Shown here: in pieces, positions 1-64,000 of the stretch | Numbering within the stretch: the first letter of the stretch is position 1 | How the letters are laid out: each line of letters begins with the position of its first letter | DNA from: Streptomyces minutiscleroticus | GTDB taxonomy: Bacteria; Actinomycetota; Actinomycetes; Streptomycetales; Streptomycetaceae | Direction: 5' to 3' | Length of the DNA: 64,000 bases | Assembly (NCBI RefSeq): GCF_014650875.1 | Contig: NZ_BMVU01000029.1 | Coordinates: 1 to 64,000, forward strand | Notes under the pieces: model-generated | What the model saw: the letters and a program-made list of their open reading frames with translations, nothing else | Databases searched by the model: none | What the model was told of the DNA's origin: nothing | Program-made: the position numbers and the translations under genes

Positions 1-5
1 GCACT

Positions 6-29
6 CCCCCTGGCTCTTCGAGCAGGGGG
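6..29. terminator. GC-rich stem-loop at window edge
   Basis: CCCCCT (6-11) pairs with AGGGGG (24-29) around an inner GCTC/GAGC stem (13-16 and 20-23) with a 3-nt loop and one bulged G at 12. It looks like a rho-independent-type hairpin without a T tract, which is usual in Streptomyces. It probably serves a gene left of the window. Confidence 0.45.
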
Positions 30-147
30 GACCCCCACGCCGCGTTGTCGGAGCCACCCGGGTACGCCCGGTACGAGGGTGGTCCTCCGCCTTGCGACGC
101 ACCGCACCGGACGCCGCGAGCCCACGGCAGCCTTTCCGGTCACGGCA

Positions 148-504
148 CTAGCCGTAGACGGCGCCGGTGTACTTCTCGCCCGGGCCCTGGCCCGGCTCGT
201 CCGGCACGAGGGACGCCTCGCGGAAGGCCAGCTGCAGTGACTTCAGGCCGTCGCGCAGCGGGGCCGCGTGGAAGGAGCTGATCTCGGTCGCGCTCGCGTC
301 GAGCAGGCCGGCCAGTGCGTGCACCAGCTTGCGGGCCTCGTCGAGATCCTTGTGCTCGTCGCCCTCCTCGGTCAGCCCCAGCTTCACGGCGGCGGCGCTC
401 ATCAGGTTGACGGCGACCGTCACGATCACCTCGACCGCAGGGACCTCGGCGATGTCGCGGGCCATGGCGGTGAAGTCGGGCGTCTCAGGGGAGGTGTCAC
501 TCAT
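148..504 (-). CDS. DUF1844 family protein
   Basis: 118-residue protein with the DUF1844 pattern: a central helical region (VEVIVTVAVNLMSAAAVKLG, then DLDEARKLVHALAGLL) and an acidic, flexible C-terminus. The biochemical function of the family is unknown. It sits divergently beside infC, as in other Streptomyces. I chose the ATG at 504 rather than an in-frame codon 24 nt upstream because homologues start MSDTSP-like, and because TATCGT (512-517) lies 7 nt before this ATG with no convincing Shine-Dalgarno sequence, which fits a leaderless transcript. Confidence 0.85.
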   Translation of the reverse strand: MSDTSPETPDFTAMARDIAEVPAVEVIVTVAVNLMSAAAVKLGLTEEGDEHKDLDEARKLVHALAGLLDASATEISSFHAAPLRDGLKSLQLAFREASLVPDEPGQGPGEKYTGAVYG

Positions 505-564
505 GCCCCACACGATAGGCCCCGGCACGGGCCCGCCCGGTCGCGGGAGCCCCGCATACCGCGG

Positions 565-594
565 TTAGCACCTGTCCCGCGGAGCTGCTAACCT
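565..594 (+). promoter_or_regulatory. candidate infC operon promoter
   Basis: TTAGCA (565-570), an 18-nt spacer and TAACCT (589-594) resemble a vegetative sigma promoter. Initiation near 601 would give a leader of about 290 nt before the infC start. Similarity is moderate and the assignment is inferred. Confidence 0.4.
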
Positions 595-599
595 TGAGT

Positions 600-892
600 T
601 ACGACCGGTCGGACACGTGTGTGACCGACCCACAAGTGGAGGCTCCGATCTCCCACCTGACCGTCCTCCGGGACGGCGGGTCACCGGTCAGGCGGCCGCC
701 ATCGTTCCGTACGGACGATGGAGCCGCCCGAACAGCGCCCCGCGGGTCACTGCGGCGGTGCTCCGGCGTCTCGGAGTCCCGCCTGTGCACCGTCCGGGGC
801 ATTTTTTCTGCGCCGCGACGGTTGGTCCCAGTGTCATCCAGACATACGCGGCTGTCCCCCAGACAGTCGTGTGGTGCTACCGAGGAGGATCC
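600..892 (+). promoter_or_regulatory. structured infC leader with candidate attenuator
   Basis: This stretch has no gene but strong structure. Stem-loop I spans 691-728 (GGCGGC 691-696 with GCCGCC 723-728, CCATCG 699-704 with CGATGG 716-721). A second structure is closed by GCCCCG (737-742) and CGGGGC (795-800) and holds an inner CTCCG/CGGAG hairpin. It is followed at once by six T residues (802-807), rare in this genome. Hairpin plus U tract 85 nt before the start codon is the layout of a transcription attenuator. IF3-L35-L20 operons are autoregulated through leader RNA in Firmicutes and E. coli; the actinobacterial version here is inferred, not recognised as a known Rfam family. Confidence 0.5.
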
Positions 893-1537
893 ATCAGCGC
901 CGAGCCCCGCATCAACGACCGGATTCGCGTTCCCGAGGTGCGACTTGTCGGTCCCAGCGGCGAGCAGGTCGGGATTGTCCCGCTTGCCAAGGCCCTGGAG
1001 CTTGCGCAGGAGTACGACCTCGACCTGGTCGAGGTCGCGGCGAACGCCCGTCCGCCCGTGTGCAAGCTCATGGACTACGGGAAGTTCAAGTACGAGTCGG
1101 CCATGAAGGCCCGTGAGGCGCGCAAGAACCAGGCGCACACGGTCATCAAGGAGATGAAGCTCCGGCCGAAGATCGACCCGCACGACTACGACACCAAGAA
1201 GGGTCACGTCGTCCGGTTCCTCAAGCAGGGCGACAAGGTCAAGATCACGATCATGTTCCGTGGTCGCGAGCAGTCCCGGCCGGAGCTCGGCTACCGGCTG
1301 CTGCAGCGCCTCGCGGAGGACGTCCAGGACCTCGGTTTCGTCGAGTCGAATCCGAAGCAGGACGGCCGCAACATGATCATGGTTCTCGGTCCGCACAAGA
1401 AGAAGACCGAGGCGATGGCCGAGGCCCGTGAGGCCCAGGCGGCCCGCAAGGCGGATGCGAAGGCCAACCCCGGCCGCTCGCAGAACGCCGCCGATGTCCC
1501 GGTCGAGGAGTCGGCCGAGGCACCCGCCGAGGCCTGA
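893..1537 (+). CDS. infC: translation initiation factor IF-3
   Basis: IF-3 binds the 30S subunit, blocks premature 50S joining and proofreads start-codon selection. The N domain opens with [19 protein letters not shown]; the C domain carries [18 protein letters not shown] and [13 protein letters not shown] basic-acidic tail of about 35 residues (rich in Ala, Lys, Glu) is an actinobacterial extension. Start choice: the strong GAGGAGG (882-888) is placed for the ATC at 893, giving 214 residues; there is no ATG/GTG/TTG at this point. The alternative GTG at 869 would put the Shine-Dalgarno sequence inside the gene and add MWCYRGGS. E. coli infC uses AUU to allow autoregulation, so an AUC start is plausible. 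First gene of infC-rpmI-rplT. Confidence 0.95.
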
Positions 1538-1666
1538 TCCCGGGGCGCGGGTCCAGGAGTCCCTGGACACGGGTCCAGGGATGCAATCGATAGAAGAGCG
1601 ACGCTTCGTTGTGCCCGGTTTCGCGACCGGGCACCGAAGCGCCACCGACGAGGAGAGAACGGCGCC

Positions 1667-1861
1667 ATGCCGAAGAACAAGTCGCACAGCGGTGCCAGCA
1701 AGCGCTTCAAGGTCACCGGCTCCGGCAAGGTGCTCCGTGAGCGCGCCGGCAAGCGCCACCTGCTCGAGCACAAGTCGTCCCGTCTGACGCGTCGCCTCAC
1801 CGGCAACGCCGAGATGGCCCCGGGCGACGCCAAGAAGATCAAGAAGCTTCTCGGCCAGTGA
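1667..1861 (+). CDS. rpmI: 50S ribosomal protein L35
   Basis: 64 residues, standard for bL35. It starts [20 protein letters not shown] and has the lysine/arginine-rich body [16 protein letters not shown] that contacts 23S rRNA. GAGGAGAG lies a good distance before the ATG. It follows infC by 129 nt and precedes rplT by 99 nt, the conserved infC-rpmI-rplT order. Confidence 0.98.
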
Positions 1862-1960
1862 GCCCGGGCGCGCCCCATGCGCGCGCCTGATCTCGAACCG
1901 GGACCCAGTCGTTCTCGGGCCGTGTGAGTCCAACCGCGGCCCCGCTACAAGGAGTTAAAA

Positions 1961-2347
1961 GTGGCACGCGTCAAGCGGGCAGTCAACGCCCACAAGAAGC
2001 GCCGGGCGATCCTCGAGCAGGCCTCCGGCTACCGCGGTCAGCGTTCGCGCCTGTACCGCAAGGCCAAGGAGCAGGTCACCCACTCGCTGGTCTACAACTA
2101 CAACGACCGCAAGAAGCGCAAGGGCGACTTCCGGCAGCTGTGGATCCAGCGCATCAACGCCGCTGCCCGCGCCAACGGCATCACCTACAACCGCTTCATC
2201 CAGGGTCTGAAGGCCGCGAACATCGAGGTCGACCGCAAGATCCTGGCCGAGCTGGCCGTCAACGACGCCAACGCGTTCGCCGCGCTCGTCGAGGTCGCGC
2301 AGAAGGCTCTGCCGTCGGACGTCAACGCGCCCAAGGCCGCTGCCTGA
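1961..2347 (+). CDS. rplT: 50S ribosomal protein L20
   Basis: 128 residues, usual length for bL20. The long basic N-terminal helix starts [15 protein letters not shown] and continues [20 protein letters not shown]; the globular C-terminus contains [21 protein letters not shown]20 is needed early in 50S assembly and in several bacteria represses its own operon by binding the leader. AAGGAG precedes the ATG. A 13-bp hairpin 27 nt after the stop closes the operon. Confidence 0.98.
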
Positions 2348-2373
2348 GCATCGCGCAGCACCCGGACGTGAAC

Positions 2374-2404
2374 CGGACCCGCAGGCTTCGGGCCTGCGGG
2401 TCCG
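2374..2404 (+). terminator. rplT terminator hairpin
   Basis: CGGACCCGCAGGC (2374-2386) pairs perfectly with GCCTGCGGGTCCG (2392-2404) around a TTCGG loop. No T tract follows. It marks the end of infC-rpmI-rplT. Confidence 0.8.
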
Positions 2405-2894
2405 CGTGTGTCCGGGCCCTGCCCGGCGGACCGGCCGCCGCGTACCGCCGCGGAACCGGCCCCCACGCGCCGCCGCCCCGGACGGCCCGCCCGGCCGCCG
2501 CCCCGCGTCCGGCGCGACGGCCCGTTCCGGCCCGGCCGGCCGATGCGCGTCCCGCGAGCCCGACCCGGCGGGCCGGGGGCAGGGCATGGCGGGCCGAACC
2601 CCGCCGGTGCGCGGCCGAACCGTCCGGCGCCGCGCCCGGCGGACCCCATGGCCGTACCGGCCGAGCCCGTGTCCGGCCGTCCACGGCGGTACCGGGCGAG
2701 CCCGCGCCCGGCGGCTCTCCGGGCTCGTCCCGGCGGCCGGGCCGATGAGCTGGTGGGAGGCTGGGCGGGGCCGCAACCGGCCACCTCGTGGCCGGGTGCG
2801 GCCGGGGCCACGCCCGGTCGGTCCTCGGCCGTACCGGACGAACCCGTACCGCCCGCCCCTCCCCGCCGTCCACTCCGACCCGAAGGTGCACCGC
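2405..2894 (+). other. 490-nt GC-rich gap without a recognisable gene
   Basis: The frame of the downstream methyltransferase stays open across this stretch, but the translation is low-complexity Pro/Arg/Gly and unlike any family. I read it as noncoding. No clear promoter, hairpin or repeat stands out apart from general C/G-rich imperfect repetition such as CCGGCCG blocks. Confidence 0.4.
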
Positions 2895-3752
2895 ATGACC
2901 GCCGCCCCCGAACCGATCTCCCCGCGTTCGTCGCGCGTGTCCGCCGCGCGGCGGCTGGCGAAGCGGAACTTCCGGGGGAAGGAACGGCTGTTCCTGGCCG
3001 AGGGGCCGCAGGCCGTGCGGGAGGCGGCCGGGCACCGCGCCCACGGCGCCGCGACGCTCGCCGAGCTGTTCGCGACCGCGGAGGCCGCCGAGCGGTACGC
3101 CGACATCGTCGCCGCCGCCCGGGACGCGGGGGCCCGCGTCCACCTCGCCTCCGAGGAGGTGATCGCCGACATCTCCACCACCGTCACCCCGCAGGGCCTC
3201 GTCGGCGTCTGCCGCTTCCTGGACACCCCCTTCGAGGACGTCCTGCGCGCGCGGCCGCGCCTGGTCGCCGTCCTCGCGCACGTCCGCGACCCCGGCAACG
3301 CCGGCACGGTGCTGCGCTGCGCCGACGCCGCGGGCGCCGACGCCGTCGTCCTCACCGACGCCTCCGTCGACCTCTACAACCCCAAGGCCGTGCGCGCCTC
3401 CGTCGGCTCGCTGTTCCACCTGCCGGTCGCCGTCGGCGTCCCCGTGGAGCAGGCGGTCCGGGGGCTGCGGGACGCCGGGGTGCGGGTCCTGGCCGCCGAC
3501 GGGGCGGGGGAGCAGGACCTCGACGACGAGCTGGACCGGGGCACCATGGGCACCCCCACCGCCTGGGTCTTCGGCAACGAGGCATGGGGTCTGCCGGAGG
3601 AGACGCGGGCCCTCGCGGACGCCGTCGTACGGGTCCCGATCCACGGAAAGGCGGAGAGCCTGAACCTCGCGACGGCCGCCGCCGTATGTCTCTACGCGTC
3701 GGCCCGCGCCCAGCGCGGCTCCGGAGGGTGCCGTTCCGTCACTTCCGGCTAG
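2895..3752 (+). CDS. SpoU/TrmH-family RNA 2'-O-methyltransferase
   Basis: 285 residues. A short N-terminal substrate-binding domain (residues ~15-95, RRLAKRNFRGKERLFLAEG) is followed by a SPOUT knot domain. The three SpoU motifs are present: DPGNAGTVLRCADAAGAD (motif 1, conserved Asn and Arg), FGNEAWGLPEE (motif 2) and VRVPIHGKAESLNLATAAAV (motif 3). The enzyme transfers methyl from S-adenosylmethionine to a ribose 2'-OH of rRNA or tRNA; the exact nucleotide cannot be read from sequence. The ATG at 2895 is chosen because homology begins there; the open frame extends upstream only as low-complexity residues. It lies between rplT and the kinase on the same strand. Confidence 0.88.
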   Translation: MTAAPEPISPRSSRVSAARRLAKRNFRGKERLFLAEGPQAVREAAGHRAHGAATLAELFATAEAAERYADIVAAARDAGARVHLASEEVIADISTTVTPQGLVGVCRFLDTPFEDVLRARPRLVAVLAHVRDPGNAGTVLRCADAAGADAVVLTDASVDLYNPKAVRASVGSLFHLPVAVGVPVEQAVRGLRDAGVRVLAADGAGEQDLDDELDRGTMGTPTAWVFGNEAWGLPEETRALADAVVRVPIHGKAESLNLATAAAVCLYASARAQRGSGGCRSVTSG

Positions 3753-3857
3753 TAGGGTGACGGGCTCGGGGATCCTCCCGGGCGCCCGCCCGGCCCGAGC
3801 GGGGAGGCCCGTGCGCAGGGAGGCCCCCCGACGCCGGAGGAGAGGTGGGGTGCGGGG

Positions 3858-4994
3858 ATGAGTGTCGGCACCAGCAGACCGCTGAAGACGCGGGACGCGC
3901 GGCGGCCGCCCGCGCCCCGGCACGGCGACCTCGCCGAGCTCGGCCTCTGCCCGGACGACCTGCCCGACGGCCTGGTGATCGCCGACGAGCACGGCCGCGT
4001 GGTCTGCTTCAACGCCGCGGCCGCCCGTATCACCGCCCTGCCCGCCGAGCGGGCGCTCGGCAGCGCGCTGGAGCACGCCCTGCCGCTGGAGGACCTGGAG
4101 GGCCGCCGCTGGTGGCAGCTGACCGACCCGTACCGCGGGCTGGCCATCCGGGTCGGCCAGCCCGAGCGCAACCTGCTGCTGCCCGGCGGCCGCGAGGTGC
4201 TGGTCTCGGCGCGCTACGTGCGCGACGAGCCCACCGGGCCGGTCCGCCGCGTGATCGTCTGCCTGCGTGACACCGAGGCGCGCCGCCGCACCGAGCGCAG
4301 CCACGCCGAGCTGATCGCCACGGTCGCCCACGAGCTGCGCTCCCCGCTGACCTCGGTGAAGGGCTTCACGGCCACGCTCCTCGCCAAGTGGGAGCGGTTC
4401 ACCGACGACCAGAAGAAGCTGATGCTGGAGACCGTCGACGCCGACGCCAACCGCGTCACCCGGCTGATCGCCGAGCTCCTCGACATCTCCCGCATCGACT
4501 CCGGGCGCCTGGAGGTACGCCGCCAGCCCGTCGACATCGGGGCCGCGGTCGGCCGCCACATCCAGGCGTACGTCGCCTCCGGGCAGTCCGCCGACCGGTT
4601 CCTGCTGCGCATCGGGCACCCGCTGCCCGAGCTGTGGGCCGACCCCGACAAGATCGACCAGGTGCTCAGCAACCTGCTGGAAAATGCGGTGCGGCACGGC
4701 GAGGGAACCGTCACCATCGACATCGAGCCCTCGGCCTCCCCGCGCGAGCGGGAGGAGGCCGCCACGTCGGTCACGGTGAGCGACGAGGGACCCGGCATCC
4801 CGGAGGAGTCCATGAACCGCGTCTTCACCCGCTTCTGGCGGGGCAGCAAGCGCGGCGGCACCGGCCTCGGGCTCTACATCGTCAAGGGCATCGTCGAGGC
4901 CCACGGCGGCACCATCACGGTCGGGCGCGCCCCCGGCGGCGGCGCCCAGTTCCGATTTACGTTGCCCGTGGGCACCCCGGCCCATCTGCTGTAG
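3858..4994 (+). CDS. PAS-domain sensor histidine kinase (orphan)
   Basis: 378 residues, no transmembrane segment, so a cytoplasmic sensor. A PAS-like domain (residues ~30-130, DGLVIADEHGRVVCFNAAAA) is followed by a HisKA dimerisation domain with phospho-acceptor His158 in VAHELRSPLTSVKGF. A HATPase_c domain follows, with N box NLLENAVRHG, G1 box DEGPGIP and G2 box GTGLGLYIVKG. All catalytic elements are intact. No response regulator is encoded nearby, so the partner is unknown. GAGGAGAGG precedes the ATG. A small hairpin (5034-5051) follows before pheS. Confidence 0.92.
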   Translation: MSVGTSRPLKTRDARRPPAPRHGDLAELGLCPDDLPDGLVIADEHGRVVCFNAAAARITALPAERALGSALEHALPLEDLEGRRWWQLTDPYRGLAIRVGQPERNLLLPGGREVLVSARYVRDEPTGPVRRVIVCLRDTEARRRTERSHAELIATVAHELRSPLTSVKGFTATLLAKWERFTDDQKKLMLETVDADANRVTRLIAELLDISRIDSGRLEVRRQPVDIGAAVGRHIQAYVASGQSADRFLLRIGHPLPELWADPDKIDQVLSNLLENAVRHGEGTVTIDIEPSASPREREEAATSVTVSDEGPGIPEESMNRVFTRFWRGSKRGGTGLGLYIVKGIVEAHGGTITVGRAPGGGAQFRFTLPVGTPAHLL

Positions 4995-5033
4995 CGCAGG
5001 CCGGTCCGCCCACGGGCGCCTCACGCCGCCGCG

Positions 5034-5051
5034 CCGGTCCCCGCGGACCGG
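5034..5051 (+). terminator. short hairpin after the histidine kinase
   Basis: CCGGTCC (5034-5040) and GGACCGG (5045-5051) pair around CCGC. It is short and has no T tract, so it is a weak terminator candidate between the kinase and the pheS promoter region. TAGACT at 5079-5084 may be the pheS -10 element. Confidence 0.45.
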
Positions 5052-5176
5052 TCGTCCGGGCGACGCCCGCACCCCCGTTAGACTCGGCCTTTGGCACCTT
5101 TGCGTCCTGAGCCGGACGACGCGCCCATGCGTCGCGACGGGGACCTCCAGCCAGCCAACCGGAAGCACGGGAAGAG

Positions 5177-6304
5177 ATGTCGGCACCGAATAAGTCGTAC
5201 GACCCTGTTGAGGTCGAGGCCTTGAAACCGGAAGAGATCGAGCGCATGCGGGACGAGGCGCTCGCCGCCTTCGCGGCCGCGGACTCTCTCGAAGCGCTCC
5301 AGGAGGCCAAGGTCGCCCACACCGGCGGCACCTCGCCGCTGGCCCTGGCCAACCGGGAGATCGGCGCGCTGCCCCCGCACGCCAAGGCCGACGCCGGCAA
5401 GCGCGTGGGCCAGGCCCGCGGCGCCGTGAACAAGGGCCTCGCCGCCCGCCAGGCCGAGCTGGAGGCCGAGCGCGACGCGCGCGTCCTGGTCGAGGAGGCC
5501 GTGGACGTCACGCTGCCCTACGACCGCGTCCCCGCCGGCGCCCGGCACCCGCTGACCACCATGATGGAGCGGGTCGCGGACGTCTTCGTCTCCATGGGCT
5601 ACGAGATCGCCGAGGGCCCCGAGGCCGAGGCGGAGTGGTTCAACTTCGACGCCCTGAACTTCACCCCGGACCACCCGGCCCGGCAGATGCAGGACACCTT
5701 CTTCGTCCAGGGCCCGAAGGGCGCCCGGGGCGAGGAGTCCGGCGTCGTGCTGCGCACGCACACCTCCCCGGTGCAGGCCCGCGCCCTGCTCGACCGCGAG
5801 CCGCCCGTCTACGTGGTGTGCCCCGGCCGGGTGTACCGCACCGACGAGCTCGACGCCACGCACACCCCGGTCTTCCACCAGATCGAGCTGCTGGCCGTCG
5901 ACGAGGGCCTGACCATGGCCGACCTGAAGGGCACGCTCGACCACATGGTCCGCGCGCTCTTCGGCGAGGACATGAAGACCCGGCTGCGCCCGAACTACTT
6001 CCCCTTCACCGAGCCGTCCGCCGAGATGGACATGCTCTGCTACGTCTGCAGGGGCGAGTCCGTCGGCGACCCCGACCGCCCCTGCCGCACGTGCTCCAGC
6101 GAGGGCTGGATCGAGCTCGGCGGCTGCGGCATGGTCAACCCGCGGGTGCTGACCGCCTGCGGCGTCGACCCCGAGAAGTACAGCGGATTCGCCTTCGGGT
6201 TCGGCATCGAGCGGATGCTGATGTTCCGCCACAACGTCGAAGACATGCGAGACATGGTCGAGGGTGACGTCCGGTTCACCCGGCCGTTCGGGATGGAGAT
6301 CTGA
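5177..6304 (+). CDS. pheS: phenylalanine--tRNA ligase alpha subunit
   Basis: 375 residues, the catalytic subunit of the alpha2-beta2 class II synthetase that charges tRNA-Phe. An N-terminal helical tRNA-binding part (residues 1-100) precedes the class II core. Visible are the motif-2 strand ([19 protein letters not shown]), the Phe-binding region with FTEPSAEMD and motif 3 ([16 protein letters not shown]). The pheT start codon overlaps its stop by 1 nt, so the two subunits are translationally coupled. I see no T-box-like leader in the 180 nt upstream. Confidence 0.97.
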
Positions 6305-8817
6305 TGCGGGTCCCGCTTTCTTGGCTGCGGGAGTACGTCGACCTGCCGGCGACTCAGACCGGGCGCGACGTCCAGGCCAAGCTCATTTCGGCCGGTCTGG
6401 AGGTCGAGACCGTCGAACAGCTCGGCGCCGACCTCAAGGGCCCGCTGGTCGTCGGCCAGGTGCTGACCATCGAGGAGCTGGAGGGCTTCAAGAAGCCGAT
6501 CCGCTTCTGCACCGTCGACGTCGGCACCGCCAACGGCACCGGTGAGCCCCAGGAGATCGTCTGCGGCGCCCGCAACTTCGCGGTCGGCGACAAGGTCGTC
6601 GTGGTCCTCCCGGGCGCCGTGCTGCCCGGCGGCTTCGCGATCTCCGCGCGCAAGACCTACGGCAAGGTCTCGCACGGCATGATCTGCTCCAGCGACGAGC
6701 TGGGCATGGGCGACGACGGCACCAAGGGCATCATCGTGCTGCCGCCGGAGTACGAGCCCGGCACCGACGCGATCGAGCTCCTCGAGCTCGTCGACGAGGT
6801 CCTCGACATCGCCGTCACCCCGGACCGGGGCTACTGCCTGTCGCTGCGCGGCGTGGCCCGCGAGACCGCCATCGCCTACGGCCTGCCGCTGCGCGACCCG
6901 GCGCTGCTGGACGTGCCGGCGCCGAACCCGTACGGCTACCCGGTGCAGGTCTCCGAGCCGCTGGCCTGCGACCGCTTCACGGCCCGCGTGGTCACCGGGC
7001 TGCGGCCCGAGGCGCGCTCCCCGATCTGGCTGCAGCGCCGCCTGCAGAAGGCCGGCATGCGCGCCGTCTCGCTCGCCGTCGACGTCACCAACTACGTGAT
7101 GCTGGAGCTCGGCCAGCCCCTGCACGCGTACGACCGCTCCCGGCTCCAGGGCGCGATCGGAGTGCGCCGGGCCGGGCAGGGCGAGAAGCTCACCACCCTC
7201 GACGGGGTCGAGCGCGTGCTCGACGCCGAGGACCTGGTGATCACCGACGAGCGCGGGCCCATCGGCCTCGCGGGCGTCATGGGCGGTGCCGACACCGAGA
7301 TCGCGGACCACGGTGAGGAGACCGCGACCACCGACGTGGTGATCGAGGCCGCGCACTTCGACGCGGTCTCCGTGGCCCGCACGGCCCGCCGCCACAAGCT
7401 GTCCTCCGAGGCGTCCCGCCGCTTCGAGCGCGGCGTCGACCCGCTGGCCGCCTCCGCCGCGGCCCAGCGCACCGTCGACCTGCTCGTGCTCCTCGCGGGC
7501 GGCACCGCCGACGCCGGCGTCACCGAGGTCATCGCGCCCTCCGCGCCGCGCACGATCACCGTCCCGGCGGACCACCCGGACAGGGTCGCGGGCGTCGCGT
7601 ACGGCCGCGAGACCGTCGTGCGCCGGCTCCAGGAGATCGGCTGCGACGTCTACGGGCAGGACGAGCTGATCGTCACCGTCCCGTCCTGGCGGCCCGACCT
7701 GACCGACCCGAACGACCTGGCCGAGGAGGTCATCCGGCTGGAGGGCTACGAGAACCTGCCCTCCACGCTGCCCAAGCCGCCCGCCGGCCGCGGGCTGACC
7801 GCCCGCCAGCGGCTGCACCGCCGCGTCGGCCGCGCGCTGGCCGGCGCCGGGTACGTCGAGACGCCGACCTACCCGTTCCTGGGCGAGCAGGTCCTCGACC
7901 AGCTCGGCCTGGCCGCCGACGACCCGGCCCGCCGGGTCGTGAAGCTGGTCAACCCGCTCTCCGACGAGGAGCCGGGCCTCCGTACGACGCTGCTGCCGGG
8001 CCTGCTCGGCGCGCTGCGCCGCAACGACGGCCGGGGCAGCCACGACCTGGCGCTGTTCGAGACCGGGCTCGTCTTCCGGGCCCGGGGCGAGGCACGCGTC
8101 GCCGGCCGGCTGCCCGTGGACCGCCGGCCCACCGACGAGGAGCTCGCGTCGCTGACCGCGGCGCTGCCCGAGCAGCCCCGGCACGCCGCCGTCGTCCTGA
8201 CGGGCGCCCGCGAGCAGGCCGGCTGGTGGGGCAAGGGCCACCCGGAGACCTGGGCCGACGCCGTCGAGGCGGCGCGCGTCGTCGCCCGCGAGGCGGGGAC
8301 GCCGCTGACGGTGCGCAAGGGCCAGTACGGTCCGTGGCACCCCGGCCGGTGCGCCGAACTCGTCGTGACGGCCGGCGGCACCGAGCGCGTCGTCGGCCAC
8401 GCGGGCGAGCTGCACCCCGGCGTGCTCAAGACGCTGGGCCTGCCCGCGCGCACCTCCGCCATGGAGCTCGACCTGGACGCGCTGGAGGAGGCGAGCGCCG
8501 GACTGCCCAGGGCGCCGCGCATCTCCACCTTCCCGGTCGCCACCCAGGACGTCGCGCTGGTCGTCGACGCGTCCGTCCCGCACGCCGGGGTGGAGGCCGC
8601 GCTGCGCGAGGGCGCGGGTGAACTGCTGGAGTCGATCCGGCTGTTCGACGTCTACGAGAACGCGGAGCAGCTCGGTGAGGGCCAAAAGTCGCTGGCGTAC
8701 GCGCTGCGCTTCCGCGCCCCCGACCGCACGCTGACCGTCGAGGAGGCCACCGCGGCCCGCGACGCGGCCGTCGCCGTGGCGGCCGAGCGCACCGGGGCGG
8801 TGCTGCGCGGAGCCTGA
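6304..8817 (+). CDS. pheT: phenylalanine--tRNA ligase beta subunit
   Basis: 837 residues, full family length. Order: N-terminal [19 protein letters not shown]-type OB fold (residues ~40-150), B3/B4 editing domain (around [16 protein letters not shown] and the catalytic-like core), B5 domain ([24 protein letters not shown] near 460) and a C-terminal ferredoxin-like anticodon-binding domain (from about 740, [16 protein letters not shown]). The B domains edit mischarged Tyr. The TGATG junction with pheS couples translation. Confidence 0.97.
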
Positions 8818-8852
8818 CGCGACCGGGGCCGCGTGCCCCGCGAGGTCCCGAC

Positions 8853-8914
8853 CGAGGGGCGCATCCGGACCGCCGGGTGCGCCCCTCGTGGCCGTCCGGA
8901 CGGCCACGAGGGGC
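8853..8914 (+). terminator. two overlapping, mutually exclusive hairpins after pheT
   Basis: Hairpin A pairs 8853-8868 with 8873-8888 (one G-U pair). Hairpin B is a perfect 34-nt palindrome, 8881-8897 with 8898-8914. Both need bases 8881-8888, so only one can form at a time. The simplest role is a strong pheT terminator 36 nt after the stop codon. Confidence 0.7.
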
Positions 8915-9114
8915 GGTCCTCGAAAGGCCCTGCCCGGGCGGCCACGGCGCGGGGAGGGCTCGTACGGACGTACGGCGGCACGGTGATCGCCCGCTCACTC
9001 CTTCGGGTGGCACGTCGGGACGATCCCGCCCGGCCGGGGCACCCGGTCGAAAGAATCGGTCCCGGTCCTCGTGGGGCCGATCTGTGCTACCGGGCCTATT
9101 GGGGGGCCAACGGC

Positions 9115-10380
9115 ATGAATCGCAGCAGAGTCGGGGTTCCCCGCAGGACAGGGCACACGCTCCGGAGGTCCGCACGGCCCGCGCCGAGAGGCGCCCTCCC
9201 CGCCGCGGCCCGCCGCGGAGCCCCGCGCGCCGCACCGCGCCGCACGGGCCGCACGGACGGCCCCCGCGCCGCGCTCGCCGGAGCCCTCGGCCGCGCGGGC
9301 CCGCGGGCCGTACGCCGTACGCCGGGCACGGGGATGCCCGCCGTCTGGGGCGCCGTCGCCGTCACCTACGAGCTGGCCTGCCCGCTCGCCCGGCAGGACG
9401 GCCTCGGCGCCCGCCTCGTCACCAGCGCCGTCCTCCTCGTGGTCGGCACGGGCCTGGTCCTGCACGTGAGGCGGGGGCTGCTGCGCGAGCTGCGGCAGGT
9501 CCGCCGGGTGGCGGGCGCCGCGCAGGACGTGCTCCTGCGGCCGCTGCCCCCGCGCCTCGACGGCCTGCGCGTCGCCGCGGCCCGGCTCGCCGCCGACCGC
9601 GGCGCCACCGTCGGCGGCGACCTGTACGAGGCGCTCGGCACCGAGCACGGCGTACGGGTCGTCATGGGCGACGTCCGCGGCCACGGCATCGCCGCCCTCG
9701 GCACCGTCGCCGCCGTGCTCGGCAGCTTCCGCGAGGCGGTGCACGACGAGGCCGCGCTCGACGGCGTCCTGCGCAGACTGGAGCGGGCGCACGCCCGGCA
9801 CCTGCGGGAACGGGCCCGGGCCGAACACCCCGCGCACGGCGTGGAGCCCGAGCACCCGGTCGCCGAGGAGTTCGTCACCCTGCTGCTCCTTGAGATCGGC
9901 CACGACGGGCGGATGCGCGCGCTCAACTGCGGTCACCCGTGGCCGTACGTGCTGCGCGAGGACGCCACCGCGCCGGACGGCGGGCGGGGCCGGGTGGCGC
10001 CGCTCGCCGGCGACGGCCCGCTGCCGCCCCTCGGGCTCTTCCCGCTCCCGGCCGAGCTGCCCGTCCTCGGCTGCGGGCGGCTGCTGCCGGGCGAGACCCT
10101 CGTCCTGCACACCGACGGGGTCGAGGACGCCCGCGACGCCCGCGGCCGGTTCTTCCCGCTGCCCGCCGTGCTCGCCGAGGCCCTGGGCGCCGGGTGCGGG
10201 GGCCGGACCGGACCCGTCCTGCCGCACGCCGTCCTGAGCACCGTCCTCGCCCGCCTCCTGCGGCACGCCGGCGGCCCGCCCGGCGACGACGCGGCCGTCC
10301 TCGTCCTGCGCAACGACCGCAGACAGGCCCCCCGCCGGCAGGGCGCACCGGTCGGGCGCCGGGCGCATCGCGTCACGTGA
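9115..10380 (+). CDS. membrane-anchored SpoIIE/PP2C-type protein phosphatase
   Basis: 421 residues. A basic Arg/Ala-rich N-terminus (about 75 residues) is followed by two hydrophobic segments (VWGAVAVTYELACPL and LVTSAVLLVVGTGLVLHV), then a SpoIIE-like phosphatase domain. Metal-binding motifs are visible as GGDLYEAL, VMGDVRGHGIAAL, LHTDGVEDARD and GDDAAVLVL. Such phosphatases dephosphorylate anti-anti-sigma factors, but no sigma-regulator partner is nearby. The ATG at 9115 is taken because GGGGGG lies just before it and homology starts near the membrane segments; the frame is open upstream. Confidence 0.85.
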   Translation: MNRSRVGVPRRTGHTLRRSARPAPRGALPAAARRGAPRAAPRRTGRTDGPRAALAGALGRAGPRAVRRTPGTGMPAVWGAVAVTYELACPLARQDGLGARLVTSAVLLVVGTGLVLHVRRGLLRELRQVRRVAGAAQDVLLRPLPPRLDGLRVAAARLAADRGATVGGDLYEALGTEHGVRVVMGDVRGHGIAALGTVAAVLGSFREAVHDEAALDGVLRRLERAHARHLRERARAEHPAHGVEPEHPVAEEFVTLLLLEIGHDGRMRALNCGHPWPYVLREDATAPDGGRGRVAPLAGDGPLPPLGLFPLPAELPVLGCGRLLPGETLVLHTDGVEDARDARGRFFPLPAVLAEALGAGCGGRTGPVLPHAVLSTVLARLLRHAGGPPGDDAAVLVLRNDRRQAPRRQGAPVGRRAHRVT

Positions 10381-10637
10381 ACCCCGAGGCCGCGGAGCTC
10401 GCACGTGCCCTTCGGCGACGCGCCCGGCTCTCCTCCCGCGCGAAGGCCGGCCCGGCGCGCGCCGCCCGCCCCGCCGCGGATGTGTCGGGCAGGCGGCGGA
10501 ACGGACGGCGCGGAGGAGGGCCGCCGCACTGTACGAGGGGGAGCCGGCGGCCCGGCCGGCCTCTTGCGAGGCAGTTCAGTCAACCGGCGGGGCCCCTCCC
10601 GCACCAGTGCGCGCACTGGACGGATCCGGGCGTTCCG
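10381..10637 (+). other. gap with no recognisable gene
   Basis: 257 nt of C/G-rich sequence between the phosphatase and the operator-like dyad of the next gene. I find no convincing coding region, hairpin or repeat. Any promoter of the downstream regulator must lie at its right end. Confidence 0.4.
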
Positions 10638-10671
10638 TTCACACCCCGTGTGAACCGGGACGCACTAGTCT
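10638..10671 (+). promoter_or_regulatory. dyad operator candidate and -10 element before the TPR regulator
   Basis: TTCACAC (10638-10644), a 3-nt spacer and GTGTGAA (10648-10654) form a perfect inverted repeat. TAGTCT (10666-10671) fits a -10 hexamer, so the dyad covers the place of the -35 element. That is a typical repressor-site geometry; the binding protein is unknown and could be the downstream gene product itself. Confidence 0.45.
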
Positions 10672-10701
10672 GGCCGTACCGAGCCATCGGAGGGGCCTTC
10701 C

Positions 10702-12042
10702 ATGCAGCCCAACACTCTGCTCGACGCGATCCTGGACGAGGCCGGCATCTCGCACGCCGGTCTCGCCGCGCACGTCAACCAGGCGGGGCGGACACGCGGT
10801 CTCGCGCTGCGGTACGAACACACCGCGGTGGCCCGGTGGCTCAAGGGACAGCGCCCGCGCGGACAGGTGCCCGACCTGATCTGCGAGGTGCTCGCGGCCC
10901 GGCTGCACCGGCCGGTGACGCTCGACGACATCGGGCTCGGCGTGCCGGGGCGGCCGTCGCCCGCGCACGCCGGGTCGCTCTCCGGCTTCGTCGAGCGGGC
11001 CACCGCGCTGTGGCGCTCCGACGAGCAGCAGCGCGCGTACCTCCTCGGCGCACCGGCGGTCACCGGCACCCCCGCCGTGATGCCCGTGTGGGAGTGGGAG
11101 AACCCGCCCGAGGACGTGGACGTCTCGCGCGGCGGGCGGCAGCGGGTGAGCATGGCCGACATCGAGATGCTGCGGGCGGCCCGCGCGCACTACGAGCAGA
11201 TGTACCGCAAGGCCGGCGGCGTCGCGGTCCGCACCCGCGTCGTCGGCTTCCTCAACGCCGAGGCGGCGCCCCTGCTGCGGGGCGGCTACACCGACGAGAC
11301 CGGCCGCCAGCTGCACCGTGCCACGGGCGGGCTGGTGGCGATCGCCGGCATCTGCGCCTACGACTCCGACGCGCACGGCCTGGCCCAGCGCTACTTCCAC
11401 CAGGCGCTGCGGCTGGCCAAGGCCAGCGGCGACCGGGCCCTGGGCGCGTACGTCATCGCGCTGCTGGTCAACCAGGCGCTGTTCATGCGGGAGTACCGCC
11501 AGGCCGTCGCCTTCGCGGAGGCGGCGCTGCGCACCGCCGGGCGGCACATCACGCCGGCGCTCGCCTCCGACCTGTACGCGATGCAGGCCAAGGCGTACGC
11601 GCACCTCGGCGACGGCAGCAGCGCGCTGGACTGCATCCGGCGGGCCGAGTCGGCCGCCGAGCGGATCCTGCGCGGGCACGAGCCGGACGAGACGGGCTAC
11701 GTCCAGCCCGGCCTGGTGAACGTGCAGGTGGCCGAGGCGCTGCTGAGCCTCGGGGACCTGGCGGCGGCGCGCGAGCACGCCGAGGCCGCCGTGGACACCC
11801 CCGCCCACGACCGGGGCCGGGTGCACCGGCTCGCCGTGCTCAGCCAGATCGAGCTGCGCCAGGGCAACGCGGACCGGGCCGCGGTCGCCGCGGCGGAGAT
11901 GGCGGAACGCGCGCGCGGCATGGAGTCGCAGCGGCTGCGCGACAGATTGCGCGCGGCGCGGGAGCACCTGGCGCGCAACGGCGGCGCGGGCACGGCCGAG
12001 GCGGCCGAACTCATCGACGGCGCGCTGCGGGTCCCTCTGTAG
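10702..12042 (+). CDS. NsdA-like TPR transcriptional regulator
   Basis: 446 residues. The N-terminus (MQPNTLLDAILDEAGISHAG, then HTAVARWLKGQRPRG) is a helix-turn-helix-like module conserved in Streptomyces regulators of the NsdA type. The rest is alpha-helical with tetratricopeptide-like repeats (DAHGLAQRYFHQALRLAKAS, and similar units to residue 420). NsdA and NsdB are negative regulators of development and antibiotic production in S. coelicolor; membership of this wider family is what I see, not a specific orthologue. GGAGGGG precedes the ATG. An 11-bp hairpin follows the gene. Confidence 0.75.
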   Translation: MQPNTLLDAILDEAGISHAGLAAHVNQAGRTRGLALRYEHTAVARWLKGQRPRGQVPDLICEVLAARLHRPVTLDDIGLGVPGRPSPAHAGSLSGFVERATALWRSDEQQRAYLLGAPAVTGTPAVMPVWEWENPPEDVDVSRGGRQRVSMADIEMLRAARAHYEQMYRKAGGVAVRTRVVGFLNAEAAPLLRGGYTDETGRQLHRATGGLVAIAGICAYDSDAHGLAQRYFHQALRLAKASGDRALGAYVIALLVNQALFMREYRQAVAFAEAALRTAGRHITPALASDLYAMQAKAYAHLGDGSSALDCIRRAESAAERILRGHEPDETGYVQPGLVNVQVAEALLSLGDLAAAREHAEAAVDTPAHDRGRVHRLAVLSQIELRQGNADRAAVAAAEMAERARGMESQRLRDRLRAAREHLARNGGAGTAEAAELIDGALRVPL

Positions 12043-12073
12043 GGCCCGCGCGCACCGCCGCGGACCGGGCCCC

Positions 12074-12100
12074 GTGAGGGGCGGCCGGACCGCCCCTCAC
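12074..12100 (+). terminator. hairpin after the TPR regulator
   Basis: GTGAGGGGCGG (12074-12084) pairs perfectly with CCGCCCCTCAC (12090-12100) around CCGGA, 31 nt after the stop codon. Confidence 0.75.
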
Positions 12101-12263
12101 CGCTGCGGCAGGACCGTCGGACACCGCCGCCGGCCGGCACCGCACGGCCGCGACGGCGGACTCCGCGCCCACCGCCGTGCTGCGAGCGGCCCCTCGTGCG
12201 CCTGCTGTGAGCACGCCCTCCTGCTGCGATATTGCCATCTACTTAGCGGAAGGTGGCAGAACC

Positions 12264-12809
12264 GTGCAGTGGACGAAACAGAACGAACAAGTTGTGTACG
12301 CCAATCGCTGGTTCAGCGTCAATCTCGCCGATGTCGAGCTGCCGGACGGCCGGCACCTCGACCACTTCCTGATACGGCTGCGGCCCGTCGCCGTCGCCAC
12401 GGTGGTCAACGAGGCCAACGAGGTGCTGCTGCTGTGGCGGCACCGCTTCATCACCGACAGCTGGGGCTGGGAGCTCGCCGCGGGCGTGGTCGAGGACGGC
12501 GAGGACGTCGCGGCCGCGGCCGCCCGCGAACTGGAGGAGGAGACCGGCTGGCGGCCGGGGCCCCTGCACCACCTGATGAGCGTCGAACCGTCCAACGGAC
12601 TCACCGACGCCCGGCACCACATCTACTGGGCCGACGAAGGTGAGTACGTCGGGCACCCCGTGGACGACTTCGAGTCGGACCGCCGGGAGTGGGTCCCCCT
12701 CAAGCTCGTCCCCGACATGGTCGCCCGGGGCGAGGTCCCGGCCGCCAACATGGCGGCCGCCCTGCTCCTCCTGCACCATCTCAGGCTCGGGCAGGACACG
12801 TTGACCTGA
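12264..12809 (+). CDS. Nudix hydrolase (ADP-ribose pyrophosphatase-like)
   Basis: 181 residues. The complete Nudix box GX5EX7REUXEEXGU is present (begins GVVEDGEDV, ends RELEEETGW), so the Mg-dependent diphosphate hydrolase site is intact. The surrounding fold, with SWGWELAAG just before the box, resembles ADP-ribose/nucleoside-diphosphate-sugar pyrophosphatases; the real substrate is unknown. The GTG at 12264 is chosen because GGAAGG lies 10 nt before it; the open frame runs further upstream through a TTA codon, but with no homology. Convergent with the next gene, 33 nt apart. Confidence 0.88.
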   Translation: MQWTKQNEQVVYANRWFSVNLADVELPDGRHLDHFLIRLRPVAVATVVNEANEVLLLWRHRFITDSWGWELAAGVVEDGEDVAAAAARELEEETGWRPGPLHHLMSVEPSNGLTDARHHIYWADEGEYVGHPVDDFESDRREWVPLKLVPDMVARGEVPAANMAAALLLLHHLRLGQDTLT

Positions 12810-12842
12810 CGTGCCGCTCTCCCGCGCCCGGTGGGTGCCCGC

Positions 12843-13100
12843 TCAGCGGCCGAAGGCCTGCCAGACCGCCAGGGCCAGTGCCCCTACGGCGGTGAGCGCG
12901 GCCAGGGTGGGCAGGGGCCACCGGGTGTGTTCCAGCGCGACGATCCGGGCGCTCAGCTCCTCCAGATCCTTCATGGTCTGCTCGTCGCGCTGGGTGAGCA
13001 GGGCCAGGCCTCCCTCGATACGGGCGACACCCACTTCGAGGCTCCGGCGCAACTCGGCGAGTTCTCCGTGGACGATGGGCGGCTCGGGCTCGGCGGACAC
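12843..13100 (-). CDS. small tail-anchored coiled-coil protein
   Basis: 85 residues. The middle is a charged helix with heptad character (LAELRRSLEVGVARIEGGLA, LLTQRDEQTMKDLEELSARI). It is followed by one C-terminal membrane segment (LPTLAALTAVGALALAVWQ). That is a tail-anchored layout with the coiled coil in the cytoplasm. No family recognised. The GTG at 13100 has AAAGGAG upstream; the frame is open further upstream but without coding character. Confidence 0.7.
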   Translation of the reverse strand: MSAEPEPPIVHGELAELRRSLEVGVARIEGGLALLTQRDEQTMKDLEELSARIVALEHTRWPLPTLAALTAVGALALAVWQAFGR

Positions 13101-13177
13101 GAATCCGCTCCTTTCCGTGGTCGTGACAACGGTTGCGTGACACGGAAAGTCAACTCGCCTGGTGGACGCGTGGGGAG

Positions 13178-13215
13178 CGTGTGCGCGCGGCATATGCGAG
13201 TTGAGCGCGCACACG
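13178..13215. repeat. 11-bp inverted repeat
   Basis: CGTGTGCGCGC (13178-13188) and GCGCGCACACG (13205-13215) are perfect complements separated by 16 nt, which themselves contain GCATATGC (13190-13197). It could be a regulator site for the small minus-strand gene (start 13100) or a hairpin in the 3' region of the dehydrogenase. Confidence 0.45.
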
Positions 13216-13230
13216 GTGTGTGAATGGCGT

Positions 13231-13261
13231 GGGCCCGGCACTCCGAGGGAGTGCCGGGCCC
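13231..13261 (-). terminator. terminator of the 3-hydroxybutyryl-CoA dehydrogenase gene
   Basis: GGGCCCGGCACTCC (13231-13244) pairs perfectly with GGAGTGCCGGGCCC (13248-13261) around a 3-nt loop. It lies 110 nt past the stop of the minus-strand dehydrogenase. Confidence 0.75.
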
Positions 13262-13371
13262 GTGTCGTCCTCACGCTCCGTAGCGGCCGCGGGAAGCGGA
13301 ACGTGACCGGAGGGAGGCGTGCGCGCACCGGGAGCGGGGCGTGCGTTCGGCGGGACCGGGACGCACGGGGC

Positions 13372-14247
13372 TCAGGCGTACGTGTAGAAGCCCGAGCCCG
13401 TCTTCCGGCCGAGCCGGCCCGCGTCGACCATGCGCTGCAGCAGCGGGGGAGCGGCGTACAGCGGCTCCTTGTACTCCTCGTACATCGAGTGGGCGACCGA
13501 GGCGACGGTGTCGAGGCCGATCAGGTCGGACAGCTTCAGCGGGCCCATCGGGTGCGCGCAGCCCAGCTCCATGCCGTTGTCGATGTCCTCGCGGCTGGCG
13601 ATGCCGGACTCGAACATCCGGATCGCCGAGAGGAGGTAGGGGATGAGCAGGGCGTTGACGACGAAGCCGGAGCGGTCCTGGGCACGGATCGCGTGCTTGC
13701 CCAGCACCTTCTCGACCAGCAGCTGGGCCCGGCTGATCGTGCCCTCCGAGGTGGTCAGGGCCGGGATCAGCTCGACCAGCCGCTGCACGGGGGCCGGGTT
13801 GAAGAAGTGGACGCCGATGACATGGTCGGGGCGCGAGGTGGCGACCGCGAGCTTCACGAGCGGGATCGAGGAGGTGTTGGAGGCCAGGATCGCGTCCGGA
13901 CGGGTCACCACCTGATCGAGCACCTGGAAGATCTCGGTCTTGACCTGCTCGTTCTCGACGACGGCCTCGATGACCAGATCGCGGTCGGCGAACTCGCCCA
14001 GGTCCGTGGTGAAGCTCAGCCGCGCCTGCGTCGCGTCCAGCTCCTCCGCGGAGATCTTGCCGCGCTCCGCGGCCTTGGAGAGCGAGGTGAACAGCCGGGC
14101 GCGGCCGATCTCCAGGGCCTCGCCGGTGGTCTCGGCGACCTTCACCTCCAGGCCGGCGCGGGCGCACACCTCGGCGATGCCCGCCCCCATCTGGCCGCAG
14201 CCCACCACTCCGACGCGTGCGATGTCTCCGGGGATGTGCGTCGTCAC
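13372..14247 (-). CDS. 3-hydroxybutyryl-CoA dehydrogenase
   Basis: 291 residues, the usual single-module length. The Rossmann signature GVVGCGQMGAGIAEVCARAG binds NAD(P). The region DLVIEAVVENEQVKTEIF, the catalytic-loop stretch RPDHVIGVHFFNPAPVQRLV (His of the catalytic dyad) and the C-terminal dimer domain (GCAHPMGPLKLSDLIGLDT) are all intact. The enzyme oxidises (S)-3-hydroxyacyl-CoA in butyrate/beta-oxidation or supplies crotonyl/butyryl units. The GTG at 14247 follows AAAGGGACGA; the frame is open 60 codons upstream without homology. Monocistronic, divergent from the GHL10 gene. Confidence 0.92.
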   Translation of the reverse strand: MTTHIPGDIARVGVVGCGQMGAGIAEVCARAGLEVKVAETTGEALEIGRARLFTSLSKAAERGKISAEELDATQARLSFTTDLGEFADRDLVIEAVVENEQVKTEIFQVLDQVVTRPDAILASNTSSIPLVKLAVATSRPDHVIGVHFFNPAPVQRLVELIPALTTSEGTISRAQLLVEKVLGKHAIRAQDRSGFVVNALLIPYLLSAIRMFESGIASREDIDNGMELGCAHPMGPLKLSDLIGLDTVASVAHSMYEEYKEPLYAAPPLLQRMVDAGRLGRKTGSGFYTYA

Positions 14248-14411
14248 TTCGTCCCTTTCGCTGGTCCACGAACGTGGCAGGTCCCGTCGTCGGTGCCTGC
14301 TCCGTTCGAGCACGTTACCCGCCGTCCTCCGTGGAGCGGCCCGCCGGGTCGGGCATGCTGGCCGGTACGACGGTCCGTGACGGGGCGGATCCGGTGAGTC
14401 GGGGGTGGACC

Positions 14412-15644
14412 ATGGGGCGGCTCTCACGTCGGGCGTTCGCGCTGGCCGCGGTCTCGGGACTCGTCATGGCGCGGGACGCCGCCGCGGTGCCGTCCCCGGG
14501 CGGGCGGGCGCCCGCCGCGCCGCAGCTGCGCGGGATGTGGCTGGCGACCGTCGCCAACCGCGACTGGCCCTCGAAGCCGGGGCTGCCCGCGGCCGAGCAG
14601 CGCGCCGAACTCCTCGCCCACCTGGACACGGCCGTGCGCCGCCGGCTCAACGCGGTGATCCTCCAGGTGCGGCCCACCGCGGACGCCCTGTGGCCCTCGC
14701 CGTACGAGCCGTGGGCGCAGTGCCTGACCGGGGTCCAGGGGCAGGACCCCGGCTGGGACCCGCTGGGCACGGCGGTCAGCGAGGCCCACGCGCGCGGTCT
14801 CGAACTGCACGCCTGGTTCAACCCGTACCGGGTCGCCGCCCACGCCGACCCCGGGCGGCTCGTCCCGGAGCACCCCGTGCGCCTGCACCCCGACTGGGCG
14901 GTGGCCTACGGCGGGAAGCTCTACTACAACCCCGGGCTGCCCGAGGTCAGGGCCTTCGTCCAGGACGCGATGCTGGACGCGGTGACCCGGTACGAGGTGG
15001 ACGCCGTGCACTGGGACGACTACTTCTACCCGTACCCGGTGGCGGGCCAGGAGTTCGGCGACGACGCGGCCTTCGCGGAGCACGGGGGCGGCTTCGAGGA
15101 CCGGGCGGCCTGGCGGCGCAACAACATCGACCTGCTGGTGCGCGAGACGGCGGACCGCGTCAGGGCGGCCCGGGCCGGCGTGCGGTTCGGCATCAGCCCC
15201 TTCGGGGTGTGGCGCAACGCCGCGACCGATCCGCTCGGCTCGGACACCCGGGCGGGCGTCCAGACGTACGACGACCTGTACGCGGACACCCGGACGTGGG
15301 TGCGCGAGCACTGGATCGACTACATCTGCCCGCAGCTGTACTGGAACATCGGCTTCGAGGCGGCCGACTACGCGAAGCTGCTGCCCTGGTGGGCGGAGAC
15401 GGCCCGGGGCAGCGGCACGCGGCTGTACGTGGGGGAGGCGCTCTACAAGGCAGGAGACCCGGCGCAGCCGGAAGCCTGGCAGGACCCGGCCGAACTCTCC
15501 CGCCACCTCGCGCTGGCGCAGCAGTACCCGCAGGTGGAAGGGCACGCCTTCTTCTCGGCGAAGGAGGTGGCCGAGGACCGGATCGGCGCGATGGCGCGTG
15601 TGGTCGCCGACCACTACGGGCAGGCGGCGCGACGGCCGCGCTGA
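14412..15644 (+). CDS. Tat-exported glycosyl-hydrolase-like (GHL10/DUF187) protein
   Basis: 410 residues. The N-terminus MGRLSRRAFALAAVSGLVMA is a twin-arginine-type signal (SRRAF) with an AxA-like cleavage region. The mature part is a GHL10 TIM-barrel: LRGMWLATVANRDWPSKPGL, RRLNAVILQVRPTADALWPS, LELHAWFNPYRVA, VDAVHWDDYFYPYP and RFGISPFGVWRN are typical strands. Family members act on cell-surface or peptidoglycan-linked sugars; the substrate here is unknown. GGGGG precedes the ATG. Convergent with the DUF1918 gene. Confidence 0.88.
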   Translation: MGRLSRRAFALAAVSGLVMARDAAAVPSPGGRAPAAPQLRGMWLATVANRDWPSKPGLPAAEQRAELLAHLDTAVRRRLNAVILQVRPTADALWPSPYEPWAQCLTGVQGQDPGWDPLGTAVSEAHARGLELHAWFNPYRVAAHADPGRLVPEHPVRLHPDWAVAYGGKLYYNPGLPEVRAFVQDAMLDAVTRYEVDAVHWDDYFYPYPVAGQEFGDDAAFAEHGGGFEDRAAWRRNNIDLLVRETADRVRAARAGVRFGISPFGVWRNAATDPLGSDTRAGVQTYDDLYADTRTWVREHWIDYICPQLYWNIGFEAADYAKLLPWWAETARGSGTRLYVGEALYKAGDPAQPEAWQDPAELSRHLALAQQYPQVEGHAFFSAKEVAEDRIGAMARVVADHYGQAARRPR

Positions 15645-15744
15645 GGCGGCGGCCGCCGCGCCGGGGCCGCGTGCTCCGCGTCCGCCGCCCCTTCACCGGC
15701 CGGCCGCCGCGCCGTGCCGTCACCGGCCGCCGTGCCGGGCCGGG

Positions 15745-15939
15745 TCAGCGGGCGGTGTGCCGGTGGCGGATCTCCGCGTCCGGGCCGGGCGACATGACGG
15801 CCTCGTGCCCGTCCTCGAAGCGGACGCGGAACGGAGGGGCACCGTCGGCGCCCAGCACTTCGACGACTTCCGCGACCCGGTCGTGCTGTCCGACGGTCCG
15901 GCCGTGCACCACCAGCTGGTCGCCCACCCTTGCGCGCAT
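15745..15939 (-). CDS. DUF1918 family small protein
   Basis: 64 residues with the DUF1918 SH3-like pattern: MRARVGDQLVVHGRTVG, then RVAEVVEVLGADG and FRVRFEDGHEAVMSPGPDA. Family members are small actinobacterial beta-barrel proteins of unknown function, often paired with stress genes. A longer open frame upstream of the ATG at 15939 lacks homology. GAGGAGGC lies 5 nt before the start. Confidence 0.9.
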   Translation of the reverse strand: MRARVGDQLVVHGRTVGQHDRVAEVVEVLGADGAPPFRVRFEDGHEAVMSPGPDAEIRHRHTAR

Positions 15940-16031
15940 CGGGATGCCTCCTCGTCTCGTGCGAAGGGAGCGTTCCGTGGCCGCAAGTCTACGGCGGGCT
16001 GCGCCCGTCGGACCCGGTGCGTACCGGCCCG

Positions 16032-17060
16032 TCAGCCGCGCGCCCGCTGGGTGACGGCGATGCAGACGAGCACGGCCGCGGCGGTCAGCGGCGCGGCCGG
16101 GGTGAGGTGCTCGCCCAGCAGCAGCACCGACCACACCAGGGTCAGCAGGGGCTGGGCCAGCTGCAGCTGGCTGGCCTTCGGGATGCCGATGGCGGCCATG
16201 CCCCGGTACCAGACGACGAGCCCCAGGAACTGCGAGCCCACCGCGACCCACAGCAGGCCGGTCACGCTGTGCGCGCTCAGCGCGACCGGCTCGTACGACA
16301 GGGCCACGAGCGCGCCCGGCAGGGTGAGCGGCAGGCAGAGCACCAGCGCCCAGCCGATGACCTGCCAGCCGGGCATGACCCGGGCCAGCCGGCCGCCCTC
16401 GGTGTAACCGGCGGCGCAGACCAGCAGCGCGGCGAAGAGGTAGCCGTCCGCGCCGGACAGGGCGCCGCCGCTCTGCTGCACGGTGAAAGCGATCACCGCG
16501 GCCGCGCCGGCCAGGGCCGCGGCCCAGAAGGTCCGCGACGGGCGGGCGCCGACGCGGAGCGCGGAGAACAGGGCGGTGGTCAGCGGCAGGAGGCCCACGA
16601 CGACGGCGGCGTGCGCGGTGGTCGAGGTCTCCAGGGCGAGCGTCGTGAACAGGGGGAAGCCGAGCACGACGCCCGCGGCGACGACCACGAGGCCCGCCCG
16701 GTGCCGCCGCTCCGGCAGTGGTACGCGCAGCATCAGCAGGCAGCCGCCCGCGACGACGGCCGCGAGCACGCTGCGCACGGCCACCAGCGACCAGGGGCCG
16801 AAGCCCTCCAGGCCCCAGGCGGTGGCGGGGAAGGTGAGCGAGAACGCGACGACGCCGAGGGCGGCCTGGAGGAGACCGCCCCGGTGGAGCGCGCGGTCCC
16901 TCCCGGGGGAAGCGGGGGCGGTACCGGATACGGCGGGTGCGGTGGAGCCGGAGCCGGAGCCGGAGCCGGAGACCTGTCCCTGTCCCGTCGGTCCGGCTTC
17001 GGACGCCGGACTCGGCACTGCTATCGAGGTCTCGGCGGTAGCGCTATCCTGTGCTGTCAT
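16032..17060 (-). CDS. EamA/DMT-family transporter
   Basis: 342 residues. An N-terminal 60-residue Ser/Gly/Pro-rich tail precedes ten predicted hydrophobic helices in two EamA repeats (first GVVAFSLTFPATAWGLEGFG, second DGYLFAALLVCAAGYTEG onward). Such drug/metabolite transporters are often efflux pumps for amino acids or metabolites; the substrate is unknown. It is divergent from the MocR regulator, and the two ATG codons share bases within CATG at 17058-17061, so MocR probably controls it. There is no Shine-Dalgarno sequence; TACGCT (plus-strand 17066-17071) lies 5 nt before the start on its strand. Confidence 0.88.
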   Translation of the reverse strand: MTAQDSATAETSIAVPSPASEAGPTGQGQVSGSGSGSGSTAPAVSGTAPASPGRDRALHRGGLLQAALGVVAFSLTFPATAWGLEGFGPWSLVAVRSVLAAVVAGGCLLMLRVPLPERRHRAGLVVVAAGVVLGFPLFTTLALETSTTAHAAVVVGLLPLTTALFSALRVGARPSRTFWAAALAGAAAVIAFTVQQSGGALSGADGYLFAALLVCAAGYTEGGRLARVMPGWQVIGWALVLCLPLTLPGALVALSYEPVALSAHSVTGLLWVAVGSQFLGLVVWYRGMAAIGIPKASQLQLAQPLLTLVWSVLLLGEHLTPAAPLTAAAVLVCIAVTQRARG

Positions 17061-17071
17061 GCAAGAGCGTA
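17020..17071. promoter_or_regulatory. divergent MocR/DMT promoter-operator region
   Basis: TATCCT (17045-17050) is 8 nt before the mocR ATG, and TACGCT on the minus strand (17071-17066) is 5 nt before the transporter ATG. GCTATC occurs twice in direct orientation 23 bp apart (17020-17025 and 17043-17048). GGTAGC (17037-17042) with GCTATC also makes a near-palindrome over the -10. MocR regulators are known to bind direct repeats. The roles assigned here are inferred. Confidence 0.5.
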
Positions 17072-18501
17072 GCAGCGTGGCCGAACTGGTGGAAAGGCTG
17101 CGGGACGAGCTGAACCGCTACTCTCCCGGTGAGAAGCTGCCGTCGAGCCGGGCGCTCGTCGAGCGGTTCCGCGTGAGCCCCGTGACCGTGTCACGGGCGC
17201 TGGCGCAGCTCTCCGCCGAGGGCCTGGTGACCACCAGGCCGGGCGCCGGGGCGTTCCGGGCGCGGGCCCGCGCCACCGCCCCGGCCGCCGGGGACACCTC
17301 GTGGCAGGAGGTCGCCCTCAGCGCCGACGCCTCCGCCGAACTGGTGCCGCGCACGGTCGACGCCTCCGGCGTGGTGGTCTCGCTGGCCTCCCCGCCGCCC
17401 GGCGTCGTGGAGTTCAACGGCGGCTACCTGCACCCCTCGCTCCAGCCCGAGCGGGCCATGGCCGCCGCCCTGTCCCGCGCGGGCCGCCGGCCCGGGGCCT
17501 GGGCGCGCCCGCCGGTCGACGGGGTGCCGGAGCTGCGCGAGTGGTTCGCGCGCGGCATCGGCGGCCCCGTCACGGCCGCCGAGGTGCTCATCACCTCGGG
17601 CGGGCAGTCGGCCCTGACCACCGCGTTGCGCGCGCTCGCGCCGCCGGGAGCCCCGGTCCTCGTGGAGTCGCCCACGTACCCGGGCATGCTGGCCATCGCC
17701 CGCGCCGCGGGGCTGCGGCCCGTGCCGGTGCCGGTGGACCGCGACGGCGTACGGCCCGAGCTGCTCGCCGACGCGTTCGCGGCGACCGGCGCCCGCGTCC
17801 TCGTCTGCCAGCCGCTCTTCCAGAACCCGACCGGCGCCGTGCTCTCCGCCGCGCGCCGGGGCGAGGTGCTGCGCATCGCGCGCGACGCCGGCGCCTTCGT
17901 GATCGAGGACGACTTCGTGCGCCGTCTCGTGCACGAGGACGCGGGACCGCTGCCGCGCCCGCTGGCCGCCGACGACCCCGACGGCGTGGTCGTGCACGTC
18001 TGCTCGCTCACCAAGGCGACCTCGCCGAGCTTCCGGGTGAGCGCGCTCGCCGCCCGCGGGCCGGTCCTGGAGCGGCTGCGGGCCATCCAGATCGTCGACA
18101 CCTTCTTCGTGCCGCGCCCGCTCCAGGAGGCGGCCCTCGAACTCGTCGGCTCGCCCGCCTGGCCCCGCCATCTGCGGTCGGTCGCGGCCGAGCTGCGGGC
18201 CCGCCGCGACACGATGACGGCGGCGCTCCGCCGCCACCTGCCCGAACTCGCCCTGCCGCACGTCCCGTCCGGCGGCTACCACCTGTGGCTGCGGCTGCCC
18301 GACGGCACGGACGAGGGGGCGCTGCTGGCCGCCGCCCTGCGCGCGGGCGTGGCCGTCGCCCCGGGCCGCCCGTACTTCAGCGCCGAGCCGCCGGCCCCCC
18401 ACGTGCGGCTGAGCTTCGTGGGCGTCGCCGGTACGGCGGAGATCGAGGAGGGCGTACGGAGGCTGCGCACGGCGTGCGACGAGGTGCTGCGGCCGTACTG
18501 A
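17059..18501 (+). CDS. MocR-type GntR/aminotransferase-fold regulator
   Basis: 480 residues. An N-terminal GntR winged helix (residues 1-70: VERLRDELNRYSPGEKLPSS, RFRVSPVTVSRALAQLSAEG) is fused to a fold-type-I PLP domain (residues ~115-480). PLP features present are ESPTYPG, LFQNPTGAVLS, VIEDDFVRRL and the Schiff-base lysine in SLTKATSPSFR. MocR proteins sense an amine, amino acid or vitamin B6 compound through PLP and usually control the divergent neighbour, here a DMT transporter. Start chosen at the ATG giving a normal GntR N-terminus; no Shine-Dalgarno sequence, so likely leaderless. Confidence 0.92.
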   Translation: MQERSSVAELVERLRDELNRYSPGEKLPSSRALVERFRVSPVTVSRALAQLSAEGLVTTRPGAGAFRARARATAPAAGDTSWQEVALSADASAELVPRTVDASGVVVSLASPPPGVVEFNGGYLHPSLQPERAMAAALSRAGRRPGAWARPPVDGVPELREWFARGIGGPVTAAEVLITSGGQSALTTALRALAPPGAPVLVESPTYPGMLAIARAAGLRPVPVPVDRDGVRPELLADAFAATGARVLVCQPLFQNPTGAVLSAARRGEVLRIARDAGAFVIEDDFVRRLVHEDAGPLPRPLAADDPDGVVVHVCSLTKATSPSFRVSALAARGPVLERLRAIQIVDTFFVPRPLQEAALELVGSPAWPRHLRSVAAELRARRDTMTAALRRHLPELALPHVPSGGYHLWLRLPDGTDEGALLAAALRAGVAVAPGRPYFSAEPPAPHVRLSFVGVAGTAEIEEGVRRLRTACDEVLRPY

Positions 18502-18519
18502 CCGGCGCCGCGTCGGCCG

Positions 18520-18783
18520 GGCCGACCGGGACCATGACGGCCGGGCCGGGGCCATGGCGGCCGGGCCGTTCGGTGCCGCGGCGGGCGCTCCGGCCGGTGC
18601 CGCGGTGGTCGGACCGGCCGGTGCCGTGGAGGTGAGGTCCGTCGGCGCCGTGGCGGTCCGGGCCGCCCGGTGTCGCGGCGGGCGGACCGCCCGGTGTCGC
18701 GGCGGCCTGGTCGACCGGTGCCGCAGTGGGCGCACCCGCCGACGCCGTGGTGACCGGCCCTGCCGGTGCCGTGGCGGATGTAC
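18520..18783 (+). repeat. 24-nt degenerate tandem repeat, about 11 copies
   Basis: The gap between mocR and the next gene is almost wholly built of 24-nt units in phase. Examples are 18592-18615, 18616-18639, 18664-18687, 18688-18711, 18712-18735 and 18760-18783. A shared core resembles GGCCGGTGCCGCGGCGG. Copies have diverged at several positions each. All six frames are low-complexity and no start context is seen, so I treat it as a noncoding minisatellite. Confidence 0.75.
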
Positions 18784-18833
18784 CGTCGGTTACCCCTCTT
18801 GACCGGCCCGGCCGGGCGGTCGAACATCGCGGC

Positions 18834-19427
18834 ATGCATGTTCGGGTCACGTTCATCGCCGCGGCTCGCTGCTCCTCGCTGCTCGCCGAGCGCTTCGACG
18901 ACGACAGGCCCCTCGACCAGGCCGGCTGGGACGAGGTGCAGCTCGTGGCGCCCGCGCTGATCCCGTACGCGGCCGCCGAGCTGCGCTACTGCTCGCCGGC
19001 GCCGCGCAGCCGGGCCACCGGCGACGCCCTCGGCCTCGGCCCGCTGGTGCAGCTCGCGCTGCGCGACTGCGACATGGGCCGGTGGCGCGGGCTCACGCTC
19101 GGCGAGGCGATGGCCCGCGAGCCCGCGGCGGTCGACGCCTGGCTCGCCGATCCGCGCACCGCGCCGCACGGCGGTGAGTCGCTGCTGACCTTCGTCGGCC
19201 GGGTCGGCGAGTGGCTGGACACCCGCCCGGCCGACGACGGCGGCCGCATCGTCGCCGTGGCCGAGCCGTCGGTCGTGCGCGCCGCCCTCGTCTACGTGCT
19301 GCGGGCCCCGCTGGCGACGTACTGGAACATCGACGTGCGCCCGCTGTCGACGACCGCGGTCACGGGGTGGGCCGGGCGCTGGAACCTGCGCTTCGACGGG
19401 GCGTTCCCGCAGCCCCTGCGGCCTTAG
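18834..19427 (+). CDS. histidine-phosphatase-like protein lacking catalytic histidines
   Basis: 197 residues with the overall histidine phosphatase (phosphoglycerate-mutase-like) pattern. It keeps the SPAPRSRATGDALGL arginine region and MGRWRGLTLGEAMAREP, but the N-terminal RHG motif is replaced by ARCSS (residues ~12-16). The late GH motif is replaced by VAEPSVVRA. Both catalytic histidines therefore appear lost, suggesting a non-enzymatic role. No Shine-Dalgarno sequence; TTGACC (18799-18804), a 17-nt spacer and GAACAT (18822-18827) make a promoter 6 nt before the ATG. Its stop overlaps the stop of the convergent gene. Confidence 0.72.
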   Translation: MHVRVTFIAAARCSSLLAERFDDDRPLDQAGWDEVQLVAPALIPYAAAELRYCSPAPRSRATGDALGLGPLVQLALRDCDMGRWRGLTLGEAMAREPAAVDAWLADPRTAPHGGESLLTFVGRVGEWLDTRPADDGGRIVAVAEPSVVRAALVYVLRAPLATYWNIDVRPLSTTAVTGWAGRWNLRFDGAFPQPLRP

Positions 19428-19891
19428 GCCGGATCGCCCCGATCCTCGGCGACCCGCGCGTAGTCGGTGGTGAGCAGGAGGTCCTTGGCCGGGCCGCCCA
19501 CCCGCCACACGGTCCGCCAGCGGTCCGCGTCGAGCGCGGTGAACTCGCCCCGGTAGAGGTCGGCCGCGCACGGGTGGTCCGCGACGTGCCGCCCGGTCGT
19601 CAGGTCCAGGTCGTGGAAGGGGCGCCCGTCGGCGAAGCGCACGTCGGCGCGGCCCGCCGTACCGCCCGGCAGGAACCGCAGCGTGCGCTCGGCCGGCCGC
19701 GGCACGCCCCGCCACACGAAGGTGCCGCTCTCGTGGTGCAGCAGCCCGCCGCCGTCCAGCGGGGTGAAGGCGGTGGTGCCGGTGAAGCGCCCCTCGTCGC
19801 CCGTGGCCAGGTCCCGCACCGTGCGCTCGACCCGCCACCTCCCGGCCAGGTACGCGAGGACGTCGGGCACGGGCCGCAACTCGGTGGCCAT
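19424..19891 (-). CDS. DUF6314-like protein
   Basis: 155 residues, beta-rich, lipocalin-like in appearance: VLAYLAGRWRVERTVRDLA, GRFTGTTAFTPLDGGGLLHH and SGTFVWRGVPRPAERTLRF. I recall this as the DUF6314 family of actinobacteria; function unknown. GGAAGGAG lies before the ATG at 19891, which decides the start. Its TAA (19424-19426) overlaps the TAG of the convergent phosphatase-like gene by 2 nt. Confidence 0.7.
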   Translation of the reverse strand: MATELRPVPDVLAYLAGRWRVERTVRDLATGDEGRFTGTTAFTPLDGGGLLHHESGTFVWRGVPRPAERTLRFLPGGTAGRADVRFADGRPFHDLDLTTGRHVADHPCAADLYRGEFTALDADRWRTVWRVGGPAKDLLLTTDYARVAEDRGDPA

Positions 19892-20008
19892 GGCGTCGCT
19901 CCTTCCCGTTCCCGCTGCTCGGCCGGTGCCGCTGCCGCGCGGACGCCGGGGACGTGAGCCTACCCGGCGCCCGTCCGGCACCGGCGATCGGGCGGAGGCG
20001 GCGTGTGG

Positions 20009-20071
20009 GGGGAGCGGAGGACGGCGGCCCACCCTCCGGCGGGCGGCGGGCCGTCGTCCTCCCCGCTCCCC
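20009..20071 (-). terminator. long hairpin after the F420-type oxidoreductase gene
   Basis: Arms 20009-20030 and 20048-20071 pair over about 21 positions with a 2-nt bulge and one G-U pair. The hairpin begins 3 nt past the minus-strand stop codon. Confidence 0.7.
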
Positions 20072-20074
20072 GCG

Positions 20075-20971
20075 TCAGTCCAGCAGCTGGGCCAGGCGGC
20101 GCCAGCCCTCGCGCGGGAGGTCCTCCCGGGGGTCGTCGCCGACCAGCTGGAGGGCCAGGTGGTCGGCGCCCGCGTCGTGGAAGAGGTCGACGGCGGCGCG
20201 GACGCGGTTCTCGTCGCCCCAGGCGAACACCGCGTCGACGAGGCGTTCGCTGCCGCCCTCCAGGAGGTCGTCCTCGGTGAAGCCGAGCCGCAGGAAGTTC
20301 CGGGCGTAGTTCGGCAGCTCCAGGTAGGGGGCGAGGTAGGCGCGGGCCGTGGCGCGGGCGCGGTCCGGGTCGGTGTCCAGGACCACCTTCAGCTCCGGCG
20401 CCAGCAGCGGGCCGTCCCCCAGGATCTCGCGGGCCTGCGCCGTGTGCTCGGGGGTGACCAGGTACGGGTGCGAACCGGCGGCCCGGTCGCGGGAGAGCCG
20501 CAGCATCTTCGGGCCGAGCGCGGCCAGCACGCGCCGCCCGGCGGAGACGCCCGCGGCGTCCAGCGCGTCCAGGTAGGCGACCATGGCGGCGTAGGGGCGG
20601 CGGTACTGGTCCGCGAGCTTGGCGTGGCTCACCCCGAGCCCGAGCAGGAAGCGGCCGGGGTGCGCGGCCTCCACGGTGGCGAGGCGGCGGGCGGTGTCCT
20701 CGGCGTCGTGCTCCCAGATGCTCTGGATGCCGGTGGCCACGACGAGCCGCGTCGTCGCGTCGAGGAGCGGCGCCGCGTGCGCCGGGTTGCTGTTGCCGCC
20801 CAGCCAGACGGCCCCGAAGCCGAGCTCCTCCAGTTCGGCGGCGGCCTCCGCGATCTCGCCGTGCCGCGCCGGGTCCTCCGAGCGCAGGGCGATGCTCCAG
20901 ACGCCGTGCCGTCCGACGGCCTCCTTCAGGGCGTTCGGTGCTCCGCGGTCCGCGGTCGTGGTGTCGTCCAT
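20075..20971 (-). CDS. LLM-class (F420-dependent type) oxidoreductase
   Basis: 298 residues of the luciferase-like monooxygenase fold, closest in pattern to the TIGR03620 F420-dependent subgroup: GVWSIALRSEDPARHGEIAE, ELGFGAVWLGGNSNPAHAAP, ATGIQSIWEHDAEDTARR and HPGRFLLGLGVSHAKLADQY. Such enzymes transfer hydride between F420 and an organic substrate; substrate unknown. The ATG start MDDTTTADRG has GGAGGGA upstream. It is divergent from argC across 204 nt. Confidence 0.85.
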   Translation of the reverse strand: MDDTTTADRGAPNALKEAVGRHGVWSIALRSEDPARHGEIAEAAAELEELGFGAVWLGGNSNPAHAAPLLDATTRLVVATGIQSIWEHDAEDTARRLATVEAAHPGRFLLGLGVSHAKLADQYRRPYAAMVAYLDALDAAGVSAGRRVLAALGPKMLRLSRDRAAGSHPYLVTPEHTAQAREILGDGPLLAPELKVVLDTDPDRARATARAYLAPYLELPNYARNFLRLGFTEDDLLEGGSERLVDAVFAWGDENRVRAAVDLFHDAGADHLALQLVGDDPREDLPREGWRRLAQLLD

Positions 20972-21123
20972 CGCTTCCGGTCCCTCCGTCCTCGGTGCCG
21001 CCGCAGCGGCCGGCTACGGCAGGTGCAACGAGAACGGCCCGGGGATAAGTCCCGCCCGGTCGGGTGAACGGCGGCGCGTCGACCTTTTCCGGCCGGGCAC
21101 CCCGGACGGAGATCGGGGACAGA

Positions 21124-23348
<2,225 letters not shown>

Positions 23349-23352
<4 letters not shown>

Positions 23353-24299
23353 GCAACGGAACGACGCGGAAGCACACCGCCCTGCCCAAGGCCCAGACCC
23401 TCATCGAGGCGCTGCCCTGGCTGACCCGGCACCACGGCAGGACGGTCGTCATCAAGTTCGGCGGCAACGCCATGGTGAACGAGGAGCTGAAGGCCGCCTT
23501 CGCCCAGGACGTCGTCTTCCTGCGGCACGCCGGCCTGAAGCCCGTCGTCGTGCACGGCGGCGGCCCGCAGATCAGCGCGGCCCTCGACCGGCACGGCATC
23601 GTCAGCGAGTTCAGGGCGGGCCTGCGCGTCACCACCGAGGACGCGATGGACGTCGTACGGATGGTGCTGGCCGGACAGGTCCAGCGCGAGCTGGTCGGGC
23701 TGCTCAACCAGCACGGCCCGCTCGCCGTCGGTCTCACCGGCGAGGACGCGCACACCATCACCGCCACCAGACACCGGCCGCTGATCGACGGCGAACGCGT
23801 CGACATCGGACGCGTCGGCGAGATCACGCAGATCGACACGGGCGCGATCGAGGCCCTGCTCGCGGACGGCCGCATCCCGGTCGTCTCCTCCATCGCCCGC
23901 AGTGAGGACGACGGACATGTCTACAACGTCAATGCTGATACGGCGGCTGCGGCACTCGCTGCGGCGCTGGGGGCCGAGACCCTCATGGTCCTCACCGACG
24001 TCGAGGGCCTCTACGAGGACTGGCCGAACAGCGACGAGGTGATCAGCCGCCTCACCGCCAGCGAGCTGGAGAGGCTGCTGCCCGATCTGGCCAGCGGCAT
24101 GGTGCCGAAGATGGAGGGCTGCCTGCACGCCGTGCGCAACGGCGTCACCACCGCCCGCGTCATCGACGGGCGCGTGCAGCACTCCATCCTGCTGGAGATC
24201 TTCACCGACGAAGGCATCGGCACGATGGTCGTGCCGGACGGGCCCGGCGCGCAGGACGAGCCGGCCGAGCGGGACGACGACGAGGGGAAAGCGGCATGA
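23349..24299 (+). CDS. argB: acetylglutamate kinase
   Basis: 316 residues, amino-acid-kinase fold. [10 protein letters not shown] is the ATP-phosphate glycine loop; [17 protein letters not shown] binds N-acetylglutamate; [20 protein letters not shown] and [12 protein letters not shown] are conserved kinase strands. It phosphorylates N-acetylglutamate, the usual feedback-controlled step. The first 20 residues and the acidic C-terminal tail ([12 protein letters not shown]) are extensions. ATGA overlaps on both sides. Confidence 0.97.
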
Positions 24300-25522
24300 C
24301 CGCCCAGCAGGACGCGACGGCCAACCAGGAGCTCACCCGGCGGTGGCGGGGCGCGCTCATGGACAACTACGGCACCCCGCGGCTGCCCCTCGTCCGCGGC
24401 GCGGGCACCAGGCTGTGGGACGCCGACGGCAAGGAGTACCTGGACTTCGTCGGCGGCATCGCGGTCAACGCGCTCGGCCACGCCCACCCGGCGGTCGTCG
24501 AGGCCGTGAGCCGGCAGATCGCCTCCCTCGGGCACGTCTCCAACCTCTTCGTGGCCGAGCCGCCGGTCGCCCTCGCCGAGCGCCTGCTGGAGCTGTTCGG
24601 CCGCGACGGCCGGGTCTACTTCTGCAACTCCGGCGCCGAGGCCAACGAGGGCGCCTTCAAGATCGGCCGGCTGACCGGGCGGCCGCACATGGTCGCCACC
24701 GACGGCGGCTTCCACGGCCGGACCATGGGCGCCCTCGCGCTCACCGGCCAGCCCGGCAAACGCGAGCCGTTCCTGCCGCTGCCCGGCGACGTCACCCACG
24801 TCCCCTACGGCGACGCGCAGGCACTGGCCGCCGCGGTCACCGAGGAGACCGCGCTGGTGGTCATCGAGCCGATCCAGGGCGAGAACGGCGTCGTCGTGCC
24901 GCCCCCCGGCTACCTCAAGGCCGCCCGCGCGATCACGGCCGCCACCGGCGCGCTCCTCGTCCTGGACGAGGTCCAGACGGGCGTCGGCCGGACGGGCCAC
25001 TGGTTCGAGTACCAGGCGCACGAGGGCGTCCTGCCCGACGTCGTCACCCTCGCCAAGGGGCTGGGCGGCGGACTGCCCCTGGGCGCGACCGTCGCCTTCG
25101 GCCGCGCGGCCGAGCTGCTCAAACCCGGCCACCACGGCACCACCTTCGGCGGCAACCCCGTCGCCTGCGCCGCCGGGCTCGCCGTCCTGGACACGATCGC
25201 CTCCGAGGGGTTGCTCGACAACGTCAAGCGGGCGAGCGAGCGGCTGCGCGGCGGAATCGAGTCCCTCGGGCACCGGCTCGTCGACCACGTCCGGGGTGCG
25301 GGACTGCTGCTGGGTATCGTGCTCACCGAGCCGCTCGCGCCGAAGGTGCAGCAGGCGGCTCAGGACGCCGGCCTCCTGGTGAACGCGCCCGCCCCCGATG
25401 TCGTACGGCTGATGCCGCCGCTGAACCTGCGCGACGACGAGGCGGACGCCTTCCTGGAGGCGCTCCCCGGCGTCCTCGACCAGGCCCTCGCGGCCGACGG
25501 GGACGGACGATCCGGAGAATGA
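24296..25522 (+). CDS. argD: acetylornithine aminotransferase
   Basis: 408 residues, class III PLP aminotransferase. Features: [34 protein letters not shown], the [13 protein letters not shown] loop, [14 protein letters not shown] (cofactor Asp) and the PLP lysine, about residue 254, in [13 protein letters not shown]. It converts N-acetylglutamate semialdehyde to N-acetylornithine and may also serve lysine synthesis. It starts inside the argB stop (ATGA) and is followed 7 nt later by argR. Confidence 0.97.
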
Positions 25523-25529
25523 GAAGACG

Positions 25530-26069
25530 ATGAGCCAGGCGCAGGACCACGAGCACGCAGGGCCCGCCGTGCCGCAGACCCGCACCGCACGCCACCGCCG
25601 GATCGTGGACATCCTCAACCGGCAGCCGGTGCGCTCGCAGAGCCAGCTGGCCAAGCTCCTCGCCGACGACGGGCTGAGCGTCACCCAGGCGACGCTCTCC
25701 CGCGACCTCGACGAGCTCAACGCGGTCAAGATCCGCAACAACGACGGCGACCTCATCTACGCGGTGCCGAGCGAGGGCGGCTTCCGCACCCCGCGCGCGC
25801 CGCTGGGCGAGTCGGCGAAGGAGGAGCGGATGCGCCGCCTCTCCGCCGAGCTGCTGATCTCGGCGGAGGCGTCGGCCAACCTCGTGGTCCTGCGCACCCC
25901 GCCGGGCGCCGCGCAGTTCCTGGCCTCGGCCATCGACCAGGCCGAGCTGCACGACGTCCTCGGCACCATCGCCGGCGACGACACGCTGATGCTGATCAGC
26001 CGTGACCCGACCGGCGGCCAGGCGCTCGCGGACCACCTGCTGCGGCTGGCGCAGAACGACGCCCACTGA
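25530..26069 (+). CDS. argR: arginine repressor
   Basis: 179 residues. N-terminal winged-helix DNA-binding domain ([38 protein letters not shown]) and C-terminal hexamerisation/arginine-binding domain ([31 protein letters not shown] with the Asp pair that binds arginine). With arginine it binds ARG boxes; candidates here are 21124-21157 (argC) and 31365-31399 (argH). As the last gene of the operon it represses itself. Confidence 0.96.
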
Positions 26070-26144
26070 GCGGAACGACACCCACCGAGCGGAACGACCC
26101 CCGCTGAACCGCCGGCGGCCGGCCCCGGCCGGACGGCCGGAGGC

Positions 26145-26945
26145 TCAGCCGAGCAGGGCGGCGAGCCCGCCGGTGCACCGGACCTCGTCGCCCGCCGTGA
26201 TGAGCAGCGCCTCGGTGTCCGGCAGCGACTCCAGCCAGTCGAGCGCCTGCCGAGAACCCATCGCGAAGGCCGCGGTGGCCCAGGCGTCCACCCAGGTCAG
26301 ACGGGGGCCGATCACGGTGACCGCGAGCAGGTCGGTGACCGCGGAGCGGCCGGTGCGCGGGTCCACGATGTGCGCGCCGCGCTCGGCGGTGCCCGAGGTG
26401 GCCACGGCCAGCTCCCCGGCGCCCGCGGCCGACACCACGGCCGCCAGGTGGCCGGGGCGCAGCGGGTCCGACACCCCGACCCGCCACGGCCGGTGGCCGT
26501 CCGGCGCCCCGCGCAGCTGCACGTCGCCGCCGCCGTTCACGCTCACGCCGCCCGCTCCGGCGCCGCTCAGCAGCCGGGCCGCCCGCTCGACCGCCCAGCC
26601 CTTGACCAGCCCGGTCGGGTCCACGCTCCCCGCGTACGTGGAGCTGAACCAGCCCTCGCTCGTCCGCTCCGCCTCGGCGCACAGCTCCAGGACCTCGGCG
26701 ACCTCCGGGTCGCAGGCGCCGACGGGCAGCTCGCCGCGGGCCAGCCGGGTGATCTGGCTGTCCTCGCGGTAGGTGCTGAACACCGCGTCCGTGCGGTGCA
26801 GTCCCGCCACGGCCTGCGCCAGGGCGGCCGCGACGGCGTCCGGTTCCCCGCCGCGCACGTCGAAGGAGAAGACGGTGCCCATGACCTCCTCCGCGTGCCG
26901 CACCCGGGCCGGGGAGACCTCCGCGGGGCCGGACACCTCAGCCAC
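26145..26945 (-). CDS. apbE: FAD:protein FMN transferase (ApbE)
   Basis: 266 residues. The ApbE fold shows MGTVFSFDVRGGEPD, SQITRLARGELPVGACDPEV, DPTGLVKGWAVERAARLL, GGVSVNGGGDVQLRG and ATSGTAERGAHIVDPRTGRS. It transfers FMN from FAD onto a Thr/Ser of FMN-binding domains outside the membrane. No clear signal peptide or lipobox is seen, unlike many homologues, so export route is uncertain. The GTG at 26945 overlaps the end of the FMN-binding gene by 8 nt; a later ATG at 26882 is possible but loses little. The neighbour is its obvious substrate. Confidence 0.9.
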   Translation of the reverse strand: MAEVSGPAEVSPARVRHAEEVMGTVFSFDVRGGEPDAVAAALAQAVAGLHRTDAVFSTYREDSQITRLARGELPVGACDPEVAEVLELCAEAERTSEGWFSSTYAGSVDPTGLVKGWAVERAARLLSGAGAGGVSVNGGGDVQLRGAPDGHRPWRVGVSDPLRPGHLAAVVSAAGAGELAVATSGTAERGAHIVDPRTGRSAVTDLLAVTVIGPRLTWVDAWATAAFAMGSRQALDWLESLPDTEALLITAGDEVRCTGGLAALLG

Positions 26946-27783
26946 CGGCCCGGTCCAGCGCGGACTGCAGCGACTCCTCGTAGCCGCGGCTGGTGTAGGT
27001 CGCGCCGGAGACCACGTCGATGTCGGCGCTGTCCGCCTCCACCGCCTCCCGGTTGAGCTTCGGCACCGCGTCGGCGCTCACCTGGGAGCTGCGGCCGCCG
27101 CTCGGCGACTGCACGGCCGCCGCCGAGGTGATCCGCCCGTCGCGCAGGGTGATGCGGACCTGTACGGGCCCGTACTGCGTCTTGAACACGTCGCCGGTGA
27201 GGGTGCGGGACCCGGTGCCGCCGGAACTCCGGGCGCCGCCCGATCCTTGAGCGCCGCCCGGTTCCTGGGTGCCCTCTGCCTCTTGGGAGGCGCCCGCTCC
27301 CTGGGATGCGGCGGAGCCCCCGCCGCCCGCCCCGACCTTGTCCAGTGCGGACTGCAGCGACTCCTTGTAGCCGCGGCTGGTGTACGTCGCCCCGGACACC
27401 GCGTCGATCTCCGCGCTCTGGGCCGCGACCGCCTCCCGGTTGAGCTTCGGCACGGCGTCCGCGGTGATCCGGTCGCTGCGCCCGCCGGCGGGCGCCCGCA
27501 CGGCCTCGGCCCCGGTGACCTTCCCGCCGCTGACGGTGAGGCGGACCTGCACCGGCCCGTACCGGGTCTTCACCGCGGTGCCCGTGACCGTGCCGCCGTC
27601 CTGCACGGCCCCGGCACCGCCCTGCGGCGCCTGCTGTCCCGACGCCGACCGCTGGGGGGCCGCGCCGCCCGCCGACGCGGCCGCCGGGTCCGACGCCGGC
27701 TTCAGCGACAGCAGCAGCACGATCCCGGACACCGTGGCGGCGCCGGCGAGCACGACGCGCCGGATGGGGTGGCTCTTCTTCAT
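26938..27783 (-). CDS. exported protein with two tandem FMN-binding domains
   Basis: 281 residues. N-terminal signal/anchor (IRRVVLAGAATVSGIVLLLS, residues 8-27), Ser/Ala/Gln-rich linker, FMN_bind domain 1 (residues ~60-148), a Gly/Ser/Gln/Glu linker, and FMN_bind domain 2 (~195-281). Both domains end with nearly the same stretch SGATYTSRGYxESLQSALD; the Thr of SGAT is the residue ApbE flavinylates in this family. The domains are a recent-looking duplication. It should carry two covalent FMN groups on the outer face and pass electrons to or from the ferric-reductase-like protein encoded 26 nt upstream. Confidence 0.9.
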   Translation of the reverse strand: MKKSHPIRRVVLAGAATVSGIVLLLSLKPASDPAAASAGGAAPQRSASGQQAPQGGAGAVQDGGTVTGTAVKTRYGPVQVRLTVSGGKVTGAEAVRAPAGGRSDRITADAVPKLNREAVAAQSAEIDAVSGATYTSRGYKESLQSALDKVGAGGGGSAASQGAGASQEAEGTQEPGGAQGSGGARSSGGTGSRTLTGDVFKTQYGPVQVRITLRDGRITSAAAVQSPSGGRSSQVSADAVPKLNREAVEADSADIDVVSGATYTSRGYEESLQSALDRAGG

Positions 27784-27809
27784 CGCTCCTGCTTCCCGTC
27801 TTCCGTGGC

Positions 27810-29189
27810 TCACATCTCGAACGACTCGTGGTGGATCCGGCGGGCGGGCACCCCCGCGCCGCGCAGCGCCTCGTACACCGACCGCGCGAAGCCGGGCGGC
27901 CCGCACAGGAAGACGTCGTGGCGGTCGATGTCCGGGAGCTTGGCGCGCAGGGTCCGGGCGGAGATGTCCGGGCGCTCGCCGCCGGGGCTGTTGACCGCGT
28001 ACATCAGCCGGGCGCCCCGCTCGTCGGCGATCGCGGACAGCTCGTCCCACAGCGCCAGGTCCTGGGTGCTGTTGGCCCGGTAGAGGAGGGTGATGTCGCC
28101 GGACGCGCCGGGCAGCGTCTCGAACAGCGCCCGCATCGGGGTGATCCCGACGCCGCCCGCGATCAGCAGCACCTTGCCGCGGCTGCGCCGGGCCGCCGTC
28201 AGCGCCCCGTACGGGCCCTCCGCCCACACCCGGGTGCCGGGCTCCAGTTCGCGCAGCCGGGCGCTGTGGTCGCCGATCGCCTTCACGGTGATCCGCAGCA
28301 GGTCCGGGCGGGGCGCCGCCGACAGCGAGTACGGGTGCGAGCTGAACCGCATGCCCGGCGCCAGGAACCGCCAGCGGAAGAACTGCCCGGCCTCCGCGCC
28401 CATCCGGTGCAGCCGCTCCCCGCCGATCAGCACCGACACGATGCCGGGCGCCTCCTCGATCACCTGCTCCACCCGCATCCGGTGGCGCAGGTTGAGCCGG
28501 ACCGGGGTGAGGATCCGGTACCAGAGCACCAGCGCGGTGACCGACCCGTACAGCGCGTACCAGGCGGTCTTCGCGGCGGGCCGGACGGCGAAGTCGTTGC
28601 CGGTGGTGATCTGGTGCCAGAACGTCAGGAACACCGCCGCGTACGTGAGCAGGTGCACGTGGTACCAGAGGTCGTACGACATCCGGCGCCGGACGCCGCC
28701 GGCCGAGAGCAGCCCGATGAGCACCAGCAGGCCGGTGCCGATCGCCGCCTTGCCCATGTCCGGCAGCTGGTTCACGGAGTCGACCGTCTGCCGCACGACG
28801 TCCCCGAGCCCCAGGCCGGCCTGGAGGGCGTAGCCCCACATCGTGAGGAAGACGTGCGCGAGGACCAGGCAGAGGGTGTAGCGGCCGCTCGTCGCGTGCC
28901 AGCGGGCGACCCGGTCGGAGCCGACCCGGCGCTCCAGCGCGGGCACCCGCGCCATCTGCAGCACCACGAGCGCCATCAGGTACCCGGCGAGCAGGCCGGT
29001 GATCCGGCCCGCGTTGAGGACCCTGCCCGCGTCGCCCTCGATGGAGGGGGTGTTGCTCCACCACAGCCAGACCACGCCCGCGGCGCCCGCCCAGACGGCG
29101 AGCAGCAGCGGGACGGCGGGATTGCGGCGCGGACGGATGCGGCGCATCGTCTGGCGCCGCGCGGCGCGGCCACCGGCGATCGTGCTCAC
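27810..29189 (-). CDS. ferric-reductase-like transmembrane flavoprotein
   Basis: 459 residues. The N-terminal half has about six membrane helices with paired histidines (ARWHATSGRYTLCLVLAHVF, LWYHVHLLTYAAVFLTFWHQ) typical of the haem-binding ferric reductase domain. The C-terminal half is a ferredoxin-reductase module with the FAD motif HPYSLSAAP, nucleotide motifs GGVGITPMRALFE, and CGPPGFARSV near the end. It would move electrons from NAD(P)H through FAD and haem across the membrane. GGAGG precedes the GTG at 29189. First gene of the minus-strand unit with the FMN-binding protein and ApbE. A 9-G run (29210-29218) lies just upstream. Confidence 0.9.
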   Translation of the reverse strand: MSTIAGGRAARRQTMRRIRPRRNPAVPLLLAVWAGAAGVVWLWWSNTPSIEGDAGRVLNAGRITGLLAGYLMALVVLQMARVPALERRVGSDRVARWHATSGRYTLCLVLAHVFLTMWGYALQAGLGLGDVVRQTVDSVNQLPDMGKAAIGTGLLVLIGLLSAGGVRRRMSYDLWYHVHLLTYAAVFLTFWHQITTGNDFAVRPAAKTAWYALYGSVTALVLWYRILTPVRLNLRHRMRVEQVIEEAPGIVSVLIGGERLHRMGAEAGQFFRWRFLAPGMRFSSHPYSLSAAPRPDLLRITVKAIGDHSARLRELEPGTRVWAEGPYGALTAARRSRGKVLLIAGGVGITPMRALFETLPGASGDITLLYRANSTQDLALWDELSAIADERGARLMYAVNSPGGERPDISARTLRAKLPDIDRHDVFLCGPPGFARSVYEALRGAGVPARRIHHESFEM

Positions 29190-29286
29190 GGTTCCTCCGG
29201 GGTACGGGCGGGGGGGGGAGTGGCTCCTCGGCCCACTGGTACGTCCCGGAGCGGCGGCGCGTTCAACGCCCCCCGGTGGAAGAGGG

Positions 29287-29997
29287 TCAGTAGCGGGTGA
29301 GCGCGGTCCTTCCGCGGGCCGTCCCGATCGCGATGTGCGGGGCGCGGCCGGGTTCCGCCCAGGCCAGGATCCGCCGCATCGCCTCCCTCGGCACGGAGAC
29401 GCAGCCGGCCGTCGCGCCGTGCCCGTTCACGTGCAGGAAGATGCCCGCCCCGCGGCCGCGCACCGGCGCGCGGTAGTTGAAGCCGACGACGAGGGCGTGC
29501 GCGTACTGCGGCCGGTAGGCGATCAGGTGCTCGGACTCGGCGGCGCGGCAGTCGGCGGGGCGGGGCTCGGTCCAGCGGTTGTAGGAGCGCGAGGCGTTGT
29601 CCTGGCACCACCAGGAGTCCTCGCGCACCCGGCGGTACGGGACCTGCGTGCCCTCGGGCGCGGCCTCGGTGCCGAAGCCGAAGGGCAGGCGGTACAGGCC
29701 GGTGGGCGTGGTGTGCGTGCCCTGGCGGCGGGTGCGGCCCTCGGCCAGGCCGTTCGCGCCGAAGCGCGCGGGCGCGGAGCCGGCCCGTGTCCAGCGCCCG
29801 TGGCGGCGGTCCCACCAGGTGACGGTGCCGGTGGTGGAGGAGGTGCGGGCCGCCAGCGCGGTGATGAGCTGGGTGCCGCCGCCCGTGTGCGCCATGCGCT
29901 CCGGCAGCGGCCGCCGGCCCCCGTCCGCCGGGGCGGGCGGGCCGCCGGAGGCCAGGGCCAGCAGGGACAAGGACGCGAGGGCGGCGGCGAGGCGCAT
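29287..29997 (-). CDS. secreted L,D-transpeptidase-family protein
   Basis: 236 residues. Sec-type signal (MRLAAALASLSLLALASGG) and a YkuD-like catalytic region: THTTPTGLYRLPFGFG, and the active-site stretch FLHVNGHGATAGCVSVP with the conserved His and nucleophile Cys. L,D-transpeptidases make 3-3 crosslinks in peptidoglycan or attach proteins; some members of this subgroup are uncharacterised. It begins 2 nt after the stop of the PPOX gene, so the two are probably co-transcribed. Confidence 0.87.
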   Translation of the reverse strand: MRLAAALASLSLLALASGGPPAPADGGRRPLPERMAHTGGGTQLITALAARTSSTTGTVTWWDRRHGRWTRAGSAPARFGANGLAEGRTRRQGTHTTPTGLYRLPFGFGTEAAPEGTQVPYRRVREDSWWCQDNASRSYNRWTEPRPADCRAAESEHLIAYRPQYAHALVVGFNYRAPVRGRGAGIFLHVNGHGATAGCVSVPREAMRRILAWAEPGRAPHIAIGTARGRTALTRY

Positions 29998-29999
29998 GG

Positions 30000-30587
30000 T
30001 CAGACGCTACGGGGCGGCAGCGGGAGCGGCAGCCCGGGAAGGCCGTCCAGGCTCACCGCCACGTGCTCCTTCTTCTCGAAGTACCGCCCGAGCGAGGCGT
30101 CGTCCTCCCGCGCGAACCGCTTGCCGTGCAGATCGCGGTCCGCCTCGTACGCCATGTACGGCACCGCGTAGCCGCAGGTGTCGCGGACGAGGTCGGCCGT
30201 GACCACGATGACGGCGCGCAGGCCGTGGGCGGCCGGGTCGATGTCGGGGAAGCGGGCCAGCAGCTCCTCGAAGCGGGGGTCGTCCCGGAAGACCGGCTCG
30301 CCCCGGCCGTGCACCCGCACGATGTTCGGCGGGCCCTGGAAGGCGCACCACATGAGGGTGATCCGGCCGTTCTCGCGCAGGTGGGCGATGGTCTCCGCGT
30401 TGCTGCCCGCGAAGTCGAGGTACGCCACGGTGCGCTCGTCGAGCACCGCGAACGAGCCCTTGAGGCCCTTGGGGGAGAGGTTGACCGTGCCGTCGCCGGA
30501 CAGCGGCGCGGTCGCGGTGAAGAAGAGGGGCTGTTCCTCGATGAACGAACGCAGCCTGCCGTCTATGGACGCATACGTCTTTCCCAT
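30000..30587 (-). CDS. pyridoxamine-5'-phosphate-oxidase-fold protein
   Basis: 195 residues of the PPOX/FMN split-barrel family: LRSFIEEQPLFFTATAPLSG, GTVNLSPKGLKGSFAVLDER, TVAYLDFAGSNAETIAHLRE and ITLMWCAFQGPPNIVRVHGR. Members bind FMN, F420 or haem; the cofactor is not clear here. No Shine-Dalgarno sequence, but GATAAT (plus-strand 30596-30601) lies exactly 8 nt before the ATG, which fits a leaderless transcript. Upstream partner of the L,D-transpeptidase. Confidence 0.88.
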   Translation of the reverse strand: MGKTYASIDGRLRSFIEEQPLFFTATAPLSGDGTVNLSPKGLKGSFAVLDERTVAYLDFAGSNAETIAHLRENGRITLMWCAFQGPPNIVRVHGRGEPVFRDDPRFEELLARFPDIDPAAHGLRAVIVVTADLVRDTCGYAVPYMAYEADRDLHGKRFAREDDASLGRYFEKKEHVAVSLDGLPGLPLPLPPRSV

Positions 30588-30717
30588 GTCCGACGATTAT
30601 CGGCGGATTCCTTTCGCCCGTCTGAGGATTCGCGGATACGGGCGCGCGGCTCCGCGGCCGCCCCGGCCGGCGTCCGGGGCGACCGCGGAGGTCAGGGGAG
30701 GGCGAGGGGCGGCGCCG

Positions 30718-31158
30718 TCACTCGTCGAGCGAGCAGGGGGCGAGGGACTCCAGGCCCTGGGGGCGGTCCGCCGTGCGGCCGACGGCCGTGGCGATGCGGT
30801 TGATCGTCGCCACCCGCTTGTCCTCCAGGGGGCCGAGGACGGCGTTCTGGACGAAGTCGGGCCCGCCCTGGCCGGCGGTGTCGATCAGCCGCTGGTTCGC
30901 CTCGCCGATCTGGGTGTCGAGGAGGGCGAGGTCGCGGTCGACCTCGGCCCGCGCGGAGGCGGGGACCTCGGGGAGGCTCGATGCGACGGCGGGGCAGCTC
31001 ACCGTGCCCGGCGACGCCTGCGTACGCGCGTCCGAGCCGTCCGACGACGACTCGCCGGCCAGCGCCGAACCGGCGACGACCGCGCCCGACAACGCCAGCG
31101 CGGCCGCGCCGCCGATCACCAATCGCCGCTTGTGGTACTTCGGTAGAGCCCTGGACAT
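30718..31158 (-). CDS. secreted protein of unknown function
   Basis: 146 residues. A basic start and hydrophobic stretch (MSRALPKYHKRRLVIGGAAA to ALSGAVVAGSALAG) form a signal peptide with likely cleavage near residue 34. The mature part is helical, has two cysteines (SCPAVA and APCSLDE at the very C-terminus, possibly a disulfide) and no known motif. I do not recognise a family. Probably monocistronic. Confidence 0.75.
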   Translation of the reverse strand: MSRALPKYHKRRLVIGGAAALALSGAVVAGSALAGESSSDGSDARTQASPGTVSCPAVASSLPEVPASARAEVDRDLALLDTQIGEANQRLIDTAGQGGPDFVQNAVLGPLEDKRVATINRIATAVGRTADRPQGLESLAPCSLDE

Positions 31159-31364
31159 GCGGAAAGCCTCGCTCTGCTCGGGGGAAGAGGGTGGGGGAGG
31201 GGCGGTCCGGTGGCCGGCCGGACGGCGCGCTCCTCGGTCGGTGACTGCTGGGACGCATGCGTTCGGGGAGAGGTACGGGAAAGCGCGTTCCCCTGTTCAA
31301 GCGCCGGGCGAACGGATCGGGACGGGAGCGGACTTGCGCGCTGCCGGGGACCCGGGGGATCGGA
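31159..31364. other. gap between secreted-protein gene and argH promoter
   Basis: About 200 nt upstream of both divergent genes. It must hold the promoter of the secreted protein, but no clear -10/-35 pair stands out. No hairpin or coding region seen. Confidence 0.35.
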
Positions 31365-31399
31365 TTGACGATTCATGCAATGCACTGCATACTCATGCA
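31365..31399 (+). promoter_or_regulatory. argH promoter with ARG box
   Basis: TTGACG (31365-31370), 17 nt and CATACT (31388-31393) form a promoter. It is covered by an AT-rich palindromic cluster (31372-31399) with the ATGCA/TGCAT units typical of Streptomyces ARG boxes. It lies 183 nt before argH, leaving a fairly long leader. Confidence 0.8.
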
Positions 31400-31485
31400 G
31401 GACGGCGGGCGCAGTGCGAGGTGAGACCCGTGGCCGAGCGCGGCGCCGTCCTGGCGGCCGCCGGACCGGCGACGCAGTAGCGTGA

Positions 31486-33009
<1,524 letters not shown>

Positions 33010-33083
33010 CCGGTCGCGTACGGGCGGGGCGTCGCGGGTCGGGTCGGGCGGCAGCCGCAAGGAGCCGACCGGACGGAGCCGCG

Positions 33084-33763
33084 ACGCCCTTCGACCGCCT
33101 TTCGGCCGCGACGATCCCCGCCTGCCGGCTCGGACTCGGCCTGGCCTCCGTGGGGCGCCCCGGCCGCATCACGCTCGGCCGCGAGGCGGACCTGCCCGCC
33201 GACCGCAGCGCGGCGGCGCTGCGCGAGCGCGCCCACCAACTCCTCGACGCCGCCTGCGCCCAGGGCGTGCGCCACGTCGGCGCGGCCCGCTCCCACGGCC
33301 GCGCCGAGGAGTTCCCGGCGGACTGGCTGCGCGCCCGGCCGGACGCCCGCGACGTGGTCGTGGGCAGCAAGTGGGGCTACACGTACACGGCGGGCCGGCG
33401 CACCGAGGCCGAGGCGCACGACGCCGGGCTCACCGTCGTCGTCGAGGAGGGCGTGGCCAACGGCCGCCTCACCGGGACGCACGCGCCGGACCGGCTCCGC
33501 GCCGTCGCCGAGGGGACGGGCGCGGACCCGGACACCGTCGCGCTCGCCTTCGTGCTGCGCAGGCCGTGGGCCGGCGTGGTGCTCTCCGGCGCCGCCACCA
33601 CCGGGCAGCCGGCGTCCCACCTGCGCGCGGCCGCCGTCGGCCTCGGCGCCGACGGGGCGGAGCGGCTCGCGCGGCTCGCGGATGACCCGCGGACGTACCG
33701 GGAGCGGCGCGGCCGGCTGCCCTGGCGCTCCGGGAGCGGCGCGGCCGGCTGCCCTGGCGCTGA
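33084..33763 (+). pseudogene. decayed aldo/keto reductase
   Basis: The frame from 33084 matches an aldo/keto reductase: PFDRLSAATIPACRLGLGLA near the start, VVVGSKWGYTYTAGRRTE, then a jump straight to DAGLTVVVEEGVANGRLTG. About 110-120 residues of the barrel are missing between these blocks. The catalytic D...Y region reads GAARSHG instead of the usual DAARSYG, and no start codon with a ribosome site is present. A perfect 32-bp tandem duplication (33698-33729, 33730-33761) shifts the original stop: without it LPWR would be followed by TGA. With it the frame runs on through the terminator. It is therefore almost certainly nonfunctional. Confidence 0.8.
33698..33761 (+). repeat. perfect 32-bp tandem duplication
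   Basis: Units 33698-33729 and 33730-33761 are identical (each begins CCGGGAGCGGCGCGGCCGGC and ends CTGGCGCT). The length is not a multiple of three, so it changes the frame at the end of the aldo/keto reductase remnant and removes its stop codon. Perfect identity suggests a recent slip. Confidence 0.95.
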
Positions 33764-33780
33764 GGACGGCGCGGGACGAC

Positions 33781-33820
33781 GGAGCGGCCCGGGTGCCCCT
33801 CGGGGCGCCCGGGCCGCTCC
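33781..33820. terminator. bidirectional terminator
   Basis: 19-bp stem, 33781-33799 with 33802-33820, one G-U pair, 2-nt loop, followed by TTT on the plus strand. It sits between the aldo/keto reductase remnant and the convergent plsC. Confidence 0.8.
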
Positions 33821-33867
33821 TTTCGCGGGTGCGCGGCCGGCGGCGCACCGCCCGGCCGAAAGGCCCC

Positions 33868-34539
33868 TTACGCGGCCTTCGCCTTCGTGGCGTACATGTC
33901 GACGTACTCCTGGCCCGAGAGGCGCATGACCTCGGCCATCACCGAGTCGGTGACGGCGCGCAGGACGTAGCGGTCGCGGTCCATGCCGTCGTAGCGGGAG
34001 AACTCCATCGGCTCGCCGAAGCGGACCGTGACCTTGCCGGGGCGCGGCATGCCGGCGCCGCCGGGCTGCAGCTTGTCGGTGCCGATCATCGCGAACGGCA
34101 CGACGGGGGCGCCGGTCATCAGGGTGAGGCGGGCGATGCCGGTGCGGCCGCGGTAGAGGCGGCCGTCGGGGGAGCGGGTGCCCTCCGGGTAGATGCCGAA
34201 GATCCTGCCCTCGTCGAGCACGCGGCGGCCGGTCATCAGCGCGGCGACCCCGCCCCGGCCGCCGTCGCGGTCCACCGGGATCATGCCGACGCCGGTGAAG
34301 AACCACGCCATGAGGCGGCCCTTGAGGCTCTTGCCGGTGACGTACTCGTCCTTGCCGATGAAGAACACCTGCCGGTCGCAGACCAGCGGGAGGATCATCG
34401 AGTCGATGAACGTCAGGTGGTTGCCGGCGAGGATGACCGGACCGCTGCCCGGGATGCGCTCCGCGCCCTCCACCTGTGGGCGGAACATCAGGCGCATGAT
34501 CGGTCCGAGCACTGCCTTGATGAGCGCGAAGCGGGACAA
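33868..34539 (-). CDS. plsC: 1-acyl-sn-glycerol-3-phosphate acyltransferase
   Basis: 223 residues. The HX4D catalytic motif is GNHLTFIDS, followed by the acceptor-binding motif FGIYPEGTRSPDG and PVVPFAMIGTDKLQ. It acylates lysophosphatidic acid to phosphatidic acid, or a related lipid, at the membrane. Start: GGGAGGG lies 4 nt before a TTG at 34539 and homologues begin SRFALIKAVLG, so I take this TTG; an open frame reaches 31 codons further upstream (ATG-type start at 34632). C-terminal lysine-rich tail. Confidence 0.88.
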   Translation of the reverse strand: MSRFALIKAVLGPIMRLMFRPQVEGAERIPGSGPVILAGNHLTFIDSMILPLVCDRQVFFIGKDEYVTGKSLKGRLMAWFFTGVGMIPVDRDGGRGGVAALMTGRRVLDEGRIFGIYPEGTRSPDGRLYRGRTGIARLTLMTGAPVVPFAMIGTDKLQPGGAGMPRPGKVTVRFGEPMEFSRYDGMDRDRYVLRAVTDSVMAEVMRLSGQEYVDMYATKAKAA

Positions 34540-34895
34540 CGGGCCCTCCCATGTCAAGGGATCCGGTATGAGTCTGTGCAGGTGAGGACGATACTCGCGC
34601 CCTTGGGGGTAACGCACATCGGGTTCACGCAACGGATACCCGGCGTTGATGCGTGTTCACCTGCGGGTGCGCCCCGGCGGGCGCCCGACACACGGCGGCA
34701 ACGATGTGACGGACATCGCGCCCCCGGGGGAGGCCGGGCGCCCCGGCCGCCGGCCCCGGTCCCGCGCACCCCACCGGACACACGGCGTCACCCGCGTGTT
34801 CCGTGCGAGGTCTCCCGCACGTCACGCACGCGCCCCTACGATCGTCCCGCTTTGACAGGTGCAAGGCAGTACCGGGCAGTACAGGAGGAGCGCGC

Positions 34896-36071
34896 ATGGC
34901 GTCGGAGGAGTCGTACGGGCAGGAGCGGGGCACGGGACGGCGGGCGCTGCTCTCGGCCGCGGTGCTCGGCGCGGGCGGGGCGGCCCTCGGGCTGTCGTCC
35001 GGCACGGCCGCGGCGGCCGGCCGGTCCGGCAGGGGCAGCGGCGGCGGTGTCCGCGGCCTGCCGAAGCCGACGGTCATCGGCCACCGCGGGTCCAGCGGCT
35101 ACCGTCCGGAGCACACCCTCGGCTCCTACCAGCTGGCGCTCGACACGGGCGCGCACATCGTCGAGGCCGGCGACCTGGTGCCCACCAAGGACGGCCACCT
35201 GGTCTGCCGCCACGAGCCGGAGATCGGCGGGACGACGGACGTCGCCGACCACCCCGAGTTCGCCGACCGGAAGACCACCAAGTCGCTCGACGGGGTCGCC
35301 ACCACCGGCTGGTTCACCGAGGACTTCACGCTCGCCGAGCTGAAGACGCTGCGCGCCAAGGAGCGCATCCCGGGCACCCGCCCGCACAACACCCTCTACG
35401 ACGGTCGCTGGGAGATCCCCACCTTCGAGGAGGTGCTGCGCTGGCAGGACGAGCAGACCCGCGAGCGCGGCGAGCAGGTCTGGATCTACCCGGAGCTGAA
35501 GCACCCCACCTACTTCCGCAAGCTGGGCCTGCCCACCGAGGAGCGGCTGGCCAAGCTGCTGCGCAAGCACGGCAAGGACGGGAAGAACTCGCCGGTCATC
35601 GTCCAGTCCTTCGAGCCGACCAGCATCCAGCGGATGAACAAGCTGGTCGACAACCCGCTGGCCGTGCTGCTGTCCTCCGCGAACAGCCGGCCCTGGGACT
35701 TCGTCGAGGCGGGCGACCCGCGCACCGTCGCCGACCTGGTCAAGCGCGAGGGCCTGCGCTGGATCGCCTCCTTCGCCGACGGCATCGGCCCGACCCTGGA
35801 CCTGATCGTCCCGAGGGACTCCGCCGGAAGGCTGACCGAGCCCACCACGCTGGTCGCCGACGCCCACCGGGTGGGTCTGATCCTGCACCCGTACACGATG
35901 CGCAACGAGAACACCTTCCTGCCCGCGGACTTCCGCAAGGGCAGCGACCCGGCCGCCTACGGCGACGCCTTCGGCGCCTTCCGGGCCTACTTCGAGACCG
36001 GCATCGACGGCATCTTCACCGACAACCCCGACACCGGACTGCTCGCCCGCGAGGACTTCCTCGCCCGCTGA
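34896..36071 (+). CDS. Tat-exported glycerophosphodiester phosphodiesterase
   Basis: 391 residues. N-terminal twin-arginine-type signal: GTGRRALLSAAVLGAGGAAL with cleavage near AAAAG. GDPD core: VIGHRGSSGYRPEHTLGSYQ (catalytic His, Arg and Glu), DLVPTKDGHLVCRHEPE (metal Glu/Asp replaced in part by AGD, catalytic His), WIYPELKHPTYFR and GIDGIFTDNPD. It releases sn-glycerol-3-phosphate from glycerophosphodiesters or from teichoic acid outside the cell. GAGGAG precedes the ATG; a perfect hairpin follows. Confidence 0.93.
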   Translation: MASEESYGQERGTGRRALLSAAVLGAGGAALGLSSGTAAAAGRSGRGSGGGVRGLPKPTVIGHRGSSGYRPEHTLGSYQLALDTGAHIVEAGDLVPTKDGHLVCRHEPEIGGTTDVADHPEFADRKTTKSLDGVATTGWFTEDFTLAELKTLRAKERIPGTRPHNTLYDGRWEIPTFEEVLRWQDEQTRERGEQVWIYPELKHPTYFRKLGLPTEERLAKLLRKHGKDGKNSPVIVQSFEPTSIQRMNKLVDNPLAVLLSSANSRPWDFVEAGDPRTVADLVKREGLRWIASFADGIGPTLDLIVPRDSAGRLTEPTTLVADAHRVGLILHPYTMRNENTFLPADFRKGSDPAAYGDAFGAFRAYFETGIDGIFTDNPDTGLLAREDFLAR

Positions 36072-36107
36072 GCACGGCCGGCGGGCCCCGGGCCCGAGCG
36101 GACGACA

Positions 36108-36138
36108 GGCCGCCCCGGCACCCCGCGCCGGGGCGGCC
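36108..36138 (+). terminator. terminator of the glycerophosphodiesterase gene
   Basis: GGCCGCCCCGGC (36108-36119) pairs perfectly with GCCGGGGCGGCC (36127-36138) around a 7-nt loop, 36 nt after the stop codon. Confidence 0.75.
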
Positions 36139-36366
36139 CCGCCGTGCCGCGCACGCCCCGGTGCGCCGCGCGCTTCCGGTCACGGGACGCCCGATGCCGC
36201 GAGGGCCGGGCGGAGTTGCCCATGTCACAGGGGTGCTTGGGGTGGTAACGCGCCCGATGCCCGGGATGTCTGCGCCGTTTGCCCGCGATGGAGGTTGGTC
36301 CCGCGAGGCGTTGGGGAAGGGAGTGAGGGACAACCGGCGGAGCATGTGAGCGGGAGGCATGCACAC

Positions 36367-36870
36367 ATGGGCATGAGCGTGACCATCTCTGAGGCGACCG
36401 ACCAGGACGCCGAGCAGATCCTCAAACTGCAGTACCTCTGCTACCAGGGCGAGGCCGAGCTGTACGGCGACTACGGCATCGAGCCCCTCACCCAGACGCT
36501 CGCGTCCCTCAAGGAGGAGCTGGCGGGCGGCACCGTCCTGGTCGCCCGGCTGGGGGAGGAGGTCGTGGCCTCGGTGCGCGGCCGCGTCGACGCCTCCGGC
36601 ACGGCGCACATCGGCAAGCTCATCGTCCACCCCCGCATGCAGCGCCACGGCCTCGGCGGCCGGCTGCTCCTCGCCGTCGAGGCGAAGCTCGGCGCGGAGG
36701 GCGGCGCCCGCACCTTCGAGCTGTTCAGCGGCCACCGCAGCGAGCACAACCTGCGGCTGTACCGCAAGCACGGCTACGAGCAGGTCTCCAGCGAGCGCGT
36801 CGACGACCGGCTCACCCTGGTGACGCTGGCGAAGGCGGTCGAGGCGAGCGCGTTCGTGGCCAGCGCCTGA
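36367..36870 (+). CDS. GNAT-family N-acetyltransferase
   Basis: 167 residues. Acetyl-CoA motif A is seen as IGKLIVHPRMQRHGLGGRLL (R/Q-x-x-G-x-G/A type) and motif B as FELFSGHRSEHNLRLYRKHG. The N-terminus (VTISEATDQDAEQILKLQYL) is typical. Substrate unknown. Two in-frame ATGs (36367 and 36373) are possible; GGGAGG lies nearer the first. Confidence 0.88.
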   Translation: MGMSVTISEATDQDAEQILKLQYLCYQGEAELYGDYGIEPLTQTLASLKEELAGGTVLVARLGEEVVASVRGRVDASGTAHIGKLIVHPRMQRHGLGGRLLLAVEAKLGAEGGARTFELFSGHRSEHNLRLYRKHGYEQVSSERVDDRLTLVTLAKAVEASAFVASA

Positions 36871-36919
36871 GGAGCGGCCGTACGGCCCCTCGTACGCGGT
36901 CGTACGGCCCGCCCCGGTG

Positions 36920-37399
36920 TCAGCCCCGCGCCGCCGTGCGCGCCCGGCGCAGCCAGAACAGCGCGGTCACCGGCAGCAGCACGGGGATGAAGAGGTAGCC
37001 CATGCCGTAGTCCGACCAGACCGTGGCGTCGGGGAAGGCGGACGGCTCCGCCAGCGTCCACGTCCCGACGACCAGCACGCCCGCGAGCTCGGCGGCGCAG
37101 CACACCAGCGCCGCCCTGCGGGCCGTCTCGCCGCCGCGCACCAGCGAGTACGTGATGAAGCCGTAGACGACGCCGGCGACCGCCGACAGGGAGTAGGCCA
37201 GCGGGGCCTTGTCGAACTCCGTCGCGATCTGCACGACGGAGCGCGACACGGCCCCGACGACCATCACGCCGTACAGCCAGACCAGCAGCATGCCGGGGCC
37301 GTGGATCAGCCGGCCGGGCCTGCGCCCCCCGTCGAGCTCCGGCCCGCCGCCGTCCGGCCGCCCCTGCGCGGACACCGTTCCGCTCTCCTCCGCGGCCAC
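36920..37399 (-). CDS. four-helix integral membrane protein
   Basis: 159 residues. After a 30-residue polar N-terminus there are four hydrophobic segments (GMLLVWLYGVMVVGAVSRSV, LAYSLSAVAGVVYGFITYSL, RRAALVCCAAELAGVLVVGT, GYLFIPVLLPVTALFWLRR). No family recognised. The GTG at 37399 is 4 nt after the stop of the upstream membrane protein gene, so the two are an operon and may form one complex. Confidence 0.8.
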   Translation of the reverse strand: MAAEESGTVSAQGRPDGGGPELDGGRRPGRLIHGPGMLLVWLYGVMVVGAVSRSVVQIATEFDKAPLAYSLSAVAGVVYGFITYSLVRGGETARRAALVCCAAELAGVLVVGTWTLAEPSAFPDATVWSDYGMGYLFIPVLLPVTALFWLRRARTAARG

Positions 37400-37403
37400 C
37401 GTC

Positions 37404-37763
37404 TCAGCCTCCCCAGATGTCGTAGAGCCGCACCTGCAGCACGGCGAGCACCACGCCGCCGGCCGCGACCGTGACCGAGCCCCAGCGGGTCCGCTCGGCC
37501 AGCGACATGAACGCCGTGACCGGGACGCAGGCGAAGGCGCCGACCAGATACGCCACGAAGATCGTCACGCCCTGCTCGGGACGCTCGCCGCGCGCCAGCT
37601 GCACGATGCCCACCACGAGCTGCACCAGCGCGAGCAGCGACACCACCGCCATGCCGATGAAGTGCCAGTCCTTGGTCGGCTGGTCCCGGTGGGCGGCCCA
37701 GCCGCACCAGGCGGCGAGCGCGAGCGCGGCGACGGCGGTCGCGACCGTCAGGACGTCAAGCAT
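37404..37763 (-). CDS. integral membrane protein
   Basis: 119 residues, four hydrophobic segments (VATAVAALALAAWCGWAAH, GMAVVSLLALVQLVVGIVQ, GVTIFVAYLVGAFACVPVT, VTVAAGGVVLAVLQVRLY). No motif recognised. First gene of the pair with the 159-residue membrane protein. Confidence 0.82.
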   Translation of the reverse strand: MLDVLTVATAVAALALAAWCGWAAHRDQPTKDWHFIGMAVVSLLALVQLVVGIVQLARGERPEQGVTIFVAYLVGAFACVPVTAFMSLAERTRWGSVTVAAGGVVLAVLQVRLYDIWGG

Positions 37764-37858
37764 GCAAGCGACCTTATTACGGAGCGGGTGCTCTCCCGCG
37801 CCCGGCCCCGCGCCCCCGCCGCGCCGCCGGTGCCGCGCGGCCTCGTAGGGTCGGGACC

Positions 37859-38515
37859 ATGATGATCACCGCCGACGCCCTGCTGTTCGACAACGACGGA
37901 ACGCTCGTCTCGTCCCTGGAGTCCGTGCGCCGCTGCTGGACGGCGTGGGCGCACGAGTACGGGATCACCGCCGAGGAGTTCGCGCGGGTCGAGCTGCACG
38001 GCCGGACGGCCGCCGCGATCGTCGCCGACCTGGTGCCCGCCGAGCGCGTGCCGAAGGCCGTGGCGCGCATCGAGGAGCTGGAGGTCGAGGACGCCGGGCG
38101 CGCCGGGGGCGGCGTACGGCCGCTGCCCGGCACCGCCGAGCTGCTGCGCTCGCTGCCCGCCGACCGCTGGGCCGTCGTCACCTCGGCCACCCGCCGGCTG
38201 GCCGGGGCCCGGCTCGCCGTCGCGGGCGTGCGGCCCGGGACGCTGATAGCCGCCGACGACGTCACGCGCGGCAAGCCCGACCCCGAGCCCTTCCTCCTGG
38301 CCGCCCGCGCGCTGGGCGTGGACCCGGCCCGCTGCGTCGTCTTCGAGGACGCGCCCGCGGGCCTGCGGGCCGGCCGCGCCGCCGGCATGGCCACGGTGGC
38401 GTTGACCACAACCCACACCGCCGCCGAGCTGGCGGCCGACGTGGTCGTGCGGGACCTGTCCGCCGTGTCCGCACAGGTCACGCAGGACGGGGTGCGGATC
38501 ACCGTCGAGGGGTGA
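37859..38515 (+). CDS. HAD-family hydrolase (subfamily IA)
   Basis: 218 residues. HAD motif I DALLFDNDGTLVSS (nucleophile and acid Asp), motif II VVTSATRR, motif III GKPDPEPFLLAARALGV and motif IV VFEDAPAGLRAGRAAG are complete. It is a phosphatase of the beta-phosphoglucomutase/phosphoglycolate/sugar-phosphatase type; substrate unknown. No Shine-Dalgarno sequence; TAGGGT (37846-37851) lies 7 nt before the first ATG, suggesting a leaderless mRNA. Confidence 0.92.
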   Translation: MMITADALLFDNDGTLVSSLESVRRCWTAWAHEYGITAEEFARVELHGRTAAAIVADLVPAERVPKAVARIEELEVEDAGRAGGGVRPLPGTAELLRSLPADRWAVVTSATRRLAGARLAVAGVRPGTLIAADDVTRGKPDPEPFLLAARALGVDPARCVVFEDAPAGLRAGRAAGMATVALTTTHTAAELAADVVVRDLSAVSAQVTQDGVRITVEG

Positions 38516-38527
38516 GCCGTCCGTGCG

Positions 38528-38546
38528 GGTGTCCGGAATACGGACA
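38528..38546. promoter_or_regulatory. 7-bp dyad between HAD gene and met leader
   Basis: GTGTCCG (38528-38534) and CGGACAC (38540-38546) are perfect complements around GAATA. It starts 13 nt after the HAD stop codon and about 29 nt before the likely -10 of the leader peptide. It could be a small terminator or a repressor site for metN. Confidence 0.4.
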
Positions 38547-38588
38547 CCTATGAGGGCTTCCGGGGGTGCGTCTGCTTTACTTGCAGCC

Positions 38589-38675
38589 ATGACCACGACG
38601 AGCAGCCGCATCCCTGCGACCGAGGCGACCATGACGCCCGGTGCTCGTTGTACGTGTCGAATGTGCGGCTTCTAG
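38589..38675 (+). CDS. Cys-rich leader peptide of metNIQ
   Basis: 28 codons, ATG at 38589 to TAG at 38673-38675. The peptide begins MTTTSSRIPATEATMTPGAR and ends with three closely spaced cysteines, CTCRMCGF. It has no Shine-Dalgarno sequence; TTTACT (38575-38580) is 8 nt upstream. Small Cys-rich leader ORFs in actinobacteria are known to sense cysteine supply by ribosome stalling and to control downstream sulfur genes. Its place 231 nt before metN points to cysteine-dependent control of methionine uptake. Too short for ordinary gene callers. Confidence 0.75.
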   Translation: MTTTSSRIPATEATMTPGARCTCRMCGF

Positions 38676-38905
38676 AGGGCCCCCGCACCACCCGAGCCTC
38701 GCGCCCCGAAGCGAGCCCGCCCGCGTCCGCCCGTACGGCGTCCGTACCGGACCGGGCACCCCACCGCCGCACCGGCGTGGGGGAATCCGCCGCACACGTT
38801 CTCCCCGGTTCCACCGCCACCGCGAGAACCGTGCCGCGTCCCGACCGCATGCACCCGTGCCGGGCGGACACCCACGCCCCGCACTCGACAGTGACGGAAA
38901 CCCCA
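38676..38905 (+). promoter_or_regulatory. metN leader region after the Cys peptide
   Basis: 230 nt with GC-rich stretches capable of several alternative pairings (for example the TCGCGCCCCGAAGCGAG stem near 38700). I do not see a SAM riboswitch consensus. It probably carries the attenuator or ribosome-site sequestering structure governed by the leader peptide. Details need RNA folding. Confidence 0.4.
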
Positions 38906-39940
38906 GTGATCACGACATCGGGCCTGACCAAGGTCTACCGTTCGCGCGGCCGTGAGATCACCGCCCTCGACGGCGTCGACCTGCACGTCCGCGAAGGCGA
39001 GGTGTACGGCGTCATCGGCCAGTCCGGCGCCGGCAAGTCCTCGCTCATCCGCTGCGTCAACCTGCTGGAGCGGCCCACCTCCGGCACCGTGACCGTCGAC
39101 GGGCAGGACCTGACGGCCCTCGCCGGGCGCGGTCCGCGCGCCGGCCGGGAGCTGCGCGCCGCCCGCAGCCGCATCGGCATGGTCTTCCAGCACTTCAACC
39201 TGCTGTCCTCGCGCACCGTCCAGGACAACGTCGAGCTGCCCCTCGAAATCCTCGGCATGTCGGGGAAGGAACGTTCCCGCAAGGCGCTCGAACTGCTCGA
39301 CCTCGTCGGCCTCTCCGACAAGGCGAAGGCCTACCCCGCCCAGCTCTCCGGCGGCCAGAAGCAGCGGGTCGGCATCGCCCGCGCGCTGGCCGGCGACCCC
39401 AAGGTGCTGCTGTCCGACGAGGCGACCAGCGCCCTCGACCCGCAGACCACCCGCTCGATCCTGCAGCTGCTGCGCGACCTCAACCGCCGGCTCGGCCTGA
39501 CCGTGCTCCTCATCACGCACGAGATGGACGTCGTCAAGACCGTCTGCGACTCCGCCGCCCTGATGGAGCGCGGGCGGATCGCCGAGTCCGGCACCGTCGC
39601 CGAGCTGCTGGCCACGCCCGGCTCGCGGCTGGCGTCCGCGCTGTTCCCGGTGAGCGGCGAGGCCTCCGGCGAGGACCGCACCGTCGTCGACGTCACCTTC
39701 CACGGCGACGCCGCGACCCGGCCCGTCGTCTCGGAGCTGGCGCGCACGTACAACATCGACATCTCGATCCTCGGCGCCGCGATGGACACCGTCGGCGGCC
39801 GGCAGGTCGGCCGGATGCGCATCGAGCTGCCCGGCCGCTACGAGGACAACGTGGTGCCGATCGGCTTCCTGCGCGAGCAGGGCCTGCAGATCGACGTTCC
39901 GGGGCAGGAGCCCGCGCTGGTGAAGGAAGGTGCCGAGTGA
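38906..39940 (+). CDS. metN: methionine ABC transporter ATP-binding protein
   Basis: 344 residues. Walker A GQSGAGKSSLIRC, ABC signature LSGGQKQRV, Walker B VLLSDEATSALDP, switch His in LLITHEMD. A C-terminal NIL/ACT-like domain (residues ~262-340, RPVVSELARTYNIDISILGA) binds methionine and inhibits transport in trans. The GTG at 38906 gives MITTSGLTKVY; another GTG at 38891 would add five residues. Neither has a strong Shine-Dalgarno sequence, consistent with control by the leader. metI overlaps by 4 nt. Confidence 0.93.
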   Translation: MITTSGLTKVYRSRGREITALDGVDLHVREGEVYGVIGQSGAGKSSLIRCVNLLERPTSGTVTVDGQDLTALAGRGPRAGRELRAARSRIGMVFQHFNLLSSRTVQDNVELPLEILGMSGKERSRKALELLDLVGLSDKAKAYPAQLSGGQKQRVGIARALAGDPKVLLSDEATSALDPQTTRSILQLLRDLNRRLGLTVLLITHEMDVVKTVCDSAALMERGRIAESGTVAELLATPGSRLASALFPVSGEASGEDRTVVDVTFHGDAATRPVVSELARTYNIDISILGAAMDTVGGRQVGRMRIELPGRYEDNVVPIGFLREQGLQIDVPGQEPALVKEGAE

Positions 39941-40716
39941 CCTGGTCGGAGATGCAGCCCCTGCTGTCGCAGGCGAGCTGGGACACGCTCTACATGGTGG
40001 GCTGGTCCACGCTGATCGCGATCGTCGGCGGCCTGCCGCTCGGCGTGCTGCTGGTCCTGACCGACCGCGGCGGACTGCTGCAGAACGTCGTGGCCAACAA
40101 GGTCATCGGACAGGTCGTGAACATCGCCCGCTCGATGCCGTTCATCATCCTGATGGTCGCGCTGATGGGCTTCACCCGCTCCGTCACGGGCACCACCATC
40201 GGCCGCGAGGCCGCCATCGTGCCGCTGGCCGTGGGCGCCATCCCGTTCTTCGCGCGCCTGGTCGAGACGGCCGTGCGCGAGGTGGACGGCGGGCTCGTCG
40301 AGGCCGTGCAGGCGATGGGCGGCAACACCTGGACGGTCGTCCGCAAGGTCCTCGTGCCCGAGTCCCTGCCGTCCCTGATCTCCAGCACCACCACGACGAT
40401 CGTCGCCCTCATCGGCTACTCGGCGATGGCCGGCACGGTCGGCGCCGGCGGCCTCGGCGACATCGCCATCCGCTACGGCTACCAGCGCTTCGAGACCGAG
40501 CTGATGTGGGTGACGGTGGCCGTCCTGGCCGTGGTCATCTCCGTGATCCAGTTCGCCGGCGACTACGCCGCCCGTGCGCTGCACCGGCGCGGCGGCCGCT
40601 CCGGCGCCGCTCCGCGCCTCAGGCTGCTGAAGGACGGCAGGACGGGAGCCCCGGCCGCCGGGACGGCGGACGGCGCCTCCGGCACGGCCGCGGCCGAGGT
40701 GCGCAAGGCCGCCTGA
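39937..40716 (+). CDS. metI: methionine ABC transporter permease
   Basis: 259 residues with about five membrane helices and the permease EAA-type loop (AVQAMGGNTWTVVRKVLVPE). N-terminal QASWDTLYMVGWSTLIAIVG and GYSAMAGTVGAGGLGDIAIR are typical of MetI. The GTG overlaps the metN stop (GTGA). The C-terminal 45 residues are a charged Gly/Ala-rich tail not usual in the family. Confidence 0.94.
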   Translation: MTWSEMQPLLSQASWDTLYMVGWSTLIAIVGGLPLGVLLVLTDRGGLLQNVVANKVIGQVVNIARSMPFIILMVALMGFTRSVTGTTIGREAAIVPLAVGAIPFFARLVETAVREVDGGLVEAVQAMGGNTWTVVRKVLVPESLPSLISSTTTTIVALIGYSAMAGTVGAGGLGDIAIRYGYQRFETELMWVTVAVLAVVISVIQFAGDYAARALHRRGGRSGAAPRLRLLKDGRTGAPAAGTADGASGTAAAEVRKAA

Positions 40717-40735
40717 GCCGCGGCCGCACCCCGCT

Positions 40736-40757
40736 CCGCCCGTCGTCCGACGGGCGG
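40736..40757 (+). terminator. intercistronic hairpin between metI and metQ
   Basis: CCGCCCGTCG (40736-40745) pairs perfectly with CGACGGGCGG (40748-40757). It lies 20 nt after the metI stop and 122 nt before metQ. It may lower read-through or protect the metNI message, so the two binding proteins may be expressed at a different level. Confidence 0.5.
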
Positions 40758-40879
40758 CCGCCGACGGCGGTGGACCCGCCGTCCGGCCGGTCCGTGCTGC
40801 CCGCGACCGCGCACCGGCCCCCACTCGTCCCCGCCCACCCGAGACGGGGTCGTACCACTCATGAGGAAAGGCACTTTTC

Positions 40880-41713
40880 GTGCGTAAGACCGCCAAGATC
40901 ACCACCGCTGCCCTCGCCGCCGGCGCCCTCACCCTGGGGCTCACCGCCTGCGGCTCCGAGGAGGACTCCGGCTCCGGCTCCGGCGCGAGCGGCCCGCTCG
41001 TCGTCGCGGCCAGCCCCGTCCCGCACGCCGAGATCCTGAACTACGTCAAGGACAACCTGGCCAAGGACGCGGGCCTGGACCTGGAGGTCAAGGAGTTCAC
41101 CGACTACGTCACGCCGAACACGGCGACCGAGGACGGGTCCGTGGACGCCAACTACTTCCAGAACCAGCCCTACCTCGACGACTTCAACAAGAAGAACGGC
41201 ACCCACATCGTGCCGGTCGTCACGGTGCACCTGGAGCCGCTCGGCCTGTACTCCAGCAAGGTGGACAAGGCGGACGACCTCAAGAGCGGCGCCACCGTCG
41301 CCGTCCCGAACGACACCGTCAACGAGGGCCGCGCGCTCAAGCTGCTCGACGCCAACGGGATCATCACGCTCAAGGACGGCGCGGGCAACGACGCGACCCC
41401 GAACGACATCGCCGAGAACCCCAGGAAGCTGAAGTTCAAGGAGCTGGAGGCGGCGCAGACCCCGCGCTCCCTCGACGACGTCGACGCCGCGGTGATCAAC
41501 GGCAACTACGCCATCGAGTCCGACCTCAAGCCCTCCGAGGACGCCCTGGTCCTGGAGTCGGCCAAGGACAACCCGTACGGCAACTTCCTCGCGGTCAAGG
41601 ACGGCGGCGAGGACGACCCGCGGGTGAAGAAGCTCGCCGAGCTCCTCACCTCCGACGAGGTCAGGAAGTTCATCGAGGACAAGTACGCCGGCTCCGTCCT
41701 CCCGTCCTTCTGA
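40880..41713 (+). CDS. metQ: MetQ/NlpA-type methionine-binding lipoprotein (copy 1)
   Basis: 277 residues. Lipoprotein signal MRKTAKITTAALAAGALTLG with lipobox LTAC (Cys24). The NlpA fold shows VVAASPVPHAEILNYVKDNL, LEVKEFTDYVTPNTATEDGS and VDANYFQNQPYLDDFNKKNG. It delivers methionine to MetNI on the outer face of the membrane. The GTG start follows AGGAAAGG. A paralogue follows 31 nt downstream. Confidence 0.95.
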   Translation: MRKTAKITTAALAAGALTLGLTACGSEEDSGSGSGASGPLVVAASPVPHAEILNYVKDNLAKDAGLDLEVKEFTDYVTPNTATEDGSVDANYFQNQPYLDDFNKKNGTHIVPVVTVHLEPLGLYSSKVDKADDLKSGATVAVPNDTVNEGRALKLLDANGIITLKDGAGNDATPNDIAENPRKLKFKELEAAQTPRSLDDVDAAVINGNYAIESDLKPSEDALVLESAKDNPYGNFLAVKDGGEDDPRVKKLAELLTSDEVRKFIEDKYAGSVLPSF

Positions 41714-41744
41714 CCGGCGCGGAAGCACCCCGGAGGAAACGAAC

Positions 41745-42578
41745 ATGCGCAAGACCGTCCTGCCCGCGGCGGCCGGCCTCCTGGCCCTCGGCCTCGCCCT
41801 GACCGCCTGCGGCTCGGACACGGACTCCGCCGGCGGTGACGGCGCCGACGACACCCTCGTCGTCGGCGCCACCCCCGTCCCGGCCGGCGAGGTCCTGACG
41901 TACATCAAGGACGACCTGGCCGCGGACGCGGGCCTGAAGCTGGAGATCAAGGAGTTCACGGACTACGTCCTGCCGAACACCGCGCTCCAGGAGGGCTCGC
42001 TCGACGCGAACCTGTACCAGCACGAGCCCTACCTGAAGGACTTCAACGAGTCCAAGGGCACCGACCTGGTCGCGGTCGAGCCCGTCTACCTGCCGCCCCT
42101 GGGCGTCTACTCCAAGAAGGTCGAGGACATCGCGGAGCTCGCCGACGGAGCCACCGTCGCCGTGCCCAACGACACCACCAACGAGGGCCGCGCCCTCGAC
42201 CTCCTGGCCGCCGAGGGCGTCATCACGCTCAAGGACGGCGCCGGCGCGGACGCGTCCCCCGAGGACGTCGCCGAGAACCCCAGGAACCTGAAGTTCAAGG
42301 AGCTGGAGCCGGCCCAGCTGCCGCGCTCGCTGGACGACGTCGACGCCGCCGTCATCAACAACAACTACGCCCTGGACGCGGACCTCAGCCCCGCACAGGA
42401 CGCCATCGCGCTGGAGTCCGCGAAGGACAACCCGTACTCCAACGTCCTCGCGGTCAAGCGCGGCGACGAGGACGATCCGCGGGTAGGGAAGCTCGCGAAG
42501 CTCCTCGCCTCCGACGAGGTCAGGAAGTTCATCGAGGACAAGTACGAGGGCTCGGTCCTGCCGGCCGTCACCGGCTGA
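41745..42578 (+). CDS. MetQ/NlpA-type binding lipoprotein (copy 2)
   Basis: 277 residues, the same length as copy 1 and clearly its tandem paralogue: shared stretches include IKEFTDYVLPNTALQEGSLD, AVPNDT-NEGRALxLL and LLASDEVRKFIEDKYEGSVL. Lipobox LTAC at Cys22. GGAGG precedes the ATG. Differences concentrate in ligand-pocket regions, so it may bind another ligand (for example D-methionine, methionine sulfoxide or a dipeptide); this is inference. Last gene of metNIQQ. Confidence 0.93.
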   Translation: MRKTVLPAAAGLLALGLALTACGSDTDSAGGDGADDTLVVGATPVPAGEVLTYIKDDLAADAGLKLEIKEFTDYVLPNTALQEGSLDANLYQHEPYLKDFNESKGTDLVAVEPVYLPPLGVYSKKVEDIAELADGATVAVPNDTTNEGRALDLLAAEGVITLKDGAGADASPEDVAENPRNLKFKELEPAQLPRSLDDVDAAVINNNYALDADLSPAQDAIALESAKDNPYSNVLAVKRGDEDDPRVGKLAKLLASDEVRKFIEDKYEGSVLPAVTG

Positions 42579-42612
42579 CACGCCGCCGCCCGCCGCACCC
42601 CGGTGCCCGCCT

Positions 42613-42670
42613 CCGCACCACGGGGTCCCCTCCGCGCCCGCCGGGCGGCCGGGGAGACCCCGTGGTGCGG
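42613..42670 (+). terminator. metNIQQ terminator
   Basis: CCGCACCACGGGGTC (42613-42627) pairs perfectly with GACCCCGTGGTGCGG (42656-42670); the inner part can pair further (CCC with GGG). It starts 35 nt after the stop of the second metQ. Confidence 0.8.
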
Positions 42671-42740
42671 CCGGGGGCCTCCATGCTGCATGCTGGGCAG
42701 TTCAGCAGGCCCTGGTCCCCCGAAGGTTACGGAGCGGCGC

Positions 42741-43388
42741 ATGACTACAGCCTCCCCGGGTTTCCCCGACGTCTCCCTCAGTACGGAGCGGTTGGTGCTG
42801 CGCCCGTTCGAGGAGGCGGACGTCCCCGCCCTGGCCGAGATGATGAACGACGAACTCGTCGTCACCTGGACCGCGGTGCCCCAGCCGTACACGGAGGAGG
42901 AGGCCCGCGCCTGGGTCGCCGACCACGCGCCCACGGAGCGCACGGCGGGCCGCGGCCTGGACTTCGCCGTCGCCGAGTTCCTCACCCAGCGCCTGGTCGG
43001 GGTGGTCCGGCTGGCGGGCACCGACTGGAGAGTGCGCTCCACGGAGCTGTCGTACATCGTCGCCCCCTGGGCCCGCGGCGAGGGGTACGCCTCCGAGGCC
43101 GCGCTCGCCACCGCCCGGTGGCTGTTCGACGACCAGAAGTTCGAGCGCATCGAGATCAGGACCGCGGCCGACAACACCGCCTCCCAGCAGGTCGCCCAGA
43201 AGATCGGCTGCATCAGCGAGGGCGTCCTGCGCAACGCCTGCATAGCGCGGGCCCGCACCGAGGACGGCGGCTGGACCGAGGTCCGCACCGACTTCATCGT
43301 GTGGAGCCTGCTGCCCGAGGACCTGGAGGGCGTCGGCGACCCCCTCGCCGGCGACGGCGGATACTCGTCGTTCCCCGACTGGAACTGA
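42741..43388 (+). CDS. RimJ/RimL-like GNAT acetyltransferase
   Basis: 215 residues. Opens LSTERLVLRPFEEADVPALA, the usual start of RimJ/RimL-type acetyltransferases. Acetyl-CoA region LSYIVAPWARGEGYASEAAL and RIEIRTAADNTASQQVAQKI are intact. Probable N-terminal or small-molecule amine acetylation; substrate unknown. The start follows GGAG. Stands alone between metQ and cobL. Confidence 0.88.
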   Translation: MTTASPGFPDVSLSTERLVLRPFEEADVPALAEMMNDELVVTWTAVPQPYTEEEARAWVADHAPTERTAGRGLDFAVAEFLTQRLVGVVRLAGTDWRVRSTELSYIVAPWARGEGYASEAALATARWLFDDQKFERIEIRTAADNTASQQVAQKIGCISEGVLRNACIARARTEDGGWTEVRTDFIVWSLLPEDLEGVGDPLAGDGGYSSFPDWN

Positions 43389-43500
43389 GCGCCCCGGCGC
43401 GCCGGGCCGACCCGCGCACGCGCCGCCGCGGCCCACCGGATACGCTCACGGGGCTCCGCCCGCCCGAACCACCTGCGAAGACCCCAGGAGACTGACAACG

Positions 43501-44712
43501 ATGGCCGACCGGGTCACGGTGATCGGCTGGGACGGCTCGCCGCTGACCGCCGCGGCGCGCTCCGCACTCGGCGCCGCCACACTGGTCGCAGGAGCCGCCC
43601 ACCACCTGGCGCTCCCGGAAGTACCGCCCGCCGCCGAACGCGTCCGCCTCGGCAGCGTCGCCCTCGCCGCCCGGCGCATCGCCGCCCACCGCGGCACCGC
43701 CGTCGTCCTCGCCGACGGGGACCCCGGCTTCTTCGGCGTCGTACGGACCCTGCGCGCGCCCGAGTTCGGTCTGGAGGTGGAGGTCGTCCCGGCCGTCTCC
43801 TCCGTCGCCGCCGCCTTCGCCCGCGCCGGGATGCCCTGGGACGACGCCCAGGTGGTCGTCGCCCACCCGCGCACCCTGCGCCGCGCGGTGAACGTGTGCC
43901 GGGCGCACGGCAAGGTCGCCGTCCTCACCTCGCCCGGCGCCGGGCCCGCCGAACTCGGCCTGCTCCTCGAAGGCGTGCACCGCACCTTCGTCATCTGCGA
44001 GGAGCTCGGCACCGAGCGCGAGCAGGTCAGCGTCGTCACCTCCGACAAGGCCGCCGACCACACCTGGCGCGACCCCAACGTCGTCATCGTCATCGGCGGC
44101 CCCGTCACCTCCTCAGAGGACGGCGGCTGGCTCGCCGGACGCGCCCCCGGCGCCGGACCGCGCGGCTGGGCCCTGCCCGCCGAGGCGTACGGCGGCGGCC
44201 TGGGCGAGGGCGAGACGGAGCTGCTGCGCGCCGCCCAACTGGCCCGCCTCGGACCGCGCGTGGGCGACCTCGTGTGGGACATCGGCTGCGGCAGCGGCGC
44301 GTTCGCCGTGGAGGCCGCGCGCTGCGGCGCCGCCGTCATCGCCGTCGACCGCGACCCCGAGGCATGCGCCCGCGCCACGGCCACCGCCCGGCGCTTCGGC
44401 GTCCAGCTCCAGGTCGTGTCCGGCACCGCCCCGCACGTCCTGGAGAACCTGCCCGAACCCGATGTCGTACGGGTCGGGGGCGGCTCCGCCGAGGTGGTCT
44501 CCGCCGTCGCCGACCGCCGGCCGCAGCGCATCGTCACGCACGCCGCGACCCGCGACGCGGCCGAACGCGTCGGCCGCGACCTGACCGAGCACGGCTACCG
44601 GGTCGAGTGCGCCCTGCTGCAGTCCGTCGAACTCGACACGCGGGCCTGGACGGAGACGGAGCGGAGCGTCGCGTTCCTGCTCAGCGGGGTGCTTCCCGAC
44701 CGCGCCCCGTGA
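43501..44712 (+). CDS. cobL: precorrin-6Y C5,15-methyltransferase (decarboxylating), CbiE-CbiT fusion
   Basis: 403 residues. The N-terminal CbiE part (residues 1-200: VTVIGWDGSPLTAAARSALG, VVLADGDPGFFGVVRTL) has the tetrapyrrole methylase fold. The C-terminal CbiT part (210-400) is a class I methyltransferase with SAM loop VGDLVWDIGCGSGAFAVEAA. It methylates C5 and C15 and removes a carboxylate in cobalamin synthesis. CAGGAGA precedes the ATG; TACGCT (43441-43446) may be the -10. The bluB-cobT fusion follows on the same strand. Confidence 0.95.
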   Translation: MADRVTVIGWDGSPLTAAARSALGAATLVAGAAHHLALPEVPPAAERVRLGSVALAARRIAAHRGTAVVLADGDPGFFGVVRTLRAPEFGLEVEVVPAVSSVAAAFARAGMPWDDAQVVVAHPRTLRRAVNVCRAHGKVAVLTSPGAGPAELGLLLEGVHRTFVICEELGTEREQVSVVTSDKAADHTWRDPNVVIVIGGPVTSSEDGGWLAGRAPGAGPRGWALPAEAYGGGLGEGETELLRAAQLARLGPRVGDLVWDIGCGSGAFAVEAARCGAAVIAVDRDPEACARATATARRFGVQLQVVSGTAPHVLENLPEPDVVRVGGGSAEVVSAVADRRPQRIVTHAATRDAAERVGRDLTEHGYRVECALLQSVELDTRAWTETERSVAFLLSGVLPDRAP

Positions 44713-44735
44713 TCCTGCGGCCCCGCCGCGCGCGG

Positions 44736-44741
44736 TAGGCT
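44736..44741 (+). promoter_or_regulatory. candidate -10 element of the bluB-cobT transcript
   Basis: TAGGCT fits TANNNT and lies just after the cobL stop. If used, the leader would be about 300 nt. The -35 region is not convincing. Confidence 0.3.
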
Positions 44742-44909
44742 GGCCGATCGTTGTACTGCAAATGGGTGATCGACGGTGCGTCGGTCGATGTCCGGACAAC
44801 GCGCTCGTTTTCGGGGCGCGGGCGGTACGGCACAACCGGAGGGCGCGCAACGTGGCGCAGTCCACAGCGGGCCGTGGCGGATCAGGCTGCCGCGGCGGCG
44901 GACCGGCCG

Positions 44910-44966
44910 CGACAATGCCACTTAATGGCTTTGTCGACCGGCCGTTCGTGCCGCGCGGCACGAACG
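44910..44966 (+). promoter_or_regulatory. paired hairpins in the bluB-cobT leader
   Basis: Hairpin 1: CGACAA (44910-44915) with TTGTCG (44931-44936) and GCCA with TGGC inside, one T-T mismatch, loop CTTAA. Hairpin 2: a perfect 24-nt palindrome 44943-44966 (CGTTCGTGCCGC with GCGGCACGAACG). They are 6 nt apart and end 82 nt before the start codon. I do not find a B12 box or other cobalamin riboswitch consensus. Regulatory role inferred from position and structure. Confidence 0.5.
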
Positions 44967-45048
44967 CTCGTTGTCCTCCACGGGCGGCCCGCGTGCCGCT
45001 CCGGGCGAGCAGGGCGTAGGAGCACTAACCGATGGGCGAGGGGTACGC

Positions 45049-48000
45049 ATGACCGACACCGGCCAGGTCCCGGGCGAGGGGCTGCCGGAGAGCGCAGGCA
45101 CGGTGGAGCAGCCGGGCGTCCCCGCGCCGGATGCGTACGCCTACCTCTCCGAGCCCGCTCCCGAGGACGACGACCAGTTGCTGATGCCCAGCGCCCAGGG
45201 CGCCTGGGGCGAGCCGCAGCCGGCCCCGGCCGTCCACGAGCCGGGTCCGCACGAGACGGCCGGCCGGGACAGCGGCTCGGTCGACCTCGGCGAGGTCCGC
45301 CGGCACACGGCGAGCAGCATGCCCCAGCCGCCCGTGGGACGGCGCCCGCTGCACCTGGGCCCGCCGACGCCGGACGGCTCGGCCAGCCCGGTGCGCTCCC
45401 TCGCCGACCGCGGCCCGGCGCTCGCCCCGGCCGCACCGGCGCCCGGGCACCCGGACGCGCCGCGCGAGGAGGCCGCCCCGCAGGGCGCCGCTCCCTGGGG
45501 CGCCCAGCCCCAGGTCCAGGTCCAGGCGCAGCCCCAGACGCACACGCCCGCCCACGGCGTGCCGGCCGAGGTGCCGGCGGCCCAGGGCGGCGCGGCCCAC
45601 GAGGCCGCGGCCGCGGAGCAGGCCGTCCCCGTCGCCGCGCAGGCGGTCGCCGAGGCGCAGGACGCCGGGGCGCAGCAGCCCGGTGCCGGCTTCCCGGCGG
45701 CCGAGGGCGCCGAGGGCGTTCTGGCGGGCCAGGCCCCGGTCGCGCAGGCGCCGGTGCCCGGGGTCCCGGCCGCCGAGGGGCCGGAAGCGGTCCAGGGGCC
45801 GGAGTTCGTCCCGGGTCCGCAGCCGCTGGAACCGCTGGAGACGGCGGGCGCGGCCGAGGCGGCCGGGGTTCCGGCGCCCGGCCCGGCGCCGGAGGGCGCT
45901 CAGCCGCCGCAGGATCCGCAGGACGCCGTTCAGCAGGAAGCCGCGGCTCAGCCGCAGGGGGCCGGGCCGGCCGGGGCCCCGGAGCAGGCCGCCGCTGCCG
46001 TGCCGCTCCAGGACCCCGCCCAGGCAGGCGGGGCCGGTGAGAGCGCGGAGCCGCCCGTGGATCCCGAACCGCTTCCGCAGGCCGTCGAGGTGACCGAGGC
46101 CGTCCAGGCGGCCGGGGAGGCCCAGGCGGCCGGGGCGGGGGAGACGGGCGAAGGCGTGCCCGCCGACCCGGACCCCGCGCAGCAGGCCGACGGTGCCGAG
46201 GCACCGGAGCCCGCGCCCGCCGCGGCCGGGCCGCAGCACGTGGACCCCGCCGCAGGACTCGTGGACGCGGCGGCGCACGAGGCGGGCGTACCGCAGCAGG
46301 ACGCCGTCCCCGTCCCCGCCGAGGCCACGCAGGCCGTCGAGGCGCCGGACGCCGTCGCGGCACCGGACACCGAGCCGGCCGCGCGGTACGAGCAGCCGCA
46401 GGCCCAGCCCGGGTACGTCGAGGCCGGACCGGTGGACCCCGCGGCCGAGGCGGCTCCCGTCGCCGGTCCGGCGCCCGCCGTGCCGGTGGAGGCGCCGGAG
46501 ACGGCCCAGGCGGACGTCGCCGCCGAGGCGGCCGCTATGACCGAGGCGGCCGCCGCCGAGCCCGCCGAGCCCGTCACTCCCGCCGTCCCCGCCGAGGCCG
46601 ACGCGTTCGCGCAGGCCGACGTATCCGCGGAGACGGGTGCCCCTGCGGAGGCGGGTGCCCCTGCGGAGGCCGGTGCCCCCGCGGAAGCAGGTGTTCCCAC
46701 GGAAGCAGGTGTCCTCGTCGACGCCGTCGCGTCCGCGGAGCCCGTGGCTCCCGCCGAGCCCGTGGCCCCCGCGGCTCCCGCCGGGACCGGCGCTCCGGTG
46801 GAGGCCGGTACGCCGCTCGCCCCCGCCGCGGACCAGCCCGCCGGGCAGTTCGTACCGGTCGAGGGCACGGTCCCGACCGCCCCGCACCTCGCGCCGGCCC
46901 CGGCGGCCGGGACCGTGCCCGAGGCGGCCGCGCCGGAGGCGGAGGCCGAGGCCGTCGCGGCACCGCAGCCGGTGGCCGTCGCGCCCGAACCGGCGCCCGT
47001 GCCCGCCGACGCCCCGGCCGTGCCCGCCCCGCGCGAGGGCGAGGCCGCCGAGCCCGCCCCCGCGGAGGCCGAGGTGCCCGCCGAGGCCCCGGAGCCGATG
47101 GCCGCGCAGCGCCCGGAGGACCTGGAGCAGCGCAGCGCCGAGCAGGAGGAGGCGGCGGAGGCCGAGGCCGAGGAGGCGCGGGCCCCCGCGGGTCCGGCGG
47201 CGCCCGGCTACGCGGACGCCGAGCGCGAGGCGGTCCTGCGCGTGATGCGCGAGCGCCGCGACATCCGCAACGGCTTCCGCAGCGACCCGATCCCGCACGA
47301 CGTACTGCTCCGCGTCCTGGAGGCGGCGCACACCGCGCCCAGCGTCGGCCACTCCCAGCCCTGGGACTTCGTCGTCATCCGCTCGGCCGACACCCGCCGC
47401 GCGATGCACGAACTGGCGCAGCGCCAGCGCGACGCGTACGCCCGGTCGCTGCCCAAGGGCCGCGCCAAGCAGTTCAAGGAACTGAAGATCGAGGCCATCC
47501 TCGACACCCCGGTGAACATCGTCGTCACCGCCGACCCGACCCGCGGCGGCCGCCACACCCTGGGCCGCCACACCCAGCCGCAGATGGCGCCCTACTCCTC
47601 CGCGCTCGCCGTGGAGAACCTCTGGCTCGCGGCCCGCGCCGAGGGCCTCGGCGTCGGCTGGGTCAGCTTCTTCGACGAGCGGGAGATGGTCCGCGCGCTC
47701 GGCCTGCCCGAGCACCTGGAGGTCGTGGCGTACCTGTGCGTCGGGTACGTCGACGAGTTCCCGGACGAGCCCGAGCTGATGCAGGCGGGCTGGTCCAAGC
47801 GCCGCCCGCTGTCCTGGGTGGTCCACGAGGAGACGTACGGCCGGCGAGCGCTGCCCGGCGGCGAGCCGCACGACCTGCTCGCCGAGACCGTCACCGCCAT
47901 CCGCCCGCTGGACGCCAAGGCGCTCGGCGAGGCCTGGGAACGGCAGAAGCGTATGACCAAGCCGTCGGGCGCGCTGGGCATGCTGGAGATCATCTCCGCC

Positions 48001-48924
48001 CAGCTCTCCGGGCTGTCCCGGCAGTGCCCGCCGCCGATCCCGGAGCCCGCGGCCGTCGCGATCTTCGCGGGCGACCACGGCGTGCACGCCCAGGGCGTCA
48101 CGCCCTGGCCGCAGGAGGTCACGGCCCAGATGGTGGCCAACTTCCTGGGCGGCGGAGCGGTCTGCAACGCGTTCGCCAACCAGGTCGGCGCCGAGGTCTG
48201 CATCATCGACGTGGGCGTCGCCTCCGACCTGCCCGCCACCCCCGGTCTCCTGCCGCGCAAGGTCCGTCCGGGCACGGCCGACATGACCACCGGCCCCGCG
48301 CTCACCCGCGAGGAGGTCAAGGCGGCCATCGAGGTCGGCATCGAGACGGCCCGCGACCTGGTGGCGGCCGGCAACAAGGCCCTGCTCACGGGCGAGATGG
48401 GCATCGCCAACACGACGGCGTCGGCCGCGCTGATCTCCGTCTTCACGGGCGCCGACCCCGGCGAGGTGACGGGCCGCGGCACCGGCATCAACGACGAGAC
48501 GCTGGCCCGCAAGACCGAGGTCGTGCGCCGCGCCCTCGAACTGCACCAGCCGGACCCGGCCGACCCGATCGGCGTCCTGGCCGCGGTCGGCGGCCTGGAG
48601 CACGCCGCGATGGTGGGCCTCCTGCTGGGCGGCGCGTCGCTGCGCACGCCGGTGATCCTGGACGGTGTCAGCGCCGGCGCCGCCGCCCTGGTGGCCCGCG
48701 CGATCGCCCCCGAGGTGCTGGCCGCCTGCATCGCGGGCCACCGCAGCGCGGAGCCGGGCCACGTGGCCGCGCTCAACAAGCTGGGCCTGCGCCCGCTGGT
48801 CGACCTCGACCTCCGCCTCGGCGAGGGCACGGGCGCGCTGCTGGCCCTGCCGATCGTGCAGAGCGCCGCCCGCGCCATGCACGAGGTGGCGACGTTCGAC
48901 TCGGCGGGCGTGACCGAGAAGTAG
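45049..48924 (+). CDS. cobT: BluB-CobT fusion with long disordered N-terminus
   Basis: 1291 residues. Residues 1-720 are Pro/Ala/Glu/Gln/Val-rich, acidic, low-complexity and surely disordered, including five AEAGAP-type hexads (DNA 46627-46716). Residues ~721-935 are a BluB-type flavin-destructase/nitroreductase domain (VLRVMRERRDIRNGFRSDPI, AAHTAPSVGHSQPWDFVVIR, GLGVGWVSFFDEREMVRALG). Residues ~942-1291 are CobT (MTKPSGALGMLEIISAQLSG, VAIFAGDHGVHAQGVTPWPQ, LTGEMGIANTTASAALISVF, GRGTGINDETLARK). BluB makes dimethylbenzimidazole from FMNH2; CobT attaches it to nicotinate mononucleotide, so one chain would make and use the lower ligand. The ATG at 45049 is the best start, with GCGAGGGG upstream. 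Confidence 0.92.
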   Translation: MTDTGQVPGEGLPESAGTVEQPGVPAPDAYAYLSEPAPEDDDQLLMPSAQGAWGEPQPAPAVHEPGPHETAGRDSGSVDLGEVRRHTASSMPQPPVGRRPLHLGPPTPDGSASPVRSLADRGPALAPAAPAPGHPDAPREEAAPQGAAPWGAQPQVQVQAQPQTHTPAHGVPAEVPAAQGGAAHEAAAAEQAVPVAAQAVAEAQDAGAQQPGAGFPAAEGAEGVLAGQAPVAQAPVPGVPAAEGPEAVQGPEFVPGPQPLEPLETAGAAEAAGVPAPGPAPEGAQPPQDPQDAVQQEAAAQPQGAGPAGAPEQAAAAVPLQDPAQAGGAGESAEPPVDPEPLPQAVEVTEAVQAAGEAQAAGAGETGEGVPADPDPAQQADGAEAPEPAPAAAGPQHVDPAAGLVDAAAHEAGVPQQDAVPVPAEATQAVEAPDAVAAPDTEPAARYEQPQAQPGYVEAGPVDPAAEAAPVAGPAPAVPVEAPETAQADVAAEAAAMTEAAAAEPAEPVTPAVPAEADAFAQADVSAETGAPAEAGAPAEAGAPAEAGVPTEAGVLVDAVASAEPVAPAEPVAPAAPAGTGAPVEAGTPLAPAADQPAGQFVPVEGTVPTAPHLAPAPAAGTVPEAAAPEAEAEAVAAPQPVAVAPEPAPVPADAPAVPAPREGEAAEPAPAEAEVPAEAPEPMAAQRPEDLEQRSAEQEEAAEAEAEEARAPAGPAAPGYADAEREAVLRVMRERRDIRNGFRSDPIPHDVLLRVLEAAHTAPSVGHSQPWDFVVIRSADTRRAMHELAQRQRDAYARSLPKGRAKQFKELKIEAILDTPVNIVVTADPTRGGRHTLGRHTQPQMAPYSSALAVENLWLAARAEGLGVGWVSFFDEREMVRALGLPEHLEVVAYLCVGYVDEFPDEPELMQAGWSKRRPLSWVVHEETYGRRALPGGEPHDLLAETVTAIRPLDAKALGEAWERQKRMTKPSGALGMLEIISAQLSGLSRQCPPPIPEPAAVAIFAGDHGVHAQGVTPWPQEVTAQMVANFLGGGAVCNAFANQVGAEVCIIDVGVASDLPATPGLLPRKVRPGTADMTTGPALTREEVKAAIEVGIETARDLVAAGNKALLTGEMGIANTTASAALISVFTGADPGEVTGRGTGINDETLARKTEVVRRALELHQPDPADPIGVLAAVGGLEHAAMVGLLLGGASLRTPVILDGVSAGAAALVARAIAPEVLAACIAGHRSAEPGHVAALNKLGLRPLVDLDLRLGEGTGALLALPIVQSAARAMHEVATFDSAGVTEK
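46627..46716 (+). repeat. 18-nt in-frame tandem repeat, five copies
   Basis: Units 46627-46644, 46645-46662, 46663-46680, 46681-46698 and 46699-46716 encode A-E-(T/A)-G-(A/V)-(P/L) within the disordered part of the BluB-CobT protein. It shows how the linker may have grown by slippage. Confidence 0.85.
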
Positions 48925-49396
48925 CAGGGCGGTCCGACCGGTCGACCGGACCGACGGGTCGGACCGGGCCGACCGGTCGACCGGACCGGCACGGGCCGCG
49001 GGGCCTCGCCGCCCCGCACCCCGACGACCGGACGGGAGGGGGGAGCCGGGAGCGGAGGACGGCACAGGATCCCGGCTCCGGCAGGACACCGCCCGGTTCG
49101 GAGCGGGAACCCCTGGGGTAGGTGCCGGTCGGCGTCGAGGCCGGTGCCGACACCGGCGCGGGAGGCCGGAGCCGTTCCGGGACGGAGCCGTTCCGGTCCG
49201 GGGAGGGCCTCCCGTTCGGGGACGGAGCGGCTCCGGTCCGGGGTACGTCCTCCGTTCCGGGGGGCCCGCCCGTTCCGGGACGGGACCCCGCCCCGGCGGC
49301 CCACCGCCTCCGCCCTTTAGGATCCGCACGTCAGGACCGCTCCACCGCCGCAGCGGCCCGGTCTCGCACCACCCCGTACGAGGGAGCCGCACCTCC
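48925..49396 (+). other. repeat-rich gap between bluB-cobT and cysG-like gene
   Basis: 472 nt without a gene. An 18-nt direct repeat GACCGGTCGACCGGACCG occurs at 48936-48953 and 48971-48988, inside partly self-complementary sequence that may work as a terminator. From about 49150 to 49300 imperfect CCGTTCCGGGGACGG-like units recur. No promoter pair is clear before the next gene. Confidence 0.5.
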
Positions 49397-50641
49397 ATGG
49401 CCGAACACCCCGCCTACCCCGTAGGCCTCCGCCTCACCGGTCGCCGCGTCGTCGTCCTGGGCGGCGGCCAGGTCGCCCAGCGCCGCCTGCCGGCCCTCAT
49501 AGCGGCGGGCGCCGACGTCCTCCTCGTCTCGCCGCAGGCCACTCCGTCGGTCGAGGCCATGGCGGACGCGGGCGAGATCGCCTGGGAGCGGCGCCCGTAC
49601 GCGGAGGGCGACCTCGCGCGGGCCTGGTACGCCCTGATCGCCACCAGCGATCCCGAGGCCAACGCCCGCGCCTCGGCCGAGGCGGAGGCCCACCGCGTGT
49701 GGTGCGTGCGCTCCGACGACGCCGACGCCGCCACCGCCTGGACCCCCGCGACCGGCCACAGCGAGGGCGTCACCGTCGCCGTGCTCACCACCGAGGCGGG
49801 CGAGCGCGACCCGCGCCGCACCGCCGCGATCCGCGACGCCGTGGTCGAGGGCCTGCGCGACGGCACCCTCGTCGCGCCGCACCACCGCACCCGCACCGCG
49901 GGCGTCGCGCTGGTCGGCGGCGGTCCGGGCGACCCCGACCTGATCACGGTCCGCGGCCGTCGGCTCCTCGCCGAGGCCGACGTGGTCATCGCCGACCGGC
50001 TCGGCCCGCGCGACCTGCTCGCCGAGCTCCCGCCGCACGTCGAGGTGATCGACGCGGCGAAGATCCCGTACGGCCGCTTCATGGCCCAGGAGGCCATCAA
50101 CAACGCCCTGATCGAGCACGCCAAGCAGGGCAAGGCCGTGGTCCGCCTGAAGGGCGGCGACCCCTTCGTGTTCGGCCGCGGCATGGAGGAGGCGCAGGCC
50201 CTCGCCGAGGCCGGCATCGCCTGCACGGTCGTCCCCGGCATCTCCAGCTCGATCTCCGTGCCGGGCGCCGCGGGCATCCCGGTCACCCACCGCGGCGTGG
50301 CCCATGAGTTCACCGTGGTCAGCGGCCATGTCGCGCCCGACGACGCCCGCTCCCTGGTCGACTGGCCCGCGCTGGCCAAGCTGCGCGGCACCCTGGTCGT
50401 CCTGATGGGCGTCGACAAGATCGGCAGGATCGCGGAGACCCTCGTCGCGCACGGCAGGTCGCCCGACACCCCGGTCGCCCTGGTCCAGGAGGGCACCACC
50501 GCCGCCCAGCGCCGCGTGGACGCCACCCTCGCCACGGTCGCCGAGACCGTCGTGGCCCAGGACGTGAGGCCGCCGGCGGTCGTCGTGATCGGCGAGGTCG
50601 TCACCGTGGGCCCGGACGCCACCACCCCCGACCGGCCGTGA
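49397..50641 (+). CDS. cobA: CysG-like uroporphyrinogen-III methyltransferase with precorrin-2 dehydrogenase domain
   Basis: 414 residues. N-terminal siroheme-synthase (CysG-B/Met8-like) domain, residues 1-150: RRVVVLGGGQVAQRRLPALI (NAD loop) and WYALIATSDPEANARASAEA. C-terminal SUMT domain, 165-410: VALVGGGPGDPDLITVRGRR, VRLKGGDPFVFGRGMEEAQA and VPGISSSISVPGAAGIPVTH. It makes precorrin-2, the branch point to cobalamin and siroheme, and can oxidise it to sirohydrochlorin. The next gene overlaps by 4 nt (GTGA). Confidence 0.94.
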   Translation: MAEHPAYPVGLRLTGRRVVVLGGGQVAQRRLPALIAAGADVLLVSPQATPSVEAMADAGEIAWERRPYAEGDLARAWYALIATSDPEANARASAEAEAHRVWCVRSDDADAATAWTPATGHSEGVTVAVLTTEAGERDPRRTAAIRDAVVEGLRDGTLVAPHHRTRTAGVALVGGGPGDPDLITVRGRRLLAEADVVIADRLGPRDLLAELPPHVEVIDAAKIPYGRFMAQEAINNALIEHAKQGKAVVRLKGGDPFVFGRGMEEAQALAEAGIACTVVPGISSSISVPGAAGIPVTHRGVAHEFTVVSGHVAPDDARSLVDWPALAKLRGTLVVLMGVDKIGRIAETLVAHGRSPDTPVALVQEGTTAAQRRVDATLATVAETVVAQDVRPPAVVVIGEVVTVGPDATTPDRP

Positions 50642-51495
50642 CCGGCGCACCCAGTCAGAACGAGGCAGCAGAACCCGTGGCCGAACTCATCACCGTCGAC
50701 GACCCCGGCGACCCGCGCCTGCACGACTACACGGACCTGACCGACGTGGAGCTGCGCCGTCGGCGCGAACCCGCGGAGGGCCTGTTCATCGCCGAGGGCG
50801 AGAAGGTCGTCCGGCGTGCCGTCGGCGCGGGCTACGAGATGCGCTCCATGCTGCTCACGCCCAAGTGGGCCGAGGTCATGCGCGACGTCGTCGAGGGCCT
50901 TCCGGTGCCGGTGTACGTGGTGGACCCCGCCCTCGCGGAGCGGGTCACCGGCTACCACGTGCACCGCGGCGCGCTCGCCTCCATGCGGCGCAAGCCGCTG
51001 CCCGCCGCCTCCGATCTGCTGGGCACGGCCCGCCGGGTCGCCGTGATGGAGGCGGTGAACGACCACACCAACATCGGCGCGATCTTCCGTTCGGCGGCGG
51101 CCCTCGGCATGGACGCGGTCCTGCTCTCGCCGGACTGCGCCGACCCGCTCTACCGCCGCAGTGTCAAGGTCTCCATGGGCGCGGTCTTCTCCGTCCCGTA
51201 CGCGCGTCTCGACCCCTGGCCGAAGAGCCTGGAGACGGTGCGGGAGGCGGGCTTCTCGCTGCTCGCGCTCACGCCGCACGAGACGGCCCGGCCGCTGGAC
51301 GAGGTCGCCCCGCACCGGATGGAGCGGGCGGCCCTGATGCTCGGTGCGGAGGGCGACGGCCTGTCGAAGCGGGCCCTGGCGGCGGCGGACGCGTGGGTGC
51401 GCATCCCCATGGCCCACGGCGTCGACTCCCTCAACGTGGGCGCGGCGGCCGCCGTCGCCTTCTACGCGGTGACGACGGGCCGCCCGGAGAGCTGA
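50638..51495 (+). CDS. SpoU/TrmH-family RNA 2'-O-methyltransferase (second)
   Basis: 285 residues. N-terminal substrate-binding part LRRRREPAEGLFIAEGEKVV, SpoU motif 1 DHTNIGAIFRSAAALGMDAV, motif 2 LMLGAEGDGLSKRALAAAD and motif 3 VRIPMAHGVDSLNVGAAAAV. It methylates a ribose 2'-OH in rRNA or tRNA; site unknown. The GTG overlaps the upstream stop, so it is translationally coupled to a tetrapyrrole gene although functionally unrelated. Confidence 0.92.
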   Translation: MTGAPSQNEAAEPVAELITVDDPGDPRLHDYTDLTDVELRRRREPAEGLFIAEGEKVVRRAVGAGYEMRSMLLTPKWAEVMRDVVEGLPVPVYVVDPALAERVTGYHVHRGALASMRRKPLPAASDLLGTARRVAVMEAVNDHTNIGAIFRSAAALGMDAVLLSPDCADPLYRRSVKVSMGAVFSVPYARLDPWPKSLETVREAGFSLLALTPHETARPLDEVAPHRMERAALMLGAEGDGLSKRALAAADAWVRIPMAHGVDSLNVGAAAAVAFYAVTTGRPES

Positions 51496-51518
51496 GACGC
51501 CGAGACGGCACGGGAAGC

Positions 51519-51611
51519 CGGCGGCGCCGGACCCGTGACGGCTTCGGACCGGTGAGTCGGCGGCTCCGGGCCCGTGACGGCCTCGGACCGGCGAATCGGC
51601 GGCACCGGACG
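51519..51611 (+). repeat. 39-bp tandem repeat, 2.4 copies
   Basis: Units 51519-51557 and 51558-51596 differ at about seven positions; a third partial unit covers 51597-51611. Just after, GCGTACGCCTGA(C/T)CA recurs near 51645-51700. The whole 298-nt gap between two convergent genes consists of such repetition. Confidence 0.75.
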
Positions 51612-51793
51612 GGGCGGCGGCCAGACGTGGCCCGCCTGGCCGCCGCGTACGCCTGACCAGCGCGTACGCCTGATCACCGATTGCGCCTGACCAGGGCGTA
51701 CGCCGCGCTCCCCGGATGATCGGCGCCTGTGCCGATGGTCCCGCCCGACCTGCGCGTACGCCGTACGGCCGGGCTCACCGGACCCGGCCGGGC

Positions 51794-53278
51794 TCAGCCC
51801 CGTCCGCCGTCCCGGTCCGCCGGTCCGCCGTCGCCGGCCGCGGCCTGCACCCCGGCCCGGTCCTCGTCCCAGCCCTTGTTCCCGTTCCCGGGGATCGTGT
51901 GTCCGGTCTGCGCGCGCTCGTGCCGCTGCTCCCGTACGCCGCTGCCACCGCCGTCGCCGCCGAGTCCGCGTGCCGGGCCCTGGCAGCCCTGCGCGGCGGC
52001 GATGCCGAGCGCCACCAGCAGCGTCACCACGACGAACACGATCAGGCGCTGGCGCAGCAGCCGGGGATTGGCGGGCCGTCGCCCGGCACCGGTGCTTCGG
52101 GCGGCGCCGGTCTTCCGGGGCGCGGGGCGTCCCGCGCCGCTGCGCGGGGCCGGGCGGCCGCCGCTGCCGGGGCGCTTGACGCCGCGCTGCGGTGCCGGAC
52201 GGGAACCCGAACCCGGCCGCGACGGCGTGCCGTTGCGCGGTGCCGGGGTGCCCTCGCGGGGCGGGGGAGTGGTGCCCGGGGCGCGCCGCCGTTCGCGCTG
52301 GTCGGTACGGCTGTCGCTCTGCGGCGCGCCGGGGGCCCGTCGCTGCACGCGCTGGCCGGTGCGGCTGTCGGGGGAGCGGCCGACGGAGCGGCCGGTGGGC
52401 CGGTCCGCCTCGCCGGCGCGGGGCGACGGCGGGCGGACGGCGCCCACGCCCTGCGCCTCGCGGGCCGCGATCTCCTTCAGGCGCAGCGACAGCTGCAGCG
52501 TGCTCGGCCGTTCCTCGGGGTCCTTGGCCAGACAGGCGCTGACGAGCGGCGCCAGGGCGTCCGGCACCCCGTCCAGGTGCGGCTCCTCGTGCACGACGCG
52601 GTAGAGCATCACCTCGGAACTGCCGTGCCCGAAGGGGGAGTCGGAGGTCGCGGCGTACGCGAGGGTGGCACCGAGGGCGAACACGTCGGTCGCCGGGGTG
52701 ACGGCGGCGCCCCGCACCTGCTCGGGCGCCAGGAACCCGGGCGAGCCCACGGCCGTGCCGACGTGCGTGAGCGTGGAGGCCCCGGTCGCCCAGGCGATGC
52801 CGAAGTCGATGATGCGCGGTCCCTTGGGGGACAGCAGGATGTTCGACGGCTTGAGGTCCCGGTGCACGACGCCCGCCTCGTGCACGGCGACCAGGCCCTC
52901 GGAGAGGGCGGCCCCGACGGCGGCGACCTCCGCCGCGGACAGCGGTCCCTCCTCCGCGACCTTGTCGTGCAGGGAGGGGCCGGGGACGTACTGGGTGGCG
53001 AACCACGGCCGGTCGGCCTCCAGGTCGGCGGCGACGAGCCGGGCGGTGCAGCCGCCTCTGATCCGCCGCGCCGCGGACACCTCGCGCGCGAACCGGGAGC
53101 GGAACTCCTGGTCCTCGGCCAGGTCGGGCCGGATCACCTTCAGCGCGACCCGCTGGCCGCGGCGGTCGGAGCCCAGATAGACGACCCCCATGCCGCCCGC
53201 GCCGAGCCGCCGGTGCAGCCTGAACGAGCCGACGACACGCGGGTCCTCGCGCCTCAGGCGCATCATCGCCATGTCCAT
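51794..53278 (-). CDS. membrane-anchored Ser/Thr protein kinase
   Basis: 494 residues. Kinase domain ~20-280: glycine loop LGAGGMGVVYLG, catalytic Lys in VALKVIRPDL, HRDLKPSN, DFGIAWATG and GSPGFLAPEQV; all key residues are intact. A long Arg/Pro/Ser-rich basic linker (~290-405) follows, then one membrane helix (LIVFVVVTLLVALGIAAAQG, ~409-430) and a 65-residue Gly/Asp-rich outer tail without PASTA repeats. It probably autophosphorylates and signals from the membrane. The ATG at 53278 is preferred; a GTG at 53308 would add ten residues. Confidence 0.93.
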   Translation of the reverse strand: MDMAMMRLRREDPRVVGSFRLHRRLGAGGMGVVYLGSDRRGQRVALKVIRPDLAEDQEFRSRFAREVSAARRIRGGCTARLVAADLEADRPWFATQYVPGPSLHDKVAEEGPLSAAEVAAVGAALSEGLVAVHEAGVVHRDLKPSNILLSPKGPRIIDFGIAWATGASTLTHVGTAVGSPGFLAPEQVRGAAVTPATDVFALGATLAYAATSDSPFGHGSSEVMLYRVVHEEPHLDGVPDALAPLVSACLAKDPEERPSTLQLSLRLKEIAAREAQGVGAVRPPSPRAGEADRPTGRSVGRSPDSRTGQRVQRRAPGAPQSDSRTDQRERRRAPGTTPPPREGTPAPRNGTPSRPGSGSRPAPQRGVKRPGSGGRPAPRSGAGRPAPRKTGAARSTGAGRRPANPRLLRQRLIVFVVVTLLVALGIAAAQGCQGPARGLGGDGGGSGVREQRHERAQTGHTIPGNGNKGWDEDRAGVQAAAGDGGPADRDGGRG

Positions 53279-53475
53279 CCCCGCTGCCCGGTCCGTCTGA
53301 CGAGCCACAGCTTACGTTTCCGCGCCCGGGTGCGCGCAGAGGCCGCGCCCTCACGATCCGATCGATTGTCGGTGCCGGGTGCGAAACTTGAGTGGTGGTC
53401 AGGCACCGCGGGGGACCGTACGGCCGTGAGCTGCGCGGATCCCCAACCGTCGCGCACCGAAGGGGGATTGGGTCC

Positions 53476-53751
53476 GTGAAGGGTGACCGGGTGGAGATAG
53501 TCGTGGACGCCGGCGACACGACACGTACGTACGAGGTGGTGGCGAGCCGGGCGGGCCGCCGGGTGGAGACCGCGGTCCGCAGGGGCGTCGTCGAAGTGAG
53601 CGAAGTCACCCGTAGTGGATCAGTGGTGCGGACGGCCCGTTTCATGGCCAACCGGGTGCTGGCGCTGGTGGAGCAGCCCGTTCCGCGGGAGGACGACTCG
53701 GAGCGCAGGGGACCCGGAGGGCGTCCCCTCGGGGAAGACCCCGAGACGTAG
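53476..53751 (+). CDS. small conserved hypothetical protein
   Basis: 91 residues: VKGDRVEIVVDAGDTTRTYE, then EVSEVTRSGSVVRTARFMAN and a polar Arg/Glu/Gly tail. Beta-rich, no membrane segment, no recognised domain. AGGGGG lies before the GTG at 53476. It is divergent from the kinase gene (198 nt apart) and may be linked to it, but nothing proves it. Confidence 0.7.
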   Translation: MKGDRVEIVVDAGDTTRTYEVVASRAGRRVETAVRRGVVEVSEVTRSGSVVRTARFMANRVLALVEQPVPREDDSERRGPGGRPLGEDPET

Positions 53752-53960
53752 GACCCCGTCTCCACCCAGGGGAGTACGCGGCAGGTCACCGGTCATCCTC
53801 CGGGAGGCCCGCCGATCGGTACGAGGGCATGACGCCCCGCGCCCGCCGCGCGCATAGATTCGATGTCGAGCGGCGGGTGCGGCACTCGTCCCCCGAGGTG
53901 GACACCCGCCGCCGCAGGTACCGAGGCATACGGGAACACAGAACGGTCAGGAGAGGGACC

Positions 53961-54170
53961 ATGGCGGACACGGCACCGCGGACGATGCTCCGCACCCAGG
54001 GGCGCAAGGCGTACGCAGCAGCGTTCGGCGCGCCCCGGCCCGGCCGGCGTCACCCGCTGGTGGCGACGGCGATGGTCCTTCCTCTGGCGGCCCTGCTCGT
54101 GGTCGTCTTCGGAGGCTGGGACGCAGTGGTCACACAGGCGTCGTCCGTGGGCGTGATGCTGGGGCGCTGA
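53961..54170 (+). CDS. small single-pass membrane protein
   Basis: 69 residues: basic N-terminal 35 residues (RTMLRTQGRKAYAAAFGAPR), then a hydrophobic segment LVATAMVLPLAALLVVVFGG and a short outer tail. No family recognised. AGGAGAGGG gives a strong ribosome site. A 14-bp hairpin ends the transcript. Confidence 0.72.
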   Translation: MADTAPRTMLRTQGRKAYAAAFGAPRPGRRHPLVATAMVLPLAALLVVVFGGWDAVVTQASSVGVMLGR

Positions 54171-54258
54171 GCGGCGACCCCAGGCCCGGAAGAGCGGTCC
54201 GGGCGGGGACATCCGGCCAGGAAACCCCGTGGGGACGGGGGTGCGGCGGACGGCACAG

Positions 54259-54290
54259 ATGCCCGCGCAGCTGGGGAGCTGCGCGGGCAT
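54259..54290 (+). terminator. terminator after the 69-residue membrane protein
   Basis: ATGCCCGCGCAGCT (54259-54272) pairs perfectly with AGCTGCGCGGGCAT (54277-54290) around GGGG, followed by TGTCCTGT. Confidence 0.85.
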
Positions 54291-54364
54291 TGTCCTGTCT
54301 GCGTACGCTCACGGGGAGCACGGGCGGCAGCAGCACCGGGCGACGGACGAACCGGGGAGACCGA

Positions 54365-55606
54365 GTGACCACAGAGGCCCCGTCCACGGCCACCCCGCCG
54401 GCGGCGGACATCCTCTCCGCCCTGACCGCCCGGGCACGCGCGGCGGCCCACCCCGGGACGGAGCCGACCGAGCGGTCCCGGCCGACGGCCCGGCCCGGAG
54501 GACCCCCGGCCGACCGGACGTGTCCTGCGGCTCGCTCCGGAGGATCTCCGGTCGATCGGACGCGTCCGGCGGCCCGCTCCGCCGACTCCCCGGCCGATCA
54601 GGCGCGTCCGGCGGCCCGCCCTTGGACGGAACCGGTCGCCCCGGAACCGGCCGCCCCGGGCTCGGTCGCCCTGGGACCGGCCGCCCCGGGGCCGGTTCAC
54701 CCCGGGGCGGACGTCTGTCCCTGCGGGGACGACTCCCGCGTGCTCGCGGAGCGTCCCGACGGCACCGTCGTCCGGCACGCCGGGGCCGTCGCCAAGGCGC
54801 ACGCCCACGGCACCGACCGCGCGGGGCTCGCGGCGCGCCTCGCCGTCGCCGCGCACCCGGCGCTGGCCGGCGTCCTCCTGCCCCCGCTGGACCCGGCCGC
54901 CGCCGACCTGCACGGCCGTCCGGTCACGCTCTGGCCGTACGGCACGCCCGTGGACCCGGAGGACCCGGGGGCCGCGCCCTGGGAGGAGGCCGCGGAGCTG
55001 CTGGCCCGGCTGCACCGGACCCCGCCGGACGCGCTGCCGCCCGGCCTGCCCCGGATGCGCGGCCCCGCCAAGGCGGCCCGCGCGGTCGCCCGCCTGCGCG
55101 CCGCCGGCCCCCACCCGGCGTCCGCGCCGGTCCTGCGGGCCTGGGCCGCCCTGCCCGCGTGGGCGAGGGACGAGGCCCCGGCGACGCACGCGGCCGCGCT
55201 CTGCCACGGCGACCTCCACCTCGGCCAGCTCGTACGCCACCCCGCCCCGGCCGGGCGCTGGCTGCTGATCGACGTCGACGACCTGGGCCTCGGGGACCCG
55301 GCCTGGGACCTGGCGCGCCCGGCCACCTGGTTCGCCTGCGGCCTGCTCCCGTCCGACGCGTGGCACCGCTTCCTCGGCGCGTACCGCGCGGCCGGGGGTC
55401 CCGCCGTCCCGGCGGGCGCCGGCGCCGACCCCTGGCCCGCGCTGGACGTCCCCGCCCGCGCCCTCGCCGTGCAGACGGCGTCTCTGGCCGTGGCCAAGGC
55501 GGTGGCGGCGGGCCGTCCCCTGGACGAGGTGGAGCAGGCCGTGGTCGACGCCTGTGCCCGGATGGGGGCCGCCCCACCGGAACCTCCCGGCGCAGTCGTT
55601 CGCTGA
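54365..55606 (+). CDS. aminoglycoside-phosphotransferase-fold (APH) protein
   Basis: 413 residues. The first 115 residues are a low-complexity Pro/Arg/Ala region partly made of 14-residue repeats. The rest is an APH/choline-kinase-like fold. Brenner-type catalytic loop ALCHGDLHLGQLV, metal loop LLIDVDDLGLGDPAWDLA and late helix QTASLAVAKAVAAG. It likely phosphorylates a small hydroxyl compound; nothing ties it to drug resistance. The GTG at 54365 is taken from frame and GGGGAG upstream. Confidence 0.82.
   Translation: MTTEAPSTATPPAADILSALTARARAAAHPGTEPTERSRPTARPGGPPADRTCPAARSGGSPVDRTRPAARSADSPADQARPAARPWTEPVAPEPAAPGSVALGPAAPGPVHPGADVCPCGDDSRVLAERPDGTVVRHAGAVAKAHAHGTDRAGLAARLAVAAHPALAGVLLPPLDPAAADLHGRPVTLWPYGTPVDPEDPGAAPWEEAAELLARLHRTPPDALPPGLPRMRGPAKAARAVARLRAAGPHPASAPVLRAWAALPAWARDEAPATHAAALCHGDLHLGQLVRHPAPAGRWLLIDVDDLGLGDPAWDLARPATWFACGLLPSDAWHRFLGAYRAAGGPAVPAGAGADPWPALDVPARALAVQTASLAVAKAVAAGRPLDEVEQAVVDACARMGAAPPEPPGAVVR
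54479..54619 (+). repeat. 42-nt in-frame tandem repeat in the APH gene
   Basis: Units 54479-54520, 54521-54562 and 54563-54604 plus a partial fourth to 54619. Each encodes about 14 residues of the type RPAARSxxSPADQA. It sits in the disordered N-terminal part and keeps the frame. Confidence 0.8.
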
Positions 55607-55679
55607 GAGTGCAACCAAAGCGTGGCGGGGCAGAGTCTGTCCTGGAGAGAGTTCCGACCGGCGAGGAGTTGAACCGAGC

Positions 55680-55973
55680 ATGCAGTGTCCGAAGTGCCAT
55701 GCGCCGATGCACACCTACAACCGCAACGGCGTCCAGATCGAGCAGTGCAGCGGGTGCCGCGGGATCTTCCTCGACTACGGCGAGCTGGAGGCGCTGTCCC
55801 GCCTGGAGGCGCAGTGGTCGCAGCCCGGCCCGCCCCCGCCGGCCCCCCAGGCATACCCGGCCGCTCCGCCCGGACCCGCGTGGGGCGCCCCGCACGGCGG
55901 CCACGGCGGTCACTACGGCGGCCACCACGGCCACCGCCAGAAGAGCTTCGGACGGATGCTGTTCTCGTCCTGA
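55680..55973 (+). CDS. zinc-ribbon (TFIIB-type) protein with His/Gly-rich tail
   Basis: 97 residues. Two CxxC pairs form a zinc ribbon: QCPKCHAPMHTYNRNGVQIE and EQCSGCRGIFLDYGELEAL. A Pro/Ala linker follows, then HGGHGGHYGGHHGHR, which could bind metal, and a basic end. Family role unknown. GAGGAG lies 13 nt before the ATG. It is followed by a strong hairpin facing the tRNA cluster. Confidence 0.88.
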   Translation: MQCPKCHAPMHTYNRNGVQIEQCSGCRGIFLDYGELEALSRLEAQWSQPGPPPPAPQAYPAAPPGPAWGAPHGGHGGHYGGHHGHRQKSFGRMLFSS

Positions 55974-56073
55974 TCGCACGGCCCGGTCCGCAGGACCCCG
56001 CATCCGGCGGGGCCCGCGGGACCGACCGCCCTCACCACGACGCGCGCAGGACGACGCGACGCGCGGGGAACGA

Positions 56074-56110
56074 CGGATCCCCCGGCCGTACGAGACGGCC
56101 GGGGGATCCG
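56074..56110. terminator. bidirectional terminator before the tRNA cluster
   Basis: CGGATCCCCCGGCCGT (56074-56089) pairs perfectly with ACGGCCGGGGGATCCG (56095-56110) around ACGAG. It can end both the zinc-ribbon gene and the minus-strand tRNA transcript. Confidence 0.85.
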
Positions 56111-56115
56111 GTCTG

Positions 56116-56187
56116 TGCGCGATACTGGGATTGAACCAGTGACCTCTTCCGTGTCAGGGAAGCGCTCTCCCGCTGAGCTAATCGCGC
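56116..56187 (-). tRNA. tRNA-Val (GAC), copy 1
   Basis: 72 nt on the minus strand. Acceptor GCGCGAT/ATCGCGC, D arm GCTC/GAGC, anticodon stem CTTCC/GGAAG with loop CTGACAC (anticodon GAC) and T arm ACTGG/CCAGT. CCA is not encoded. Confidence 0.96.
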
Positions 56188-56252
56188 GGGCGGTACCTGC
56201 TGACGGTATCAGCGGTGCCGTGGTGCGAGTGACGCAGATGGTGCGTACTGCG

Positions 56253-56324
56253 TGCGCGATACTGGGATTGAACCAGTGACCTCTTCCGTGTCAGGGAAGC
56301 GCTCTCCCGCTGAGCTAATCGCGC
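56253..56324 (-). tRNA. tRNA-Val (GAC), copy 2
   Basis: Identical to copy 1 over all 72 nt. The spacers around it differ, so the gene rather than a larger block is conserved. Confidence 0.96.
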
Positions 56325-56358
56325 GGGGATCCTCGTGGACCGTGTCCGTGTGGATCAG

Positions 56359-56430
56359 TGGACGATACTGGGATTGAACCAGTGACCTCTTCCGTGTCAG
56401 GGAAGCGCTCTCCCGCTGAGCTAATCGTCC
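56359..56430 (-). tRNA. tRNA-Val (GAC), copy 3 with variant acceptor stem
   Basis: Same D, anticodon and T arms as copies 1 and 2, but the acceptor stem is GGACGAT/ATCGTCC. Compensated changes on both strands keep the pairing, so it should be functional. Confidence 0.95.
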
Positions 56431-56431
56431 T

Positions 56432-56505
56432 TGGAGGTGGAGACGGGATTTGAACCCGTGTAGACGGCTTTGCAGGCCGTTGCCTCGCCTCTCGGCCACT
56501 CCACC
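56432..56505 (-). tRNA. tRNA-Cys (GCA), CCA encoded
   Basis: Minus strand, acceptor GGTGGAG/CTCCACC, anticodon loop CTGCAAA (anticodon GCA), T loop GGTTCAAATCC. The gene ends with encoded CCA (plus-strand 56432-56434), unlike the three tRNA-Val genes next to it. Confidence 0.95.
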
Positions 56506-56541
56506 AGGAGTGCGGAGGATCGGGACCCTCCGGTTCCTTCG

Positions 56542-56614
56542 AGCGGACGACGAGGCTCGAACTCGCGACCTCAACCTTGGCAAGGTTGCGCTCTACCAAC
56601 TGAGCTACGTCCGC
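56542..56614 (-). tRNA. tRNA-Gly (GCC)
   Basis: 73 nt, acceptor GCGGACG/CGTCCGC, anticodon stem CAACC/GGTTG with loop TTGCCAA (anticodon GCC), T loop GTTCGAG. First gene of the minus-strand tRNA array. Confidence 0.95.
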
Positions 56615-56769
56615 CTGTCGGTTCGGTCCGCTTCCGCGTCCCGGCGACGTGTTGAACTCTAGCGGATTCCGGAGCCAGCACAAAAACGCGTTTGTGCAGC
56701 GTGCTGCGCTGCGCTCACGCCCGGCCACGGCGGGGCCGCCCCCGGGCCGCCCGCCATACACTCGCTGCC

Positions 56770-57999
56770 GTGCACGATCTGCCTGCTCTCGCCCGCTTCG
56801 GCGACCTCGTGGCCACCGACCTCGTCGACGTGACCGACGACCCGGAGGCCCTGGAGTCGACGGGTTTCTGGGCCGTCTGCGCGGGCTTCGAGGGGCGGCT
56901 GGTGTGCGCCCGGTTCGCGACGGTGCGCCGGCGGCCGGTCCCCCTCCCGGTGCCGGGACGCTGGCGGGGCCCCGCGCCCGGCGACTGGACGTCGTCGCTC
57001 GACCGCGCCGCGTACACCGCGGGCGTGCGCCGCATCCGCGAGCACATCGCCGCCGGCGAGGTCTACCAGGCGAACCTCTGCCGCGTCCTGTCCGCGCCCG
57101 TCGGCCCGGACGCCGACGTGGACGCGCTGACCGCGCTGCTGGCGCGCGGCAACCCCGCTCCGTACGCCGGGACGGTCCGGCTGCCCCGCCACGACGTCGA
57201 GATAGCCACGGCCTCGCCCGAGCTGTTCCTGCGCCGCACCGGCCGGACCGTGGAGTCGGGGCCGATCAAGGGCACCGGGCGCACCGAGGCGGACCTCCTC
57301 GACAAGGACCACGCCGAGAACGTGATGATCGTCGACCTGGTCCGCAACGACATCGGCCGGGTCTGCGCCACGGGGTCGGTCACGGTCCCCGACCTGTGCG
57401 TGGTGGAGAAGCACCCCGGCCTCGTCCACCTCGTCTCCACCGTCCGCGGCGAGCTGCGCGACGGCGCCGGCTGGCCCGAGCTGCTGGCCGCGGCCTTCCC
57501 GCCGGGCTCCGTCACCGGCGCCCCCAAGTCCAGCGCCCTGCGGATCATCGGCGCCCTGGAGACGGCGCCGCGCGGCCCGTACTGCGGCGGCATCGGCTGG
57601 GTCGACGCCGACCGGGGGACCGGCGAGCTGGCGGTGGGCATCCGCACCTTCTGGATCGACCGGACCGGCCGGACCGACGGCACCGACCCGACCGGCGGCC
57701 CGGACGGCCGGGCCCGCGGGAGCGCGGCCGTGCTGCGGTTCGGCACGGGCGCGGGCATCACCTGGGGCTCCGACCCGGAGCGCGAATGGCGCGAGACCGA
57801 GCTGAAGGCGTCCCGGCTGCTCGCTGTAGCGTCAGGGGCGTACACAGGGGCGTACGACGCGAGTGGTGCGGCGCGCGCGGCCGGTGCCCCCTCCGCGGAC
57901 GCCGGCCCGGGCGGCGGACCGGGCGCGGACCGGGGCCCCGGCCGGACCAGGCCGTCGGGCGACGGACCCGGCGCGTTCTCACGAGGTGATGCGCAGTGA
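56770..57999 (+). CDS. pabB: aminodeoxychorismate synthase component I-like (chorismate-binding)
   Basis: 409 residues. Chorismate-utilising core: VYQANLCRVLSA, SPELFLRR, VESGPIKGTGRTEADLL (Lys of PIKGT), AENVMIVDLVRNDIGRVCAT and FPPGSVTGAPKSSALRIIGA. Together with an amidotransferase (PabA, not in the window) it makes 4-amino-4-deoxychorismate for folate. The last 60 residues are Gly/Ala/Pro-rich. TACACT (56757-56762) lies 7 nt before the GTG, no Shine-Dalgarno sequence, so probably leaderless. pabC overlaps by 4 nt. Confidence 0.9.
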   Translation: MHDLPALARFGDLVATDLVDVTDDPEALESTGFWAVCAGFEGRLVCARFATVRRRPVPLPVPGRWRGPAPGDWTSSLDRAAYTAGVRRIREHIAAGEVYQANLCRVLSAPVGPDADVDALTALLARGNPAPYAGTVRLPRHDVEIATASPELFLRRTGRTVESGPIKGTGRTEADLLDKDHAENVMIVDLVRNDIGRVCATGSVTVPDLCVVEKHPGLVHLVSTVRGELRDGAGWPELLAAAFPPGSVTGAPKSSALRIIGALETAPRGPYCGGIGWVDADRGTGELAVGIRTFWIDRTGRTDGTDPTGGPDGRARGSAAVLRFGTGAGITWGSDPEREWRETELKASRLLAVASGAYTGAYDASGAARAAGAPSADAGPGGGPGADRGPGRTRPSGDGPGAFSRGDAQ

Positions 58000-58817
58000 A
58001 ACTCTGGCTCGACGGCGGGCTGCGGGACATCGAGTCCGCCCGCGTCTCCGTCCTCGACCACGGACTGACCGTGGGCGACGGCGTCTTCGAGACGGTCAAG
58101 GCGACCGACGGGCGGCCCTTCGCCCTGACCCGCCACCTCGACCGGCTGACCCGGTCGGCGCGCGGCCTCGGGCTGCCCGACCCGGACCTGGAGGAGGTGC
58201 GCCGGGCCTGCGCCGCCGTGCTGGAGGCCAATCCGATGCCGCTGGGCCGGCTGCGGATCACCTACACCGGCGGCCACGGACCGCTCGGCTCCGACCGCGG
58301 GGACGAGGGGCCGACGCTGGTCGTCGCCCTCGGCGCGTCCGCCCGGCGCCCCGACTCCACCGCCGTGATCACCGTCCCGTGGACCCGCAACGAGCGGGGC
58401 GCCCTCACGGGCCTGAAGACCACCTCGTACGCGGAGAACGTCCTGGCCCTCGCGCGCGCCCGCGACGCCGGGGCCTCCGAGGCGCTCTTCGCCAACACGG
58501 TGGGGCAGCTGTGCGAGGGGACGGGCTCCAACGTCTTCGTGGTCCTGGACGGGGAGATCCACACGCCGCCGGTGGCCTCCGGCTGCCTCGCGGGCATCAC
58601 GCGCGAGCTCGCCGTCGAGTGGACCGGCGCCAAGGAGACCGATCTGCCGCTGGACGTCCTGGACCGCGCCGACGAGGTCTTCCTGACCTCGACGCTGCGC
58701 GACGTGCAGGCCGTGCACCGGGTGGACGGCCGCGAACTGCCGGGCACCCCCGGGCCCGTGACCGCCAAGGCCATGCGGATCTTCGAGGAGCGGGCGGGGG
58801 AGGACCTCGACCCCTGA
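57996..58817 (+). CDS. pabC: aminodeoxychorismate lyase (class IV aminotransferase)
   Basis: 273 residues, fold-type IV PLP enzyme. VSVLDHGLTVGDGVFETVKA is the typical opening; the PLP lysine is in GLKTTSYAENVLAL; EALFANTVGQLCEGTGSNVF is the cofactor region. It splits aminodeoxychorismate into p-aminobenzoate and pyruvate. D-amino-acid or branched-chain aminotransferases look alike, but the overlap with pabB (GTGA) supports PabC. Confidence 0.9.
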   Translation: MKLWLDGGLRDIESARVSVLDHGLTVGDGVFETVKATDGRPFALTRHLDRLTRSARGLGLPDPDLEEVRRACAAVLEANPMPLGRLRITYTGGHGPLGSDRGDEGPTLVVALGASARRPDSTAVITVPWTRNERGALTGLKTTSYAENVLALARARDAGASEALFANTVGQLCEGTGSNVFVVLDGEIHTPPVASGCLAGITRELAVEWTGAKETDLPLDVLDRADEVFLTSTLRDVQAVHRVDGRELPGTPGPVTAKAMRIFEERAGEDLDP

Positions 58818-58916
58818 GGACCCCGTGCCCGCAAGGGCCCGCGGGAGGCTCCGCGGGGACGGCGGGCGGCCGTTATTCGGATGACCCGCGGGCCCGGCAC
58901 GGGTACAACACCCCTG

Positions 58917-59744
58917 ATGACCACGACCCTGCGGCCGACCGAGCCGCTCCAGCGCGCAGCCGACGGGACGCTGTCACGGCACTACAACGTGTGCGTGAAC
59001 AGCCGTCCCGTGGGCGCGATCCACCTCGCGACCCGTCCCGGGACCGGCCCCTCCGGCTCCGTCGCCGAGATCCGCGCCCTGTCCGTCGACGAGCCGGACC
59101 GCCGGCGGGGCCGCGCCACGGTCGCCGCCCTCGCCGCCGAGGAGGTGGCGCGCGGCTGGGGCTGCCGCCGTATCGAGGCGAGCGTGCCCGCGGCCGCCGA
59201 GGGGGCCCTCGGGCTCGCCACGGTCCTGGGCTACGTGCTGCGCAACAGGGGCATGGAGAAGAAGCTGGGCGCCGTGCCGCCCGCGCTGCCCGAGGGCAGC
59301 CGCCCGCGCCCCATGACGGAGGAGGAGTACTCCTCCTGGTACGCCGCCACCCGGGAGAGCTACGCCCGCAGCTGGATCGAACGGGGCGTGCCCGAGGCGG
59401 AGGCGTACGCCAAGGCGCAACGGGACCACGAAAGGCTGCTGCCCCAAGGGCCGGCCACCGAGGGCACGCGTCTCGCCGTCCTGGAGCACGGGGGAGAACC
59501 GGTCGGCCTCCTGTGGCTCGCCCCCCGCGACGGCGTCTCCTTCGTGTACAAGGTCGAGACGTACCCGCGCCACCGCGGCCGGGGGCACGGCCGCACCCTG
59601 ATGCGGCTGGCCGAGCGCCTGGCGGCCGAGGAGGGGCTCGACCGCGTCGGCCTCAACGTCTTCGCGGGCAACACCGCGGCCGAGCGCCTCTACGAGTCCC
59701 TGGGCTACGAGACGGTCGTGCACCACCTGTACAAGCCCTTGTGA
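58917..59744 (+). CDS. GNAT acetyltransferase with two GNAT-like halves
   Basis: 275 residues. The N-terminal half (RHYNVCVNSRPVGAIHLATR, IRALSVDEPDRRRGRATVAA) looks like a degenerate GNAT domain. The C-terminal half has a full acetyl-CoA site: YKVETYPRHRGRGHGRTLMR and RVGLNVFAGNTAAERLYESL. Substrate unknown. TACAAC (58904-58909) lies 7 nt before this ATG with no Shine-Dalgarno sequence; an ATG 12 codons upstream is less likely. Confidence 0.85.
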   Translation: MTTTLRPTEPLQRAADGTLSRHYNVCVNSRPVGAIHLATRPGTGPSGSVAEIRALSVDEPDRRRGRATVAALAAEEVARGWGCRRIEASVPAAAEGALGLATVLGYVLRNRGMEKKLGAVPPALPEGSRPRPMTEEEYSSWYAATRESYARSWIERGVPEAEAYAKAQRDHERLLPQGPATEGTRLAVLEHGGEPVGLLWLAPRDGVSFVYKVETYPRHRGRGHGRTLMRLAERLAAEEGLDRVGLNVFAGNTAAERLYESLGYETVVHHLYKPL

Positions 59745-59871
59745 GCCGGTGCTCCGGAGTCCGGTGAACGGGCGGGCCCGCGAGCCCCGGACCCGCGGGC
59801 GGGAGCCCGGCATCCGCCCGCCGGGAGGGCCGGGCGCCGAGCGGACGGGGAGCCGGGCGGCCGGCGCGGTG

Positions 59872-60396
59872 CTATCGGTCCTGCTCGGCCAGCAGGCGGT
59901 CGACGATCTCCTCGATCCGCTCGCGGAGCCCTTCCTGGCTCTTGCCGCCGTCGAGCCGCTGCCCGCCGACGACGTACGTGGGGGTGCCCGTCACACCGAT
60001 CGCCTTGCCCTCGGCCTGGTCGGCGTCGACGATCAGGATGTGCCGGCCGTCGATCAGGGCCGTGTCGAACTCCTCGGCGTCCAGGCCCAGGTCGCGGGCC
60101 ACCTCCAGGAGGAGGGACTCGCCCTCGCGGTCAAGGCGCTCCACCCGGTCGAGCACGGCCTCGACGTACGGCCACGCCTGTCCCTGCTCGGCGGCCTCCT
60201 CGGCGGCCTGCGCGGCCGCGAACGCGTGCTTGTGCTTCTCCAGCGGGAAGTGCCGCAGCCGCAGCTCCAGCCGGTCGCCGTAGCGGGCGCGCAGCGCGCG
60301 CAGGTCGTCGAGGGCGCTGCGGCAGTCCGGGCACTGGAGTTCGCACCAGACGTCCAGGACGGGGACGGCGGAGCGCGCGGGGGAGGAGTCGTTCAT
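59872..60396 (-). CDS. DsbA-family thioredoxin-fold protein
   Basis: 174 residues. The CxxC redox site is in VWCELQCPDCRSALDDL (CPDC). The helical insertion and cis-Pro loop VTGTPTYVVGGQRLDGG complete the DsbA fold. No signal peptide, so cytoplasmic. It is a thiol oxidoreductase or FrnE-like protein; partner unknown. The ATG at 60396 is the first with homology. Confidence 0.88.
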   Translation of the reverse strand: MNDSSPARSAVPVLDVWCELQCPDCRSALDDLRALRARYGDRLELRLRHFPLEKHKHAFAAAQAAEEAAEQGQAWPYVEAVLDRVERLDREGESLLLEVARDLGLDAEEFDTALIDGRHILIVDADQAEGKAIGVTGTPTYVVGGQRLDGGKSQEGLRERIEEIVDRLLAEQDR

Positions 60397-60746
60397 GCGC
60401 ACCAGTGTCCCAGCCGCCGTGACGGCCGCACGACGCGGTGCGGCGGCACGCCGGAAAGGCCCGCCGTCCGATGGCCGGTACCCGTCGTCGCGGCCCCCGC
60501 CGCCGCCCGGACCGCCGACTTTCGACCCCGCCCTCCCGCCTCCGCCGTCCCGTCTCCCCCTGTGGTCCCACTGCCCCCGGTCCAGGGCCGGACCTGCGGA
60601 CGAGGGGCTACCCGGAGATGTCCCTGAGGTCCCGCCGGACCGTGGCACGCCGGGAGGGCGGCGGTGCACGATGGAGGGGACGGAAGCACGCGGCCCGACC
60701 CGGCCGGCCCCGCCCGACCCGTCCCGCCCAGAGCCTGGAGGACCGG
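60397..60746. other. 350-nt divergent gap
   Basis: It should contain promoters for both the DsbA-like gene and the membrane protein gene, but I see no clear pair. A 7-bp hairpin GCCGCAC/GTGCGGC lies near 60425-60444. No coding region stands out. Confidence 0.35.
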
Positions 60747-61208
60747 ATGATTGCCGAGACCGTCTGTGCCGCCGTGTCCGCGGCGGGCCTGGGCATCGCC
60801 GCGGTCGCCGCGTACCGCAGGCGCTTCCTCGCCGCGGCCCGCACGGCCGCCTACGCGCTCGTGCCGATCGGCCTGGTGCTGACTGGAGCGGTCGCCTGGG
60901 CCGCCGAGACGGCGTTCAGCCCGACGGCCTGGGTCGGCTTCGGCCTCCTCGGCGGCGCCTGGCTGCTGTTCGCGACCACGCGCGCGGTGGAGCGGCGCGG
61001 CGGCGGCACCCGCGCGGAGCGCAGGGCGGCGCGGGCCGCGCGGCGCGGCGCGGTGGCTCCCGGCGCGTCGGCACCCTCGCTGGGCGGCGCCGCCCGTCCG
61101 GCGGCGCGCCCGGCCGAGCGGCCGAAGGCGGCCGGGAGCGCCGGGTCCGCCGACCCCGCCGACGACTTCAGCGACATCGAGGCGATCCTGAAGAAGCACG
61201 GCATATGA
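60747..61208 (+). CDS. small membrane protein with cytoplasmic tail
   Basis: 153 residues: three hydrophobic segments (VCAAVSAAGLGIAAVAAY, AAYALVPIGLVLTGAVAWAA, AWVGFGLLGGAWLLFATT), then an Arg/Ala-rich linker and an acidic end ADDFSDIEAILKKHGI. The final DIEAILKKHGI motif recurs in actinobacterial membrane proteins of unknown role. GGAGG precedes the ATG. Confidence 0.82.
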   Translation: MIAETVCAAVSAAGLGIAAVAAYRRRFLAAARTAAYALVPIGLVLTGAVAWAAETAFSPTAWVGFGLLGGAWLLFATTRAVERRGGGTRAERRAARAARRGAVAPGASAPSLGGAARPAARPAERPKAAGSAGSADPADDFSDIEAILKKHGI

Positions 61209-61397
61209 GCGCCGGGCGCGGCGTACGGGGGAGCAACACGCGCAGCAGGCGGCACACGCGCCACACGGACGTGCGCAAGGGGCTTTCGCGCCGTCTGCAC
61301 AGTCACCCCCGCCGTGTCACGGATTTCGGCTAACTCCCCCATAAAGCGGGCGTGTTGATCGCGCCGGGGTCGCCGACTGCGTCATCATCGCGGCGAG

Positions 61398-61550
61398 ATG
61401 CTGGACACAACCCGAAGCGACACCGCCGCTCCGCCGAAGGAGCGGCGCGGTTGCCTCTTCGCGCTCTCCCAGCCACCGCTGATGATCTTCCTTGCGGTGA
61501 TTGGCTGTCTGCTGCTCATGGCTTCGCTGCACGACCTGCTGCTGCTCTGA
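61398..61550 (+). CDS. 50-residue single-pass membrane protein
   Basis: ATG at 61398 to TGA at 61548-61550. MLDTTRSDTAAPPKERRGCL is a polar, basic N-terminus; PPLMIFLAVIGCLLLMASLH is a membrane helix; the end is DLLLL. Codon third positions are strongly G/C, as in real genes here. Ribosome site is weak (GGCGAG). It is below the usual length cutoff and likely to be missed. Function unknown. Confidence 0.65.
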   Translation: MLDTTRSDTAAPPKERRGCLFALSQPPLMIFLAVIGCLLLMASLHDLLLL

Positions 61551-61651
61551 GCCGTACACGGAGTCCCTGGCGTTACCCGCCGGGGCCTCCGTCAGCCCGT
61601 GAACCCGCGACCCCGCGGATTCGTGAGCCCGCAGTCGGCAGGCCCACGGCA

Positions 61652-62212
61652 CTAGCCCGCGGCCTCCTTGCGGCGCGCCCGGTACGCCGCCACGTGCAGC
61701 CGGTTGCCGCAGGTGCGGCTGTCGCAGTACCGGCGGGAGCGGTTCCGGGAGAGGTCCACGAAGGCGCGCCGGCAGTCGGGCGCCTCGCAGCGTCGCAGCC
61801 GTTCCTGCTCACCGGCCACCACGAAGAACGCCAGCGCCATCCCGCAGTCGGCCGCGAGGTGGTCGGACAGCGACGCCCCCGGCGCGAAGTAGTGCACGTG
61901 CCAGTCGTAGCCGTCGTGGTCGGTGAGCCGGGGCGTGGTGCCGGCGGCCGCGACCAGATCGTTGATGAGCCCGGCCGCGGTCCGGGCGTCGGGCGCCTCG
62001 AAGATCGCCGCGAAGCGTCCGCGTATCCGGCGCACGGCGGAGAGGTCGAACTCCGACAGCGTTCCGATCTCGCTGACCTTGTGGTTGCGTACGAAGTCGT
62101 CCAGCGCGGCGACGTCCGCGAGCCCGTCCGCCGCCGCGTCGTCCTCCGGCGCGGTGTTCACCAGGTCCACCACGGTGTCGAGGGCGCACCGGGTGTCGTG
62201 GGTGATCAGCAC
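61652..62212 (-). CDS. CGNR zinc-finger family regulator
   Basis: 186 residues. N-terminal ABATE-like stress-binding domain (ALDTVVDLVNTAPED, LDDFVRNHKVSEIGTLSEFD) and C-terminal CGNR finger: CEAPDCRRAFVDLSRNRSRR then YCDSRTCGNRLHVAAYR with four cysteines. Such proteins are probable DNA-binding transcription regulators of actinobacteria. GGGAG lies 6 nt before the GTG at 62212, which decides the start. Confidence 0.9.
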   Translation of the reverse strand: MLITHDTRCALDTVVDLVNTAPEDDAAADGLADVAALDDFVRNHKVSEIGTLSEFDLSAVRRIRGRFAAIFEAPDARTAAGLINDLVAAAGTTPRLTDHDGYDWHVHYFAPGASLSDHLAADCGMALAFFVVAGEQERLRRCEAPDCRRAFVDLSRNRSRRYCDSRTCGNRLHVAAYRARRKEAAG

Positions 62213-62496
62213 GTTCAGCTCCCTGGCCTGAGGGTCGGGCGGGCGCCCGCCGATGCTGGCCGATGCTAGCGGTTCCGCCCCCGGGAGCCGGTGCGTCCGC
62301 GGGAAGCGGCGGCCGCGGCGGCCGCGGACGCCCTGGCGGAGGGCGACGGGCACCCCGTGCGCGGACACGGAGCGTCAGCGGGAGCGCGGGAGGCCGGTGC
62401 CGGGACGGAAGCCCGTACGCGGGCCCGGGGCGGCCGAACCCTGCTCGCGGGCCGGGGAGAGCGTGTCCGCAGATCGGGGGCGATCCGTACCGTAAC
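62213..62496. other. gap upstream of the CGNR gene
   Basis: 284 nt without a gene, ending in the ssgB terminator. The CGNR promoter must be at the left side; no clear hexamers seen. The minus-strand frame continues open but is low-complexity. Confidence 0.35.
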
Positions 62497-62552
62497 GCGC
62501 GCACACCGGTGTCGTCCCACGTGAGAGCGCGGGACGACACCGGTGTGCGCGC
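62497..62552 (-). terminator. 22-bp ssgB terminator hairpin
   Basis: Arms 62497-62518 and 62531-62552 pair perfectly over 22 bp around a 12-nt loop. The stem contains ACACCGGTGT. It lies 82 nt after the ssgB stop. Confidence 0.85.
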
Positions 62553-62633
62553 CGTATGCGGTATGCGTTTGTCCGGGCCCGAGCCGTCTCCCCGAGTCGA
62601 CGGCGCCGGGCTGCTTGGGTGCGGAGCCTCGTC

Positions 62634-63047
62634 CTAGCTCTCGGCCAGGATGTGCGAGAGTTCCGTGTCGAGATCGAAATGACGGTGTTCCGTGCCGGGG
62701 GGCACGGCGGCGTCCGTTCGCTTCAGGAACGACTCCAGGGCCCGCGCGGGGGCCTCCAGCAGAGCCTCACCCTCCGGGGAACTCAGGGCGATGCAGACGA
62801 CGCCCTGACCGTGGCTGCGGGACGGCCAGACTCGGACGTCGCCGGTGCCCGTGGGCCGGTGCAGGCCCTCGGCCAGGAGGTCGCGGGCGAACACCCACTC
62901 GACGGTCTCCTCGGCTCCGGTGTGGAAGGTGGCGTGCACGGCGTAGGGATCGGCCGTGTCATACCGCAGTCCTGCGGGAACAGGCAGTGAGGACTCGCTC
63001 GACACAACGAGGCGCAGGTGCAGCTCGCAGCTGACCGTGGTGTTCAT
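62634..63047 (-). CDS. ssgB: sporulation septation regulator SsgB
   Basis: 137 residues, exact SsgB length, and I recognise the sequence: MNTTVSCELHLRLVVSSESS, DPYAVHATFHTGAEETVEWV, VWPSRSHGQGVVCIALSSPE and HRHFDLDTELSHILAES. SsgB marks future septum sites in aerial hyphae and recruits FtsZ together with SsgA. It is the most conserved SALP and is restricted to sporulating actinobacteria. In S. coelicolor it is under the stress/developmental sigma factor H; a GGTTT element on the minus strand near 63135 could be part of such a promoter, but I could not fix a -10. Confidence 0.97.
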   Translation of the reverse strand: MNTTVSCELHLRLVVSSESSLPVPAGLRYDTADPYAVHATFHTGAEETVEWVFARDLLAEGLHRPTGTGDVRVWPSRSHGQGVVCIALSSPEGEALLEAPARALESFLKRTDAAVPPGTEHRHFDLDTELSHILAES

Positions 63048-63238
63048 AAGCGCCAGGGCCTTTCGCTCAGTGTGCGCTCGGGGATTCGCACGTCGGCGAA
63101 ATCGACATGCCACCTACGGTGCCGTTGTAAACCCCTCTGAGTGTTTTGCGTCTCTTTAGGTAGCTCATACGGCCGAGTGTGCGTTCGTCTGCTGCGCCCA
63201 TTTCAGTGACCGGTTTCGCTCCGGTAGGGTTTGGCCGT

Positions 63239-63673
63239 ATGAATACGGGGAGTCACAAAACGGACGAGGCCGTCGTGGCCGCCGAAGGGACGAAGGCGGA
63301 CCCGGCGCTGGGATCCCGTGCGCCGGAATTCGTCAAGGCGCGTCGCGCGCTTCATCTGAGCTGGCAGGTCGGCGTCTTCGTGGTGGGGCTCGCCGTGGTC
63401 GTGGCGGGCGTGATCATGCTGCCGCTGCCCGGCCCCGGCTGGCTGGTGATCTTCGCCGGCATGGCGATCTGGGCGACCGAGTTCGTCTGGGCGCAGGTGG
63501 TGCTGCGCTGGACCAAGCGCAAGGTCACCGAGGCGGCGCAGCGCGCCCTGGATCCCGAGGTGCGACGCCGCAACATCGTCCTCACCACCGTCGGCCTCGT
63601 GATCATCGCTGTGCTGTGCGCGGTCTACGTCTCGAAGTTCGGCTTCGAGATGCCGTGGAGGATCGAGGAGTAG
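63239..63673 (+). CDS. TIGR02611 family membrane protein
   Basis: 144 residues. Hydrophobic segments VGVFVVGLAVVVAGVIMLPL, GPGWLVIFAGMAIWATEFVW and IVLTTVGLVIIAVLCAVYVS, with the PLPGPGW motif of the family between the first two. Actinobacterial, function unknown. TAGGGT (63225-63230) lies 8 nt before the ATG and there is no Shine-Dalgarno sequence. An in-frame codon at 63179 is unlikely. Confidence 0.9.
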   Translation: MNTGSHKTDEAVVAAEGTKADPALGSRAPEFVKARRALHLSWQVGVFVVGLAVVVAGVIMLPLPGPGWLVIFAGMAIWATEFVWAQVVLRWTKRKVTEAAQRALDPEVRRRNIVLTTVGLVIIAVLCAVYVSKFGFEMPWRIEE

Positions 63674-63727
63674 CGGTGGCCCGTCTGCCGGGGGAGGGGA
63701 TGGTCGGACGCACCCCCTGACATGGGG

Positions 63728-63733
63728 TAATGT
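63728..63733 (+). promoter_or_regulatory. candidate -10 of tRNA-Val(CAC)
   Basis: TAATGT lies 14 nt before the tRNA 5' end. The -35 position has no good match. Confidence 0.4.
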
Positions 63734-63746
63734 TCTTCCTGCGCCC

Positions 63747-63818
63747 GGGCGATTAGCTCAGCGGGAGAGCGCTTCGTTCACACCGAAGAGGTCACTGGTT
63801 CGAACCCAGTATCGCCCA
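63747..63818 (+). tRNA. tRNA-Val (CAC)
   Basis: 72 nt, acceptor GGGCGAT/ATCGCCC, D arm identical to the tRNA-Val(GAC) genes, anticodon stem CTTCG/CGAAG with loop TTCACAC (anticodon CAC), T loop GGTTCGAACCC. CCA is not encoded. Confidence 0.96.
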
Positions 63819-63823
63819 CCGTC

Positions 63824-63870
63824 CCGATGGCGGTCGGTCCCCGTGAGGCACGGGGACCGACCGCCATCGG
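63824..63870 (+). terminator. 22-bp terminator after tRNA-Val(CAC)
   Basis: CCGATGGCGGTCGG (63824 onward, arm to 63845) pairs perfectly with 63849-63870 over 22 bp around AGG. No T tract. The remaining 130 nt to the window end show nothing I can name. Confidence 0.9.
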
Positions 63871-64000
63871 CGTTTCCGCGGCCGTCCGCCGGCGCGGTAC
63901 GCACGTCCGCCGAGGCGGCTCCTCCCGTTCCGCCCGGCCCCGTCCTCCGCGCCGCTGTGCGCGGCCCTCCGCCGTTCCGGCCCTGGCCCCGCTCCCCGCG

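Follow-up and report, generated by a model that had tools for sequence, protein, structure and literature searches.

Among described systems, the closest was 'metL' (SLIV_29928), which lies before metNIQ in Streptomyces lividans TK24, was reported leaderless from RNA-seq, and was taken by its discoverers for a methionine leader (Droste et al. 2021, PMC8079986); the available parts of that paper named methionines and threonines as the leader codons, and called termination unclear with several hairpins downstream. Leaders with Cys codons near the stop were also described elsewhere: (i) the mycobacterial polycysteine leaderless ORFs (Ms5788A and relatives; Canestrari et al. 2020; Shell et al. 2015), likewise leaderless short ORFs located before a sulfur gene, and (ii) the candidate cys leaders of Mycobacterium, Propionibacterium, and Bifidobacterium (Seliverstov et al. 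2005, PMC1262725), which likewise had no hairpin terminator and for which Rho was suggested. The available part of PMC1262725 reported no conserved RNA structure upstream of methionine operons. A search of the open-access literature, with subscription papers mostly outside it, found one paper on the metN leader (PMC8079986) and none on its spread, the RNA within the ORF, or a cysteine reading.

Leader ORF, metNIQQ operon, and upstream region

The window (the whole 64,000-nt stretch analysed, from contig NZ_BMVU01000029.1 of Streptomyces minutiscleroticus) contained a 28-codon leader ORF MTTTSSRIPATEATMTPGARCTCRMCGF (38589–38675, + strand; stop TAG at 38673–38675), the ortholog of metL SLIV_29928, in the intergenic stretch between a HAD-type gene (37859–38515) and metN. 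Downstream on the same strand were metN (38906–39940; GTG start at 38906; ABC ATPase with NIL domain, Pfam ABC_tran plus NIL), the permease gene metI (39937–40716; Pfam BPD_transp_1), and two tandem metQ-type lipoprotein genes of one operon (40880–41713 and 41745–42578; Pfam Lipoprotein_9 in both). An earlier sequence-only reading of this DNA had described a 28-codon ORF ending in CTCRMCGF, with three Cys in six residues and 230 nt from its stop to the metN start; the ORF and the distance were both confirmed here, as was the weak look of the metN ribosome site (GACGGA, 38893–38898). An in-frame GTG was present upstream of the leader at 38523, and the conserved start was the ATG. As a chance control, 380 ATG ORFs of 20–40 codons were taken from mononucleotide shuffles of the intergenic region, and none of them placed three Cys within six residues close to the end. 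At the other end of the window, positions 600–807 gave a full-length match of 180 bits to Rfam Scr1601 ('Streptomyces RNA 1601').

A candidate promoter with an extended −10, TGC-TTTACT (38573–38581, + strand), was located upstream of the leader, with a spacing that fitted a transcript beginning at the leader ATG; the −10-like TTTACT itself (38576–38581) had been pointed out before, at 8 nt from the ATG, and it was present, with the spacing corrected to seven bases. TTTACT was found within 20 nt 5′ of the leader ATG in 159 of 166 Streptomyces loci and 34 of 39 further loci, and the leaderless look of the ORF agreed with the RNA-seq leaderless start of the S. lividans ortholog (PMC8079986).

Further upstream, the palindrome TGTCCGGAATACGGACA (38530–38546), a candidate operator of GTCC-N7-GGAC form with its centre ~50 bp before the leader ATG, was the only exact match to TGTCCRNNATNNGGACA in the 9.5-Mb genome. 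GTCC-N7-GGAC occurred no more than 85 nt 5′ of the leader in 157/166 Streptomyces loci, and a looser form in 23/39 further loci. Several published NdgR sites share this form (ChIP motif list, e.g., GTCCGCCATGCGGAC), and NdgR may bind the palindrome; metN was absent from the published NdgR regulon table (34 genes). Nine one-mismatch copies of the palindrome were examined, eight of them inside mechanical open frames, which says little because the DNA is GC-rich; one of these eight (L185:1501–1517) was located 40 bp before the leader of cysI, compared to 42 bp between the window palindrome and its own leader. That cysI leader, MPGTGIALVSRRHVDLGRMSSAICPAG (L185:1558–1641), preceded a sulfite reductase gene, scored above the cut-off of NF042934, and held only one Cys. 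In several loci of genus g14 (upstream regions L245–L258), the stretch from the first palindrome to the −10 held another, imperfect palindrome, about TCCTGATAACTGGGAC. A SenR DNA site (CCGTGCCGCGTTCCG) was predicted 31 nt before metN of S. coelicolor (PMC4991794), a position inside the transcribed spacer that corresponds to hairpin P6 of the window (38857–38884, see below).

Conservation, range, and translation of the leader

The sequence comparison was applied to 170 loci (30 plus 80 named plus 60 more fetched by position), covering 90 of 121 genus genomes plus the named loci: a MetI search matched 121/121 genus genomes at E ≤0.001 (a few partial or via paralogs), and the best 80 of 475 loci were taken from the named relatives. 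A strict leader pattern was found in 162/170 loci, and the eight off-pattern loci were composed of three without upstream sequence (L041, L102, and L157), four with a variant Cys-rich leader (L049, L134, L135, and L156), and L146, whose leader was recovered from another locus of that genome, L222. The leader was present in 167/167 Streptomyces loci with enough upstream sequence, a number that does not stand for 167 independent species, since the named and unnamed collections overlap; these loci held 99 distinct 28-codon ORF sequences. The leader consensus was MTTTSxRxxATEATMTPGARCMCRMCAF, and the window leader, located upstream of metNIQ, was of the MxTTS...ATEA...PGARC..RMC type, like S. lividans metL, whose printed peptide MSTTSDRTPATEATTTPGARCMCRRMCAF was identical to that of L030 (PMC8079986). 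The alignment proposed with the sequence-only reading, asking whether the ORF or its Cys codons would be lost among Streptomyces, was run; both were kept, and the claim was not refuted.

At the level of the family, with a cut-off of E 0.05, a covariance model gave matches in 114 of 150 genomes and 16 of 17 genera, where the weaker rows may be chance save L256 to L259, which were opened, and in 84/150 genomes and 12/17 genera at E ≤3e-6; genus g3 had one weak match among the matches listed. Across 296 genomes of the class, searched with strict filters, the strong matches were those of the genus plus one other-family genome, G483 (E 2e-6, model positions 68–126 only), beside 30 weak rows. All 40 fetched hits, nearly all from other genera (L244 was from the genus itself), contained a leader ORF and a same-strand MetN-coding sequence downstream, the metN N-terminus being placed in 38 of them. 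The leader was carried by all 167 adequate Streptomyces loci and these 40/40 further hits, and therefore it is not a chance ORF. In genus g14, the N-terminal half of the leader was replaced (MTATTTCTPTGT... and similar), with ATG, RMC, and stop kept, so that the element is defined by gene context and leader end, while the predicted three-way junction (see below) is a feature of the Streptomyces-like part of the family.

In 203 of 204 loci, the ATG and the CG(A/C)ATG motif were separated by a multiple of three, with nine different distances spanning 66 to 96; of the 99 distinct 28-codon ORFs, 62 ended in TAG and 37 in TGA. As the ATG-to-RMC distances varied by whole codons, the metN leader is, judged by comparison of loci, translated, and the leader noticed before metN proved real and conserved as well.

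RNA fold within the ORF, spacer, and output route

The MFE fold and pair counts placed a three-way junction in the ORF (38595–38651, + strand), composed of stems P1 (38595–38603 with 38643–38651), P2 (38607–38610 with 38615–38618), and P3 (38619–38622 and 38624–38627 with 38635–38642). Across the 99 distinct ORFs, codons 10–12 (GCG ACC GAG) were identical in all, codon 13 (GCG) in 98, and codons 4–5 and 17–19 in 95 to 98, third positions included, while amino acids varied at codons 6, 8, 9, 14, 15, and 22, all but the last falling in the junction strand and loops of the MFE fold. The base conservation in codons 2–21, third positions included, would be accounted for by folding of these bases into the junction; the codon conservation pattern apparently reflects selection that acts more on the RNA than on the peptide, and given this nucleotide constraint, part of it may serve RNA structure, not sensing. 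The MFE fold had a strength of z −1.72, with 7/200 shuffles folding equally well; RNAalifold agreed on the junction core and instead paired the outer P1 strand (ATG region) with codons 22–24. At gathering score, no Rfam 15 family overlapped the leader element, and at permissive settings, only one 18.5-bit match was found there, on the other strand.

Covariation was followed in alignment A2, which omitted genus g14 and other loci with a non-aligning N-terminal half and kept 35 of the 53 Streptomyces rows in alignment A1. In A2, 94.5% of cells were paired, and there were 26 double-changed cells compared to 7.8 in shuffles (0/500 shuffles reached this), of which the main double change, pair G14-C56 to A14-U56 in 14/50 distinct rows, may be one old event common to related genera. 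Slid controls of A2 gave 7 pairs changed on both sides vs. 6 for the junction, and a covariation score of 0.089 vs. 0.110. Codon 5 was AAC instead of AGC, and codon 19 GTT/GTC instead of GCT, in several other genera (Ser5/Ala19 to Asn5/Val19), with the base pair kept; rows with codon 19 GTC had lost the adjoining A13-U57 pair. Covariation from A1 alone was rejected: 7 double-changed pairs were counted vs. up to 9 in slid controls, giving no excess over all controls; A2 gave the stronger signal of the two alignments.

After the leader stop came GAGGGCC and hairpin P5 (38698–38702 with 38711–38715, loop GCCCCGAA; whole region 38677–38715, + strand), together with a candidate pseudoknot (38677–38680 with 38703–38706). 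Most of the further loci shared GAGGGCC and P5, as did L260, a hit from another family, but several genus g7 loci lacked them. The spacer (38676–38905, + strand; 155 to 359 nt across 204 loci) was C-rich and G-poor (C 48%, G 29%), being a candidate Rho loading region: its C minus G of 0.19 was reached by 0.06% of 230-nt windows (64 kb, both strands, spacer included), and a value of >0.08 was found in spacers of 203/204 loci. Among 78 named loci, the C-richness of the spacer ranked at a median of top 1.8% within its own locus (41/78 within 2%, worst 22%), the comparison windows being mostly coding sequence rather than other 5′ regions. The terminator hairpin plus U run of a classical transcription attenuator was searched for in 38500–39000, and none was found; a C-rich, G-poor spacer without such a terminator suits Rho.

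Hairpin P6 (38857–38884, + strand), located before the metN ribosome site, was drawn by eye with compensated variants; RNAalifold on this region gave no structure, and its mean folding z was only −0.84 (184 distinct segments). The segment CCGCACTCGACA (38879–38890, + strand) was complementary to leader positions 38655–38660 plus 38663–38668, making up a possible long-range pairing P7 with a predicted probability of 0.38 in the window and of >0.5 in 29/40 loci (all of the 28-codon class). The Streptomyces leader end UGUCGA-AU-GUGCGC was correspondingly complementary to GCGCACUCGACA directly 5′ of the metN ribosome site. The mean duplex energy peak was at the metN-proximal target (80 of 126 distinct loci tested; −17.4 vs. 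mean −8.8, sd 2.9), with no such peak in genera g14 and g7, where the best partner of the target was elsewhere in the leader; the leader–target pairs ranked at ≤5% of shuffled targets for 77% of 122 distinct Streptomyces pairs and 24% of 38 from the further loci. As for covariation of P7, 85% of its 12 positions paired in 51 distinct Streptomyces pairs vs. 84.5% with permuted targets (185/1000 at or above observed), and permutation over 15 clades gave 0.17; among 24 Streptomyces leaders without TGTCGA, 20 kept an uncompensated TCGACA target. P7 was not accepted as a proven switch on these grounds: complementarity of the leader end to the bases at the metN ribosome site, the kind of pairing looked for by analogy with the mycobacterial polycysteine attenuators, was strong in Streptomyces, but there was no covariation, targets were uncompensated, and complementarity was weak elsewhere.

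Whole-transcript folds beat all six shuffles in 10/36 Streptomyces loci (~5 expected) and 7/38 further loci. With modelled ribosomes on codons 21–26, access of the metN ribosome site changed from 0.47 to 0.49 (up in 10–12 and down in 4–6 of 40 loci), and the stretch −20 to +3 of metN opened from 0.41 to 0.46–0.50. P7 had no covariation and modelled ribosomes barely changed site access; of the two output routes that fit, Rho-dependent termination in the untranslated spacer is the leading candidate, at somewhat less than an even chance, and translational attenuation via Cys-codon pairing in Streptomyces is a rather less probable one.

Signal, proposed mechanism, and relation to known systems

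The candidate sensor codons 21–26 were TGT ACG TGT CGA ATG TGC (C T C R M C; 38649–38666, + strand). RMC/RMR was located near the leader end in 114/117 distinct Streptomyces leaders and 35/35 further ones; the last ten residues had at least two Cys in 114/117 (97%) and 32/35 (91%), respectively, vs. at least two Met in 71% and 69%. They averaged 2.8 Cys and 1.7 Met, and the five neighbouring genes had 4.4 Cys codons per 1000. Residue retention among the 99 distinct ORFs was 91 for C21, 95 for C23, 96 for M25, and 76 for C26 (replaced by Arg in 21); codon 22 was Met in 67 and Thr in the window, and Met15 was present in 48, both Met15 and Met22 being variable (L, T, R). CGA served as the Arg codon of RMC in 96/99, compared to 0/83 Arg codons in the five neighbouring genes. 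No contiguous Cys run was present, the commonest form being C-M-C-R-M-C and that of the window C-T-C-R-M-C; some g14 leaders had two or three adjacent Cys. With E allowed up to 10, four leaders (window, L030, L240, and L249) had no match to the NCBIfam Cys-leader models NF042933, NF042934, and NF042936. In the same genome, the leader MKRQADLTKRRAVDLCRVAAMLCRPF of a cysA-type rhodanese gene (L270:1237–1317; Ms5788A family, leaderless-looking, with seven bases between TACGAT and ATG) scored above the cut-offs of NF042933 and NF042934.

Control of metN by cysteine, as proposed from the letters, was thus borne out in part: the Cys codons near the stop were conserved, but the leader did not single out cysteine over methionine, as Met25 was kept as well as any Cys, the ortholog was published as a methionine leader, and no NCBI Cys-leader model matched. 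The signal has about an even chance of being cysteine, while joint sensing of both amino acids would be a lesser possibility and methionine alone a slightly smaller one still. In S. coelicolor, SCO1557-1559 rose with cysteine genes under oxidative stress (metQ 2.3-, metI 3.5-, and metN 5.2-fold; PMC4991794), which fits cysteine sensing and is no proof of it; the authors of that paper credited the induction of metNIQ to the HbpS-SenS-SenR two-component system.

The metNIQQ leader is probably a leaderless, ribosome-controlled attenuator sensing cysteine and/or methionine. Building on what was observed here, a conserved ORF with its frame kept, RNA structure inside it, and the composition of the spacer, its sensing, direction of response, and output would run as follows. 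The transcript would begin at the leader ATG, and the ribosome would read the 28 codons, reaching CxCRMC just 5′ of the stop. With scarce charged Cys-tRNA (possibly Met-tRNA), it would halt at CxCRMC and melt P1–P3, covering the Cys codons plus bases beyond the stop, and metNIQ would be expressed; with both amino acids ample, it would finish and leave, and the junction, P5, and leader-end pairings would re-form, turning expression off. The output would be either Rho-dependent termination in the spacer or, in Streptomyces, Cys-codon pairing before the metN ribosome site. A wider reading, put forward only tentatively, is a family-wide attenuator class in which the junction is built into the leader coding sequence, base pairs dictate most amino acids, and the last codons sense Cys and Met jointly, so that a ribosome at CGA-AUG-UGY would switch the junction, the post-stop hairpin, and, in Streptomyces, a 12-bp contact ~220 nt away, to bases 5′ of the metN ribosome site, thereby tying cysteine and methionine supply together within a single RNA.

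Three other explanations were weighed against the cysteine and/or methionine attenuator. Sensing of Met-tRNA at AUG codons 15, 22, and 25, with cysteine incidental, would suit an operon whose product is a methionine importer as well as the published reading of S. lividans metL (PMC8079986), and it would draw on the retention of Met25 and, in two-thirds of distinct ORFs, Met22, and on insertions that tended to bring Met and Cys jointly (e.g., CMCRLMCRMCAF); variation at Met15 and Met22, Thr22 in the window, and the higher share of leaders with paired Cys than with paired Met near the end make it unlikely. A riboswitch-like structured RNA sensing a metabolite or protein directly, with the ORF as a passenger, is somewhat less likely again: the bases conserved in codons 2–21 while amino acids vary at loop codons, the three-way junction with compensatory changes, and the conserved loop of the hairpin 3′ of the stop would all be expected of it, but the frame and stop survived indels, the leader ATG coincided with the published transcription start in S. 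lividans (PMC8079986), the N-terminal part was replaced in g14 with ATG, RMC, and stop staying, and the Rfam search had given no family at gathering score.

Least likely of all is regulation mainly at the promoter, whether through an NdgR-like protein bound to the palindrome or through another DNA-binding protein, with the leader as a by-product of a leaderless start. The palindrome, conserved in nearly all Streptomyces loci, unique as an exact match, of the published NdgR-site form, and nearly copied before the cysI leader, speaks for it, as do the SenR site predicted before metN and the tie of metNIQ induction to the SenR system (PMC4991794). It would leave the ORF, the RNA fold, and the RMC end unexplained, however, and it is at odds with the absence of metN from the NdgR regulon table and with 16/39 further loci that lacked even the looser palindrome.

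If the cysteine and/or methionine attenuator is true, it would explain how methionine uptake in Streptomyces is kept in line with sulfur supply, which feeds redox defence and specialised metabolism, and it would provide an unusual case of a peptide moulded by the fold of the RNA that encodes it. With no Rfam family and no NCBIfam model matched, standard annotation is likely to miss the element; its simple layout lends itself to testing by reporter fusions.

In tnaC-type Rho-dependent attenuation, a leader ORF is followed by an untranslated, possibly Rho-prone spacer, as in the metN leader. Unlike tnaC, the metN leader displayed no sign of nascent-peptide arrest, and several of its N-terminal amino acids varied freely. 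Compared to the mycobacterial polycysteine ORFs, as far as the available parts of their descriptions go, it differed in having Cys spaced by Met/Arg (commonest form) instead of a contiguous Cys run at the C-terminus, no NCBI model match, RNA structured within the ORF, and methionine uptake as its target; the leaders of PMC1262725, in the part available, were located before cys or cbs operons, unlike the metN leader. In the available parts of the S. lividans paper (PMC8079986), neither conservation nor a junction within the ORF was described; the leader itself was thus already known from S. lividans, while how widely it occurs and the RNA fold within its coding sequence seem to be new.
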